This document shows positions 1-64,000 of a DNA stretch of 64,000 nt, one piece after another. The DNA comes from Amblyomma americanum. Lineage: Eukaryota > Arthropoda > Arachnida > Ixodida > Ixodidae. Made by a program: the position numbers and the translations under genes. The notes below the pieces were generated by a model that was not told the DNA's origin, did not search any database, and was given only the letters and a program-made list of their open reading frames with translations. The stretch covers positions 133,851,967 to 133,915,966 of the forward strand of contig NC_135505.1 of NCBI RefSeq assembly GCF_052857255.1. The letters run 5' to 3'. Numbering within the stretch: position 1 is the first letter of the stretch; each line of letters begins with the position of its first letter.

Positions 1-865
1 GATTAACTCTTCTGTCCTTCGTACTGAGCCTTTAGCTTATGTGTGTTGCACGCTTGGTTTCATGGCGTTTACTGGCATCGTACATTCCGAGTTTATGCGG
101 TCACTCCTGTAATGGCATTTACAGAGGGCGGACGCCATCGCGATAAACAGAATATAAAAAAATACTCTATCTTAAGAAACCGGCACCAGAGCACAATAAA
201 ACCGGTTATTAGTAGTGCATTGAGGGAAAAAAATTGTTTATGTAGAGATGTGAGCAGTGGAGCTACCCTCACTGGGAAAGGGATGGAAGATCGAAAAGAA
301 TGGGAGAGCGCGAAGTCGCCAATGAAGCGGGTGCAGACATCGATGTTCATATAGTCTATAAACATCGGGTCTGAACATTTCGATGTATCCACATCGCGTA
401 GAGAGTTATTTTATGTAGAGTGTCATTCAAGGACTATTGTCTAGGGTTTCTTGTTCCCTGCTTGCGGACAGCAGTTCGTAGTTTCCCGCACTTCGAGCCT
501 CCATTACAGAAGGAATGCGGCTGGATGGCCCTAATTGGCGTAGACGTGAAGTTCAGTCTTGTGGACATCTGAGGAGGCAATCTGCAAGTCGCTCATTACA
601 CCTCGATGGCTTTTGAGCAGGAATTAAGACGCTGCGGTCTTCAAATTCTCGAGCACGAAAGTTATGAATTCCGGCACTTTGAATCCTCGGTACATGTAGA
701 AAAAATGCACTTGCATGGTCCTATTAGGAATCCAGTAGACCGGGTTCTTAATGTTCAGTGTCATTACTATCTGAACGTGTAATTTTAAGGCGAAAGCCTT
801 TAATGGCTAATGCTCGCGTCCTTCCGTCCGTCCGTCCGTTACGCTCTTCAACTCGATAAGAAAAA
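1..865. other. Intergenic, no recognised gene
   Basis: Short open frames on both strands overlap each other and show no recognisable domain, splice context or codon bias. I see no repeat boundary here. A TCCG/GTCC microsatellite-like run at about 823-840 leads into the SINE head that follows. Confidence 0.6.
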
Positions 866-867
866 TA

Positions 868-965
868 TCTGAGTGCACGATGGGATTCGAGCCACCATCC
901 TTCCGTTCCGCAGCCGCGCATGCTAACGACTGCGCTACTTCCTGCCAACGCATACGTAGTTCTCC
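868..965 (-). repeat. tRNA-derived SINE head
   Basis: Read on the minus strand, the segment has an A-box-like stretch (TAGCGCAGTCGTTAGC) followed by a B-box-like GGCTCGAATCC at tRNA-like spacing. This is the internal RNA polymerase III promoter of a tRNA-derived SINE. The acceptor stem does not pair, so it is not a functional tRNA gene. Confidence 0.6.
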
Positions 966-1369
966 TTGTCTAGGACGCTGGAGAGTGTTTGTGGAAAGGC
1001 GTCGAATCAGACGGATGCCTCCCAAACGCCCTCCAGTGTCTCCAGTATTTGATTCACAAACAATTGTGTACTTAACATCTTAACCACGCATCACTGACAC
1101 AAGCAGCAACACCGCGCTAAAGGCTTTCTCCTCACCGCGCTTTAGGTCAGCAAAGTGCCCCCCTGAATTTTTTTTAAATGGATAATTACACTAGTGTTAC
1201 TTTGACGGGCTATTTAGAACGCGGTGGTAACATCGAAAGGGCGCGCTTCGCGGCCGATCATAATCTATCCAGCATTACCGATATATCATAATCATCCATC
1301 ATTACCCATCGTCAACGTCGTTATCGCTGCCGGCTTGTCAGATGGAAATGCATACGGCAGCTGGCAGAT

Positions 1370-1582
1370 TGAGCGCCGTGTGCTGTGCGATGTCAGTGCA
1401 CGTTAAAGATCCCCAGGTGGTCGAAGTTATGCCGGAGCCCTCCACTGCGGCACCTATTTCTCTTTCTTCTTTCACTCCCTCCTTCATCCCTTCCCTTACG
1501 GCGCGGTTCAGGTGTCCAACGATATATGAGACAGATACTGCGCCATTTCCTTTCTCCCCAAAAAAAACAATTAAAACAATTA
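1370..1582 (+). repeat. Ruka-like SINE, body only
   Basis: It carries the body shared by many copies in this window: CCGTGTGCTGTGCGATGTCA, then CACGTTAAAGATCCCCAGGT, a pyrimidine-rich CTTTC stretch, GGTTCAGGTGTCCAACGATA, and a CCCCAAAA/poly-A 3' end. The tRNA-like head seen at 9.3-9.6 kb and 19.2-19.5 kb is missing, so this is a 5'-truncated copy. Open frames across it are repeat-derived, not genes. Confidence 0.8.
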
Positions 1583-4500
1583 AGATTTAGCGGGAGCAGA
1601 TCGGACTGCGGGCTTGGTCTTCGCAGGTCGGAACGCGGAACACGATACGCCCGTCCTTCAGTGGCCGACCGTTCGGGACCAGTGCCAGCCCCAAAATCCC
1701 TCTTTCGTCCGCGTGACGCCCTCCACTGTACCACTTTTCTTTAGCGGCCGGACGCCCCGGAAAGTGAAATCACTTTCACACCGGCCGGGATCAGTGATAT
1801 TTCAATCGGGGAGTCTTTCCCTTTTTCGGAGATTTTAATGGGTGCAATTTAGTGAAGAAGGAGCGTTTGCGGAGTTATGAGGGAATTTTAGGAACCGAAA
1901 TGATCTCACCTTTCCCAGTTTTGACGGAGTTTTCAAGCTGTTGCAGATATAAAGGGCCCTGAAATAGGGAATTTTGGGGCCTAATTCAGGGAATTTTGAG
2001 GAAGGGAAATACTGGCTGGGATGCGTGGCTGTCTTACTGAAGCTTCAGTGACTGTCAGATATATAGCCAGAATATAGATTAATATTATAGAGTAAAATCC
2101 CCTCACCACTAAGGTATCGGACTTTCTATATATAGATAGACCATTGAAATGCTGGTAAGGGCCCCTCCTCTCTATTGCTTTGCACGCAATTGATGGTTCT
2201 TCCTGAGCCACTGTATGTGATGTGCGTAGAGGTGTGGATGTCTACAGCGGCGGGTTTGTTTGTTGTGTGAACTGCGTGCCCGGGTTCAAACGCGAACACC
2301 TTCATTTCGTTAGTCCTAAGGTACTTGGGGCTGGTGTGAATTTAACACCGGTTGATGAATATACACCTCCAGGACTCCCTTTCCTAAAAACATGATTGAA
2401 GCTACTTGCTCACGTTAGCTTAAATTGTGTGCAGTTCACTGGCAGTAGTCTCGTTTGATTATAGCCATGAAATACCACCATTCGCGAGGGGTCGGACAAC
2501 GCGTCTGTTGCCAGGCTAGGAATGTAGTTGGGGGGCGGGATTGTCCAGCCTCTCTCTCACACTTGCTATCTTAAGTGCGTTGGCAGGCTGCACGGATGAC
2601 AATGATGCAACGACAGCCCGACGTGACGTGTTGATCGCACTGACTGTTCAGTGGCCTCGACATAAAGGGGCTGCTTTTTTTTCTTTTTTTCTCGGCACTC
2701 TCAGCGGTCTCAATAGACATTTCTTCGTGAATTAGGCGCAAGAATTAAGGATAACGATAAATTATCTGAGCTTGTTCGAGGACCACATATCAAGCCCCCC
2801 CCCCCCCCCCTCTTTCTGTCACATTGCGCAGAATGTTTGCTGCCGTGTGGGCTAGTACGATTACAGCTGGAAAAAGACAGGACTTTTTATTCCGTAGGAA
2901 ACCAAAAAATTTTGGGTTTCACGCCCTGGATTTAGCTGTACATCTAAGAGTAAACTCTCGTACATCTCGTTGTCCTGGAGTGTCTTTTAAACCGTCATAT
3001 GCTTATAGTTCAACCTATTTGAACTTGAGTTTGCAGTTATGAACTTGTGGAATCCGAAAGAAAAAAAAAGCTCCTTTGGAATGACTGATGTGTGAATACG
3101 CCTTGAAGACTGTAATCATACAGCGACCCCTGCACTCGTGCGTCAAACTTCCGCCACCCGTGAGACCTGTAAAAAAAAAGGCGGGGGGGGGGGGGGGAGA
3201 ATGCTTTGGATATGACGATTAGGAATCGGGAATCGGTCGTGACAGAGTCGTGATAAGGTAGTAATTACTCACTGACATCCACCAACGTAGCAATACGGCT
3301 ACAAAAGAAATCTATTGAGCTTTCACAGAAACTTCATACTTGAAGAAAAATTTCGTCCTGGCTCTGGGGTTAGGGTGATGTTCACCCTAGAATCGCCCTG
3401 CAGTGAAGTGGTGCATTGCCCTGCCGTCGCTTTAGCGGGCACTGAAAAACAGTGCACGTATATGTAGTGTTCGAAACAGTAATGCTTGTTCCGACTTCTG
3501 TGCTGCGGAGGTTAACGATTGATTACGCTGTAAGAGCAATGAGACGTTCTTTTGCAGACGTGTGGCTTTTGGCGTTGGAGCAGGTTCGGTTGTGCATCCT
3601 TTGTGTGTTTTTTTTCTTAATGGTTGGTGGGAAAGCGGTCCTCCAACGGTTCAGAAGCTTTTTTTTTTGCTGTTGTTCGTTTGGGAGCTGTGTTCCTCGC
3701 CAAGCCGCCTTCCGGGCAGTGCGCCAAAACTCTTCTCGACAGCTGTTTTGGGTCATAACAACGATGAGAACCACTTCTCAGACGTTCTTCAGCTGGCAGA
3801 GAAGAGGGGGAGGGGGATATGTTGACGCTGTCACAGATTCAAAAGGACCAACGCCAGCAGCCCATTCAGTCTTTTATGACTTGGAGGTTACACTTAAAGC
3901 CAGAAAGGGGCGGAAAGTGTGGCGGAGGTTATTTCGGCTTCTGGGAGCAACCGCTACTCCCTTACGAGAGTAACTGCAGAGCAACAGACGCCTCAGTTGG
4001 CCTCACAACGGAATAACGGTTCGTTTTCGAGTACTAATATAGGTGCAGTTTGTTCCATTCGACCCGTTTTTTTTTTTTTCATCTGTGCTCAACGGTTACA
4101 GAGAACACTGCTATTGCAGTGTCCTCTTCAGGTGCATTAAGTGCTCCCAAAATTTTATAGTGTGCAACCACTAAGGTCCCCACTCACCGATTCCGCCGAT
4201 CTTTGCCTGAAGCCTAGCCTTGAAAACCGAGGCTCGAAACGAAAGGGAAATGAAACACGCCGTGCTAGAGCACATGCTTCGTATTTGGCCAAGTTAGCTA
4301 AATCGGCTCTACTTTTTTTTTATCTTCTCTTCTATCGTTCAACGCGGCCAGGCGCACTCATCCAAAGTTACTTTTCCGTAGCACTTTGAGTGACGCTACA
4401 AATTAGCTTTTCTAATTCCTGGTCAACAGGAAAGTAGTAGGTAATAAACCAATGGCAATATTTTAGCGTCGGATTTCCTTCATTTCTAAGACGTTCTGGG

Positions 4501-5930
4501 AAGCAGTATAAAAAAAAACAGCATTGCTTTTCATTTTTCTCGCGTGAAGAAAATGCAACAATACCCCAAGTGTAATTCCCCGTGTAGTAATAAATCCAAA
4601 GCCGTACACAGCCCCTCTGTGTACTGGCCCTAGCCCGACCTGGGCCCGGCGGTGCATCATTTTTTTTCGGGGCCAGGCCCGGACCTTGCCCGAGCTTTCG
4701 GGCATGCCCCTCGTTCGTGCAGGGCTCTAGATGGAACAGACGTGTTCTGCCTGCCGTTTCGTGAAATCGGTATTAATGCGAAAGCATTTCCAGGCTATGT
4801 CGACGGGTTCGTGTCGCCAAAGCGCGCCACCAAAACGTGTCCGCGGCGATTGTGACCTTCTCAGAAGAGATGGCATCAAACGAAAGGTTGTGATCGATAG
4901 AGGACGATGTGAGGATGATGCGAAAAAAAATTGATGTGATTACGATGATTAGTTAATTAATTAGAGCAAATAATGTAAAAGACATCGAAATAGCGTGGAC
5001 GTCGATATAGTGTGTGGACGGGAAAACAGCCGTGGACGGCAATATAGTGGAAAAATAGGAAAGAAGTGAAAATAAAGTTTGAAACGGATTGAAATATGCT
5101 TGGTGAGTGATAATTAATTGAACAAAAGTTTGATTGACATATATTAATTATATAATTAGAAGCAAAGGTCAGTGGACTCTGAGGGGTAAAGAGATTCAAC
5201 GAGTGTGGAGGAGGCGTCAGTGCTTTCTCATTCCTCTAGTGCGGGTAGCCGCAGCGATCTCTGACGTTTTTAACTACTCATTGAATGGTGCACTCCAGCT
5301 AGAATCCGTCTATACGTCCTTATACGTTCTTCATGCCAGCTGTGCTTCACTGTGTGCTTCACTGTGTGCTGGGCTTTGGGGGCGCTGACTTTCTATCACG
5401 TGAGCGGAGCCGAAGGCGCGGCGGCGCTTATGCCGCTACCTTAACACGTGGCACGTGTGAGTCCGTGTACGCAGTATATGCACGGCACCCGTACACCAAC
5501 CCACTCTCTTCACAATGGCCAATTAAACGAGTCTCGCGTTGCGCAAACAACGCTCTTCGCGGCGCCCCGTCGGTGACCGCGTTCGATCCGCCGAGCGGCT
5601 CAGGTAGACGAGAAACGTAAACACGCGGGTCTGAGGAGTGCGCATACTATACGCGCCCCAAGGCTGGCCCGCTCCGAGCGAGCTCGCTTTGTTTGGCGTC
5701 ATGCTCCCGCGCGGTTAAGAGTGGTCGGAACCTCGCCGGAGTCACTATACTACGGCTGGCCCCTCTTCAGCAGCTTTTTCCGTCGGGTGTTCCTCAAACG
5801 GCTGATTGTCCCATGGATTCTGCGCAGCCGTTTGCTGACTGCATGTGTGCGTCCGAACCGAATCGCACGCGTCTAGAGCCGCAGTTACATGTCAGAAGTC
5901 GACTCCAGTTCCCTTTTTGGGGGGATGGTC
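1583..5930. other. Intergenic, homopolymer runs, no recognised gene
   Basis: There are long homopolymers, such as poly-C near 2,797 and poly-G near 3,184. Scattered open frames include one at 3,452-3,973, but none has a recognisable domain or exon structure. A local palindromic GC-rich stretch lies near 4,640-4,710. I cannot support any gene here. Confidence 0.55.
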
Positions 5931-5935
5931 GGTCG

Positions 5936-6052
5936 GTCGAAGTAAATGGCGCAGTATCTGTCTCACATCTCGGCGGAGGACACCTAAACCGCGCCATAAG
6001 GGAAAGAATAGAGGAAGGACAGAGAAGAAAGAGGTTCCGTAGTGGAGGGCTC
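5936..6052 (-). repeat. Ruka-like SINE fragment beside an (AAT)n tract
   Basis: On the minus strand this matches the 3' part of the SINE family: the CCTCCACTA segment, the CTTTC-rich stretch, the CCGAGATGTGAGACAGATAC-type segment and GCGCCATTTAC. It abuts an AAT repeat and a second copy in the same orientation. Confidence 0.75.
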
Positions 6053-6054
6053 CG

Positions 6055-6109
<55 letters not shown>
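6055..6109. repeat. (AAT)n microsatellite
   Basis: About 18 perfect AAT/ATA units sit between two SINE copies. The same motif in shorter form accompanies the copies at 9,305 and 12,500, so it probably grew from the SINE's A-rich tail. Confidence 0.95.
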
Positions 6110-6415
6110 TGGATTTGGGGGAAAGTAAATGGCGCAGTATCTGTCTCATATCTTTGGACACTTGAACCGCGCCGTAAGGGAAAGGATATAGGAGGGAGTG
6201 AAAGAAGAAAGGAAGAATAGGTGCCGTAGTGGAGGGCTCCGGAATAATTTCGACCACCTGGGGATCTTTAACGTGCACTGACATCGCACAGCACACGGGC
6301 GCCTTGGCGTTTTTCCTCCATAAGGAGGGCTCTGGAATAATTTCGAAGACCTGGGTATCATTAACGTGCACTGACATCGCACAGCACACGGGAACCTTTT
6401 GCGTTTTGCCTCCAT
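6110..6415 (-). repeat. Ruka-like SINE with an internal partial duplication
   Basis: The minus-strand copy runs from the GGGGGAAAG tail end through the ACACTTGAACCGCGCCGTAA block to the TTAACGTGCACTGACATCGC block. The last 90 bases or so (about 6,229-6,320) are then repeated with divergence at about 6,324-6,415. The tRNA head is absent. Confidence 0.75.
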
Positions 6416-6609
6416 CGAAAGAAGAGCAGTTTTTGAGAAGGAAATGCGTGACTCGTCCGCTACTCTCTTCCTCGACGCTTTTGCACTTTCCCTCAAAAAG
6501 TGGGCTGGAGTCGACTTCAGTGGCATTCATGTAAACGTCGCTAAAGCTGCTTGCCGGAACGTTCGGTTCGCTGCTGGGGCTGTTGGTGTGGGCGTCTGTT
6601 AAATTAACG

Positions 6610-6810
6610 ATTGGCCGCGAGGGGTTGCTCGTGAAGAGCAAACTGCATCTCATAAGCACCGATGTCAGCACCTGCCATCCCAGGGCAGTGGTGCGTCACT
6701 CAACCGCTGCACCACTGCACCAGGAGTGGTATGGGGACTCCCAGGAACATGTGAATGTAAAGTGGAGAATGACCAATTTCGTGTATACGGCCTTACCCCA
6801 TTAACGCTAT
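6610..6810 (-). repeat. Second tRNA-derived SINE family, copy 1
   Basis: It shares the CACCTGCCATC..GGGCAGTGG..ACCGCTGCACCACT block with 10,080-10,340 and, inverted, with 7,200-7,375. Read on the minus strand, AGTGGTGCAGCGGTTGAGTG looks like a tRNA A-box region. The downstream segment with TTAACGCTAT is also shared. Confidence 0.6.
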
Positions 6811-7002
6811 CGCTTCATGATTTCGCCAATCTTTGTGTGAAGCCCGGCTTGATGTTGAAAACCGAAGTGAAAAGCGAAGTGCTCGCGCACTTAATTCGCA
6901 TTTGGCGCTAAATCGTCCGACATGTTTTTATGCCTTTCTTTTCACAGTAGCAGTAACAGCAGCCGCAGCAACAATATACTTAATACAGTGACTGCAGGTT
7001 CA

Positions 7003-7150
7003 ACCCACCCCGGTGGCTTAGTGCTTTGGTGTCCGGCTACTGACCGCGAGGTCACGGGATCGAATCACTGCCGCGACTCGCGCATCTCGGTAGGGGCGAA
7101 ACTAAAGAACGGTAGGGTACACTTAAGCTCCACCTTAAGGGTATTACGCG
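7003..7150 (+). repeat. tRNA-derived SINE head and body
   Basis: The plus strand shows a tRNA-like order: CCCCGGTGGCTTAGTGCTTTGG (A-box region), then a B-box-like GGGATCGAATCACTGCCGCG, then a body with GGTAGGGTACACTTAAG. Similar heads occur at 10,425 and on the minus strand at 10,655. Confidence 0.6.
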
Positions 7151-7199
7151 ATAGCGTTAATTGGTTAATGCCCACATATTCTTAATTGGTCAGTCTCTG

Positions 7200-7375
7200 C
7201 TTTACACTCATAAGATAGCAGGGAGCCCTCATACTAGTCCTGGCGCAGTGCTGCGGCGGTCGACTGATGCGCCACTGCCCTGCGGTGGCAGTTGCTGCCC
7301 ACCGGTGGGGCTTGTGAGACCCAGGGTGCTCAATCTCCGAGCAACCTCTCGCGACCAATCATTATTTGAACTGCC
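7200..7375 (+). repeat. Second tRNA-derived SINE family, inverted copy
   Basis: It contains GCGCCACTGCCCTGCGGTGG, CACCGGTGGGGCTTGTG and CTCCGAGCAACCTCTCGCGA. The same blocks occur in reverse orientation at 10,080-10,200, which defines a dispersed repeat family. Confidence 0.6.
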
Positions 7376-9295
7376 ACCTACCACGGTGGGTATGTTGCGA
7401 TGACGTCACGAAGTGACGTGACTTAGGTGGCCTATTCAGATTGCTTCTCTGGAGATTTTTCGCGCGGCCTTGGTGAAATTAATTCGCGGCCTTCCACTAC
7501 GGCTTCCCTCAGCACATGCGAAGCCATTTTTAGCGTTAAACCCCACCTACCATATCTACTGTACGGTGTACTGTATACGGTATATACTAGTATATACTGC
7601 GCTGTACACCCTTTCCGCATTCTTGCTAACCGTGGGTGCAGCCATTCCGGAAATGCCTCTTTAAAGGCAGCCGTTACTTTGCGGGAAAAAATGCAGGGCG
7701 TATTAATCATCGACCAACGAGCGTTTCGAAGCACGTGATTCTAACCTGTTCCGCGAACACATTTATTGCTGTGAAAGTGAAACTCACAAATTCCCGCAAT
7801 TTTTTAACATCATGGGTTTCGGCGAAATATAAATACATCACCTCAGACAGATTGCAGCGCCTGTTGCAATAGTGAATCATTGAATTTGTACCACTCTTTG
7901 TGCAGTCATTCTTAGCAGTACCATTACAGCGCCACCATACCAGCAGCTTGCATCCGCAGCAGGATAGTAGTAGTAGTAGTAGTAGCGTATTTTGGACGTG
8001 TTTTGGACTTGTTTTGGACGTGTTTGTCCCTTTGCGCCGTTCCACGCTCTTTGGCTCTTGTATCTGTCGTAAGGGCGTGAACTGGAATGCGAGCTCTCTT
8101 CTCCGAGAATCTCTGTGAAGATGATGTTCAAAGATACGTGCCTCACAGAGATGTTGCCACTCGGAGCGGGCTAAATTTGCATGCCCGCATGCCAGACATC
8201 CCTGCGGGCGTCGTCGGTTGCCGTGTTTGTACGCAGTCCGCGCCGCCCTTGACATTGGCTGGTTGACCGGTTGCGACCGGTTTCTCACATGGCTCACGCA
8301 CACAAACCGCCCCCCCCCCCCCCCCCTCTTCCTCCCATTCTGTTTGTGGCGAGGCTCGCGCGTGCATACCTTTGCGGCTTTATCTCTGGCGGAATGGTTT
8401 GTCGCGCTGGGTCGGCTCGCCGCTAACGCGCACCTTGCCTTTCATAACGGGGTGACGTGCGCACACGCTGCCTGTTTAGTTCCGTGCAGTGTGATCCTGC
8501 GGCTTTAATGCTCGCCTCAACCATTTTCTGAACAGGGGAGGCGTCGCGTTCCGTCGTGCTTTGTGCTTTTCTTATGCACGGAATTATCCATTAGCGCCGC
8601 TTTACCGAATCGTCTTTCGATTCAGTAGACATAGGTGGATAATTATTAGCCTCCCCTTTGTGTCAGGGTGGTGGCAGGTGTCACCTAGCCATTAATTACT
8701 AGCGTGCTCAGTACCTTCGGATTAACTGCGAATTTTCTTCCCTTTTCTAAACTACTGTTTTTGACCCTATCCGCCAAATCTGTAGTCGTCTCTTGCTTGC
8801 TTCTACATTTTTGAAAATTGAGCACCTCCTGGCTATTACGAAACCCTAGTGCATCGCGGATTCCTGCGGCGGCATCATGCACTGAACTTCGCTGTTCAGG
8901 CACTTTCGTGAATGAGCGATTACTCCCTTGAATGAAACCTTCCCCTTGGCGTATCCCCTGAATATATTGGACTAGCCAATAATCTCGTGTATTGCGGAGA
9001 CCAAGCTGTTCCAAAAGAGCTTTCTTTTTCAAACATTGTGAAAGAGTAAAACTTTTTTGTCCGCAGTTGTTCTTGAACGTATACTAATACTTGCGCAGCT
9101 GCCGGCAAGGTTTAAGACAATAAATTATGTGCGGTTTTCTTTAGGCTAAGAGGTAGGGTGCGGAGGATCCGCAGATTTAACAGTGGGCATTGGGGTTTAG
9201 TTAGAAGCGAAGTGGGGGAATCCTAAATAAAAATGAAGACTGGACACTGTCTGACCCTTGTAGATGCTCCGGCTTACGCCCTGTGGGAAGTCTCG
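7376..9295. other. Intergenic, no recognised gene
   Basis: A short (TAG)n run lies at about 7,964-7,985 and a poly-C run near 8,309. Minus-strand open frames at 7,707-8,303 and 8,685-9,032 have no recognisable motifs, and the first contains translated TAG repeat. Confidence 0.55.
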
Positions 9296-9297
9296 GG

Positions 9298-9612
9298 CGG
9301 GGTTATTAATAATAATTGGTTTTGGGGAAAAGGAAATGGCGCAATATCTATCTCATATCGGCGGACACCTGAACCGCGCCGTAAGGGAAGGGATAAAGAA
9401 GTGAAAGAAGAAAGGAAGGGAGAGGTGCCGTAGTGGAGGGCTCCGGAATAATTTCGACCACCTGGGGATCTTTAACGTGCACTGACATCGCACAGCACAC
9501 GGGCGCCTTAGCATTTTGCCTCCATAAAAACGCAGCCGCCGCGGTCGGGTTCGAACCCAGGTACTCCGGATCACTAGCCGAGCGCCTAACCACTGAGCCA
9601 CCGCGGCGGGTC
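9298..9612 (-). repeat. Full-length Ruka-like SINE
   Basis: On the minus strand the element starts with a tRNA-like head (CCGCCGCGGTGGCTCAGTGG A-box region, GGTTCGAACCC B-box region). It continues with GCAAAATGCTAAGGCGCCCG, the GTGCACGTTAAAGATCCCCA block, the CTTTC stretch and the ATATGAGATAGATATTGCGC block, and ends in CCCCAAAACC plus ATT repeats. With 19,188-19,500 it is the best reference copy in the window. Confidence 0.85.
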
Positions 9613-10079
9613 GGGCGGGGTTTCCTGTTATCGCGTTGCACGGTGTCGAAGAAACGCAGCCTCTGCAAGATCTTATACTGACCGCCCGATAAGGAGGCTT
9701 GGTTATCGCGCTCGCATCTCCGGCCGAATGCCTCCGCTGCTAGTTTTTCCTGAGTCTGCAATTCCTTCTTGTTTGTTCAGTTTTTGAAGTGGAAGCATGA
9801 GGAAGGGCAAGTACTGGAAGATAGGAGACGCGATGGAACGGCCTGTGCATGCCTTCGTTGTGGCGCGTGTTTAGTCCCTCTTCCATCGCTGTCATTTAAA
9901 CGCGAAAACGTTAAGGCTCCCGTATGGCAGAAAATCCGGCGTCGCAGACGTTGTGAGAGAAAAATCCCCGGAGAAGCTACCAAAGTGGGCCGTACAGGTC
10001 ACGTGACCTTGTGGCGTCATCGCAACCTGCCCGCCGGATTGTGAGCGAACTGACCACCGTGGCAGGTGGCAGCTACATT

Positions 10080-10340
10080 AATGATTGGTCGCAAGAGGTT
10101 GCTCGGGAATTGAGCAACCTGGGTCGCACAAGTCCCACCGGTGGCAGCACCTGCCATCGAGGGCAGTGGCGCATCGCTTAACCGCTGCACCACTACGCCT
10201 GGGGTGGAATATATGAGGACTCTCAGGGATCTGCGAGTGTAAAATCAAGAATGACCAATCCCCGCATATGTGAGAATTTACCGCCCCCCCCCCCCCCCCA
10301 TTAACGCTACCCGTCATACCCTCAAGGCGGAGCTTAAGTA
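10080..10340 (-). repeat. Second tRNA-derived SINE family, copy 2
   Basis: It aligns by eye with 6,610-6,810 (the CACCTGCCATC, ACCGCTGCACCACT, AGGACTC, AATGACCAAT and TTAACGCTA blocks). A poly-C run at about 10,283-10,299 interrupts it. Confidence 0.6.
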
Positions 10341-10424
10341 TCCGGTGCAATTTTTTCGTGCTTCGTGGAAATTAGCGCCACCGAATCTTAGTCTGCAGTA
10401 TCGTACGACTGAAGCACACTGCAC

Positions 10425-10520
10425 CTCCCCCGTAGTGAGCCAGTGGCTGCCGCGTTCGACTGCTGAGCAAGATGTCGCGGGATCGAATCCCAGCTGAAGC
10501 TGCCGTACGGTATCTTACGC
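10425..10520 (+). repeat. tRNA-derived SINE head
   Basis: CCGTAGTGAGCCAGTGGCTG (A-box region) is followed by GGGATCGAATCCCAG (B-box region). The spacing is tRNA-like but the terminal stem is not paired. Confidence 0.55.
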
Positions 10521-10654
10521 GACAGCGTATACGGTGCCATGGCTCGTCCGGTCGTAAAGCCGGCGGCGTAGTCGGCACCGCGGGGCGGAAATATTCGGGG
10601 GGCTGCGTCAGTCATTCGGGCAGCATAAACTTACTAGTTAAGTTGGAGCCTAGC

Positions 10655-10720
10655 TCGCGGCAGGGATTCGAACCGCCGACCTATAATAGGTGGCTGCGTA
10701 AAACAAATCGCATCATGGTA
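10655..10720 (-). repeat. tRNA-derived repeat, B-box region
   Basis: The minus strand shows GTCGGCGGTTCGAATCCCTG, a perfect pol III B-box. The A-box side is degraded, so this is a fragment. Confidence 0.45.
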
Positions 10721-11164
10721 ATTTGTGGTTCTAGTGATTGATGATTGATTGGTGTGGGATAGGCGCTTACTACTTAAAAAAATCATTGTAATTAATTGAT
10801 TATTTAAAGAAATAAAACAAATTCTAAAAGGGGGTGTCAAATGGATCAGAATGAAAAGCCAATGCTTGATGGTGGCAATTAAGAACATTCAATGAGTAAT
10901 TTATCAATAAATTGAAACAATTAAAGAAAACGAAAAATGCGTTCAAAGGTGTCAACCTAAGCTCAGAATAGCAAGCCTAACCCACTAAACTATTGCGTCA
11001 TATCCCTAAGGCGGTGCTTATACACGTGTACTCTCCATTTTTGATGACGGCTAAGCGATCAAACGGCCGTTTGCTGTGCAATGCCAATGCCCTGCAAAAT
11101 AAATAAAAGGTAGCGATATCCGCTTTAGCGTGGCACTGCCAGTGCCCAAAGAATATGCATGTGC

Positions 11165-11530
11165 GATGCAGAAACTGGCTGAGAGAGAGAGTAAACTTTA
11201 TTGTTCCAATTGAGAGGTTTGGTTGCGTGCCCGGAGACTGCCGATGTCTTCCAGGCTGAGCGTGGTTGGCGCCCCTAGTCCAAGGCACCACTGTCCCTGG
11301 CCATCCGGCATGCGTGGCTCACTAGGTCCCTTCGGACCTTAAGCTGGCTGCTGGTCAGCCGGTCCTCCCACTGCTCCGCATTTGGGTCTTTATTATTTCG
11401 GAACGCTACATTGTGTGTACATTCCCATGTGGTATGATGTAACGTGGGGGTTGCCCCGCACCACGGACATGTATCCCTATACTGCTCTGGATACATCTGA
11501 ACCTGAAGCCGCTGAAACAAAAATAATGCT
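11165..11530 (-). mobile_element. LINE 3'-end fragment (ORF2 C-terminus)
   Basis: The minus-strand frame at 11,275-11,520 encodes a Cys/His cluster, CPWCGATPTLHHTTWEC, typical of the zinc-knuckle-like C-terminus of arthropod non-LTR retrotransposon ORF2 proteins. A 3' tail reading CAATAAAGTTTACTCTCTCT follows on the same strand. Everything upstream of the C-terminus is missing, which is the usual 5' truncation. Confidence 0.7.
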
Positions 11531-12047
11531 CGACAATGTGTTGTTCCCTTTATTTGTCATATAAAAGACAGGTGGGGGCGGATGCTTAATTTTTTTAAAA
11601 GCTTTGTCTCAATGCGCATGCTTTTGTTTTTTATTTCTTTGGACTTCGGATGCATTCTTGGGAGGACAATGGTCGAAATGCTGGCACGACGTGCGCGGTA
11701 TTGGACGCGGTTATCGGGTCTTCCCTTTGTCTCGCTATTATCTGAGACTGGGGTCTGCCTCGATCAGCAAGCCGTTGTCTCTGAGTCATGTAGTTGTTTT
11801 TTTCGCGTGGGGTTCTGCATGCAACTGACTATATGCGCCGGCCGGTCAGCTGATGAACGAAGAAACTCCTTTGACCATCGCGGGGGTTTCCCAGATTGAA
11901 GCCAAGTTCGAGACCAGTCGCGTTGTGATTGATAAACGGAGGACCTGTCGATCCATTGATTGAGTCTTCTCGGTGAACACTCTTCACAGGCGTGTGGCAA
12001 CAACACTGAGAAGCGGACGTTTGGGAGTGCATCTGAACTTGTTACCC

Positions 12048-12299
12048 TCATGTTTGGTTTAGTTTGGTTTATGGAGTTTTAATGTCCTAAAGCGACTCAG
12101 GCTTTGAGGGACGCCGTAAGGGAGGGCTCCGGAAATTTCGACCACCTGGGGTTCCTTAGCGTGCACTGACATCGCAGAGTACGCGGGCCTCTAGAATTTC
12201 GACTTCATCGAAATTCGACCGCCGCGGCCGGAATCGAACCCGCGTCTTTCGGGTCAGCAGCCGAGCGCCATAACCATTGAGCCACCGCGGCGGCTATTA
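12048..12299 (-). repeat. Ruka-like SINE, second subfamily
   Basis: The minus strand has a tRNA-like head (GCCGCGGTGGCTCAATGGTT, then GGGTTCGATTCCGG). The body block with GTGCACGCTAAGGAACCCCA and the 3' end (GTCGCTTTAGGACATTAAAA, CATAAACCAAACTAAACC) follow. The 3' end differs from the 9.3-kb copy but matches 54,001-54,242. Confidence 0.8.
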
Positions 12300-12497
12300 C
12301 CGTTTGTGGCTGGGAAGGTTCGAATATTGAGTCTGGATTGAATTTGTCCCTTATACTTGAGTAAAAGCAGTGCAAAACCAGGACCACACTAGATGACAGA
12401 AGTGCTGCTATCAACTCAGGTTTATAGACAGAGACGGCAATTTATAGGTTGAGCAAGGAAAAGGAAAACCGTGCGTCAAGGTACTGTTCAAAATGGT

Positions 12498-12632
12498 GGA
12501 ATAATAATAATAATAAAAATTAATAATAATAATTGGTTTTGGGGGATCTTTAACCACCTGGGGATCTTTAACGTGCACTGACATCGCACAGTACACGGGC
12601 GCTTTAGCGTTTTTCCTCCATATAAAAAAAGA
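12498..12632 (-). repeat. Ruka-like SINE fragment with ATT tail
   Basis: On the minus strand it carries GGAGGAAAAACGCTAAAGCG, the GTGTACTGTGCGATGTCAGT block, CACGTTAAAGATCCCCAGGT, and then AATTATTATTATTA repeats. The tRNA head is absent. Confidence 0.75.
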
Positions 12633-12921
12633 TTGGGTGGAACAATCGGCGGAAAAGCAAGAAAAAAAAAACACGGGGCACGGAAAGCATTTTAACGGGG
12701 CAGAATAACGCATGTGTGCAGAGGTTGGTATAGGAACCAGCTAGCCCGCTGGTACCTCCCCTTGATTGTCCATCATTGTCTCGACAAATCTAAATTGGAG
12801 ACTTTGGTCGTCAGGGATGCGGGTGTTTTGCGGCTGAATTTAACTGCCGGCCGTTAAGTCTACTATACCACTAACAATGTGCATATCCTGAAATCACCTG
12901 TATGTAGGCACTGTCGTCCTT

Positions 12922-15257
12922 GTCGGTACCAGAGGTGCGCAGCCTCATGAGGTCGACCTCAACCTCAAAATGACCTCAACCTCACGTCGTGAGGTGAGGT
13001 TGAGGTGAGGTCGGCGACGGCTCGAAATTTTCTGAGTGAGGTCAGCAAACCAGACCTCAACCTCACGCTTGAGTTTGAGGTTGAGTGAGGTCGTCATTCA
13101 GTGGGTTCGAAATTTTGATGTCGAGACTTTATGCAGTTGCCACGTCTTACTCCGACGAGTGCAGCTTCCGAAGCGGAGTGGCAGAGCACCGCCGCAGTGT
13201 TCATGCAATGACGTTTTGTGTTCGGCTTCCCCTGTTTGGGCAACCGGATGCCACAGTTCCCTCTTAGCTTCCGGTGCTGCGCCGTAACGTCCGTTTAGTC
13301 CGAGCCTGCAGGAAGACGCACCCCTCTGGTCTTCCCGGAAGGAGTGGTACTGTCACAGCACGCCACTCTCCCTCCCCCTTGCCCCGCTGGCGTAGCACCC
13401 GGCTGCCTACCGGTCTGCTGAAACTCCCGGGGAGCGTGCAAAGCACGTAACTCACGTTGACTCGCGGTAGCTTTGTTTGATGCCGCAAACAAATAAGTTC
13501 AGTCCAACCAGCACGCAATAAATTTGTCGACGCGCGGATGGCCCCAGCAAGACTGCTTCGTGTTCATGATCGTTGCCGGCGCTGACCTCATGGCCCTTGC
13601 CTTGCAGTCGAATAAAGCGGATTCTGCTGTACATTACAAGCTGACTTAACAGAAACTGGAGTAGTCGGCCCAGGTGAGAGAATGTGATTCAGGTGGTTCC
13701 TAACAATGACACATCCTGATTCGAAGAAAAGAGAACGAAGCCAGGAAAATCTGTATAACACCGTCGAAGCTTTTGATCGGTGACTTCCCCTTTCGAATCT
13801 CACACTAATTCTGTATGTTCCCGTTCCGTAATGCAAGCAGATGCAAATATAATTTCACCTTTCTATCCTTCCCAATAACCTTCCTTTTGGTCTCCGGTTC
13901 CTTGTTCCTTCTCGGAAATTCACTTATTATGCCGAAACACCGCACAGCATAGCGGTATTGCAGCGGCGAAAAAATGCAAAACTATAATGAATATATGGTC
14001 ATTTGGTAGCCGATTCCTTTTTTTTTTTTATGAGGATGTATGAATGGAACTGATTACATGCTCGCGCTGTGCTGCTGAGTCGCTGTTTCAAACCTTCTAA
14101 AATGGCGCTTAATGGGACACGCTGTTGTTAGCTTCTGTTTTAGTGTCATATTACAGCGTCGTCATGTGACTAGGTTTGATGGAACATTACATCGCTGTCA
14201 CGTGACCTGGTATGACGTCATACTCACATGGTGTCATCATGAATTGTACTAATTAGCCTTAGCATTAGCTAATTATATTAATTAGCATGTATGTGACGTC
14301 ATCTTCGTCGCGTGACTCGTTGGCTCGTGACGTCACATGGCGCCGTTTCTTGCGGACACTTTTTTGCGGATATGACCTTGAAAGTGAGCCATCTAGTGCT
14401 TTCGTATTAATAAAAGAAGCCGCTCGCTTCTACAAAGACAAATACAACGTGCCTGTGTTGGTGTACTACAGTTGCAGCTTGTTAAGTGTTTTAGTAGGCA
14501 ACATACAGAGCACTGAAGAAAGCATTCTCGCTCTGCCGGATAGAGCTAGAAAATCGAAATATACTGAAATGCGTCTGCATAACCGTCGCATTGGAAAGTA
14601 CATTGACAACCAGATTCTTTATATTCGGTAACTATTCTAAAGCTTAAAAGAGTATCGCGAATACCTCCCCCCTCCTCCCAATTTCTGGTAGATGGGGTAG
14701 AAGGTCTGTGTTTGTGAATTGTCGGTTCGTGCTTGAATGAGCGAGAGGCTTCCAATACGAACAAGTATACACGAAGCAGGTTGCCAAGTATTGACTCACA
14801 TATAAAGTACTCACCGACGTACTGGTGGTAACCGCGTATGGGACACCCCTGCCCGCAGGCCATATACTCTCTGAGGGTTCATCCCAGATTATAAGCTTCT
14901 CCTATTGCGTGCACATGAATAGTGTCTGTACACACCTTATTAAATAACACCATCATCATGTTGGCTTTCCTGTCTCACAGAATTCTCAGATTTTGTTGAC
15001 TGAAAAACTTCTTAATCGCTTATTGTTTTGTTTTCCGTCGGTTTTCTGAGGTCGAGCAGCCGACCTCAACCTCACCATTTGAGGTTGAGGTGAGGTTGAG
15101 TGAGGTCAGCAGTGGCCCAGGAAGAGGTAGGTGAGGGCGTCTAAGGAGACCTCAACCTCCACTGATGAGGTTGAGGTTGAGCGAGGTCGGGAAATTCTTT
15201 TTGAGGTTGAGGTTAGGTCCAGATTTTTGAGGTCAAATGCCCACCTCTGGTCGGTAC
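12922..15257. mobile_element. Non-autonomous hAT-like DNA transposon with 8-bp TSD
   Basis: The element runs from 12,930 to 15,249. Its left end reads CAGAGGTGCGC and its right end, reverse-complemented, reads CAGAGGTGGGC. Both ends are flanked by the identical 8-mer GTCGGTAC (12,922-12,929 and 15,250-15,257). A CAG-type terminus with an 8-bp target duplication is diagnostic of the hAT superfamily. Both subterminal regions are packed with TGAGGTTGAGGT and its complement. No transposase is recognisable; the longest internal frame (14,287-14,631) has no hAT motif. A related inverted segment lies at about 25,770-26,964. Confidence 0.85.
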
Positions 15258-17990
15258 ACTGAAAGAACACGGTCATCGTATATGCTTTTTGGAGTTTGCC
15301 TGTACAGCTCACAGTATACACCAGAGCAGCTATTTGACTTTTAACAGTCTTGCTTCCTCTCGCGGTCGTTTGGCGTGCCGTTCGTCTTAAGTCGTCAGGC
15401 CTGACAGCTTGATTTTGAGCGCTAAGTAAAGCGAAGCCCCTGAAGCAGAACTGTTGGCCTCAAGACTTTTCACAGAGACTGTACGTCATGATCAGAAGTG
15501 GCGATAGCAATAGCTTAATGCAAAACACATGGGCGCACAGCACACACGGAAGGATAAGACGGAGCAGCGGGGACGTCTTTTGTCTTTCGTCTCCTCTTTG
15601 GCGCCTGTCTCGTGTGGGCACCGTGGTCTTTTTATAATCGGCTCCTGGACAAGGCCCGCACACGGCAGTCGTAGCGATTCGCGTGCACCGGGCTGTGTCC
15701 TGGCGCCCCGCAAAAAAAAGAGACACCGACACATCGCTTGCTCTTGAACTTCTCTCTCTCTCTCCCTCTCTCGCCTTCTCTCCCAACGGTGCCGCCGGGT
15801 CCCGTTGTACCACACAGACGGTCTGCGGCGCGGAGGCTATAATTGGGCGGTCTTCGCCCTTTCTGGACCGTGCATGCGTGGCGGCTTGGACCGGCGCTTC
15901 TGCCGTGGGCCGCGGTCCTTTCGGCGTGCGCCACATGGCTCTTCCGCCCCCCTCTCCCTGGTCTGCTCTAGCTCGTGCAGCAGGCAGCCCTCAGGGCTTC
16001 CGCTCGCGTCACCCAAAAGGGTGGGTGGCTTTGCACCACTCGCCTCCCGTTCACCATACGCCGCTGCCAGCTCTGGGTGGACCACACCCGTCTCACCGGC
16101 ACCGCTGTGAACAATGCGGTACTGTTGGCGAGTTCTTGCTGACTCGAATGGCACGGATGTTGTGACCTGCGCACTACAGAGTAAAGCACAGCGAGAAGGA
16201 ACATAACTGGACGCACGGTGGTGGAGCCGTCTCCTGTCTTTCCCGTGTTGCCTTTCGAATGTAGTGGTCAGTATGTGCGTTGTGCGGTGTCGACACACGT
16301 CAAAGGACCTGGAGGTGGTCGGAAGTTAATGGGGGAGCCCTCCGGGACGGCTCCTCTCGTAGCCTATGATGTGCAGTAGAAGAGAAAAGCATCTAGACCG
16401 CGTGTTCTGTGAAAGGCTGGAGGACCACACTGGTGGAGGTGAAAGCTAAAATCCTGTTCGTTCACTTGCATAAGTGTGGTCCCCAGCCGGCTGCCAATAG
16501 AGCTATGGGCTTCGTGTACGGAGTACGCAGTCTAGGCACATCTGTCCCTGACTGCACAGCTTCGTTTTGGCAAGCTGCGGGAAACATCGCATACTTAAGA
16601 ATGTATCGAACGTACTGCTATATACTTTGCTTTAGAGAGGGCAGAAGTGCAGACCGTTCGGGATGAGCTGAGAATTCGTGTGTTTAATCATTTACAGATA
16701 CTGCTCTCTTGTGTGTCAAGACGTAGGAGGCGTCGATGCAAAGGTTACAGTTTTAATGATGAAAGCAAACTTGTACGACCTGACAATTGGTTCACAAATT
16801 CAGCGTACGCTAATTCGCGAGTGACCCTTTGAATGTTTTCCAAGGTTCCTTTTTAGTTTCAGTCCGGCTGTTCATTTCGAGCACTAGATTTCATTCGTTA
16901 CAAAAGTGACTTAGCGGCGCAAGGGCTAGAAGTCGACGATTGTTCTCCATCATCCGGCGAGTTTGTTCTGTCATTCTTCCCATGCGCACCTATTCTTTCG
17001 TAGCACTGTACGGAATAGGACATGGTGAATTCCTTCGATTTGGTTCACTCATCCCTGTGCACATATTCTTTCATAGCACTGCACGGAACAAGACGTGGTG
17101 CATTTTTTCGAGGTCGAGGAGGGTGGAAGGAGCCGGAGGGATGGGTGAGGCGCATTGCAACTGCCAACTCTGATTAGCCTGCCCGGCTGTTTCCAGACTG
17201 GGACCACCAACAACAAGAGCTATGATGAGCCGGGTGTTGTGGCGTTTTGGAGACAGCGAAGGCAGAGAGGGAAGAAGCCCTCTCTCGATTGTAGCATGTG
17301 CGGTCGGGAGCTTTTGACTTGCAGCAGAAGCCCCGTCGATTCGGCTGGGTAGCTTCGCTTCGGGGTGGGGGTGACGTAATAGGCGCACTCCGGGCGGCGT
17401 GGAATACTAGCGGGCGACATTGAAGTGACGTCACGCCATATATTGACTTCCCCTACAGCAGTGGGGGTACTTCGTGTTTTGTTTATTTCTCATTGTTTTC
17501 GGGCCACCGGAGGAGATCCACGTAGTAGCTGCAGTTGTTGTTCTCCTATGTGTTGGTTTAATATGGGGAAATATACCGGAAGAGAGGTGTTTTTTTTTTC
17601 GGGGGGGGGGGGGGGGGAGGGGAAACAGAGGGGGTTTGTAGTTTATGCGGTCATGGTTATTGGCGAGCGCATTTTTGTTGCTTTTTTTGCGATGTGAAGT
17701 ACATTCGATATAAACAACTCCGTTGTATGGCAGAGGAGCATCCCTACCTTCGTAGTCATAAGGTATATGCATTGGCAAAAAAAAAAAAACGTACCGCGGT
17801 AATGAGATCTATCGCTATTAGTGTTATGCTATAGGTTGAAAGTGAAGAGAGGGGGGGGGAGGCATGCTGACGCTGCTGAAGTTCGCGCCAGTATACGTGA
17901 ATCCCTCGTGACACTACGAAATAACGTTCATCCAAAACCCTACCGCGGGTCGTGTGTGGTTGAAGGTAACTGAAAGCTGTTTGACTGCCA
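15258..17990. other. GC-rich intergenic segment, no recognised gene
   Basis: At 15,460-16,300 there are overlapping open frames on both strands, expected in GC-rich DNA with few stop codons. None has a recognisable domain. A SINE fragment lies at about 16,285-16,400 (GGAGGTGGTCGGAAG, GGAGCCCTCCGGGACGGC). Poly-G runs occur near 17,600 and 17,850. Confidence 0.5.
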
Positions 17991-18027
17991 GGTAATAGTT
18001 TATTCAGTGCAATGACGACAGCACATT

Positions 18028-18445
18028 GCGTCATCATCATCATCAGCCTGACTACACCTACTGCATGGCAAAGGCCTCTCCCATGCCTCTCCAATTAACC
18101 CTGTCCTTGCGTCCACCATATGCCTGCAAACGTCTTTATCTCATCCGCCCACCTAATCTTCTGCCGCCCCCTGCTACGCTTGCCTTCGCATTACATGCCC
18201 TGCCCAAGCCCATTTCTTCCTCTTGATTTCTACTAGGATGTCATTAACCCGCGTTTGTTCCCTCACCCACTCTGCCCGCTTCTGGTCTTCTAACGTTACA
18301 CCTATCATTTTTCTTTCCATGGCTCGCTGCGTCGACCTTAAGTTAAGCACACTGCATGTCGGACTAAAGTGGAGCGGGAGGAAGAACCAGCGTGTATAAA
18401 GATATCTAAATGCGGATGAGCTGGTAACCGATGCAGGAAGCAACA
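18028..18445 (-). mobile_element. Non-LTR retrotransposon 3' fragment
   Basis: The minus strand encodes RAMERKMIGVTLEDQKRAEW, then VREQTRVNDILVEIKRKKWA and WAGHVMRR. This is the conserved C-terminal region of endonuclease/reverse-transcriptase LINE proteins seen across arthropods. Nothing of the RT core remains. Related copies on the same strand are at 26,995-27,200 and 43,826-44,235. Confidence 0.75.
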
Positions 18446-19187
18446 GCGCTTTGTAAACGTTCTATAAACTTTGATTTTAAAGTTTAAAATTCATGTTCAG
18501 CATCGCGAATGGATTTTTTGTTCTTCCATCTTTGGCTGGCGACGTATCCAGGGAAACCGAAGGCGCAGAATGATCTGCTTCATGCCGGCGTACCCGGAAT
18601 TTCTTTCCTTATCTGTCGTTGACGCCATCGGCTCGTCCTGAACGGTGTCTCGCCGCGATTAATGGCCAGGGAGTACACGTGCTGTCAGAGCTATTCAATT
18701 CATCCCAGTCGTGCGGTGTTTATTTTTGCATTTAGATTTTTTTATCTTCTCACGTCGCAGGCGATGAGTGATCGATTTTTAAATGTATTTTTTATTAGTT
18801 CAGTTCCGGTAATGGCATCCAGGGGATAACAGTGGGCAGTGGCACAGATAGTTATAGGTGCTTCATCGTCATTGTCGTCAGTCATATTGTGTCCGTTGAG
18901 CGACAAAGGTCTCTCCAGTTAAGATCTTCAGTCAGTCTCTGTGCTGCGTCAGCCATGTTTTACCCAAGTGCAAAAAAAAAGGGGGGGGGGGGGTGAACAT
19001 TCGCAAGAAGAAAAAATAGCCAGATATGGTCTTGATGCAAAATGGAGTGATTAGGTTTGAACTAACTTAATTATTAATTTGCTCATAATTTTTTGTGTGA
19101 AAGTGCAGAAAGAAAAGGCATTTAGTGATTAAAGGAAGAGCCCTCGAATTAGCCAGCAAATTTTAATGTGTACGAGCGCTAGCGTTT

Positions 19188-19500
19188 AATAATTGGTTTT
19201 TTTTGGGGGGGGAAAGGAAATGGCGCAGTATCTGTCTCATATATCGTTGGACACCTGAACCACGCCGTAAGGGAAGGGATGAAGGAGGGAGTGAAAGAAG
19301 AAAGAGAAATAGGTGCCGTAGTGGAGGGCTCCGGCATAATTTCGACCACCTGGGGATCTTTAACGTGCACTGACATCGCACAGCACACGGGCGCCTTAGC
19401 GTTTTGCCTCCATAAAAACGCAGCCGCCGCGGTCGGGTTGGAACCCGGGAACTCCGGATCAGTAGTCGAGCGCACTAACCACTGAGCCACCGCGGCGGGT
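19188..19500 (-). repeat. Full-length Ruka-like SINE
   Basis: It is near-identical in order and length to the 9,298-9,612 copy. The minus strand shows a tRNA-like head with CCGCGGTGGCTCAGTGGTTA and a B-box region, the SINE body, and a CCCCCCAAAAAAAACC tail. Confidence 0.85.
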
Positions 19501-19779
19501 CATTTTCGGTTTCCTCTTTAAAGAATGCGCGGATTACGGAACCGCGTGCTACACAGCAGGACATTATGTTCGATGTAAGCGGCATGTAGCAAAGTTTCCG
19601 CGAATAAACTTGTACTTAGATGGGAGGGAAAGATATGTTATTCGATTATTTTGCATTCTAAAGATGCATTTGGAGGACGCCTAACTCAACTGCTCCGGTT
19701 CGATTTCAACACCGTGGCTTGCTGAATATGGACCACCGATATATGTCTCAGCGTACGAGCAAACTTCTCGCTTCCCTTC

Positions 19780-19880
19780 CCCTGAGCGAGATTCGAACCT
19801 GCGACCTATAGCGGTGCTCGGCAGCAGTTGATCCGCTGCCGCTGGGCGCACAACATTTTTCGCCCTTAAATGACGTCGCG
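19780..19880 (-). repeat. tRNA-derived repeat
   Basis: The minus strand has CCCAGCGGCAGCGGATCAAC followed by GCAGGTTCGAATCTCGC, tRNA-like A- and B-box regions at plausible spacing. It is a SINE head or degraded tRNA pseudogene. It differs from the Ruka-like head. Confidence 0.5.
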
Positions 19881-20361
19881 AGTTGATGAAACGCGAACTG
19901 TTGTATTCCAATGCACTGCCACTAATTAGCACCGCCAGCAGCTGCACGGTATATTCTGAAAATACATTACTCAGGAAGCCCTGGCTTCCTGGGGATTCGG
20001 GGCGGATCGGTTATAGCGCAGATATTGCCTGTTGCGCAAGCGAGTCGGCAAAGTCGCATTTTTGGGGCGTCCAGGTTCTCTCGTCTTATCCGCATTGTGT
20101 ATAGTGACCGGTGATGGTGCAATGCTCTAGTCCCAAAAATTCCGTTTTGTTTTTGCTTCCATTCCCAAAGAATGGGCAAGGGTTAGATTCAGCGACAAAA
20201 AAAAAAGGAAAATGTCGGGGCAACAAATACCTCGTGATAATGACCCACACCTACTGCGTCTTCATTCCCATTGTTGCTAGTTCTTTTTTTCACGCCTCCC
20301 CCCCCCCCCCCCCATTCCACCCCCGCATACTTGTCTGGTTTAAGCAGAGGAGGAAAGGGGG

Positions 20362-20488
20362 TGACGTCACGTCCATCGCCCCCTCCCATTGGCCGGGCGG
20401 CGGGGTGTTTCCCTTTCCCTCTACCCCCGGCAGCGCCCCATCGTCCGGAGTCTTAAAACGGGGGCCGGCGCGGCACCGTTCGTCAGTC
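20362..20488 (+). promoter_or_regulatory. Core promoter: CRE, CCAAT, TATA-like box, initiator
   Basis: In order, the sequence shows a palindromic CRE TGACGTCA (20,362-20,369), an inverted CCAAT box ATTGG (20,388-20,392), a TATA-like TTAAAA (20,453-20,458) and the arthropod initiator TCAGTC (20,483-20,488). The TATA-like box lies about 30 bases before the initiator A at 20,485, the canonical spacing. About 150 bases downstream is an ATG in a good splice-donor context. The element order is observed; the transcription start is inferred. Confidence 0.65.
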
Positions 20489-20637
20489 CTTGGCAGTGCT
20501 CGCATTTGTGCTGCCGTCTGCGCGCTCCCTCCGTGTTCGTTGAACTCGTCGGCTGTGAGGCACAGAGCACTGCCGCTTAACCTTCCTCCTATTTCTCTGT
20601 GAACTGCGTGCAGCCCCCGTCGTTCGCCAAGACAATG
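20485..20637 (+). CDS. Probable first exon, start codon at its last three bases
   Basis: From the predicted start site the exon would be about 150 nt of 5' UTR ending in GACAATG|GTGCGT, with ATG at 20,635-20,637 and a GT donor at 20,638. An exon that codes only for Met and ends in phase 0 needs a phase-0 acceptor downstream. The first good coding exon on this strand (30,800) starts in phase 0 and would give Met-Glu-Thr-Glu-Val. The pairing is inferred from phase, strand and the absence of a competing exon; no transcript is visible. Confidence 0.5.
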
Positions 20638-23600
20638 GTGCGTACTGTTAGAATGTTCCGTTTATATTTTTTTCTTTTGTTTATCGTTCCCTTGTAGATG
20701 AACGGCTTGACTCTATGTAAATTAGTGGCGGCGTTTATGGTAATTGCCGCAATTTTTTTAGCGAAATGAATGTGAGCTTCGGGTTTCTCAAGTGTTAATT
20801 TTTTTAAAATTTTTATTTGCTTTATTCGTTCAGACGCGGTTCTTACCCGCAGATTACTGGCTTTGATTCCGTAAGGTGTTCATTTATTACGCAGTGTAGT
20901 TTGTGTAATTCGTAACAGTCTGGCGACTCCTCTGTGACCTGCAGTTTCATTGTGCTAGCGGTTTTCTGTTTTTCTTCATGAATGTTAACGTGTTTAGTGC
21001 CTGTCATTTGGAGTGAGCTGCCACACCCACCCCCCATCTACAAAAAGCGTTGCCGTCTGACAAGCAACGGACTTCTCTGCCCCCTGCCGGTCCCCTGTTT
21101 TCCTGGCTTAATTATTTTTTGTTTGTCGAAATGCTTCGTGCAGTGGGCTTTGATTTGCTACTACACTTTGACGGTTTCGATGACGTACTTCATTCAGTGC
21201 TGCTTCCATCATCGGCTGTGCAGTTTGTATGGCGCTGTGTCAACGGATGCACTATACGACTTATCAGATCACCGCAATCTTATCCGGTCGCGTGCCCGCT
21301 ATTGCTCGCTTATCGCCAACACACTGTGGAGGCGGGATGGCTTGCATAGCGATGTTTCTAGTGCACTGCTCTCGAGGTATTTTGACAGCCTCGGAGGTTT
21401 TTTCTAACTCATGCTGCCGCTGGCTAACTGTTACTGAGTCATACCAGCGGTATTGGTTCTGATTCGAAGAATATCAATGTTCAACGGTCGATATTCCACT
21501 GGATATTCTTAACTACGTCCTCATTGCTGTGCCCATTACACTTGTGAGGGTTCGGTCAATTTGCTTATCGTTTTGTAATACGCTTTCTGGGCACCAGTGC
21601 TCGGCCATCGTTCACAAAGCGGTGCACTATTCTAGTGCGCCAACAATGTGTGTATATTTTGACAGCCACCGTGCTTAGGCGTCACCAGCACTGATCGCGC
21701 CACTTCAAAGACCTCTGTCGCGCAGTTCGCCCATAATCGATCCTAACTGTGCCTTGTTTCCCGCGTCTTTGTTCAGCGTGCCTCCAAATCGTCCTAGCTC
21801 CCCCGTCACTCGCGTAGTAGACGTCAAACTGTTGACATTCGAGAACTGTCTTCTTTCTCCGCGTTTGATTTTATCTTTCAGCCGGGCGGCCTTGACCGCT
21901 TCACACGGCTACAGCCCTTGAAAAGTTGTCAACGAATGCTTTTCAAACACCGCTTGACGCGACACGTCCGGCGGCGTTCGACGCTTCATCGGCACGCGTC
22001 ACTTGACAGCCGAGTCGACGTGACAAGCGGTGTTGCTTTGTGGCGAGTTGAGAGAGGGAAAGAGAATGCTGGTACGGGACTTTACACAGGTAGGCTCGTT
22101 AAAAAAGGGGGGGGGGTGGGGGGGAGGTAGCTGGACCGAAATGGTTTCTTCCCTGGGCACACGAAGCCGTCCCCGTGAGTATGACGATGTGGGTCCTGGG
22201 TGTTTCTTCTCCCGGGACTCGTGCCAGCAGCATGCACCACACGGGCTTGTTCACTTTTGGTATCCGACGCGTCCAGTCCTTGGCACGGTTTGGAGCAGTC
22301 TTCGTAGCGTCTGTTCTTCTTGCCTTCCCTCGCCGAGATCGTGTGCTTACAAATGCAACCCACCATGGTCGACCCTCTTCAGTTGTGTCTGGAATTGGGC
22401 TCGTAGATCGCCTTTTAACTATCCTCTTTGTGTTTGCTCAACCCTTTCACTCTTTGATCTCAAAAGTAGTCGGTGTTCCCCAATTAGTTGCCAGAGAAAT
22501 CCAGCCAAGAGTGGCAAGTATGTCTCACGCCTGTACAGTTCTTCCCGGCGGTAATGTTCTAACCACGTCCTAAAGGTTTGTCCTGCACACGCCTTCTTAC
22601 GGTCCGGGCACACAAGTCGTCACTATAAGGTGGCAACCACGTTGGTACTGAGATCCTATTTGAATATACTGATTACATGGCGCCCACGACCACCGACGTG
22701 CTGACAAGCATCATCGGCGCTCCCCGCTTGGAAAGCAGCATGCCCGAAAGAATTTTTTTTTCTTCGGTCGCATAAAAAAAACGGCTCAGCTGTGCATAAG
22801 CTCGATGGCAGCTCGTGTCCTGCTGCGTGCGTTCTATACTCCCAATTCTGGGCCAGTTAACTTCTCGGAGTAAATCGACTACCCATTCCTGATATTACGA
22901 CCACTCAACTCTTGCAATAAGAGTAGCTTCGTGTTTCTAGCACTGCATGGCCAGCACCCGTTGCAACGAGACAACGTTAAAGCTGCGACACGGCTGCACA
23001 CATGTAACGTCTAACTTGAGCAGGATTTTTTTTTTGTGACCTCCAGTTTCCAAGAGCCCGCGCACATCTTGGTAACCAAATCGCTGCCCATTTTACGGTC
23101 AACGGCGTCGGTCGCAGTCCTTTCCCACTTTCCGTTCAGCTTTAGCTCCCGCAAAGGAAGCAACGCTGGCGGTGGACCGCTCCGTTCTTTTGCATGCCTA
23201 TTTATACGCGACTGAAGCTCGCGGAGGGCGCCGACAGCGTCGCGCCGTTCCTCAATCTCCGCAGCCGTCTGGAGGCCCCGCTATCTTGCCTTCTGACGGG
23301 TCAGCGTTCCATTGCCAGGAAGCCGAGCACCCCGCCTTGGAAGACTTGTTCTCCAGTTCCCGGTCTTTGGGGGGGGGGGGGGGGGGGGATGTCGCGTGCT
23401 GGATGATACACGGCGGATGTGGGCGGTGGCACTGAATGGATTTGACTCACCGCCCCGCACGGCCTATAATGCCGCGCGCAGAGTGCAGATTCCGGGTGCT
23501 ACCGGACGTCAGTATGGGTTCAGCCTGGCATATTGGCCCGTCAAAAAGTGGGCCATGGGTGCATATCGCTTCGCCTTTGGGTCCTTCCAGTCTTGGGTCC

Positions 23601-24150
23601 GCAGCGTCCTTGGTTGTTTGCACTGAGGAGCTCTTAGCAATCGGTGCTTGCCGCGGGCGCCTAGCTAATCGAGGGTAATTTGTGCCCTGGTCGACGTCTT
23701 AACCACTCGCCACTGTGTTAACGTGTCCAAGAAACAAAAACGCTGGCCGCTTCTCAGTTAGCATTCCACCAGTTTGCTTCTCGGAACTTCTTGCCTGCTG
23801 CTAATCATTTGACCCAGCTTACGTATCCTCAGCGTATGCAGGCTCCGTGATACTGAACTGCCAGGCGTCATTCAAAGCACAGCATCTAGGATGGCGTCGC
23901 TCCCCTAAACCAGCACCACAACGTTCTCTGTGTTGTCTCTATTGTGACATTACTTACACTTGACTCCCTGCTCGACCTCGCCGCCGCCGCTTGGTGGCGC
24001 AAGCACCCTCCGCGGTGTCGACATCGTCCTCGTGTGCTGTTTGTTCAACTGAATACATCACGTCCGGGGAATGTGACAAACTGGCAACTGCGTACCACCG
24101 ACGTAAACAGAGCACCCGTCGCCTGCGTTCTTACACCCTTTTACTATAGG

Positions 24151-24434
24151 GTTGCTGCTACCAATCCTCGTGACCCCACATCACGAAAGGCAATTAGGTA
24201 CCTCTCCCTGTATACTTCAGCAATTCCGCTTGTTTGTGAGGCGGGGTTGCCTTATACTAGGGCTGCGACCGTTAGTATCTTTTGAAAAGGGCCTAGCTGA
24301 TTTGATTGGTGGTAGCAACCCCATTGTTGCTACCACTAATCTTCATGACCGTTCATCACGAAGACAATTGTAAAGGCTGGTTGCCGTATACTAGGGTTCC
24401 GACCCTTCGTATCTTTGAAAAAAGGGCTTAGGTG
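24151..24434. repeat. Imperfect tandem duplication, unit about 110-150 bp
   Basis: Copy 1 (24,151-24,297) and copy 2 (24,325-24,434) share GTTGCT..TACCA, ATCACGAA, GGTTGCC.TATACTAGGG, CGACC.TT.GTATCTTTTGA and AAGGGC.TAG. Copy 2 lacks about 35 internal bases. Confidence 0.7.
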
Positions 24435-25769
24435 CTCAATCTTAACGGTCGCCACCTCTTCAGAACTAATGGTTGTATCTATCCTAGCTGTGCTGTACTA
24501 CGCAGGGCCGCGACGTTTCGGCCGCTGCCCCCTTTTGCTCTCCGTCCGATTCCCGGGAAATCCGGCGGCATCTCTTCGCTCTTAATGCATGCCCAGCCGG
24601 GAAGGAAGCAAGATGGCAGGCTGCCGCGCAAGAAGGCAAAATAAAGTCGCGCATGCGACTCGTTATACGTTCCGATGACATGTCGTCGTCCTCTCCCCCG
24701 CCCCCCAACCGTCGTCTCGTCCCGAAATAGACGTCGCCCAGCGCCGTGACCCCGAGCCCTTGACAGAGCTGGTGCACTCATCTTCAGGCACGCGCGTGCT
24801 CTGAACAAAAACCGTGCGTGCTGCGCGGGGCGTCGTCTTTCCTTTCGGGGACGACGTTTCGGCGGGGAGGGTGGCGGCTGGTCTGCGTCGTCTCCCGCTC
24901 CTCCGGGGTGCTCGGCCGCCGCGGCTGCGTTCGTTCCCCGTGTCGGCGCCCCTCGATGCGGTTTATTCTAGGCCAGTCCGCCCGGCTGTTATGCCCCGTC
25001 TTTGCGCTGCTCCCTCGTAACACCACTTCCTGTGGCTTTCGAGCAGTTTCTGTACGTCCTCGCTGTCAGGATCTCTTGTTGCAAACTCTTTATCCAACCC
25101 GGATCGCGTTTGTCTTGTCGTTAGGGTGGCTTTAGCGAGCCAGGAGCATGCGTACTGTGCTGTTACACGGAACTTGCATGCACTCTGAAAAACGTGCGCA
25201 TGTGAATGTGCGTCACTTTATCATCTCTCGAATAGTTTGCCGAGTAAGTTGGTAGAGTCCAGTAAGCAAAGTGCGTCTTCCCTATCGCTATCTTGATAGC
25301 CTCCTGGCATGCTGCAACATGTTCGACATGCGCAGTAACGTGTTTTGAAGCTGTCGTTACGCTGCTGTGCGGTTCTGCTAGGAAGTAATGCCTGTTCTCC
25401 GAGACTGTATCTGATGCTCGCCGCCTGAAAAAAAAAAACCGCCTAAGTACTCATACGCCTCAGCAGAATTCTGGGTACTATATCGTCAACCAGTCTGAGA
25501 CAAGCTGCTTTAAGGCAATCACTTGTTTTCCTTCAAAACTGAACTAATCAATGGTACTCCAGCATCCTCGACGTTTTTTACCCACGAGCACCGCGCCGAG
25601 CATTCAGTGAAGCCGTTTAGGGTCAACGATCGGTCTCTGCAAGGAGAGATAACGTGTATTGCCTGGTCGTCTGCAAGGCAGACCGCCAACATAACTGATC
25701 CCATGCGAAAAAACAAAGTGATTAGAAACATACAATCAAAAATCGCACACTAAACACAGAAGCGAACAG

Positions 25770-26964
25770 TGTGCCCCATTAAACGTCATATTAAAAGGTT
25801 TGAAACAGCGACTCAGCAGCACAGCGTGAGCATGTGATCAGTTCCGTTCACACATGTTCATTAAAAAAGGAAAAGGAATCCGCTACCACATCGTCATACA
25901 TTCATTATACCTTTGCATTTGTTCGCCGCTGCAACACCGCTATGCTGGTGCATTCACTTCGTGCTGCGGTGTTTCGGCACAGTAAGCGAATTTCCGAGAA
26001 GGAACAAGGAACCGGAGACCAAAAGAGGCTATTCGGAAGTATAAAAAAGTGAATTTATATTTGCATCTGCTTGCATTGTGGAACGGGAATACAAAATTAG
26101 TGAGATTCGAAAGGGGAAGTCACCGACCAAAAGCTTCGACTTTGTTGCAGGTTTTTCTTGCTTCGTGCTTTTTAAATCAGATCAGCAGGTGTCATTGTTA
26201 GGAACCACCTGAATCACATTCTCTCGCCTGTGCCGACTACTCCAGTTTCTGTTAAGCCAGCTTGTAATGTACAGCAGGATCCCCTTCATTCGACTGCAAG
26301 GCAAGAGCCATGACGTCAGTGCCGGCAACGAGCATGAACACGAAGCAGTCTTGCTTGGGTCCATCCGCGCTGCGACGAATTCATTGCGTGCATGCTTGTC
26401 GGACTGAACTTATTTGCTTGCTGCATCAAACAAAGCTACCTCGGGTCAACGTGGGTTACGTGCTTAGCGCGCTCCCGGGAGTTTGAGCCGACCGGCAGGC
26501 TGCCGGGTGCTGCGCCAGTGGGGCAAGGGGGAGGGAGAGTGGCGTGCTGTGACATTAACCCTCCTTCCGGGAAGACCAGAGGGGTGCGTCTTCCTCTAGG
26601 CTCGGACTGAACGGACATTACGGCGCAGCACGGGAAGCCAAGAGGGAACTGTGGCATCCGGTTGGCCAAACAGGGGAAACCGAACGCCAAGCGTTATCAC
26701 TGCTTGCACATTGCGGCGGTGCCCTGCAACTCAGCTTCGGAAGCGGCACTCGTCGGAGTAAGACGTGGACACTGCAAAGTCTCCACCTCAAAATTTCGAC
26801 CTCGCCGAATGACGTCCTCACTCAACCTCAAACTCACGCTTGAGGTTGAGGTCTGATTTGCTGACCTCACTCACACAATCTCGAGCCGTCGCCGACGTCA
26901 CCTCACGACGTGAGGTTGAGGTCGACCTCATGAGGTCAAAACCTCATGAGGTTGCCCACCTCTG
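25770..26964. mobile_element. Truncated, inverted relative of the 12.9-kb hAT-like element
   Basis: Its right end reads GCCCACCTCTG, the reverse complement of the CAGAGGTG terminus. The order of landmarks matches the 12,930-14,130 half in reverse: TGAGGTTGAGGT clusters, the GGGGGAGGGAGAGTGGCGTG block, the AGGAACCACCTGAATCACAT block and the GTTTGAAACAGCGACTCAGC block. The other terminus is not found, so the copy is truncated on its left or too diverged to recognise. Confidence 0.75.
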
Positions 26965-26994
26965 GCTTTGACACTGCCATCATCGCCGATTCGT

Positions 26995-27200
26995 AATCAT
27001 CAGCCTTACTACGCCCACTGCAGGGCAAAGGCGTCTCCCATGTCTCTCCAATTAACCCTGTCCTATGCCAGCTGCGGGCAACCCTATACCCGCACACCTT
27101 TCTGCCGCCCCCTGCTACGCTTGCCTTCTTTTGAGTCCAGCCCGTGACCCTTATAGGCTAGCGGTTATCCTGCCCGTCGTCAACTGTCGATGCGTTATGT
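26995..27200 (-). mobile_element. Non-LTR retrotransposon 3' fragment
   Basis: It shares ATCATCAGCCT, CTCTCCAATTAACCCTGTCC, TCTGCCGCCCCCTGCTACGC and the TAGGCTAGCGGTTATCCTGC-type block with the copies at 18,028 and 43,826. The coding frame is broken. Confidence 0.65.
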
Positions 27201-30200
27201 CACATCCACCCTACCTGCGTTTTGTTAGCACTCCTTAGCACCTCCTTTCATTCTTGCATTATGTCCCCGTAATAATCTTTTGACACACCGCATTAGCTCC
27301 CCGGCTGCGTCTACACTCGTCTTGCCATCGCTGTCTTGGCGCCGCCGGCGCCAGATCGTTACTGCGCCAGCACCGCCGTTAAGATATCTCGTCCACAGCG
27401 GCGCAAAAACGCTCCTAAGTACCGCGGTGTGCAGAGTCTTGCATGCGCGCTATGTATAACTCCTCTGCTTACGCCCAGCTTCCAGGACTCCTGGGACAGC
27501 GAAACTGGCGTCTCTGCCAGTAGCTATTTAGGTCCGGCTGTCAACATGACCGAATTGCGTCACGTATTACGTACACGCTTCCCCCGCTCGAGCAAAATGC
27601 TCTGCATTTCTCGCAAACGCCCCTCGAAGACCGGCGTAGAAGCCAGTTCAATTTTCTACCTGTCAAGTATTCCAGCTTTCACAGCCTACGCGCCGTGCCG
27701 TGGAATTTGGTCGGCTTTTTGGTGTTGGTTTTTTTCCCCTAAAAACGCCAATGCCTTCTCATTCTTGTTCAGCCTCCACAAGCTACCGGTAACTTCCCCG
27801 CGATATTCAGGGTGTCACCTGTCGAGTTCTCATTACTGCCGGCCCAGTTTGTGCTTGCTCGGGCGCGCCTTGCTGACCCAGTATCGAGCTGAATTTTTCA
27901 GCTCTATTCACCCGTCAGTGTTCTTGCCCACTGCAGTCCTCACAGTATGCCTCCATGTACAGTCAGTGGAAGCTCGGATGCTGTCGCCTCAGGTTTCGAT
28001 TACACCTCGTCTATCACGTACCGCCTTGTTTCTACTTCAAATTACGCACCACACACGCGCCATCCTAATCATGGCATTTACCGAGTGTTGAAGTTGCATT
28101 CATCTATCCAGTCCTGCATGATTCATGACCCCTTATGCCATCTGGCTCCTGTTAGCTGCCTCATCTGTGGTGCGTTAATAATTATTGATGTTTAAATATT
28201 ACTAAGTAAGATCTCTTTCGAGATCCCAGAACTGAAACTGGTTGTTACAACTGCAACGTTCCTCCTCCAAAATTTTGCCGGATGGTCATTAGGCCAAGCG
28301 TTCGTATGCCTGCTTCCACACACACAGGAGTTGTCTGGTTCTGCAGATTCCGTCGCACATAACCTGAATCTCATTCTTCGGAGACTTTTTACCAGCTCGT
28401 GCACTGCCCTCACACCGGATCAAGCTGGAGGTTATCAAGCAGAAATAATATGCATACAGCACGCTTATGTTGAGTGTAACGCTGGCTGTATCTGCTTTCA
28501 ACCTACGCCCATCCTTCCTGCTGTTGGATTGTCTCAAGTCCGGAGTTCCGTGTCATTTCGTAAACACGCGCAGTGCATCTCATGCCAGAGCTCTGGCTCC
28601 CTTCCCTTCTTGCCCCCGAACTCGTGATACTTAAACTGGCACCTGCCTCGAGTCCCAGCACAGATGTCCCGAGTATTGCGCCACAGTACTTCCGCGGTTA
28701 AGAAACCATACGCTCCTCAACAAGAGAAGCATCGCACACGCCATATCGCTCTGCTATGTGCCCGCCAACGCACCCGTCGTCTGCTACACCCAGCGCACAG
28801 CCCTTGTCTGCGCCTCTCCCGGTCCCTTCCTCCTGCCTACAGCTGTGACATGCCTTTGGGCGCCCACCTCTGCGTCGTGAGAACAGCAGGGGGCTCGCCG
28901 GGGTTTCCTGTGACGTCGTCGCCTCCGTTCTGGCGCCGCGCCCGACACTCTGGAATGCGTCGCCGCTGCGGCGGTGGCAGAGCAACAGGGTGTTGGGCAG
29001 AGGCGTTCCCCCCCTCACCCCCTCTACTTCACCTTCCTCGCGCGTCGTAAACATTTTGAAGGGACGCCGCGGTGGTGCGCACCGCTTCCTAGCCCGAGAG
29101 AACTCGTGACCGTGTTTCTCTCGTCGCACGTGGCTTCATGCCCACGCGCGCTGCTCCATAGGGGACCTCTGCGCCCTCTCTACACTAATCTGCTTGTCGC
29201 AACGTCAACCCTTTCCAACCCCCCCCCCCCCCCCTCTTTCCTGCGTAGATCGTATTGCGCCGTCGGGAGCGGGAGCTAAACGAAACCCGCCCGAGGCCGG
29301 TTCGCTTTAAATTTGGACCCGGTCAGCTGATCCCCGCTGCCGGCCGGCCTCGCTCGTGATGGTTGTGGTGAAATGTCATTGTCCTTCCGAGCGGATGAGG
29401 GACCTAAATAAAGCAGCTGGCGCTGCGCGCCGCCTGTACTTCGCATTAGCCACGCGCCAGCGTGTCGATCGCTTCTCCTCGGTTTGAGAACGCCGTCGCA
29501 TGCGGTTTCGACGTGTGGAATGGTCTCTGGCCGTATTTATGAGGCACTTGTTGCATGTGCTGTGACCGGAACTGAAGGAATCCGGTGAAACCCGGAGTGT
29601 TGAGCAGCAGCAGATTGCAATGAGCTGCTGCTTACGCCGCTTCGTCTATTACGTTAGTGCTGTTCCCCGTGAGAATGGTGTGACTGATTCGTGTTGTGTA
29701 CGCCATTTTTCATACCCCTCTGTATTGGTTAACATCTCATTGCCCGCTCGTTTTTTTTCGTGGATATTCGCTGCAGTGTCGTGACACTTACTGTTGGCCC
29801 TTTGGAACCTCTAAAAGCCACCACTCATCCCATGAACACACACACTCGGGGTAATTTCAGTATTGTCTCAATCGCACGCGGCAATGGTGGTCGCCATTAC
29901 CATGCGTCCCGCTGTCGTCTCCTTGCGACCCTTGAGATGACGCACGGCACCCTTTGTCATAAGGCCTCAAAAGGGCACTTCAGGACGTCAGGCGGGTGAT
30001 CATATTGATGTCCGTTTTATGCTCTACACAAGGTACCCGTGGTCCCACAGCGTAGGTGGTCCTTGTCGATCCACGCTTAAGTGCATGGCGCTGCTTTTTC
30101 ATAATTAAGCTTCACGAAAGTCTTGTTTCTGCCACAACTTTCAACATCCAGCTGGCGTGACTTATTCCGGAGTAAAGGGAGCCCGCCAACTTCTCCTTGT

Positions 30201-30799
30201 TGGTCGTCCCAGCTAGCGTGAGACACAATGGTCACCGCCGACCTTTTATGGTGCTAAAGTTTCCTATTATCACTTTCAAGCTTCTCACTGTAGCGACACT
30301 CGACCCGCACCGTACACTGTGATCTTCCAAAAAGTACGTACGCCTGTCGGCGAAACTGGGAGCCCCGCCCTCTTACAGCATTTTCTCGCCCAAAACTTGC
30401 CTTCTCTTGAACTTTAGTACTTAAAACATCATCCTAAGGCGTCAGCTAGGCAACTATTGTTTAATCAGAAAGGCGGCGAGTCTCGCTTTTGCTTACGGTT
30501 GTACTAGTTATAAAGGGCAGTTCTCAGTGGCGATGGAGGAACCTCTCTAGCACTCTTCCGATGATGAACTCGCATGGCTCATGTTAGCTGCATTCAAAGA
30601 GCGCCGAGAGACTGGTCAGGTGTTTAGGGCATATGAAATGCAGGCTGATCCATGCAATATGTATACATGTATATATGTGTAATTTTTCTTGCGGGTGCAC
30701 AACGTAACTCAACTGCTATAGTTTCGCAATGACTCCGTATTTGATATACTTTCCGGAGCCCTGATCCTAATCTTTTGCCGTTCGCTTCCTACTCTGCAG

Positions 30800-31726
30800 G
30801 AAACCGAAGTGCCTCAAGTTGAGAAGCCCGCAGAGAAGGTGGAGGCCGCCACCAAGGAGGTGATCTCTAACGGCACCGCCGAGGTCAAGGAAGAGAAGGC
30901 CGCCGAGGCAAAGCCATCTGTCCCCAACGGTACCGCCGAGCCCGTAGCCGAAAAACCAGCCGAAGAGGCGCCCGCGGCAAAGCCAGAGGAACCCGCCCCG
31001 GAGAAGCCCGCCGAGGAGGCCAAACCCGCGGCCGAGGAACCCGCCGCCAAGCCTGCCGAGGAAGCTAAGCCCGCCGAGGAGCCAAAGCCCGCCGAGGAGA
31101 CCAAGCAGCCAGAACCAGAGGCCGCTCCAGCCAAGGCTGAGGAGAAGCCCGTGGAAGAAGCCAAGCCGGCCGAGGAACCCAAGCCAGCTGAAGCCCCGCA
31201 ACCCGAACCTGCCGCTCCCGCTAAGGAAGAACCCGCTCCGGCTCAGCCCGCCGCCGCTGCACCCGCCGAGCAGCCCGCGGAACCAGCCGTCGCTCCAGCG
31301 GAGTCTCCTCTCAAGGACTCCGGCTACCTCGAGCCCCAGCCGACGGAGGTCGTCCTCGAGGAAGCCCTGAAGGCCGCCGAGCAGCAGCCGACGGAGGCGG
31401 CGCCAGCTTCCGAAGACAGCAAACCGGCCGAGGAACCCAAGGCCGAAGAGCCCAAGCCCGCAGAGTCCGAAGAACTGCCACTTCCACCCGTCTCGGAACT
31501 GCCCGCCGAACAGCCCGCCGCAGAGGAGCCAGCACAGCCCGCTGCTGAGGAGACACCTGCTGCACCGGCGACGGACGCTGCCGCCGCTTCCGAGTCTCCA
31601 TCGGCCGAAAGCCTCGAGTCCAAGCCCGAGGAGAAGGCTGCTGAGCCGGCGCCAGCAGAGCCCGTGGCCGCCGCTGAGCCCGCTGTCCCGACGAGCCCTG
31701 CCGAGTCTAGGCCCGAGGGAGACGCT
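30800..31726 (+). CDS. Pro/Glu/Ala/Lys-rich low-complexity protein, main exon
   Basis: This 927-nt exon (309 codons, phase 0 at both ends) is bounded by a strong acceptor (CTTCCTACTCTGCAG|GAAACC) and donor (GACGCT|GTAAGC). It encodes repeats built on KPAEE, EEPKPAE, AEKPAEEA and EPAAP, with no Cys and no hydrophobic segment. The protein should be extended, highly acidic, largely disordered and probably cytosolic. With exon 1 (Met) and the last exon it would be about 330 residues. Similar Ala/Glu/Pro-rich proteins include insect bangles-and-beads-like and neurofilament-tail-like proteins, but composition alone cannot assign orthology. Codon use is strongly GC-ending, unlike the surrounding DNA, which supports a real expressed exon. 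The minus-strand frame over it is a shadow. Confidence 0.85.
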
Positions 31727-32470
31727 GTAAGCACCAGTCTAGCTTGCTGTCATCCACTCACTGCTTTACATCCAATTAGTGCACGTGCTTTGCGAAATGT
31801 GAAGGTGTTAACTGGACGTCGCAGAGTAGAGGTAGCGTGCGTTTTTGCACCAGTCGGATCTGATTGCACAATGCTGGACGCTACGATTCCGATACAAGTC
31901 TTTAGCGTCTTGCTTATGCCAAGCCTTTCTGTGGTCTCCGAGCACTTCGTCCCATGCGCCATCCAATCGAAACGCATTTTATGCCCCCTAACACTAATGG
32001 GCTCGACATCAAACAATTAGAAGCACCTTATCTGCCATCCGTACTTTGGCAGTGTTTAGAAATTTCAGTGACCCTATTTCGAACTCATGCGTTGTTGCAT
32101 TTTCGTGCGCCTTATGTCGGTCCTGGACCTTCTTTGACCATGTTCTATCACTCAAAGTACAATTTTTTGCCACAATTCAGCAAAGTGGCTTGTTTCTCAG
32201 CCATACAGGGGAGCCATACGGAGACAAAGGTGAGGACAAGGATACTCCTTGCCTGACGCAGCTTTGGAGCTTAAGGGAGGCGATAAGTGGTCCACTGTAC
32301 GACTATGAGACAAACCCAGTCGCCTAGTTAATTTGGCAAAGACTGTACCTTTTCCATCCCAACACACTAGCACAGCCTCTCAGTGTACTTTGTCCTGCAA
32401 TTTGTCTCTTGCCTCTGTTTCTCTGCCTTAGAAGCTTCTTGACATGCGGCTCTCCTCTTTCCTGTTGCAG
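31727..32470 (+). other. Intron of the Pro/Glu/Ala-rich protein gene
   Basis: The frame of the preceding exon runs on to about 32,020 if the donor is skipped, but composition changes sharply at the GTAAGC donor. The intron is AT-richer and ends in CTCCTCTTTCCTGTTGCAG. Intron retention would give an alternative unrelated C-terminus. Confidence 0.75.
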
Positions 32471-32533
32471 GCCCCCGCCACCGATGCCAAAGCCGAGAGC
32501 CCGAGCGCCGAGGCTCCCAAGGTGGAGGAGTGA
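32471..32533 (+). CDS. Pro/Glu/Ala-rich protein, last coding exon
   Basis: After a strong CTTTCCTGTTGCAG acceptor, 20 codons in phase 0 encode APATDAKAESPSAEAPKVEE and a TGA stop at 32,531-32,533. The composition matches the 927-nt exon, which confirms the splice. The 3' UTR follows directly. Confidence 0.85.
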   Translation, partial: APATDAKAESPSAEAPKVEE

Positions 32534-34350
32534 AGCCAGCAATCTTGTCATCCACGCACGGAAACTAGAGCTGTGGAGCCGGCGGCCAGTGTGGCTCGCA
32601 TGCTGCTGTAATCATGCTCCTGGGGGGAGGGAACGGTGGGGACGGGGATGAAGTGAGACTTGTGGGGACGAAGGGAGGGAGTAGGAAGGGGGGGGGGGAT
32701 TAGTGCGCGCTGTGCCCGCTGGTGGCGCCAACAGTTGTTGGACTTGACACGCGCAAGCCGTGCGCTGATGGCGACGAGACACGCTGTAGTTCCTTTGTCC
32801 GAAGAGCATCTCGCACGGACCCTGCACCGGCGGAAAGGAGGAGCCTGACGGGACTCGGCGGCAACGTGTTCGTCATCATCGTGCCATTCTGCAGGCCGGG
32901 CAAGACTCGTGACGTCACATAGCGTGTTTACGCAGAGGAGGCAGAGTTGCATGCTGCGCGTCACTGTACAGTTGCGTTGTCAGTTACACCAGTTTTTTTT
33001 TTCTTTCGTCCAGCTATCGAGTGTCCCCATTACTGCCTGCAACGTAAACTTGTCTTGACGTGCCGTGAAACCGAAGCAATGCCTGCTTTCCCCGAGTCCC
33101 CCTCCTGTCCTGTGGGCTGCGCCACTTTCCAGCACCTGACGCGTATGGGCTGCCTTTCACGCGTTCTTTTCGTAGCGTTTCTTTCCAACGAGTCCGCGCG
33201 TTTAGTCCCCGTTAGCGCGAATTGTGTGCCATGGCGAAAATGCGTGCGAGTATCCTTTTGTACTTCCCTTTCTTTGCTCTCCGTCGCGTAGGTTTGTTTC
33301 TAATGCTCGTTCGCTCCTTATTTAACCACCGAGTTTTGAATTGAGCCTCTTGCGTCAGTGTCGCGAGCGTACCTACCGGCCTCAGTCGGCAGCACTTGTA
33401 AGTCAGTTCTCAGATGATCAAAAAGCGTGGGTTGAGCGGACTGAACTTTTCCGCTCTCATTCGCCTCGGCTTAGCCCAGTCAGTGAATGGACACACGTTA
33501 CGTGCCAATCGTGTTTGTAGCTCTTTTTTTTATGCCAGATATTCTGCTCGAGAGCTGTGTCCAGAAGGTGGCATTAAACACCACTGTTCCTGCGACAGTG
33601 CAAAGTGAAAGTAATGTAAGGAAAGGTGTACAGATCGGCCGGCGGTCAGGTTACCCTGGCCAGCTACTCCACACTGGGGAAGGGGAAAGTAAAAGGATTC
33701 ACTGGTGGGCGCACCTTCTCGCAGACGTCGCATGCAGAAAGGTCCGAGAACGTGAAGAGAGGCATACGATGTCTGCAAGCATTTGTCCAGCGTGTTCGTT
33801 CATCGGTCGGTGCTTTCTCAGATGCCGGAGTGGACACGTCCGCCATTGTATAGTCAGGATTTCGGAGATCTGCATTTCGTTTTTCGCCGACTTTTACTCG
33901 TCCGTTGCACTCTCCCAGCAGACCGGCGTCTGTTGGTTCTTTCTGCCAAGCCGCGGCCTCACATTTACATGTCACGTGATAGCAGTTCCTCTGGCTTCAG
34001 GGTACTTTTTCGCTCGAAGATGCCTTGTCGCTTTCAGATGCCCAAAACGGCTTTCTTATTGGCGCGGAGCTTCACCTCTTTATACTTGGCCACTGTTTTT
34101 GGCCCCTTTTTGTGCGTGCGCGCCGCCTGGCGTATATTTCTTCACAGGCTCGTTTGTGCCAAGGCTGCAAGCAGTCTGGCCGTGCGACTTCTCAGCACTA
34201 TAGCGTTGTCTACGATGGTGTTTCTTCGTGCGGCTACGTCTTTTTTTTTTCGAAGCCCTTTTAAAATGAACGTTTTGGATCGTGTTTGCCGATATTACTT
34301 TCCGCCCTCCAATGTTTATACTCTGAATAAACTTGATACAAACTTTTCGT
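32534..34350 (+). other. Probable long 3' UTR
   Basis: No further splice acceptor is needed after the TGA. The first good polyadenylation signal in a suitable context is AATAAA at 34,326-34,331. Two overlapping plus-strand frames (33,487-34,203 and 33,783-34,412) are long, but they overlap in different frames in a T/C-rich segment and lack motifs, so I treat them as non-coding. Confidence 0.5.
34326..34331 (+). terminator. Polyadenylation signal AATAAA
   Basis: A canonical hexamer in CTGAATAAACTTG lies about 1.8 kb after the stop codon at 32,533. It is followed within 30 bases by a T-rich stretch (CTTTTCGTCTTCTGTG), a plausible downstream element. Confidence 0.5.
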
Positions 34351-34633
34351 CTTCTGTGCTAGGATTGTTTCTTGTACCCGAAACACCGTCAGGGGTAGGA
34401 AAATCCGGTTAGTTGGGGTTTTACCTACTTCAGCGTGCCTGATAACAGAGACGTGGTGCTTAAAACTGAACGGTTCCTGAGCGCTATAGGCAGCGGCAGT
34501 GACCGAATGAACCTCTCCTGGCCTGCGTCATCAGCTCACGTTTCTGGTCGGGTGGGCAAAACCAGTGAGAACAATGCCTTCCGTTGTTCCGTGTGACTTC
34601 TTCACATGCCATACTCATATCCCAAAATCATCT

Positions 34634-34806
34634 AGGGACGTCCCATGCACATCTCTGGCCAGGGTTGTATCCTTGGAGGTCGACAACACCCTTGCCTTGA
34701 CAGGACCTACCTATAGCCCTAGGAGATCCCGACAAAGTATCGGGACATCCCATGCACATCAATCTGACCAGGGTTTGTCTCCTTCGGAGGTCCGTGGCAT
34801 GCCCTT
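34634..34806. repeat. Tandem duplication, period about 107 bp
   Basis: GGGACGTCCCATGCACATCT..CCAGGGTTGTATCCTTGGAG (from 34,634) is repeated with a few changes as GGGACATCCCATGCACATCA..CCAGGGTTTGTCTCCTTCGG (from 34,742). Confidence 0.7.
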
Positions 34807-35462
34807 GGAGGACACATAGGGGACCACACAGGGATGTCAAGACTATGGTATATTTTGATCTTCGACAGGCTCGAAGTGCTAAGGTAGCCCATATGGCAGG
34901 ATAAAATTCGACATTCGTGTGCAAAAAATATTGCAGACCTTTGAAAATCACATCTGCAGGTAGCTCCAATACCAGAACGTTTATAAATTAAGCGCAATAA
35001 GTTTACCACTTACATCTGAAATTTCAATACATAACCTTTCTCAATCATCACGTAGGTTCCAGCGCAAACAACGAAGACTAAAAAAACGCATGACACCGTG
35101 CGTCCTGTACTTTCTAGCTAGTCTTTGTTGCTTGCGCCGTCCCCGATAGTACGTCGCTGATTATGGTGCACTGTCCATGCGTGATGAGCACCGGCATACA
35201 AGCACGGGTTCACTTCGCGGCAAGGTGCACGCGCCACCTCAACGCGTACTAACGGTGACGCAACGTCCAAGAAGTAATGAGGCTTCAGCACTTCGTCTGA
35301 GAAGTCCGCATCAGACTAGTCCAAGATACACGATGCGACTCCGAAATGACCGCCCTAGAGCGCCAAGCCTGATGAACCCCGACACGTGGAATCGTACCCT
35401 GTGTAGTGGAAACGTGAGGCATGTGCCCATGCCCATGTGGAGGAAGGTTTACCTGTTGACAT

Positions 35463-35963
35463 ACTAGAGAGTTTGTTTCACGTACGTAGGGGGTTCACGT
35501 ACGCAAACGTGAGAAGTCTAAGTAGCATACGCGCATGTAGTTTCAAACCCTTTTAGTTGCACGTACGCGACAGACGCCGCGCGTTCTTCTACTGACAGAT
35601 GAAGACACTGCTGTAGCCACTCTAAGACAAGAGTCACAAGCCAAGCCAGTCGAACTGCGTCGGAGCGCTGCTTCGTCAGGTTTAACAGCCCTTATATCTG
35701 AAAAACAAAAGCTATTTGTCGCTTGAAACTTCATGCGAGGGTAAGAATGGGCAAATCGATGGCGAATGCAGCAGTTTAGAACACGATATCGCGTCAAGGG
35801 ATTAGCGACGAAGCTGTTATCGCTGTGAAGCGGGCGGGCAGGACGCTGCCATGTTGTCAACGCTACGTACGCAAGCAACGAATCTCACGCAGACCTTTGC
35901 GTTCTGCGCATGCGCACTGGTCACGCGTAAGAGCTCTACGTACGTGAAACTAAAACTAGTATC
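35463..35963. mobile_element. Candidate MITE with 15-bp perfect terminal inverted repeat
   Basis: GTTTCACGTACGTAG at 35,475-35,489 is exactly the reverse complement of CTACGTACGTGAAAC at 35,936-35,950, and similarity continues outward to CTAG on each side. The 500-bp interior has no coding capacity that I recognise. No target-site duplication longer than the CTAG/TAG is certain. Confidence 0.5.
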
Positions 35964-36369
35964 GCGCTTAGACGTTCGCCGCCTCCAATTGCATTCCACG
36001 ACTACGCAGAAACTTCCGAGACGGCGCCAACGCTGTGAATAAACTTTGCGCTCGTTGTGATCTGGAAGAAGTGATGCCGACATCCAACGCGTGCGCGAGT
36101 AAAAGGCGGGAAATGATTCAAAAGGTGCGAATAAAACCGCAGTGAACAACACATTAACCCAACGGCACTCAGAGCAGTTTGAGAGGGCGCAGTTGGTGCA
36201 CACAATGCACACGCCAGTAGTGACGCCAGTAGTGCAGGTCATAGCTAAGGCTGCTATGCGGTGCTGCAGCTGTGCTCTACAGGCAGCAAAAAGGCGGCCG
36301 CTGTGACGTCAGTGAATACTCCCTAAAATAGTGCGTGACTGTAATGCAAAGTCACGCAGTGCAATGTAA

Positions 36370-36690
36370 AGTAATGTGGAAATGGCACAGTATCTGTCCT
36401 CATATATCGTTGGACACCTGAAAGTGGCATTTGAGGACGCTAAGGCACCCGTGTGCTGTGCGATGTTAGTGCACGTTAAAGATCCCCAGGTGGTCGAAAT
36501 TATTCCGGAGCCCTCCACTAGGGCACCTCTTCCTTTCTTCTTTCACTCCCTCCTTTATTCCTTCCCTTACGGCGTGGTTCAGGTGTCCAACGATATATGA
36601 GACAGATACTGCGCATTTCCTTTCCCCCAAAACCAATTATTATTTTGAGGAAACCCTACCGCGGTGGCTCAGTGGCGGGTGTTATAAAGG
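36370..36690 (+). repeat. Rearranged Ruka-like SINE with inverted 3' end
   Basis: The plus-strand SINE body (CACGTTAAAGATCCCCAGGT to CCCCCAAAACCAATTATT) is preceded at 36,376-36,425 by an inverted copy of its own 3' block (GGCACAGTATCTGTC..CGTTGGACACCTGAA). The two arms are about 150 bp apart. A tRNA-like CCGCGGTGGCTCAGTGG head fragment follows at about 36,658. Confidence 0.7.
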
Positions 36691-37524
36691 CAGTCGTCTG
36701 AAGGCGTCGTGAGTGTGTGTTCCTCAGCCTTGCTTAAGGCCTTCTTGCGCCTCGCCAACCCTGTAGTGTTGAAGGTATTAGTTGTCTGTGGTCACTGGTT
36801 GTGGATCGCGTTCCATGGTTTCGTCAGACGTGGGAGAGGCCCGAAGGAGAAACGCTCTGGCATGTCTGAACAGCTGCATTCCCTCCCGTCTTGTCCATGT
36901 GGACCAAGTAATGTTGGCTTTGTTATGTGGGTGCTTGTTCAGTACTGAGAGGGCAGTCTGGCGAACTATCGTGCCCAGCCTTGAGTCTACTTTGGGGCTT
37001 TGGCCCACATAAGGATGACACTTGAAACCGCAAAGTCACTTCATTTATTTAAAAAAAAATGGGCCTGCCCAATGTGCGGAAATGAGGACGCCGACCATGC
37101 TGGCTCTTGCTTGGCACTCTTTGGCAGCGCACACAAGATTGCTCAGCGACCTTCAGATGAATGCACAGACGCCCGCGTAGGCCTGTTCAACGGAACACTG
37201 CACTTTTGCGGGCACAGAAAGGAGTCCTTTTCTCTCTTCTGCTTCTTTGCTTTTGCGCCTCAAAGTCCTACCAGTCTAGTGCGCTAATACGTTATAAAAG
37301 GGCAGCGACGCTAGCGTTACAAGTTTGCCAAAACCAGCTTTCATGCTGCCATCGTCTCATGCTCTGATGACATGGCGACTGGTGTGGCTTCCCCTGGCAT
37401 GCACACTACTCGACAAGTCCGTGAGCGCTCAATGTCAGTCCTTAGTTCTGTCCCTAATGTCCTGCACAAAAAGAAAACCCTGCAATGACACTCATGTTTA
37501 GGAGACACGGGCAAGAACTGGGCG

Positions 37525-38348
37525 CTATACAAGTAGCTGGCGTTCGACGCCGTTGCCTCGGGTCACCATGGGACACCACCAGCGGCCATTGCTGAGCAGG
37601 ATGATGCCGCTGAACTTGGACGAGTAGAGTGCCATGACCACGATGCATGTGGCCGTGCCCACGAACGTCAGACAGATGATGACCCCGAGCGTGGCAACCC
37701 TCTGGCTGGCGTCCGGACCCAAGGGTTTCTTCATCTGCTTCTCGGCAGACGCCTCCGCTGAAGTCTCGTTGGCGGCCAATGCTGTCTGGTTGATGACCGG
37801 GGCGTCAACCGCCAGCTCTGGCGACGCCAGTAGGGACTCAAGCGAGGCGTTCGTCATCCAGGCATGCTGCTGCAAGACTACTGCGCTGCTGATACTGGTG
37901 ACGTTACCGCGGATGCTACTGGTTCTCCTACCGCTGCCACTACTGGTGATGTTGCTGTAGATGCTGCTGCTGTTGCTTATACTGCTGCTGCTGTTGCTAA
38001 TGCTGCTGATGTTGCTACGCGTCGGCACCTTGACGGTCATCCATCGGTTCGACGGCATAGCTGCGGGCTTGGCTGCCGCCTGGCTGACGTAGACACGCTT
38101 GGCGCTCCTGACAGCCTGCGGCGCCGCCGTCGTCGAGTGCTCGTCCGTGTCGTTGAGCAGCAGCTGTATCTTGTAGATGAGGTCGTTCAGGAACGACCGG
38201 CTGTCCTTGGTCTTCATGAGCGAGTCTAAGAGGACGTTGTCATTGGGGGTCGTGCTCGTCGTCCACGTTGGCCTCGCTGCCGTTCGCCGCACCGACGATT
38301 AGGAGGAATGCGACGCTGAGGACGGTTACTGCCGTCGCTGCACCCCAT
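37525..38348 (-). CDS. Putative type I membrane glycoprotein, frame broken twice
   Basis: On the minus strand an ATG at 38,348 in a strong Kozak context (ACCATGG) is followed, one frame off, by a typical signal peptide core (AVTVLSVAFLLIVGAA). It continues through an acidic segment (EANVDDEHDP) and, after another one-base shift, a 250-residue frame ending in TAG at 37,525-37,527. The two shifts fall in a 4-G run (38,343-38,346) and a 5-base run (38,245-38,249); one extra base in each explains them. The body is Ser/Asn-rich with at least nine N-glycosylation sequons (NDT, NIS, NSS, NIT, NVT, NAS, NQT, NET). One membrane segment near the end (TLGVIICLTFVGTATCIVVM) has a short cytosolic tail. 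I do not recognise a family. It could be a pseudogene, or assembly indels in a real gene. Confidence 0.5.
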
Positions 38349-38878
38349 GGTCTTCGGCGTCGGAGTTGTCGGAGCGTCTCTGTGGCGACACGGGTCTCGG
38401 GCGTGTTCTTGGTTGCTGACTAGAAGGACAGTGTGCACCTCTGACGGTCGATCCTCATGTCGTGTGCCCGGCGCAGCGTTTCAGGGGAACCGCAGCGGCG
38501 CAGTGTTCCGGCGAGCGGCCAGCCAGCGACGCACGAGACACACCTCTTCGTCGTCTCGCCTCGCTCGTACGCGACGGAACCGCTCTGGCCTGAAGCCACT
38601 TCTTCTTCATCCTCTTAAATCATGGCACATACCCACATGGGAGGATTGGCCAAGTTGTTATTGTTGTTGCCATTCAAATACGATGGCACATACCCACGCT
38701 TGGGGATTGGCCAGGATTTGGTGCAGATCCGAACAGAAAAAAAACAGTTGCCACTGCAGTGGCAACTGGTCTTCGATTTCTTCGTCGTCGATTCATAGAT
38801 AGCAACTCTCTGCACGAGCACAAGAAGTTCAGGTGCTCGAGCTTATAGACAAGCGAAGATGCACGCGGAGAGAGGCTT

Positions 38879-39331
38879 TTGCCGCAGTCAAGGAGAGAGC
38901 CTCAGCCTACTCTAGTGTGGCCGCCAAATGTCCCACCCATAATGGATTCTAGTTGGTCCCAGGCTATTACAGCGGCAGTTGAGAAAGCTGTTGCAAATGC
39001 AATGGATCGCATTATGGAAACCGTGTCCACATGCATTTCGCAGGTCATAGCTGCTCAGATGACCAATCTTCTGCAGGCGTCCACCGCTCCGCTCTTGTCT
39101 TCTTTGGCTTCGGAAGCTACCCCTCCTTCTGTAATTATCGATTCCGCTCCACAGGGCAAAAACAATGTGAGCAACAAAAGACCTCTCAGGCCTCTCCTTC
39201 GCATAGCGTTATGGACGCATCCTCTATGGATTGTATGGATATGGAGTCTGATCTCCGCGCCCAAAACGAAGTGGGTCTCCTCTGAATATTGCAGGTCCAT
39301 CTTGCCCCCAGTCAAAGACAAAGATAAGTAA
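38879..39331 (+). pseudogene. LINE ORF1 remnant
   Basis: The open frame lacks an upstream start and encodes an amphipathic helical stretch (ITAAVEKAVANAMDRIMETV, then STCISQVIAAQMTNLLQ), like the coiled-coil/C-terminal region of LINE ORF1 proteins. The CCHC knuckles expected in intact ORF1 are not seen. The call rests on position directly before the endonuclease. Confidence 0.5.
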
Positions 39332-39399
39332 CGCAAGTCAAAACGCTAAGACCAGTATTCTAGAAAAGGCAGTCGCGGCTGCGGCACTTCCGCCAAGAT

Positions 39400-40070
39400 A
39401 GGGTTCTTAAGTGTACTCCAGTGGAATTGTCGATCTATATTCTCAGCTTCAACAGATTTAAATTGCCTATGCAATCAGCTTCTACCGGATTTAGTTGCTT
39501 TACAGGAAACATGGCTAACTCCAAATTTTAATTATCATCTCAAGGATTACCATCCGTTCCGGCTTGACCGGTCATCACGAGGGGGAGGGTTGTTATTGCT
39601 CATATCTAAAAAGTTTTGCCACAGGGCATGCATTTCTTTTCAATATGCGGACAATGAATGTGAAATCCTTGCGGTTGACCTTAGTGTCCCAGGTCAACAG
39701 CCCTTTACGGTAGCTAATGCATATTTCCCTTCTGGTGTGCGTGACACTCGGCCCCTTGACTCACTCATGTCTAGTAGCCGATCTCAGGTTCTTTTACTTG
39801 GCGACTTCAATTCGCACCATGTGACTTGGGGGTGTAAAACAGACAGCTTTGGTTCTAGACTATTTGATTGGGCTTCTGGCAATAACTTGATCTGCAACAA
39901 TTCCGGGATTGCCTACGTTTGTCCGCAGTCAATGCCGCTCTGCCTTGGATTTAACTCTTTCCTCCCCAGGAGTCTCTGTTATGTCTTGGGCGCCTGTTGA
40001 CTGTGCAACAAACAGTGATCATCTACCGATTAGTTTCAAGTTTGCGTGTAAATTAACTCTTCCTGAGCGA
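39400..40070 (+). pseudogene. LINE ORF2 endonuclease domain, frameshifted
   Basis: AP-endonuclease landmarks are all visible: LQWNCRSI, the catalytic LQETWL, LLLGDFNSHHVTWG and SDHLPIS. The first three are in one frame, and after a one-base shift near 39,910 SDHLPIS lies in the next frame (39,909-40,358). The enzyme would nick target DNA for target-primed reverse transcription; the shift makes it non-functional. Confidence 0.85.
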
Positions 40071-40158
40071 CATCAGCGCACGTTAATAAATTACAATTGC
40101 TTTAAAGACACGGTAAAATCAGCCCTCCAAATCACTTCAGACACTCGCGCTCAGAGAA

Positions 40159-41562
40159 GTGCCGAAAGCAAGGCTGCACATCTATGCTCGGTACTGGACC
40201 ATGCAAGGCAAAAGTCTGAATTTTTGCTTAAGAGCACAAAGGGTGCAATCGCGAACAATTGGTGGAATGCTGAGTGCACGCGTGAATATAGACGACGAAA
40301 AGCAGCTTGGAAGAAACTTCTCATCAATCAATGCCCCAAAAAATTGGCTGGATTATAAGTATGTTGCAGCAACATTTAAGCGCACTGTCGCCCGTGCAAA
40401 GGAGGAGTATAATACAAATCATTATGATTTCCTTTCCCAATCAGGAAATAAACGAGCTTTATTTAATTTCCTGAGGCGCAACAAGGTGATTCCTCCGGCT
40501 GCCAACATTGAATCCTTTGTTCAGTCCCCTGCTGACATCGCAAAGGCCTTAGAGGATATTGCGTGTGGCCTGGAGCTTCACTTTACATCTGCTTTACCTT
40601 CTCCTACTATATTCACATGCACCTCAAGTGATTTCACTGAGGTCTCTATGCCTGAGCTGTCGCAAATTGTTCTGCGCTTATCCCCAGCGGCTCCTGGCCC
40701 CGATAGGGTCACTTCATCTATGATCAAAATATTGTTCAATGAATCTCCTGCAGACCTGTTGGCTCTAATTAACCATTCTATTAAAGGTCCTTGGATACCG
40801 CATGAGTGGCGTCTTGCTGAAATAGTTCCATTGCTTAAAAAGCAAGGGGAGGGCTTAACTTTAGACAATATACGCCCTATTTCGTTAACATCGAACCTTG
40901 TGAAATTGGTGGAAAGAGTCCTTCTCAGCCGTGTCATGTCATTCATTTCAGAAAATGCTGTATTGAATCCATGCCAAATTGGTTTCAGGCCGGGTTGTTC
41001 AATTTGGTGTGCTCATACTGACCTTGAGAATCGTATTAAATTAGCTCGCAATAGAAAAAAGTTTGCTGCGCTTGTCACCTTGGATGTCAGTAAAGCATAC
41101 GACAGCGTGGAGCACTCGACTCTATTACTAAGATTACAGGAACTCAACTTCCCAAGCTATTTTGTAGCCTGGATATGTTTTTTTTTGGAAAATAGAGAAT
41201 TTTACTGCTGCCAAAATGGTGTTTCCTCAAGGAGATTTCCACAGACAAGAGTTGTTCCGCAAGGATCAGTTCTCTCACCTGTTCTTTTTAACATTTTTCT
41301 AAGCTCAATTCCATGCATTCAAAATGTGAAAACTTATGTGTACGCCGACGATATTGCATTTTTTGCATCAGCAAGTGACATTCACACTCTTTATCAAACC
41401 CTACAAAATTACCTCAATGTTCTTTACAACTGGCTAGGAAGAATTCATCTGTCCCTTAATGTGAAGAAATGCGCATTGTTAGTATTTCCAGTTTCTGTTC
41501 CAGTAAATATCTGCCTGGTCTATAGAAATAACATAATACCTCAAGCTCAGACGGTGAAGTAA
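40159..41562 (+). pseudogene. LINE ORF2 reverse transcriptase domain
   Basis: A 467-codon frame contains RT landmarks in order: LSPAAPGPDRV, EWRLAEIVPLLKK, NIRPISLTSNLVKLVERVL, GFRPGCS, motif A ALVTLDVSKAYDSVEH, VVPQGSVLSPVLFNIFLS and motif C YVYADDIAFF. The catalytic aspartates of motifs A and C are kept. It enters from the endonuclease frame by a shift in the A-run near 40,340 and ends at a premature stop near 41,560. Confidence 0.9.
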
Positions 41563-43048
41563 GTATCTCGGTGTAATATACGACTCTACTCTCTCCTGGC
41601 GGCCCCACATTGAGCAAGTTTCTGCAAAAGGAGTTCGGGCCATTGGCATCCTGCGCAGGCTTTGTAGTGCTAGGTCAGGCATGAGAAGGCATACGCTTCT
41701 GATGATTTATAAAATGTACGTCCGCCCAATTTTGGAGTTCGGGTGTGTTTTATTCTCAGGAGCTCCTGCCTATAAACTTCGCCCTCTTGTGCTTTTGGAG
41801 CGTGAGGCGTTGCGCCTTTGTCTGGGGCTTCCAAAATATGTCGCCAATGCTGTTCTGCACCTTGAGGCGCGAATGCCTTCGTTATCAGCTAGGTTTCGCC
41901 TTTTAACAGTTCAAACATTTTTAAAATTGTGCGACTCACCTCTTCACGCTTCCAGTATAATATTTCTTAGTCAACCTTCCACCTTTTTTAGTGCTGCCTG
42001 GTCTCGATTTCATACCCCGCAGATATGTTACGTGCAGTCCCTCCTTGATCGCATAAATATTCATTTCACAGATGTCCGCCAAATATTTAACAACTCCTCA
42101 TCTGTCCAGATTGAATTCGATGATATTTTCCCATCGAATGCAAAGCTGCAGCCCTTCCCACTTCTTCAGGGTCTATTGCAGGACCACCTAAGGTCCTTTC
42201 CCTCTCATGTTCTTATTGCTACTGATGCCTCGCAGGATCGCGAAAAGGCAGGTGTGGGAATTTTTTCGCCTTCACTGGATTGGTCTTTTTCTCTCCGTCT
42301 TCCTGACTTCACTCCAATTTTTCTGGCTGAATTATTAGCAGTAATCTTAGCCTTACGAAAATTAGAATCTACAGTTTCCCAGGTCGTGGTTATGACAGAC
42401 TCTCTGTCCATTTGCTCTTCCTTATCCTCACCCACTGACTCTCGGCCGTTACGCCTCTTTAAGTTCCTGATTCCGCTCCATCTAAATTCGGTAAGGTTGC
42501 TTTGGGTACCCGGTCACATGGGCTTTCACTTAAATGAGGTTGCAGATTCCTTAGCAAGAGCCTCTCTCAGCGGCCCAATTATTGCTGTCCTGCCATCATG
42601 TGCATATACAGCTGCGGTGAGGTTTCGCAGCTACACAATATTTAAGGAATTTGCTGCCTCGGCTCTTACATCATCTCCCGAATATCAGCATCTTCTGCAT
42701 CCTTGGAGTAGCAAAGACTGGCGCTCACGCAGACTAGAGGTCTCTTTCACGCGCTTGCGTTGCCGGGTTCCCCTTCTAAATTTCTACCTTCACAGATCTG
42801 GCCTGGCAGCTTCCCCACTGTGCCCTTTTTGTGCCGAACCTGAGACAATAGATCACTTCCTGCTGTTCTGCCGCCGCTTTTCTCATTTGAGGAAGAGTAT
42901 TTTGCAGATTCCATTTCATCAACTGGGCTTGCCTGTGTCTTCCGCGGTTGTTCTTTCCATTGGCGCTTCTTTGCTTGGACGAAGCGACAGGAGTGTGCGC
43001 TCTGCTGTGCAAAATTTTCTTCAAGAAACGCAGCGACTCCCATTCTAA
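41563..43048 (+). pseudogene. LINE ORF2 RNase H and C-terminal zinc motif
   Basis: After a one-base shift the RT thumb and RNase H continue. The RNase H acidic residues appear in order in ATDASQDREKAG, AELLAVILALRKLES, VVVMTDSLSICSS and VPGHMGFHLNEVADSLAR. A C-terminal CPFCAEPETIDHFLLFC motif follows, related to the one in the fragment at 11.3 kb. The stop codon is at 43,046-43,048. Confidence 0.85.
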
Positions 43049-43298
43049 TTTCTTTTTCCCGCCCTCAATCAGTACGACATTGTAACATTACAGGCATTGT
43101 GTACTATTATGCACATTAAGCAATTGTCCCGTCTTTGATCTCCAAGTTAACTGGACCCCTTTCCTTCCCTTTTCCAATCTCTCAGACTACATACTATTAC
43201 CACTCCTTTTCCCGTCAAAACTTTCCTGTATCCAGTAATTAACCGCCTGTGTCTTGGCCACTCCCCCGTAGTGGGTATATGCCAGCAACGTCTGAGGC

Positions 43299-43403
43299 CT
43301 TCCTTCCTTCCTTCCTTCCTTCCTTCCTTCCTTCCTTCCTTCCTTCCTTCCTTCCTTCCTTCCTTCCTTCCTTCCTTCCTTCCTTCCTTCCTTCCTTCCT
43401 TCC
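43299..43403. repeat. (TTCC)n microsatellite, LINE 3' tail
   Basis: About 26 TTCC units directly follow the LINE 3' UTR (TATATGCCAGCAACGTCTGAG). I-group LINEs commonly end in short tandem repeats and not in poly-A, so this marks the 3' insertion boundary. Confidence 0.9.
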
Positions 43404-43825
43404 TCTCTTCCTATAGCGGTCCTGAGCGCCGCCTTTGCAAATGATTGCCAGGACAATATCGCCCGGCTACCGAAAAAGAAATGATCGGTGCAGGTAAAGT
43501 TTCAGAATCACCATTTATACCAGGACTGGCTGGGCCTGTTACTGGAAATGCAGGGGGAAGTATGCGCTGATGGAAAAAGATTAAACAGCGCTGACAGACA
43601 CGACCTGAGAAGAACACAAGACACAAGCGCTGTGTCTGTTTTCTTCTCTTACGTCCTGTCTGTTAGTGCCCTTCAGCCGATTTCTACCAACATGTACCAG
43701 TCAGTCCCACTAAGCCCTCTTCTTGAAGCTCATGCCCATCCTGTAGTTTGAAGCAAAGTACGCGTACAGTGCTCAAGGACCTTGGTTCTAGGTTGTACGT
43801 GCGACATTATCATCGCCATCCTCAC

Positions 43826-44235
43826 ATATCATCATCATCAGCCTGCTACGCTTGCCTCTCTTGGAATCCACTCCGTTACCATTAAAGACCAGCGGTTATC
43901 TTGCCTGCGCATTACATGCCCTGCCCAAGCCCGTTTCTTCCTCTTGATTTCTACTAGAATGTCATTAACCCGCGTTTGTTTCCTCACCCACTCTGCCCGC
44001 TTTTTCTTTCTATGGCTTGCTGCGTTGTCCTGAACTTAAGCTGAACCCTTTTCGTTAGCCTCCACGTTTCTGTCCCGTAGGTGAGTACCGGTAAGATCCA
44101 GCTGTTGTACACTTTTATCTTGAAGGATATCCACATCTCCAATCTCTCTCATCTCTCCAGTTAACCCTGTCCTCTACCAACCACGGCTACTTTGTCTCCG
44201 CAACTTCGAAACACATATCCTCAGGTTGATATAAT
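43826..44235 (-). mobile_element. Non-LTR retrotransposon 3' fragment
   Basis: It shares the TTGATTTCTACTAGAATGTC, CATTAACCCGCGTTTGTTTC and CTCACCCACTCTGCCCGC blocks with 18,028-18,445. It extends further, to GCCTCCACGTTTCTGTCCCG and TAGGTGAGTACCGGTAAGAT, the antisense of a LINE region. Frames are broken. Confidence 0.7.
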
Positions 44236-44679
44236 TCCTTCCCCAACTACGTTACTTCCCTAATGTCGCTGAGCATTCTCAATAAACTGATTTTGTATCC
44301 ATCACACAATCACTGTTGTGTGTGTTGCTTTAAACCGCAGTGTTTCCATCGATCACATCGAACAGTTAAGCCTGTGATCGGAAACCATTGGGGACCGCTT
44401 TTGATGATTTCGAAGGAATCTTACGTCATGGGAAAAAAATTGGTTTATAAACGATTTCGCTCTCAAAAATGCTTTTGTCCAGAATTGTTGGGCGTGATTA
44501 TCAACATGAGCGATGTGTGTGACATCACGAAGCGTGTCTAGTTTCGGTTTCGGAGCCGAGTAGCCCCTCTTCGTCGGCCACCGGCCAATCCAAGCTTGGG
44601 AGCAAGTAGGCAAGCACGGCCGGCTCGCAGCCTACCCCAGCTGATCGCAGTAAAAAGAGAAAATACGGTGGTATGGGGG

Positions 44680-44966
44680 ACTTTTCGCGAGATTTCAAAG
44701 GCAACATTACTACAGAAACTAGCGTATTATTTAAGCGCGAGTATGGCGGGGACCTGACGGTGTTAGGTTGAGAAGTGCTGAACCGCGAGTTCGGTGTCCT
44801 CTCGACAGGCGCGGGGAGGTGTGTCGCTTTCACACTGCGGGCACGGCGAATAGCCGTGTCCTGCCTTGTGTTTGTGTTGTCTGACGCTTGCAAGATCATT
44901 TCCTGTGGTAACTTTGATGCGTTAGGCGGCCCGTGCGAGCTCCAAGATGGTCCGTCAACGCGACAG
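44680..44966 (+). promoter_or_regulatory. RALGAPB: RALGAPB promoter region and probable 5' non-coding exon
   Basis: A GC-rich stretch with no TATA box holds TTTCGCGAGA near 44,684, like the TCTCGCGA element of housekeeping promoters, and a YY1-like CCAAGATGG at about 44,942. It ends at an excellent donor, CGACAG|GTAAGG (44,966/44,967). The next acceptor on this strand lies immediately before the RALGAPB start codon at 46,250. A 5' UTR exon spliced just ahead of the ATG is therefore likely. The start site is not determined. Confidence 0.55.
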
Positions 44967-46249
44967 GTAAGGTTTCTGCAAACTTTCTGTTGGCCTGCCA
45001 CGAAGGCATGGCAGGCGTGCCAACACGAACATCGTCTTGGTCTTGTCTTCGCTTTTTTTTTTGCTTATCCTTCTCAGTTCGATCTAGCGATAAATCCTTT
45101 GGTCATGGCAGTTTGCAAGCTTCCACGGCAGCGAGATCCTAGCTTAGGCTTTGTGCAGTTGTCGGCATCGATAGAAACATGTGGTCGTGTTTGTTCAGCC
45201 ACTCGCTGTTAAATATGTTGGGGTGCGTACGTTAACCCCGTGGCGTCTAAGCCGCAATTCTGTCCGATCCGTAAAAATTCGCCAATTCCGTGGAGATGTT
45301 GCAAAGTTTTAAGCTAAATATACACATTAGGCTGAGAAGGTTTCGTTTGGCAACACGATCTCAAAATTAGGCAGCGGCTTACACTTTTTCAATGTTTTTC
45401 AGCTTTTAACGCAACAAGTGCTTCGTTAAAGCTTCGCAACGTCCTGGTTAAGTTTAATTTGGAAGTTGTCTGTGTACTGCTGGCGCATACCAACTGCTGA
45501 ATTGCAGTTTTATGCGCTGCAGAAGGACAGCTCCCCAACAGCATGTGAAACCGAAAATGTAGTGGCGAATAAACCTTTTGTTATTTGTGTTTTGCGGTGT
45601 GCCATATCAAGTGTCGCATCATGGTCCTGCTTGACAGCTGAGCAGATCAGTTGATGTGAAGCGAACTGGCATTGTTGACTAATCACTAGAGTTAAGGCTG
45701 GCCTTACATCATCAGGCACACTGTGCAAAGCCCAATTGCTGGCCTCTTTCCTCTTGTATGTAGCTTATTTCTAGGCAAAACTGATCCAAACCTTTCTGAT
45801 GTGAAGGCTTCAGTATGTTGGAAAATATCCGTTTCAACTGAACTTTGTCAAAGCACACATTGTGATCATAAATAAACATCTGAAAGCAGAGCAAATGGGG
45901 GGTATTATTAGTTTCTTTAATATATATATGTGCTGTGAAAGTACTTGTGTTCTCAAAGCACATAGCCCAATGTGGAACATTGAGCAGGGAGATTATGTAA
46001 TTATGTATAAGATTTCCTGGGATATGATGGCAACAGGTGGCGAAGAGTAGGTCTGATTGGCTATCGGTGTGACAGGCCTTTGGTTTCCTGAGGACTCAGC
46101 TTGGTTGATGACAATGACAATTATTTGGACGGTGATGATGATAATGAATGCCACCAACAGCTTCTACAAGAGATTTGCCTCATCCATAGAAGTCATGTGC
46201 ATAACGCACATCCCTGCTAATCCTAATTGCGTGCTCTTTCCTCCAAAAG
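44967..46249 (+). other. RALGAPB intron 1
   Basis: It runs from the GTAAGG donor to the CTCTTTCCTCCAAAAG acceptor. Short open frames in it have no recognisable content. A TAATCCTAAT stretch about 20 bases before the acceptor is a plausible branch site. Confidence 0.5.
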
Positions 46250-46454
46250 GATGTACTCGGAGTGGCTTGTTCTCCCCGTGACTGAAGATGCCAAGGAGCG
46301 TAGTACCAGCGTGCTGCAGAAGTTCCCCTGTGCGGCAGGGCGCAATGTCGTTGCCGCTGTTCTTCACTCTCTGGCCAGCAACCTGGGCATCGGCATCGCT
46401 AAGTGTGAGCCGAGCACCTTGGTTTCGGACATCGAGGTCAACTGGTGCATGGAG
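46250..46454 (+). CDS. RALGAPB: RALGAPB first coding exon
   Basis: The acceptor CTTTCCTCCAAAAG is followed by one base and then the ATG (46,251). The first residues MYSEWLVLPV match the start of vertebrate RALGAPB in position and sequence. The exon contributes 68 codons, ends in phase 0 after WCME, and its donor is GAG|GTGAGC. Confidence 0.9.
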
Positions 46455-49400
46455 GTGAGCGGCAATTTGCGCGATACTCACTTTAAATGTTGTACTGATT
46501 CTTGTTTCAGACTAGTTGGCTCGTTTCAAGCAGTTCACTTTGTTCATTCTTTTTAAATTGTCACCAGAAGAAATCTCTAATTCTTTCTAAAATACATGAA
46601 CTCTTATTAGAAAATATGCAGCCACCATCATCATATATTGTACCCTTAAAGGAGTATAGGCACTTAATTTTGTGGCATATTTTCTTCTTTGAGATGATGC
46701 TTAAAACGTTACTAGACTATACGTGGATCACCGCGTGGTAGTCGCCTGCGACTACTAAATAATTAATAATCAGATTTTTCTCTCATGCTCTTTTGGAATC
46801 GGTTTCAACAGCCCTGTGACGTCAAAGTTGCATTTAGGTCATGTAACGCATGCGAAAACTGCAATATAATGGCTGCTTCTTCGTTTGTTGTCATTCCAGC
46901 TATTGAGACAGGCTGGCTTTAACATTGCAGTGATTTAAAACAATGGAACAGCAATTTTATCCCAGTTATTTCATGCTTCGCATGAAGACCCATATGCAAC
47001 TTTGACGCCACAGCCACCGTTCAGCTGTTGAAACTGAAATTGAAACAGCACGAGAAAGAAATTCGGCTATAAGTTATTTATAAGTTAATTAGTAGTCATA
47101 GGTGAACACCACATGGTAATACGTGTATACTAATGCCTTACGCATCATTACAAAGAAGAAAACATGGACGGGAGGTGAATGGAGAATAAGATAATTGAAG
47201 AAGGGACATAATATAATGTCAGTAGAGTGTAAAAAAATTAATTCAATTGTAATTCAATACGTTATAATGTAGTACATAGCAATACAGTGAAATGCAATGC
47301 AGTACTGATCAATACTGTCATTGATCAGCTGAAAGAAGTTGACACAAACAGGCTACAAAAAAGTAGGATCAAAGGGGAGAAAAAACATTAAAGGGACAAG
47401 GAAATGAAAATCACTTTTCTCACCAATAAAACAGTAAAAATATGTACTAAATCTTTTAGGTTAAGTAACATAATTGAAATCTCATTAAAAATCTTGTATT
47501 CTATGAATTCTGCACATTTCTGTCTTTGCATGTGAAATATACTGAGAAGGAAATGTTTGAGCAGGTCTTGGAAAAATGACATGAGCTTTGGCATCAAGCT
47601 GAGTGCTCAGTGACAAGCTGCGGCAGTCAACGGGGAGCATAGATTCTACTGCCTGCATCATTTTCTGTTGTTGACTGTAGGCAAGAAATACTTTCATACT
47701 TGTAAGCTATGAGCCGGTAATCATAATGGACTGATGTTCTCACTGGTGACACTATCATGCAATAACATGTACAACCGTATCAAGTAGCTGGCAACCAATG
47801 CTGTAGAACATTGAGAAACCTGTGAGCTGCATTTAACCTGTTTTCCAACTTTGAAGATAAGTGTGTTTGTTAATAACAAAAACGAAACTCGCATTTTTTT
47901 ATTCACTGCAGCTGAGAATGTGGTCTGAAATGTGGCTGTCCAACCAGGGATGCCCAAGCTGGACATTTAGAAAATCCTTGGTTGTGGAGCTTTTGTGTTC
48001 CACAAAAAAGATCCTCAGATATTCATAAAATTTTGATATATGATTATAATGGTGTATAACATGACGAGGTGCATAAATTTACATATAAATAGTAAAATAG
48101 TAAAATTAGAGATTGGCATTAAATAGTGGAAATAAAAAGAGATGGAAATGGAGTTGCCGGGGGGTCTGATGATAATTTAGTTATGATGGTCTGACAGTAC
48201 TGGTTAGTGGCTCTTGATGATTCAAGGATGTAGTGACCTTGAACAGCCTGAAACTTGCATACAGGTTTCATGTCTCCAATGTTGAATCATTCAGTCAGGC
48301 TGTGTGTTGACTGCCGTCCTTCTACCAGGTGATCTGCTTTGGTCTGCGGCTGCCACTGGCCGAGCACGAGGCCATCCGGGACTGCGTCCATGTCTACTGC
48401 GAGTGGATGCAGGCACTGACCCAGCCCAAGCCCTGCGTTCCCAAACCGGTCCAGGACGATGCCAACCAGTACTTCCGGCGAATGCTGCGCCACTTGTACA
48501 ACCTCTTTGAGCCTCGGGAGGACAGCCGTAAGTTCATATCACATCTTTGTTTTCATCATGCACGCAAGGGGTGGAAGGCACCAGAAATGAAGCTGCCAGC
48601 AGGCAACCTGATGCAGAGAACAGCAGCTAGGCAGTGGCAACAGAGCATAATAAGCATCAGTAGACCAAAGCACTAAGTCAAACGCTTAACCCTTTCCCTA
48701 CTGTGGGAAAAATAGCTGTATTTTGTAGGTTTTTGGTCAAATATTTTTGGTCCAAGAACTGTGAGGTTTAAAATTTGATGCACTACATCAAAATCGAGCC
48801 AGTTAGACACAGTTTTCAAAAATATCACCTTTGTCAAGCTTTTTTATGTCTTATTTGAGATCATCAGACGTATGGCTTTATCTTAAAACAAACCTTTCAT
48901 AACTTTCCTGCTAAAGTGTATCACCAGCTGCGACGTTCAGCTTTTGATTGCAGGGCCGCTGGGTGGAAGTTTGGTCATTGCAGCCAGAAGTGAAATGTGA
49001 AAACGCTCATGTGCTGTGGGATGTCAGTGAACATTTAAGAGCCCCACGGGGTCATGATTAATTTGGAGCTATCCGCTACATCACCTCATGGCCCATATGC
49101 AGCTTTGGAACGTTAAACCCCACGTTTGATGTCATATTACATCAGGTTGTATCACTATTACTCCACATTGCACCACAAAGCTTTGTTAAGCAGGGAACAA
49201 GTGGAAGTAGCAAATCTGGGAGAGATAGCGAAAACTTGCTGAATGAATCAAGTCTGAGTTGTAGAAAGAATGTAGACATGTTGGGGCGGAATGAAGAGAA
49301 CTTAGAGCATAGGTGACATAAGCCGTCATGTGCAACCGTAGCAGTGGGTGGAGTACGCGTGTACTATCTGCTGAGTTTGCACTGTTGGAGATGGCAAAAT

Positions 49401-52400
49401 ATCCTGGAGCTGTCGAATTTTCCTTGACTCTGTTTCACACGACAGCATCGCTTTCTTGAGGCTGCAGGAAGCTTAAAACAAGTGGGCTTCTCTGAAAAAT
49501 TTTAAACCTCACTGTGCTGCCCCCTTTTTTTTTCAGACACCGACATGATCAGTCGGCAAGCTGTGCTCTGCCATCAAGTTCTCCGACGGTTGCAGACAGT
49601 GGCTCAGGAGTCTACGAAGATTGAAAAAGAGACGTGGGACGAGATTCTGCGCTTCCTGCTGGCTGTCAACGATGTCCTCTTGGCACCACCATCCAGAAAA
49701 GGTTTTGCACTAGTGTTTCACTGGTCTCATTTTTTATTTTTTTCTGTGAATTCCTGAAGGCAGTATTGAGTGGAACTCGAGAGATGGGAGTTAATGAAGC
49801 CGTTGTGAGCCTGAGGTGAATAGTGCAGTTGAAATGAAACAGTCTGTGTTCTGAGAGCTATTAAAAAAAATCCTTTGAGTGCCATATCTCATGGAACTGG
49901 TAGCATGTGGGCAGTTTTTTTATACGCTGCGCCTACGGGGCACCCCTACATAACACTGGTTGGTGCTATGGTACCTGATACAGGCAAGAGGAAATTATAG
50001 GATTGATTGACAGGAATGAAAGAGTAGTTAACTAGGGGAAGAAAAAAAATTGATACAGTGGACGTGAAGAATATACATTTATGAATTACTGAGTGAAACC
50101 TCGTTATAGCGCATAGGTAAAAAATTGTAAAATAGCTCGATATAGCCGAAATTTGTAATGCGAATTTTTACCAAAACCTCATGCTGGAGAGGTGAAATTT
50201 AGTCAGCAAAAGGAGGGAAACTGGAAGAGACATTTTCCGTAGTTTTAGCACTTTTTCAAAGCTGCTTACAGAGATAGCGGGAGACACAAAAAACAGAATG
50301 GCTAACAATAATTAGGTTGGCTTTTCTGTACAGCACCGCAGCACACAGTGGTGGCAGGTAAAACGCCAGTTGGAGGGGCTGCCTTGCATTACAGCGTTAT
50401 CGCGTAAAAAAAATGACACCAGGACCAAAGATATCGCCATTTTCACCACCTCCACTTTGTGATAGTCGGCATGAGTAGAGGATGGCTGCTGGGAAGCTGC
50501 AACAGCCGACCATGTTGCTGGTTCCAGGCCACTATCTACGGGTGTGAGAGGTGCAAGCATGTGCCGACCGCCCGGCTACCAGCTGTTGGCGTTGCTATAT
50601 CTTCTGTGGTGTGATTGACAACTGCAAGATAAAGTGGCTTTAATATGAAGTAAAACATGAACAGTGGCGCGGACGCTCGCCGCACCACCACCACTCACCT
50701 GTGTAGTGAGGCAAAGCCTGTTGCTGCCATCCGAGTGGGCACAGCTTGGTGCTCACCAGTTCGATATATCCGTTTGATGGCAAACTGCATCCGGTATGTA
50801 AAGTGAGAAATGCATGTTTTTGTTAAAAATATTTTTGGTAAAAGTTCAACATAGCCATAGGTGGGGTGACTACTGTTGCTCCCCCTATATGAAGCAGTTG
50901 CTACTAATCACCTGTCTTATCTATCGAATTCTTGTTGCATTATACCGCTTGGTGCTGCACTACCTTGCACGAAGTTCCTTTTGTGGAATACCATACGGTG
51001 CTATGCCCATCTAGTCCCATCAGCATCAAGCTTATTAAAAATGCTCCCCTTAATTTCACGACCATATGTAACAGGAACAAATTTTTGGTGCCATTCCAGG
51101 TCTGAATTTTGTGAGATCTCGGTGTGCAGGCACCAGCTGTATGAAAGGGAGCAGGTTATGAATGTTTGTGAAACACTGACTGCTCTATAGGTATGAGCGA
51201 CAAGCATGCTTTTTCCTATGGGAATATACATAACTCCTTCAAAACATTTTCAAAATAAGTGCAGAAACAACAACTAAATTCGTTCTGGCATGCAAACGGA
51301 GCATTCCATTTCATATTGCAGTTTATTACAAATGCAACAACATGCACATTTGAATGGGGGTACAAATAATCTCATTTTAGAGCTTAAGAAGTTTACACTT
51401 TACCACCTTCAGTACAACACTTGTGTAGACAAAACGGCCCTCTTGGAAACATAACAGCACTTTACTGTTTTTTGTCTTGGAAAACTTAATAGGTGGGGCT
51501 ATCGTTCAGGATGCAAGTGTGGCATATTTCTTTGAAGTGATGGGAAATAAAATATGCAGGTGTGAGTGCATATGATAATGTAGCAGTAATAAGGACCTTT
51601 ATTAAGTCCAGGAGATTGGTGACCCATTGTTTTAAAGGGACACTGTGGAGAACTCTATCAAATTTTTTTTGTTAGCAAAATCTGATAGTTCGGCATTTCA
51701 TGGCTTTGTTGCCGCTTGTCCGGGCGTGAAAGATGCATTTATTTCAATGAAATTTGGATTCGAATATGAAAAAGTTTTTCCCGCCGCTCTGATTCAAACT
51801 CAGGGAACTCTTATGACGCCACGGCAACTCTTATGACGTCTCAGAACGGAGTGACGTCATACGTGACGTAAATGCAGACTCCGTGATTTCTGACAGCTAG
51901 CGGTGCGGTGCGCAACCTTCATTTGCCAGCCTCAGAGATTCGTGGCTTCCATGAAGTAAGGAAAATTCCTTCAAGGTGACGCCTCTTGTCCTAGGAAGTC
52001 ATCACGCTTGTACTTGCGAGATTGGCCTGTGGCGGCGACACATGTATTTTGGTTCTTGCTCTTTTCTACTTTACAAGAGCTTTGTTTTCAGTAAGAGTGG
52101 CGTTTTTGTGATCAGGAGCTGCTATTCTATCGATACAAGCCAACTTCAATTTCTCCTCAGTGTCCCTTTAAGGCCCTTCACTTGGCCCTCTGGTGAAGAA
52201 GACCCCAGCCAGGTACACCAGAGACAGATGGAGGTAAAGGTAGTTTGGAGATCATATGGGTACAGGTAGGATTATATAGGGATATATTGGGCATTATATA
52301 GGAAAATGTAGGGAAATACTGGGCGTCCTGTAGGAACATGTAGGGATATACTGGTCATCATATTGAAAAATAAGAGACACTGACCAGTGAAGAAAGGTTC

Positions 52401-55400
52401 ATTATTGACGTTTCGGCTTCCACACGGAAGCCTTGTTCACATGATTCGTTATTGACATTTCGGCTTCCACACGGAAGCCTTGTTCACAATCATGTGAACA
52501 AGGCTTCCATGTGGAAGCTGAAACATCATTAACGAACCTTTCTTCACTGGTCGGCGTCTCTTATTTTTCAAATGTACACTCCCGGCCAGATGGGATTCCG
52601 TCACACGCTCAACTTGGTCATCATATTGGATAATAGAGGGATGGGCAGTCTAGGCAATGGGGTCAGCTCAGAAGTGGCTTAGGAAGAGATGTGCTTGAGT
52701 AATTTCACAAAGGATATGAAACAGGATGGGTAAGGTGATATGCTGGAAGGCTGGTAAAGTGTGCAGAGTTACAAGAGGATGAACCAATTCGTTGAATCAG
52801 GACTTTTGTGGAGGCTAGTTGGTGAATAGCTATATCACGTAAACCACAGCGCAAAAGAATGTAGGCAAGGTGCTGAACTACCTTCTCACCAACTGCCAAC
52901 TTGGTAGTTTAGTGCCTGTCCTGTCTTGTGTGTTCCCTCTTGTCTACGTTCTTTTGTGCCGTGGTTTACGTGATGTAGGATAAATAAATTTTTCTTAGTG
53001 CAATAGCACTACTAGGTTCGTTGTCCGATTTCGGGCACCTGTACGTAGTCCCTGAAGCCTGCTTTGTGGCAGGCAGCCCACCTGCCCACCGGGTTGTCAG
53101 CAACCTGCCAAGTGTACACCATGTCTTTACCCAAAGACCTTTAGGGAGAAGGCCTTCATGGTAAATGCCTTAAGGGTGAAGGCCTTCACGGTAAATTCTG
53201 TTAGGTAGAAAGCCTCTAGGTCAAATGCCTTTACCATGTGAGAACTTTAATTGTCCACCGCAACTAGTGCTACTGCTCGATTTTTCGTGCTTAGCCATGC
53301 TAAACTGTCTTCTTTTTTTGTCAACTGACTGGTCGTGCATTCTCTGACTCATGCAGACGACATGGGCAGCCACATGTGCGAGCGCATCCTGACAGCACTG
53401 TTCGAGGTGTGGCTGCTGGCATGTAGCCGCTGCTTCCCATCGCCGAACTTGTGGAAGACCTTCCGCGAGCTCTGCTGCACCTGGCGGCACCGCGGGGCAC
53501 TTGTTGAGCAGTGGAACCGCATCAACCTCATCCTCACGGCGGCAATGCTGCGCCTCATGTACGGACACCACTACCCGGAGCTCAAACTGGGTGAGTTGGC
53601 ACGTGCACACTTTTGGTTGGCTGCTTCCCAAGGACACAGGATGGCGAGAAAAGAAGATGAAGAAGCACATTGCTGCGTTCATATTTCTCGCTGTGTACAC
53701 TATAGTGTTGGCATGGTGATTTGAACATCCAACTCGTACGTGGGGGAATGCGGGGTGTGATCCCCAGGACTGCCTGCTTCCAGCTGGTTTTCCAGCTCTT
53801 GCAAGCATTCCCTTGGCCTGGTGCTCAGCTTATCTAGAGTGAAACACTTAAAAAAAAGAAAAGCTGTTTGGCCCCATCTTGTATAGATCAAAAATGCATT
53901 ACCATGGCACTGTCTGGCCAAGCCGCCATTGCATCATCAAAAAAAAAAAATCGTCATCATGTTTCCAGTTGTCCTTCATATGAAGCACGCTATAGCTAGT
54001 GGTTTGGTTTTAGTTTTTGTCAGGTTGAATGTCCCAAAACAACTCAGGCTATGAGGAATGCTATAGTGGAGGGCTCCGGATAATTTCGACCACCCGATGT
54101 TCTTTAACGTGCACTGACATCACGCAGTACACAGGTCTCTAGCATTTCACCTCCATTGAAGGACGACCGCCGGAGCTAGTATCGAACCCGCGTCTATCAG
54201 GTCAGCAGCTTACCACCATAACTACTAAGGCACCGTGGCGGCCTTTTGAGGGGTTTGAGTAGGGACCCTTACTTTTTTTTTTCCGGCATCTTAGTTGTTC
54301 ATGTGGAAAAAAAGAGCCCTACTTTGTGGCACACATTCTTTATGTTCATGTATATTTCACATTCTGTCACATCGCAAAGAACTGCAAACTGTCTTAGCAT
54401 TGGCATTGGCATTGGCTGGCTCTGGCCTCGTCATGTAGGACGAAAAGCGTCACTCCTCATGCCAGTGCTGACTGTGAAAGGTGCACACGTCAACAGAATT
54501 CTTTTGCAAATTGGTCTGTCATTTCTGCGAAGTTATATTTACATCTGAGTCATGCAAGGCCGAAAGGCTGATGAAAACACGACAGCCATAGGAACAGCAG
54601 CACAAAGAGGCACTGTCGGTTTTGCCTTGTCTAACTTTTGACATGGTGTGTTCTTGCTATGAATAATTTATTACTGATCTAGTGGATGCAGCAGTCCTGT
54701 CATCATTGTCGTGCTTGGTAGAAGTCTGCTGCTGGGAGAAACTAAACTGCAGTCACATGGTACATTTAGGCATGGTACAGTTGCACAAAGTCTGCTCATC
54801 GCGCTGGGTTTCCCAAAGTGCGTAACACCTTCATTGACGGTGTATCGAAGAAGCGTGCTCCTTACATTCATTCACGTTCAGCTTTTATCGGCTTTCTTCA
54901 TTTGATTATAGCCTAGCTTTTGTGTGATGTGCTTTTCATCACTTAAAATTGCCAGACAGTGTCTTTGAGGCTTAGTTTGAGCTACATGTATTTGATTCGC
55001 ATTTATCCAACCCTTGGTCTTGGTGGCTACTGTTCATGATGATGAAATGCAACAGAAAGGTAAAGAAGAGGTAACGAGTAGCGACTCCTATGCAAATAAA
55101 TTTGAGAGGGTCCAGGAAGCATCTCATGCAGCCTAGATGTCAGCTTTAGGATGTTTTCTTTTTTTTCTTCCAAGTATTCATACTCTCTTCCTGTCTCTTC
55201 TTGCAGTGCTAAAATCTGGTAAGATCCCATCCATCCTACGTAAGTAAGGCAAATGGTCATGTGAGAGGTTTGCAGAATGGTTTGATTGGCTTGGTACCAG
55301 GATTGCTTCATGTGTTGTTCTGTTTTATATTAAGTCTGGGACGTTGTTGTTAACTTCTGCCTTCCGTTACAGCGATACAGTCTCGCAGGGTGAAGTCCCG

Positions 55401-58400
55401 AGTGAATGATGAAGGCAAGTGTTCACAGAAAAGTTAGTCGATTAAGTTAGGTTATTGGGACACCAGGATTGTTTCTTATCAAAAGGTTCGTCTGAAGCCG
55501 TCCAGCAAATTGGGCTGCGACTTGGCTCAAGTGTTGCATTTTTCGGCACCGAAATTACAATTTCGTGGATTTTCTTGCAGAAGAGGAAGTAACAGACCTT
55601 GATAAGGTACTGCCTCGCCGAGCTCAGAAAGAGAAAGGCAAGTCGTAAAAGTTGTAGTTAATATTTGCAGTTAACGCAGTAGTGGTTGAACGCCACCTAT
55701 TACAGCGTGCGTCATGGTCTGTATGTTGGGCTTATAATCTCAGCATAACAGTCACACCCTGCTTTATCTTGCAGCGTTTAAGTCTGGTAAAGGGCTCTAT
55801 GGTGCAGCTCTGATGGAGAAAGGCAAGTAGCTGCGGAAGTAAGTGAGAGAGCTCTATGTGACAGAAGAACGCTGGTGTGTGAAAGAACTGCATGAGATGA
55901 AGGAGTTTTCATAGCAACAGCGTCTCATTGCCTTACCTCCTCTTGCAGTGATGAAATCTGGTAAGGTCCACCTTCCAAATCCACTCACAGAAAGAACGGT
56001 AACTGACCCAGTTGACCACATGGAAAGGTTGCAGAACTACTCAATAATAGATTATCATCTCAGTCTTAAAATTGCGAGTGCGAAATTTTTTCCAATCGCA
56101 TTGGAAGCAGTGCCCTTCATAACTGAAATGTTTCCTGAGATGTCCAATAATGATTAGAACCTTTGCCTCTTTTGCAGCAGGAGGCCCTGGTAAGCTATCG
56201 TTAAGCCCAACTCGCAAGGGCAATAGGTTGTTTGGGAGAGGGTCGTGAGAGAGCTGAGATGAGCATGGTCTTGGAACATGTGGAATGGTTAATGAAAGCC
56301 ATCCAGTATTCATACAGTATTTGTCTTAGCAGAGGTGTTGCTGTCGGATATTGATGAAACAATTTCATTTTTTCGTAGGCTCTAGCCGCAGCGATTGGCC
56401 ACAAAACAGTAGACACGACAGCTGGTCACGTGACTGCCTTGGGCACATGTTCATCGTGCTGCTGCTTGTGTTTTATGCTTGCAAGGCTTTCCATTTAGTG
56501 CCCATGACCATCAACTGTCAGCAAACACCACTTGCCATTGCCTGTGTTCTCACTGCTCGATGTGTGCTATGCACACTGGCCTAGTACCTTCATGGCATTC
56601 ATCGGCCAGCTTCCTTTTAACCCCTGTCTTTTCTGTTCCTGCTCGATGTCCGTGGCATTCAGCTGCTAAGCCCACGGTTGATGGGAGCACAGCCATGATG
56701 GCCACATTTTGACGGAGGTGGAGGTGGCGAATGCAAAAATTTTTGTGTACTATGCAGTGTTACATCCCCCCGTTGGCCCTCAATGCTGAACAGCCACATG
56801 CAAGCAAAAGGCTTAACATGCGCGACCACATCTCCAATGCAGTGCGTCAGACCCTAATACCAATCATTATGCATTAGTTGGAACACTACATGATTCAGAC
56901 AATTTCTTTGGTCCACTTTGGGTTCACATTATTGAAATCAATCTGTTGTTGCGTCCGGCCGCCTTGTATGGAGGGCTGGCTGAAAACACCATTGCGACTC
57001 GTATAGATGTAATTATCTGATGGAACGAGCTTACTGCGATACTTGGATAAAGCTCTTTTTTTTTATATAATCCTGTGAAAAAGTAGTGCAAGCTATGTCA
57101 TTGCTTTACGCACTTCATGCTGATATGTTCAGAAAGCTGTTAAAAATTGTGCTCCTGAAGTTAAGTTGTCGAGACAAAGATTTGAAAAACTCATACACAG
57201 AAAAGTATGATAGCTTCAGAATGACTGCCGTGGTGCCCGTCACAGTTGAAATGTACCCTTGACATTGTCATTGTGGTGAGACACATGTGCCATCCAGCCT
57301 AGCCAAGCCAGGCAAGCAGCTTGCAAAGCACGGTCTTGAAACAGCCTAGCTTGGATCGGTTCCAGGACTGCCGTTTGTGCAGTAGCAATTCCAAATCTGA
57401 CTGATACAGCATCTGCCACTGCTCTGGTGCAACAGTCTGTAATTTGGGATCATGGTTAAAAGCGTGTATCTCTCGCAGCAACAGGGTCCGGTAAGGTACC
57501 ATTCAGCAAACCTAGCAAGGCAGGCGCTTTGGTAGAAACGGCTGCAGAACAATACTGCAGAACAGGTTAGGTTAGCTTAGTTCCCAGAGTGATAAATTTG
57601 CGGTATTAATTCGAAAGCCTGTGATTTGAACATCTGCCATGGTTCAAGAGCTGTGGTTTGTACATTAGGGTAGTGGTTAAAACCTTATCATCTCTTGCAG
57701 TGTAGGGCTCTGGTAAAATTGTATATGGCCCATCCCACCAAAGCAACTATTCTGCCAGAAACACTCGTAGAATGAGACTCAGAAACAGTCTTAAGTTTGC
57801 TTGGTTCCAAAGCCAAGCAGCGCAGCATCTGTTGTGGCTCAGGTTCTGTACTTCGTGATTACGATTAGTACCTCTTTGTTTCGTTGCAGCGATGGGCTCA
57901 GGCAAAGTGGCATACAGCCCACCCCGGCAAGGCAAGTTATTTGCTGGGAATGCTTTAAGAACTAGTTTAGGGTTAGCTTGGTTCCACGTCCTATAAAAGC
58001 ATGATAGCAATTCCACCTTTAACCAGTAGAGCATCTGTAATAGTTCAAATCTGGAATACGATTAATGCCTTGTCATTTATCGCAGTGATGGGCTCCAGTC
58101 GAAGGGCGAACAGCTCACCCCAGCGAGGCAAGTGTTTTGCTGGAAATGCTAGCTGAATAAGATTGTTTGCAGAACAGCCTAGGTTATCGTGGTCACATTG
58201 CTGATATCCTGTACTTGCAACTTCAAAGCTGACGTACAGAACACCTGCCGCGGCTTTGGTGCTCTGTTCTTTACTTCAGGATTATGATTAAAACCTCGCC
58301 ATCTCTTGCAGTGATGGGCACTGGTAAAACGATGTACGGTCCGCCCCGGCAAGGCAAGTGTTTTGCTGGAAGCACTTTCAGAATAAGTATGTGGGAGTCC

Positions 58401-61400
58401 TGGGTTAGCTTTGATCCAGGTCTGATATGCGTAATGATGTGTGTCTGGTAGCAATTCTAAATCTGATCAGGAAAACATCTGTCGTGGCTCAGGTGTTGCT
58501 TTTTTGTTCTTCGGGGTTTACAAATAAAGCCTCGCTGTCTCTTGCAGCGATAGGCTCCTTCGAAGTGGTGTGCAGTCCGGCCCGGCGAGGCAAGTCTTTC
58601 ACTGAGAATGCGTGGTTCCAGGATTGACGTGCTTGTCATAGCAACTCCAAAGCCAGCCAGTGGAACATTTATCATAGCTGAGGTGCTGTGTCCCGTACTT
58701 CAGGATTGCGGTGAAAACGTCTTGTCATCTCTTGCAGTGATGGGCTTCAGTAAAATGCTGGCAAGCTCACCCCAGCAAGGCAAGTGTGTTGCTGCAAATG
58801 CTTGCAGAACAAGATTGCGAGGCATTCTAGGTTAGCTTGGTTCCTGGACTGATACGCATGTGGTAGCTATTCCAAAGCTCACCAGCAGAACTACGGGCAT
58901 TTCTCAGCTACAGTATTCTGTTCTACAGGACAGGAATGCGATTAATACTCTGGTTATGAACTTCATTAATTTATTGCAACAATGGGTTCTAGTAAAATGG
59001 TATGCAGCCCACCCCAGCAAGGCAAGTGTTTTGTTGGAAACGCTTGAAGAACGAGACTGCAGAGCAGTCTAGGTTTTCTTGGTTCCAGGGCGGATTTGTA
59101 TGCTTTAGCCATTCCAACGCTAACCCTACAAAATCTCTCGTTATTCAGGCGGTACTTTGGGATTACAATTAAAAATAGATCGTTTGTTGCAGTGATGGGC
59201 TTCAGTAAGTTGTCATACAGCCCACCGAAGCAAGGCAAGTGCTTTTCTGGAAGGCACAGCCCAAGGATTACTTTGTATACCTAGCACAGCTGAAACTTTG
59301 CATTTTAAAGCCAGGAGCTACAGTTAATCCCTTGCCTTCTCTTGCAGGGATAAACCCTCCTAAGATGTTCAGCTCGACTGAGAAAGCTAAAGGCAAGTGG
59401 TTGCATAAAGGTTTGCAGAGCAGGTTGAAGTAGGATTGTCATTTAACACAGGCTATTGTTCCTTCATTTCAATAACGCGTCATGGTGGATTGCGTCTACG
59501 GCAACCACATTTCGGGGAGAAATGCAAAAATGGCCGTGTACTGGGCAATGTCAGTGCACGTTAGATTGCTTCACGTGATTGCAATTAATAAAGAGCCCCC
59601 CACTACAACATCTCTTATTCCTCGTGTACCTTTGGGATTTGGGGCGTTAAACCCAACATACCTTGTTCCACTTCAGCCAACGGGATGTTAACCGAGGGTG
59701 TGTATTGCTGTATTCACGGGTGGATTTGCCTGTACTGTACTTCAGGGAATAATTCCCTATTTCTATAGGGACAGTTCCCTAAGTGTGGGCTTCCCTTTTC
59801 TCTAAAGTATAAGGGCTGCTGCCTTTCCCCATATGACATTCCCTAAGGAGAGTTACTTTACCTCAGTTTAGGGGATAAAAGCTACTCTTCCCCCGAAATT
59901 AATTCCCCAAGGGGAGTTTTGATCATCCCTGTTTAGGGGATAAGCGCTACTCCCCTATTTGTGTCCCGTATTTGGGGAATACAGGAAAATACTTTAAAGG
60001 AATAATTCTGAATGTACTGGACTAACAGACTTCTTCTCCTGTGTTCTGGCACCGTGCGGCTGCTGTTCGCAGAGGATGAGGCATTGACCATAGCGGGCGA
60101 GCTGAACCCTGAGCAGCTGGCGCAGGCATGGTACCGCTTCCTGCACGTGCTGGGAAATCCTGTGGACCTGTGCCGTCCTGAGGTGGTGAGCCAGACACCA
60201 GGCTTCTACAGCCTGTTGGAGGCCAGCGACTCCATTGTGGACCCGTTCCAGAACCCCTGCCTGGCCGCCCTGCCCCACATATTCCACCGGGCCATGGCAG
60301 GCATCGCCACACTTGTCGACGCCACCCTGGGTGCGCATTGTTTGCTTGCCCAAGTGCACATACATGCGGGATCATAGCTGACTTCATGGCCGACTTCATA
60401 GCGCATTGCTCAAAATAGGTCACAGATGACTTCCTAGCAGAGCTTATGGTAGTTGACAGCTGATTTCATTGCTCGTAATTCAAAAAAGTTCATGGCTTTC
60501 TTTATGGGCCAACACTGGTCTTTCACTAAAGCCAGATGCGATGGCACAGCTGTCGCTGAGGGTGGTAACCGTGGGTGGTGCGGCCCATGGGATTGCATGT
60601 GGATGAAAATTTTTAAAGTAACTTTCTGATTTCAAACTGCACCTATGACAGTGTCCCGTCATTGACAAAAGCCTTACCCATCATGGAACAAAGTGAGAAA
60701 GTATTGAATGCCAATTAAAGCACTTGTGTTTTCAAAACGCCACAATATGTGCAAGGCGGCGTTAGCCCCTGAGTTACCCCCTGGATGGGGATATTGGGCG
60801 AGAGCACAGCGCATGGAAACATATGCAAAGAAAATTCCTAAAAGAATTTTTTCATTTTGCAGGGCCGGAGCCCTTCACTATGGCACCTATTTCTCCCTTT
60901 CTTCTTTCACTCCCTCCTTTATCCGTTCCCTTACGGCGTGGTTCAGGTGTCCAAGGATATATGAGACAGATACTGCACCATTTCCTTTCCCCCAAAACCA
61001 ACCAACCAACCATTTTGCAGTGCACTTATGAAGTTAGTTCTCCATTAGCAGCTGACAAATACTTCTCAGAAGAGCACTGAAATGTACGGAATGTCATTTG
61101 AAAGCCAATGTCTTTTTGAAACGTCTCGATAATTGTATGTTGTGATGCTGGATGTACCCCCCAATAACGCTAGGCGCTTAACCAGCTGGGTGCTTCACCG
61201 AGTCAGACAAGTTCCTCGTGTAGTCTTTGAAGCCATGTGCGTTATATTTTCTCACAAACATAGTCATTCAGACTAGGTAGCCTAGACAGCTCGACATGGA
61301 AGGCAGCTCTCAAACGGCAGGATAAGTGAACCGTGCACTGTAGCAGACGGCAGCGCAGATGATACCACAACTGCCTCTGGGGTACGCACGCACGCCCTAC

Positions 61401-63258
61401 GTTTGTAAACATGGCATTGATCTATAGCTTGTAGAGCTCTTAATTTATGGGTTTTGTTTTGCACTCTAGGCAGATATGATAGAGATTGTGTTAAGCCTGA
61501 ATTCAGTCCAAAAAGATGCCTTCACGAAGTGCAGCTTGCCATACCCTGCAACAACTTTTGCTGGCAATGAAGTGAAAGCTACGGAGCTGTAATGTGCCCT
61601 CTCTTCCTACACAGGGGAATATAGTCCCTGCTTGTAGTTATTATTTTTCTTTTAAAGCATAGTATATTGTCAGTATCCATTATTTTTTAATATTTATTAA
61701 TTTATGAAATACTGCGGACATGTTGCATGTCCAAGCAGAAGAGGAAAAAAATACATAAACAAATACCAGTGATTGTGGCACCAGAAAGAGCTGCCAGCTT
61801 TCAACGTTTAAAGCCAACAAAAGAACACTTTTCTTGATGTCTAACACAGCTACCAGCTTTCATCGTTTAAAGCCAAACGAATAAAACGTTTTCTTAATTA
61901 CAACAAATTTGCTAGGCACGTCTAGTTAAAAAAAGCATCCACAGATGGCAGCAGCTGCTCTAGCGATGGACTGAATGTGCTAAGGAAAGAGAGGCGCACC
62001 ATGTGGCAAGGCACACTGTCGTGCAACTTAACTATTTGGCGAAATGACGCAGTCACAGATGCTTCACCCCTGTAGCCTTCCCTTCATTGCCAAGAAAAGC
62101 TGTTGTCGAATATATTGCGAAAGACTAAAGGCCCCGCACAGTTACTATAATGTTGTGGTTTTGATGTGTTTTGTGCAATAGTTTTACGTCACAAAAGACA
62201 TTGCTGTGGCATGCTTTTCTTTCTTCGCTAGGCATAAGCCCGCTGGCTGCAGACGAAGACCATCAGAAGTCTCTCTCGTTGCACAGCAGCTTCTCCTCGA
62301 CTGCGAGTGGGTCTGCGACGACAACGGCAGGATCGACGGGGACAACCACGACCCCACCTCACCAGAGAAGAGGAGCGACTCGCATTACTGCTATCTCAAA
62401 CCTGAAAGGTAATCTCTTTGGCTTCTGTTTTGTCGAGTTGTTTAACTTCTACACCTATATGCCCCCACAAGGAGAGTGTTTGTGTGGAAAGACGGGTGTA
62501 AGTGATAGTACAAAGGAACTTTACACATAATAACTTGAAAGTTTTTAAGTGACGTGCTTTCTCGAAACTCAGTCTAAGTCTTCGATTGTTGTCTTTTTTC
62601 TTAAGTATCACATTCTGTTGCAGTTTTTCCAAACAGCCTTGGTGTGTTCTGCTGTTGAAGGTGTCATTTCTGTTCATTGTTTTTCTGGGAGTCGTCTTTG
62701 CACCATCTTCTTCGTTTCATTGACGGCCTGCCTTTTAAGGATTGGAAAGACTTCCTATACCTAAAGTATCCAGAATGGCCTTCTTGGATAGCATCTTTGA
62801 GTGAGAGAGTCTTGCTTAGAAAAAAAAAAAGAAAGGCAGAGAGTTGGCGCTTCTGAATTCTGTGATCATGTGAACCGAGATTTCCGCGTTGACTTGTGCG
62901 TTGATGCTCTGCATCAGCCGGCTGCATCCCTCAGCGACTCATGCGTCAGTGCTCCTTCTTCCGCGCGGTGCTTTCATAGGCATGTCGAAGCCCGGAGTCT
63001 TCTCAAACATCCGCTCGAGCACATCCTCGGCCGTGGCACCCGCGGCAACGACCGGGATGTCACTGGCTGCCGCACCCCTCGTTCCACCACCGACACCACC
63101 AGCCACTGCAGTGTCTCAGCAGCTGAGGTCGACGCCTGCACCCATGCGTCCGCGCTGCAACTCAGTGCTCCACCTCTACGGTGCCTGGCTGTTTGAGGCG
63201 GCTCTGGCAGGGTCGGAGCTGGACACCCAGGGAAGCACTGTTCTCATCCAAGCAGATG
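46251..63258 (+). CDS. RALGAPB: Ral GTPase-activating protein subunit beta, N-terminal third
   Basis: RALGAPB is the non-catalytic partner of the RalGAP alpha subunits; the complex accelerates GTP hydrolysis by RalA and RalB and is controlled by insulin/Akt signalling in mammals. Seven constitutive coding exons are visible: 46,251-46,454, 48,329-48,527, 49,537-49,701, 53,357-53,590, 60,073-60,330, 62,232-62,408 and 62,980-63,258. Phases agree throughout (0, then 1 at all later junctions), giving about 505 residues. Family landmarks: MYSEW start, [20 protein letters not shown], the QAWYRFLHVLGNPVDL block, HIFHRAMAGIATLVDATLGIS, TTPPHQRR and PRCNSVLHLYGAWLFEAAL. The vertebrate protein is about 1,500 residues, so roughly two thirds lie beyond the right edge. 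The intron at 53,591-60,072 holds a tandem array of small cassette exons. Confidence 0.93.
46455..48328 (+). other. RALGAPB intron, no coding exon seen
   Basis: AT-rich. It contains the candidate MITE above and, at about 47,387, an ATTAAAGGGACA motif like the MITE end at 51,632. No exon with homology to the family is missing between the flanking exons (the ME|VICFG junction is continuous). Confidence 0.7.
46646..47150. mobile_element. Candidate MITE in RALGAPB intron
   Basis: Long imperfect inverted repeats: GTTTCAACAG..CTGTGACGTCAAAGTTGCAT (about 46,803-46,835) pairs with ATGCAACTTTGACGCCACAG..CTGTTGAAAC (about 46,993-47,037). Weaker pairing reaches the CCTTAAAGGAGTATAGGCAC end on the left and TATACTAATGCCTTACG on the right. 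The left TTAA resembles the flank of the clearer MITE at 51,632. Boundaries are approximate. Confidence 0.45.
48329..48527 (+). CDS. RALGAPB: RALGAPB coding exon 2
   Basis: Acceptor CGTCCTTCTACCAG; donor GACAGCC|GTAAGT. The exon begins VICFGLRLPLAEHEAI and ends HLYNLFEPREDS, closely following the family. It enters in phase 0 and leaves in phase 1. Confidence 0.92.
48968..49138 (+). repeat. Old Ruka-like SINE copy
   Basis: Diverged plus-strand body: CATGTGCTGTGGGATGTCAG, ACATTTAAGAGCCCCACGGG, and the TTTGGAACGTTAAACCCCAC 3' block. It lies in the RALGAPB intron after the exon at 48,329. Confidence 0.6.
49537..49701 (+). CDS. RALGAPB: RALGAPB coding exon 3
   Basis: Acceptor CCCTTTTTTTTTCAG; donor AAAAG|GTTTTG, a weak GT site chosen because it alone keeps phase 1 into the next exon (K-D-D-M-G). 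It encodes TDMISRQAVLCHQVLRRLQT through ETWDEILRFLLAVNDVLLAP, the segment matching the helical-repeat region of the family. Confidence 0.9.
51632..52171. mobile_element. TTAA-flanked MITE (piggyBac-like ends)
   Basis: The left end TTAAAGGGACACTGTGGAGA and the right end, reverse-complemented, TTAAAGGGACACTGAGGAGA form a near-perfect terminal inverted repeat with TTAA at both outer edges. TTAA target duplication is characteristic of piggyBac-type elements. The 540-bp length and absence of a transposase make it a MITE. Confidence 0.75.
52363..52571. repeat. Foldback element with internal duplication
   Basis: The left arm (TTGAAAAATAAGAGACACTGACC.., from 52,363) pairs with the right arm ending at 52,571 over about 75 bases. 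The left arm's end, TTTCGGCTTCCACACGGAAG with CCTTGTTCACA, is duplicated in tandem (about 52,411-52,440 and 52,458-52,487). The RNA or single strand would form a very stable hairpin. Confidence 0.8.
53138..53227. repeat. Three 30-bp tandem repeats
   Basis: Units CCTTTAGGGAGAAGGCCTTC.., CCTTAAGGGTGAAGGCCTTC.. and CTGTTAGGTAGAAAGCCTCT.. begin at 53,138, 53,168 and 53,198 and end in GTAAATG, GTAAATT and TCAAATG. The array is intronic. Confidence 0.75.
53357..53590 (+). CDS. RALGAPB: RALGAPB coding exon 4, upstream of the cassette array
   Basis: Acceptor CTGACTCATGCAG; donor AAACTGG|GTGAGT. The exon encodes DDMGSHMCERILTALFEVWL, then [20 protein letters not shown] and ends YGHHYPELKL plus one base (phase 1). 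It joins directly and in frame to the exon at 60,073 (LKL-EDEAL), matching the family without any insertion. Confidence 0.93.
54001..54242 (-). repeat. Ruka-like SINE, second subfamily
   Basis: Minus-strand copy with tRNA-like head (CCGCCACGGTGCCTTAGTAG, GCGGGTTCGATACTAGC), the GTGCACGTTAAAGAACATCG body and the GGGACATTCAACCTGAC..AAACCAAACC 3' end. Same subfamily as 12,048-12,299. Confidence 0.75.
55207..55239 (+). CDS. RALGAPB: Cassette exon unit 1
   Basis: Acceptor CTGTCTCTTCTTGCAG. With the distal donor CTAC|GTAAGT it is 33 nt and adds VLKSGKIPSIL, the next residue becoming Gln. With the proximal donor TCTG|GTAAGA (after 55,218) it is a 12-nt microexon adding VLKS. Both keep frame. It is the only unit with GT donors in phase at both sites. 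Confidence 0.65.
55373..55414 (+). CDS. RALGAPB: Cassette exon unit 2
   Basis: Acceptor CTTCCGTTACAG, 42 nt, donor GAAG|GCAAGT. It adds AIQSRRVKSRVNDE, strongly basic then acidic. The body has diverged far from the consensus, but the phase and GC donor are kept. No usable proximal donor. Confidence 0.65.
55581..55637 (+). CDS. RALGAPB: Cassette exon unit 3
   Basis: Acceptor ATTTTCTTGCAG, 57 nt, donor AAAG|GCAAGT. It adds EEEVTDLDKVLPRRAQKEK, the longest cassette. The length differs from the consensus by 15 nt, again a multiple of three. Confidence 0.65.
55775..55822 (+). CDS. RALGAPB: Cassette exon unit 4
   Basis: Acceptor GCTTTATCTTGCAG, 48 nt, donor AAAG|GCAAGT. It adds AFKSGKGLYGAALMEK. 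A proximal TCTG|GTAAAG after 12 nt is a possible weaker donor giving AFKS. Confidence 0.65.
55949..55960 (+). CDS. RALGAPB: Cassette exon unit 5, 12-nt microexon
   Basis: Acceptor ACCTCCTCTTGCAG and proximal donor TCTG|GTAAGG give a 12-nt phase-1 microexon adding VMKS. The distal position has ACG|GTAACT, which would leave the wrong phase, so only the short form keeps frame. Confidence 0.6.
56178..56219 (+). CDS. RALGAPB: Cassette exon unit 6
   Basis: Acceptor CCTCTTTTGCAG with a following CAG (a NAGNAG pair). The proximal donor CCTG|GTAAGC gives 12 nt (AGGP). The distal boundary would be G|GCAATA at 42 nt (AGGPGKLSLSPTRK), a degraded GC donor. The short form is more likely. Confidence 0.55.
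56430..57300 (+). other. Gap in the cassette array, no unit recognised
   Basis: In a run that otherwise repeats about every 200 bp, this stretch has no TTGCAG/GCAAGT pair. It could be an insertion or about four decayed units. A 17th decayed unit may sit just before it, at about 56,379 (TTTTTTCGTAG|GCTCTAGCCG). Confidence 0.4.
57479..57490 (+). CDS. RALGAPB: Cassette exon unit 7, 12-nt microexon
   Basis: Acceptor GTATCTCTCGCAG, proximal donor TCCG|GTAAGG, 12 nt adding ATGS. A one-base loss downstream puts the distal AAG|GCAGGC out of phase, so only the short form preserves the reading frame. Confidence 0.55.
57701..57742 (+). pseudogene. Cassette exon unit 8, stop-containing
   Basis: The acceptor CATCTCTTGCAG is good, but the second codon is TAG in the only frame consistent with the flanking exons. 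The distal donor is degraded (A|GCAACT). It is either a dead unit or a poison exon that would trigger decay of the transcript. Confidence 0.6.
57890..57931 (+). CDS. RALGAPB: Cassette exon unit 9, consensus-like
   Basis: Acceptor TTTGTTTCGTTGCAG, 42 nt, donor CAAG|GCAAGT. It adds AMGSGKVAYSPPRQ and is close to the array consensus. The proximal site is itself GC (TCAG|GCAAAG). Confidence 0.7.
58086..58127 (+). CDS. RALGAPB: Cassette exon unit 10
   Basis: Acceptor GTCATTTATCGCAG, 42 nt, donor CGAG|GCAAGT. It adds VMGSSRRANSSPQR, the most Ser/Arg-rich version. The proximal site is GTCGAA, not a usable donor. Confidence 0.7.
58312..58353 (+). CDS. RALGAPB: Cassette exon unit 11
   Basis: Acceptor GCCATCTCTTGCAG, 42 nt, donor CAAG|GCAAGT. 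It adds VMGTGKTMYGPPRQ. The proximal site is ACTG|GTAAAA. Confidence 0.7.
58548..58589 (+). CDS. RALGAPB: Cassette exon unit 12
   Basis: Acceptor CGCTGTCTCTTGCAG, 42 nt, donor CGAG|GCAAGT. It adds AIGSFEVVCSPARR. The proximal donor is destroyed (TTCGAA), so only the long form is possible. Confidence 0.7.
58738..58779 (+). CDS. RALGAPB: Cassette exon unit 13
   Basis: Acceptor GTCATCTCTTGCAG, 42 nt, donor CAAG|GCAAGT. It adds VMGFSKMLASSPQQ. The proximal site is TTCA|GTAAAA. Confidence 0.7.
58980..59021 (+). pseudogene. Cassette exon unit 14, acceptor lost
   Basis: The body (encoding AMGSSKMVCSPPQQ) and the donor CAAG|GCAAGT are intact. The acceptor reads TTATTGCAAC where the others read TTGCAG, so the obligatory AG is gone. 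It has been dead only a short time, as the body shows no stop. Confidence 0.65.
59193..59234 (+). CDS. RALGAPB: Cassette exon unit 15, dual donor
   Basis: Acceptor ATCGTTTGTTGCAG. The distal donor CAAG|GCAAGT gives 42 nt (VMGFSKLSYSPPKQ). The proximal donor TTCA|GTAAGT, a perfect GT match, gives 12 nt (VMGF). Both preserve phase 1, so this unit could make two products. Confidence 0.65.
59348..59392 (+). CDS. RALGAPB: Cassette exon unit 16
   Basis: Acceptor TGCCTTCTCTTGCAG, 45 nt, donor AAAG|GCAAGT. It adds GINPPKMFSSTEKAK. It is the last unit, diverged in body and three bases longer than the consensus, and phase-preserving. Confidence 0.65.
59500..59690 (+). repeat. Old Ruka-like SINE copy
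   Basis: Diverged plus-strand body: GGCCGTGTACTGGGCAATGT, CAGTGCACGTTAGATTGCTT, and the GGGGCGTTAAACCCAACATA 3' block. It separates the cassette array from the next constitutive exon. Confidence 0.6.
59720..59995. repeat. Degenerate tandem repeats with TTCCCTA and TAGGGGATAA motifs
   Basis: GTTTAGGGGATAAAAGCTACTC (about 59,868) and GTTTAGGGGATAAGCGCTACTC (about 59,931) are 63 bp apart, within a stretch that also repeats TTCCCTA and its complement. It ends just before the acceptor region of the exon at 60,073. Confidence 0.55.
60073..60330 (+). CDS. RALGAPB: RALGAPB coding exon 5, downstream of the cassette array
   Basis: Acceptor GGCTGCTGTTCGCAG; donor CCCTGG|GTGCGC. It encodes (E)DEALTIAGELNPEQLAQAWY, RFLHVLGNPVDLCRPEVV, the LAALPHIFHRAMAGIATLVD block and ends DATL (phase 1 both sides). 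The RFLHxLxNPVDL and FxRAMxGI motifs are family hallmarks. Confidence 0.93.
60331..62231 (+). other. RALGAPB intron, no exon seen
   Basis: No missing coding segment by homology (the DATL-GIS junction is continuous). Apart from the SINE fragment, there is a short tandem duplication near 61,796-61,890 (GCTACCAGCTTTCATCGTTT, GCTGCCAGCTTTCAACGTTT). Confidence 0.7.
60867..61010 (+). repeat. Ruka-like SINE 3' fragment
   Basis: GGAGCCCTTCACTATGGCAC, the CTTTC stretch, CGTGGTTCAGGTGTCCAAGG, ATATGAGACAGATACTGCAC and a CCCCCAAAACCAACC tail. Plus orientation in the RALGAPB intron. Confidence 0.8.
62232..62408 (+). CDS. RALGAPB: RALGAPB coding exon 6, low-complexity linker
   Basis: Acceptor TTTCTTTCTTCGCTAG; donor CTGAAAG|GTAATC; phase 1 on both sides. 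It encodes GISPLAADEDHQ, a Ser/Thr-rich stretch and TTTTPPHQRRGATRITAISN. The TTPPHxRR motif matches the disordered linker of vertebrate RALGAPB and supports the exon. Confidence 0.88.
62980..63258 (+). CDS. RALGAPB: RALGAPB coding exon 7, last in window
   Basis: Acceptor GCGGTGCTTTCATAG; donor GCAGATG|GTGAGG; phase 1 both sides. A Ser/Ala/Pro-rich part (GMSKPGVFSNIRSSTSS..) leads into the conserved PRCNSVLHLYGAWLFEAALA segment. No further RALGAPB exon is recognised before the window ends. Confidence 0.88.
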
Positions 63259-64000
63259 GTGAGGATCTATAACTCTTCTGTATGACTTGTTAAGTGCAAC
63301 ATGCTCAGTGTGCATATTCTAACTCCGATACCTTGAGGGAAATATTTTTAGAGGGATGTTTCAAGGACTGCTTTGAGAGAATAGATCTTTGAGGGATCAA
63401 CCCCTTGAGAAATCCCCGAAGTACATGTGTCCCTCAGCTTCAGCGCAAAGTTTCGTTGGACCAGTCACGAGGATAGGAACCTGTTTCTGCCAAAGTGCTA
63501 TCGATTCGGTGACTTTGTTTCTTGGTGTAGTGTCTCTGATGCAGCAGATGGTGCTGCAGTATGAGCAGTCTCAGAGGTGTGCCAGGTTGGCAACAGTCAC
63601 TTGTAGTGCAAAAGAAATTGGATATTGTTGCAGTTGTGTAGCAACTGCTCTTAAAAGCAGCGAGCAAAAATGTTTTTCCTGTTTTTGCTTATGAGTAAAA
63701 CTATCTATATTACGAGGATAACAATGGCTTCATACGTGCACGTAAATTGGTATTTGAGTGTTTTCTGTTTTTAGTTAAAAAAAGTGGCCCACGCTACTAC
63801 AGCAAGATTCAGACTTGCTATTCTACGAGCACGAACATTGCGACTGCATAATTGCACTTTTTGGTGCAGTTGGAAGCCACAACCACTTCCGCTGCTTCAG
63901 CAAATTAATGAGCACTTCGATTTCTTTGAGGGATCAGTCCCTTGGCATGCAAGCCCTGTGTAATACATTCCTGCGTTAAAAACAAAGCAATTTTGTGTAT
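63259..64000 (+). other. RALGAPB intron, open at the right edge
   Basis: The DNA after the GTGAGG donor shows no exon with similarity to the next part of the family. The frames at 63,389-63,694 lack suitable splice sites and resemblance. The gene continues beyond the window. Confidence 0.65.

Follow-up and report, generated by a model that had tools for sequence, protein, structure and literature searches.

The window analyzed here is a 64-kb stretch of Amblyomma americanum DNA. Its host gene is RALGAPB, as 1542 of the 1544 residues of NCBI protein P0001 map to it in 30 exact blocks (most of them 25–97 residues long), and homology to RALGAPB spans the entire protein. One intron of this gene, at 53591–60072, carries an array of short exon-like units. 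The exons on either side of it have the ends ...CTC AAA CTG G/gtgagt (53590) and ...cag/AG GAT GAG (60073; slashes mark exon boundaries). P0001 is annotated as isoform X4 and skips all of the units, as do the seven other tick proteins listed. The exons and units, the latter numbered U1 to U16, are as follows.

53357–53590, + strand: upstream constitutive exon with a phase-1 end (LKL G/); matches residues 223–295 of human RalGAP beta 9qwp_B, and P0001
55207–55239, + strand: U1, 12-nt form (donor gtaaga) or 33-nt form (gtaagt)
55373–55414, + strand: U2, 42 nt, GC donor AAG/gcaagt
55581–55637, + strand: U3, 57 nt, GC donor
55775–55822, + strand: U4, 12-nt form (gtaaag) or 48-nt form (gcaagt)
55949–55960, + strand: U5, only the 12-nt form has a good donor (gtaagg)
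56178–56189, + strand: U6, only the 12-nt form has a good donor (gtaagc); a second AG yields 9 nt, and the 36-nt GC donor CTC/gcaagg is poor
57285–57460 (about), + strand: by alignment, probably the 3' half of a further, 17th unit whose donor has decayed to gcaagc; adjoins an insertion of ∼0.9 kb in the U6–U7 interval
57479–57490, + strand: U7, 12-nt form (gtaagg); the long body lacks 1 nt, and its donor has decayed to gcaggc
57701–57712, + strand: U8, 12-nt form (gtaaaa) containing an in-frame TAG; the long donor is lost, and the unit is probably dead
57890–57931, + strand: U9, 42 nt, GC donor; CAG/gcaaag at +12
58086–58127, + strand: U10, 42 nt, GC donor
58312–58353, + strand: U11, 12-nt form (gtaaaa) or 42-nt form (gcaagt)
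58548–58589, + strand: U12, 42 nt, GC donor
58738–58779, + strand: U13, 42 nt, GC donor; weak gtaaaa at +12
58980–59021, + strand: U14, intact body and GC donor but a mutated acceptor (gcaac), so that it cannot be spliced in as drawn
59193–59234, + strand: U15, 42 nt, GC donor; gtaagt at +12; weak pyrimidine tract (8/15)
59348–59392, + strand: U16, 45 nt, GC donor
60073–60330, + strand: downstream constitutive exon (/AG GAT GAG, EDEAL); matches 9qwp_B residues 301–383 and P0001

The first-pass annotation had described 16 short units inside RALGAPB, a RalGAP subunit, between constitutive exons that join in frame on their own, and had stated that the units enter and leave in phase 1 with bodies divisible by three. 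Each of these points held. The count, coordinates, phase, and lengths are correct, the location in RALGAPB follows from the homology and the exact block mapping, the LKL-EDEAL junction is seen in P0001, and 15 of the 16 bodies are open in phase 1. The 16 units are homologous to one another; the acceptor AG is kept in 15 of them, and the rare GC donor RAG/GCAAGT is kept in 11. Bodies that end at the GC donor are 42 nt in eight units and 45, 48, and 57 nt in the other three. The long donor is GC rather than GT, with the 33-nt form of U1 as the sole exception.

The GC donor motif is concentrated in the array. When both strands of the window were searched for RAGGCAAGT, 11 of the 12 sites found were the long donors of units, compared with a mean of 1.26 and a maximum of 5 in shuffled sequence. 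The open frame also exceeds expectation: random intron segments gave 9.3 ± 1.9 open bodies compared with the 15 of 16 observed, a value reached in 46 of 20,000 controls, and the remaining two frames contain stops in 12 and 11 of the 16 units. Each of the 11 bodies that end at a GC donor is open and a multiple of three in length, whereas a fully open set arose in 15 of 20,000 controls. In these counts, body lengths were picked from the donors, partly with the frame already known, and because the units are related, they are not independent trials. A unit detector applied to 184 kb called nine good units in the array (recovering 9 of the 16) and, elsewhere, one on the plus strand and two on the minus strand; it was designed after the array donors were known and is biased to that extent.

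Nine units with their introns (U7–U15) can be aligned. In this alignment, the most conserved windows are the acceptor TTGCAG and the donor AAGGCAAG (0.89–0.93), whereas the best other intronic window reaches 0.81. Identity is about 0.51–0.71 in the introns compared with 0.82 in the final 7 nt of the acceptor and 0.86 in the donor; that of the bodies (0.64) is similar to that of the introns. Gap openings number 1 in the bodies versus 31 in the introns. When neutral evolution was simulated on the intron tree, at most three units remained fully intact, and none of 4000 runs reached the observed six of nine. For single criteria, the observed value was reached in 1 (donor), 45 (frame), and 188 (acceptor) of 4000 runs, and with branch lengths of 0.5, 0.35, and 0.25 it was reached in 1, 20, and 159 of 3000 runs.

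The spacers of the remaining units (U1–U6 and U16) are unrelated (z = 0.44 and 0.54), whereas positions −8 to +18 match (z = 4.3 and 3.6, versus 0.8 to other RALGAPB exons), a signal that a control run attributes mostly to the acceptor and in part to generic splice signal. The first 18 exon bases of these units are 0.45–0.46 identical, versus 0.24. Based on the above results, splice sites and frame are strongly kept across the array, in agreement with the earlier statement that random intronic repeats would not explain it. The comparison of synonymous change between units that had been suggested showed no significant excess: pN/pS among U9–U15 is 0.65 (bootstrap 0.41–1.15), the two incorrect frames yield 0.68 and 0.91, and changes are about equally frequent at the three codon positions (99, 81, and 86).

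Other sequences were searched for copies of the units. When the 2.56-Gb genome was searched with the whole array and with a single unit, three candidates were scored per search, and none of these was a unit copy beyond the array; the sole extra-array matches were two short ones inside the U6–U7 insertion, and a transposon or satellite origin was rejected on this basis. Among the homologues listed from 540 protein matches, none of 120 has an insert at the unit site. Unit peptides used as queries matched nothing at E ≤ 10 in a protein database clustered at 90%, a level at which isoforms behind a representative are invisible. Literature on RALGAPB or RalGAP splicing and on tandem microexon arrays, judged by titles and abstracts and with subscription papers largely outside its scope, contained no description of this array.

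The sequence shows directly that the units exist, are homologous, and share their phase, and that acceptors, GC donors, and open frames are better preserved than the surrounding intron. From this sequence evidence, we consider it probable that the 16 tandem copies are for the most part optional microexons, under selection, that would make one RalGAP beta loop longer. Several results weigh against this reading: no transcript or protein record examined includes a unit, amino acid constraint is not significant, body identity is close to that of the introns, U7, U8, U14, and the 17th unit are damaged, and the scan for docking sites yielded none that convinces. Tandem duplication would have started from an ancestral microexon with two donors, GT at 12 nt and GC at ∼42 nt. 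We propose that inclusion is optional, and probably regulated by tissue, because of the GC donors and the tiny exon size; GC donors are reported to be enriched among alternatively spliced genes (PMC2490688). The skip isoform would be the default. Some cells would add at least one unit; these may be neurons, given that 13 of the 16 units carry UGC directly upstream of the AG. The predicted added peptide has 4 to 19 residues, is rich in Ser, Pro, Gly, and Lys, and could bring phosphosites or a binding motif. Its entry point would be an interhelical loop of the N-terminal helical domain; the predicted model of P0007, which matches 9qwp_B, places the insertion site between helices 184–206 and 219–224.

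Three other readings bear on the same observations. The array could be the drifting relic of a microexon cluster that was used in the past, leaving the skip isoform as the sole product. This reading would account for the damage in the long form of U7, U8, U14, and the probable 17th unit, for an annotated isoform that skips every unit, for the lack of a protein record with a unit among the listed homologues and in the clustered database, and for peptide constraint that is not significant. Drift would not, however, leave acceptors and donors so well kept amid the far-diverged introns of U7–U15, and the gap distribution and neutral simulations also oppose a relic, which we regard as unlikely. Conservation that peaks at the splice sites, without significant amino acid constraint, would fit decoy or transient microexons whose sites are kept to slow or regulate removal of the intron and whose peptides matter little. 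Decoys require neither an open frame nor lengths in threes, yet both are kept. Recursive splice sites are defined by a zero-length AG/GT form; AG/GT is absent from the units, which speaks against decoys, and recursive splice sites were themselves rejected for the same reason. We judge the decoy reading to be quite unlikely.

Finally, an ordinary intronic repeat or mobile-element array might look exon-like by chance; the array is indeed tandemly repeated, with repeat-like pieces in intron DNA close by. With no unit copy found elsewhere among the scored genome candidates and with the detector, frame, and conservation tests all opposed, this reading is highly improbable.

The optional microexons that we favor share features with the eMIC/SRRM-dependent microexons of neurons, whose known examples are mostly single rather than arrayed: the units are tiny and in frame, with a UGC close upstream of the 3' splice site and UCUC in the pyrimidine tract. 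UGC occupies positions −5 to −3 in 13 of 16 units versus 8 of 29 other RALGAPB acceptors, and the median count of UCUC/CUCU is 1.5 in the units versus 0, although the units are homologous, so these tests are not independent. Both signals are reported for eMIC-dependent exons of flies (PMC8797185). The units are also in frame and within a reported microexon limit of at most 51 nt (PMC12064062), at 12–48 nt, except for U3 at 57 nt. Unlike these microexons, the units lack long AG exclusion zones (median 25.5 versus 32) and CUAAY branch sites (0 of 16 versus 6 of 29 other acceptors), which counts against dependence on eMIC.

The array had also been likened to the exon clusters of Dscam. As in those clusters and in the 5' cassettes of chelicerate sDscam, homologous exons are arrayed in one gene, in tandem between constitutive exons. 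The analogy breaks down in two respects: an annotated isoform skips all units, so inclusion of one exon is not obligatory, and body lengths are multiples of three, so including two units is not penalised. The RALGAPB units also differ in their size of 12–57 nt. Across 397 windows tested for docking/selector pairing, the best three were 2.1–2.9 sd beyond 30 shuffles each, unconvincing given the number of tests. Dscam and sDscam are described as making a mutually exclusive choice of one Ig-domain exon, with alternating promoters in sDscam, which occurs in chelicerates (PMC4835542).

Schistosome micro-exon genes (MEGs) are reported to contain runs of tiny symmetrical exons that make up most of the coding region, and alternative splicing yields products a few residues apart, found in secretions or glands (PMC4350168). 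The RALGAPB units are likewise symmetrical microexons in tandem, but they are visibly tandem copies at one insertion site of a large regulator, most of whose coding region is not tiny exons. This regulator, RalGAP beta, is intracellular. Tandem duplicated exon substitution events involve full exons, two or a few of them, that are used singly. Homologous exons are duplicated in tandem in such events, for example in ion channels and tropomyosin (PMC9741552). RALGAPB differs in having 16 microexons.

The large exon arrays known to us specify entire domains of proteins on the cell surface, or proteins that parasites secrete. If our reading is correct, an array of 12–57-nt exons, mostly with GC donors, has been selected for splicing in a GAP subunit, which would mean that tandem duplication can build microexon repertoires and that ticks have an unrecognised route to tuning Ral signalling. 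The 16 sister microexons would then form a natural series for learning what makes a microexon spliceable. Similar arrays may be overlooked elsewhere, since exons of 12 nt and GC-AG introns can escape annotation and aligners.

A bolder version, which we consider doubtful but worth stating, is a combinatorial keyboard in which ordered subsets of units would yield Dscam-scale diversity at one loop of the Ral GTPase-activating complex. It would draw on 14 usable units, with a pair of nested in-frame donors (a short GT and a long GT or GC) in five of these; units added singly would give 20 forms, including the skip form, and ordered subsets up to 124,416 loop variants.

The window (C9:133851967-133915966 of the 2.56-Gb genome) contains part of RALGAPB, whose protein record P0001 is labeled ral GTPase-activating protein subunit beta isoform X4 [Amblyomma americanum]. 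Using the window and the next 120 kb, 1542 of the 1544 P0001 residues were placed in 30 exact blocks, the first at 44947, and the gene runs past the window end. A tandem array of 16 homologous microexon-like units (U1-U16) is carried by the 6.5-kb intron between the following two exons.

53357-53590, upstream RALGAPB exon, matching residues 223-295 of human RalGAP beta (PDB 9qwp_B)
60073-60330, downstream RALGAPB exon, matching residues 301-383 of the same chain

These exons are directly linked in P0001, in agreement with the first-pass annotation, which had them joining without the units. The proposed spacing of about 200 bp describes most of the array (start-to-start distances of 155-242 nt) but not one gap of 1301 nt. 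This gap holds an insertion of ∼0.9 kb (56393-57285), pieces of which are 69-79% identical to copies on contigs C1 and C5, and the adjoining sequence is probably the 3' half of a 17th unit.

A YAG acceptor is present in 15 of 16 units (U14 has gcaa). For a 12-nt short form, a gtaag- or gtaaa-type donor is found at +12 in 10 units (U1, 4, 5, 6, 7, 8, 11, 13, 14, and 15), and U9 has gcaaag at this position. For the long form, 11 units have the donor RAG/GCAAGT, at 42 nt in eight and at 45, 48, or 57 nt in the others; elsewhere in the 64 kb, RAGGCAAGT occurs at a single site (30395-30403, minus strand). In U1, gtaagt lies at 33 nt, and use of gcaaat at its aligned 42-nt end would bring in a stop. 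Each of the body lengths given in the first pass (33, 42, 45, 48, and 57 nt) was recovered. A good long donor is absent from U5-U8, U7 has a 1-nt deletion, and U8 has an in-frame TAG. When a detector (pyrimidine tract, YAG, and a.AG/G[TC][AG]AGT donor within 9-60 nt) designed with the array already known was applied, it returned 11 candidates in the array, 9 of them in phase and open (9/16 units), compared with 3 candidates (1 good) on the rest of the plus strand and 7 (2 good) on the minus strand.

The units also keep phase 1, as had been proposed: stops interrupt 1 of 16 bodies in this frame, compared with 12 and 11 of 16 in the other frames. Length-matched random intron segments had a mean of 9.3/16 open, with at least 15 open in 46 of 20,000 draws, these counts being non-independent trials because the units share descent. 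The suggested comparison of nonsynonymous and synonymous change between units did not clearly reveal constraint on the peptide (pN/pS 0.65, bootstrap 0.41-1.15; wrong frames, 0.68 and 0.91), and the value fits a tolerant or diversifying linker and weak constraint equally well.

When an alignment of units 7-15 was scored in 237 six-base windows, the top windows were the acceptor TTGCAG (0.90 and 0.93 at the two period ends) and the donor AAGGCAAG (0.89-0.93); the highest other intronic window scored 0.81. The 42-nt bodies show a single gap opening and the preceding 20 nt none, compared with 31 across 167 nt of intron, and body identity (0.64) was comparable to that of the intron (0.51-0.71). 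In a neutral simulation (tree from 148 intron columns, midpoint-rooted; consensus as ancestor; measured gap rate; alignment taken as error-free), a mean of 0.2 of 9 units stayed fully intact in acceptor, donor, frame, and absence of stops, compared with the 6 of 9 observed, which was reached in 0 of 4000 runs (maximum 3). The individual features were matched in 188 (acceptor, 8/9 observed), 1 (donor, 7/9), and 45 (frame, 7/9) of 4000 runs, and with branches shortened to 0.75, 0.5, 0.35, and 0.25, the joint value was reached in 0, 1, 20, and 159 of 3000 runs.

Among units 1-6 and 16, the spacers resemble neither each other nor the rest (z 0.44 and 0.54), and the stretch from -8 to +18 is still alike (z 4.3 and 3.6). 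Only part of this similarity can be put down to generic splice signals: the stretch compared with 29 other RALGAPB exon starts gave 0.8. It comes mainly from the 8 intron bases before the exon, where identity is 0.84-0.86 (0.64 against other acceptors); over the first 18 bases of the exon, identity is 0.45-0.46, compared with 0.24.

From these results, we conclude that the array in tick RALGAPB is real, that its splicing and frame show signs of selection, and that it probably supplies optional variants of one loop of the protein. The first-pass description of ∼16 phase-preserving micro-cassettes stands as to array and frame, and its analogy to Dscam-like exon clusters does not. Dscam-type cluster, MEG, and eMIC exon were each rejected on at least one tested defining feature, so the array is filed under none of them. 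For eMIC exons, the likeness is partial. Of the 16 units, 13 (including 6 of the 7 old units) have UGC at -5 to -3, compared with 8 of 29 other RALGAPB acceptors, and UCUC/CUCU is commoner in the units than at those acceptors. Both features are shared with eMIC-dependent fly exons as reported in PMC8797185, but the long AG exclusion zones and CUAAY branch points of the fly exons are absent from the units. According to PMC2490688, alternatively spliced genes are enriched for GC donors. From these features, unit inclusion is inferred to be optional and likely regulated, possibly in neurons.

No insert was found at the unit site among the 120 homologues listed (of 540 matches), and a search with unit peptides returned nothing at E ≤ 10 in a database clustered at 90% identity. 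This absence is weak evidence, since such clustering (P0001 represents 16 sequences and P0002 represents 34) would hide unit-bearing isoforms.

In a structure prediction for the Rhipicephalus appendiculatus protein P0007 (mean pLDDT 65; 73 for block 211-220), whose top fold match is 9qwp_B (TM 0.65 by query), the insertion point (L215/E216) falls in a loop that connects helix 184-206 to helix 219-224. Among the unit peptides are AMGSGKVAYSPPRQ, VMKS, and VLKS, a composition from which one might guess at phosphorylation or peptide-domain binding.

Other features were observed nearby. Just 5' of the downstream exon, 59735-60000 is rich in repeated AGGGGA/TCCCCT-type palindromes and folds better than shuffles (z -2.87); it may derive from a mobile element or form a structure influencing splicing of the array intron. 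A repeat-like sequence (GGAGGGCTCCGG..AATTTCGA.CACC..TTAACGTGCACTGACATC) lies in this intron 5' of unit 1 (54064-54200), with a similar tandem pair at 6231-6415. At sites farther along the gene, P0001 includes small exons of 36 nt (L004:7625-7660, SGYQGSNSEVKR) and 81 nt (L005:5495-5575, DDDSLREK...). The 36-nt exon is missing from the seven other tick proteins compared, so A. americanum RALGAPB may hold further optional small exons.
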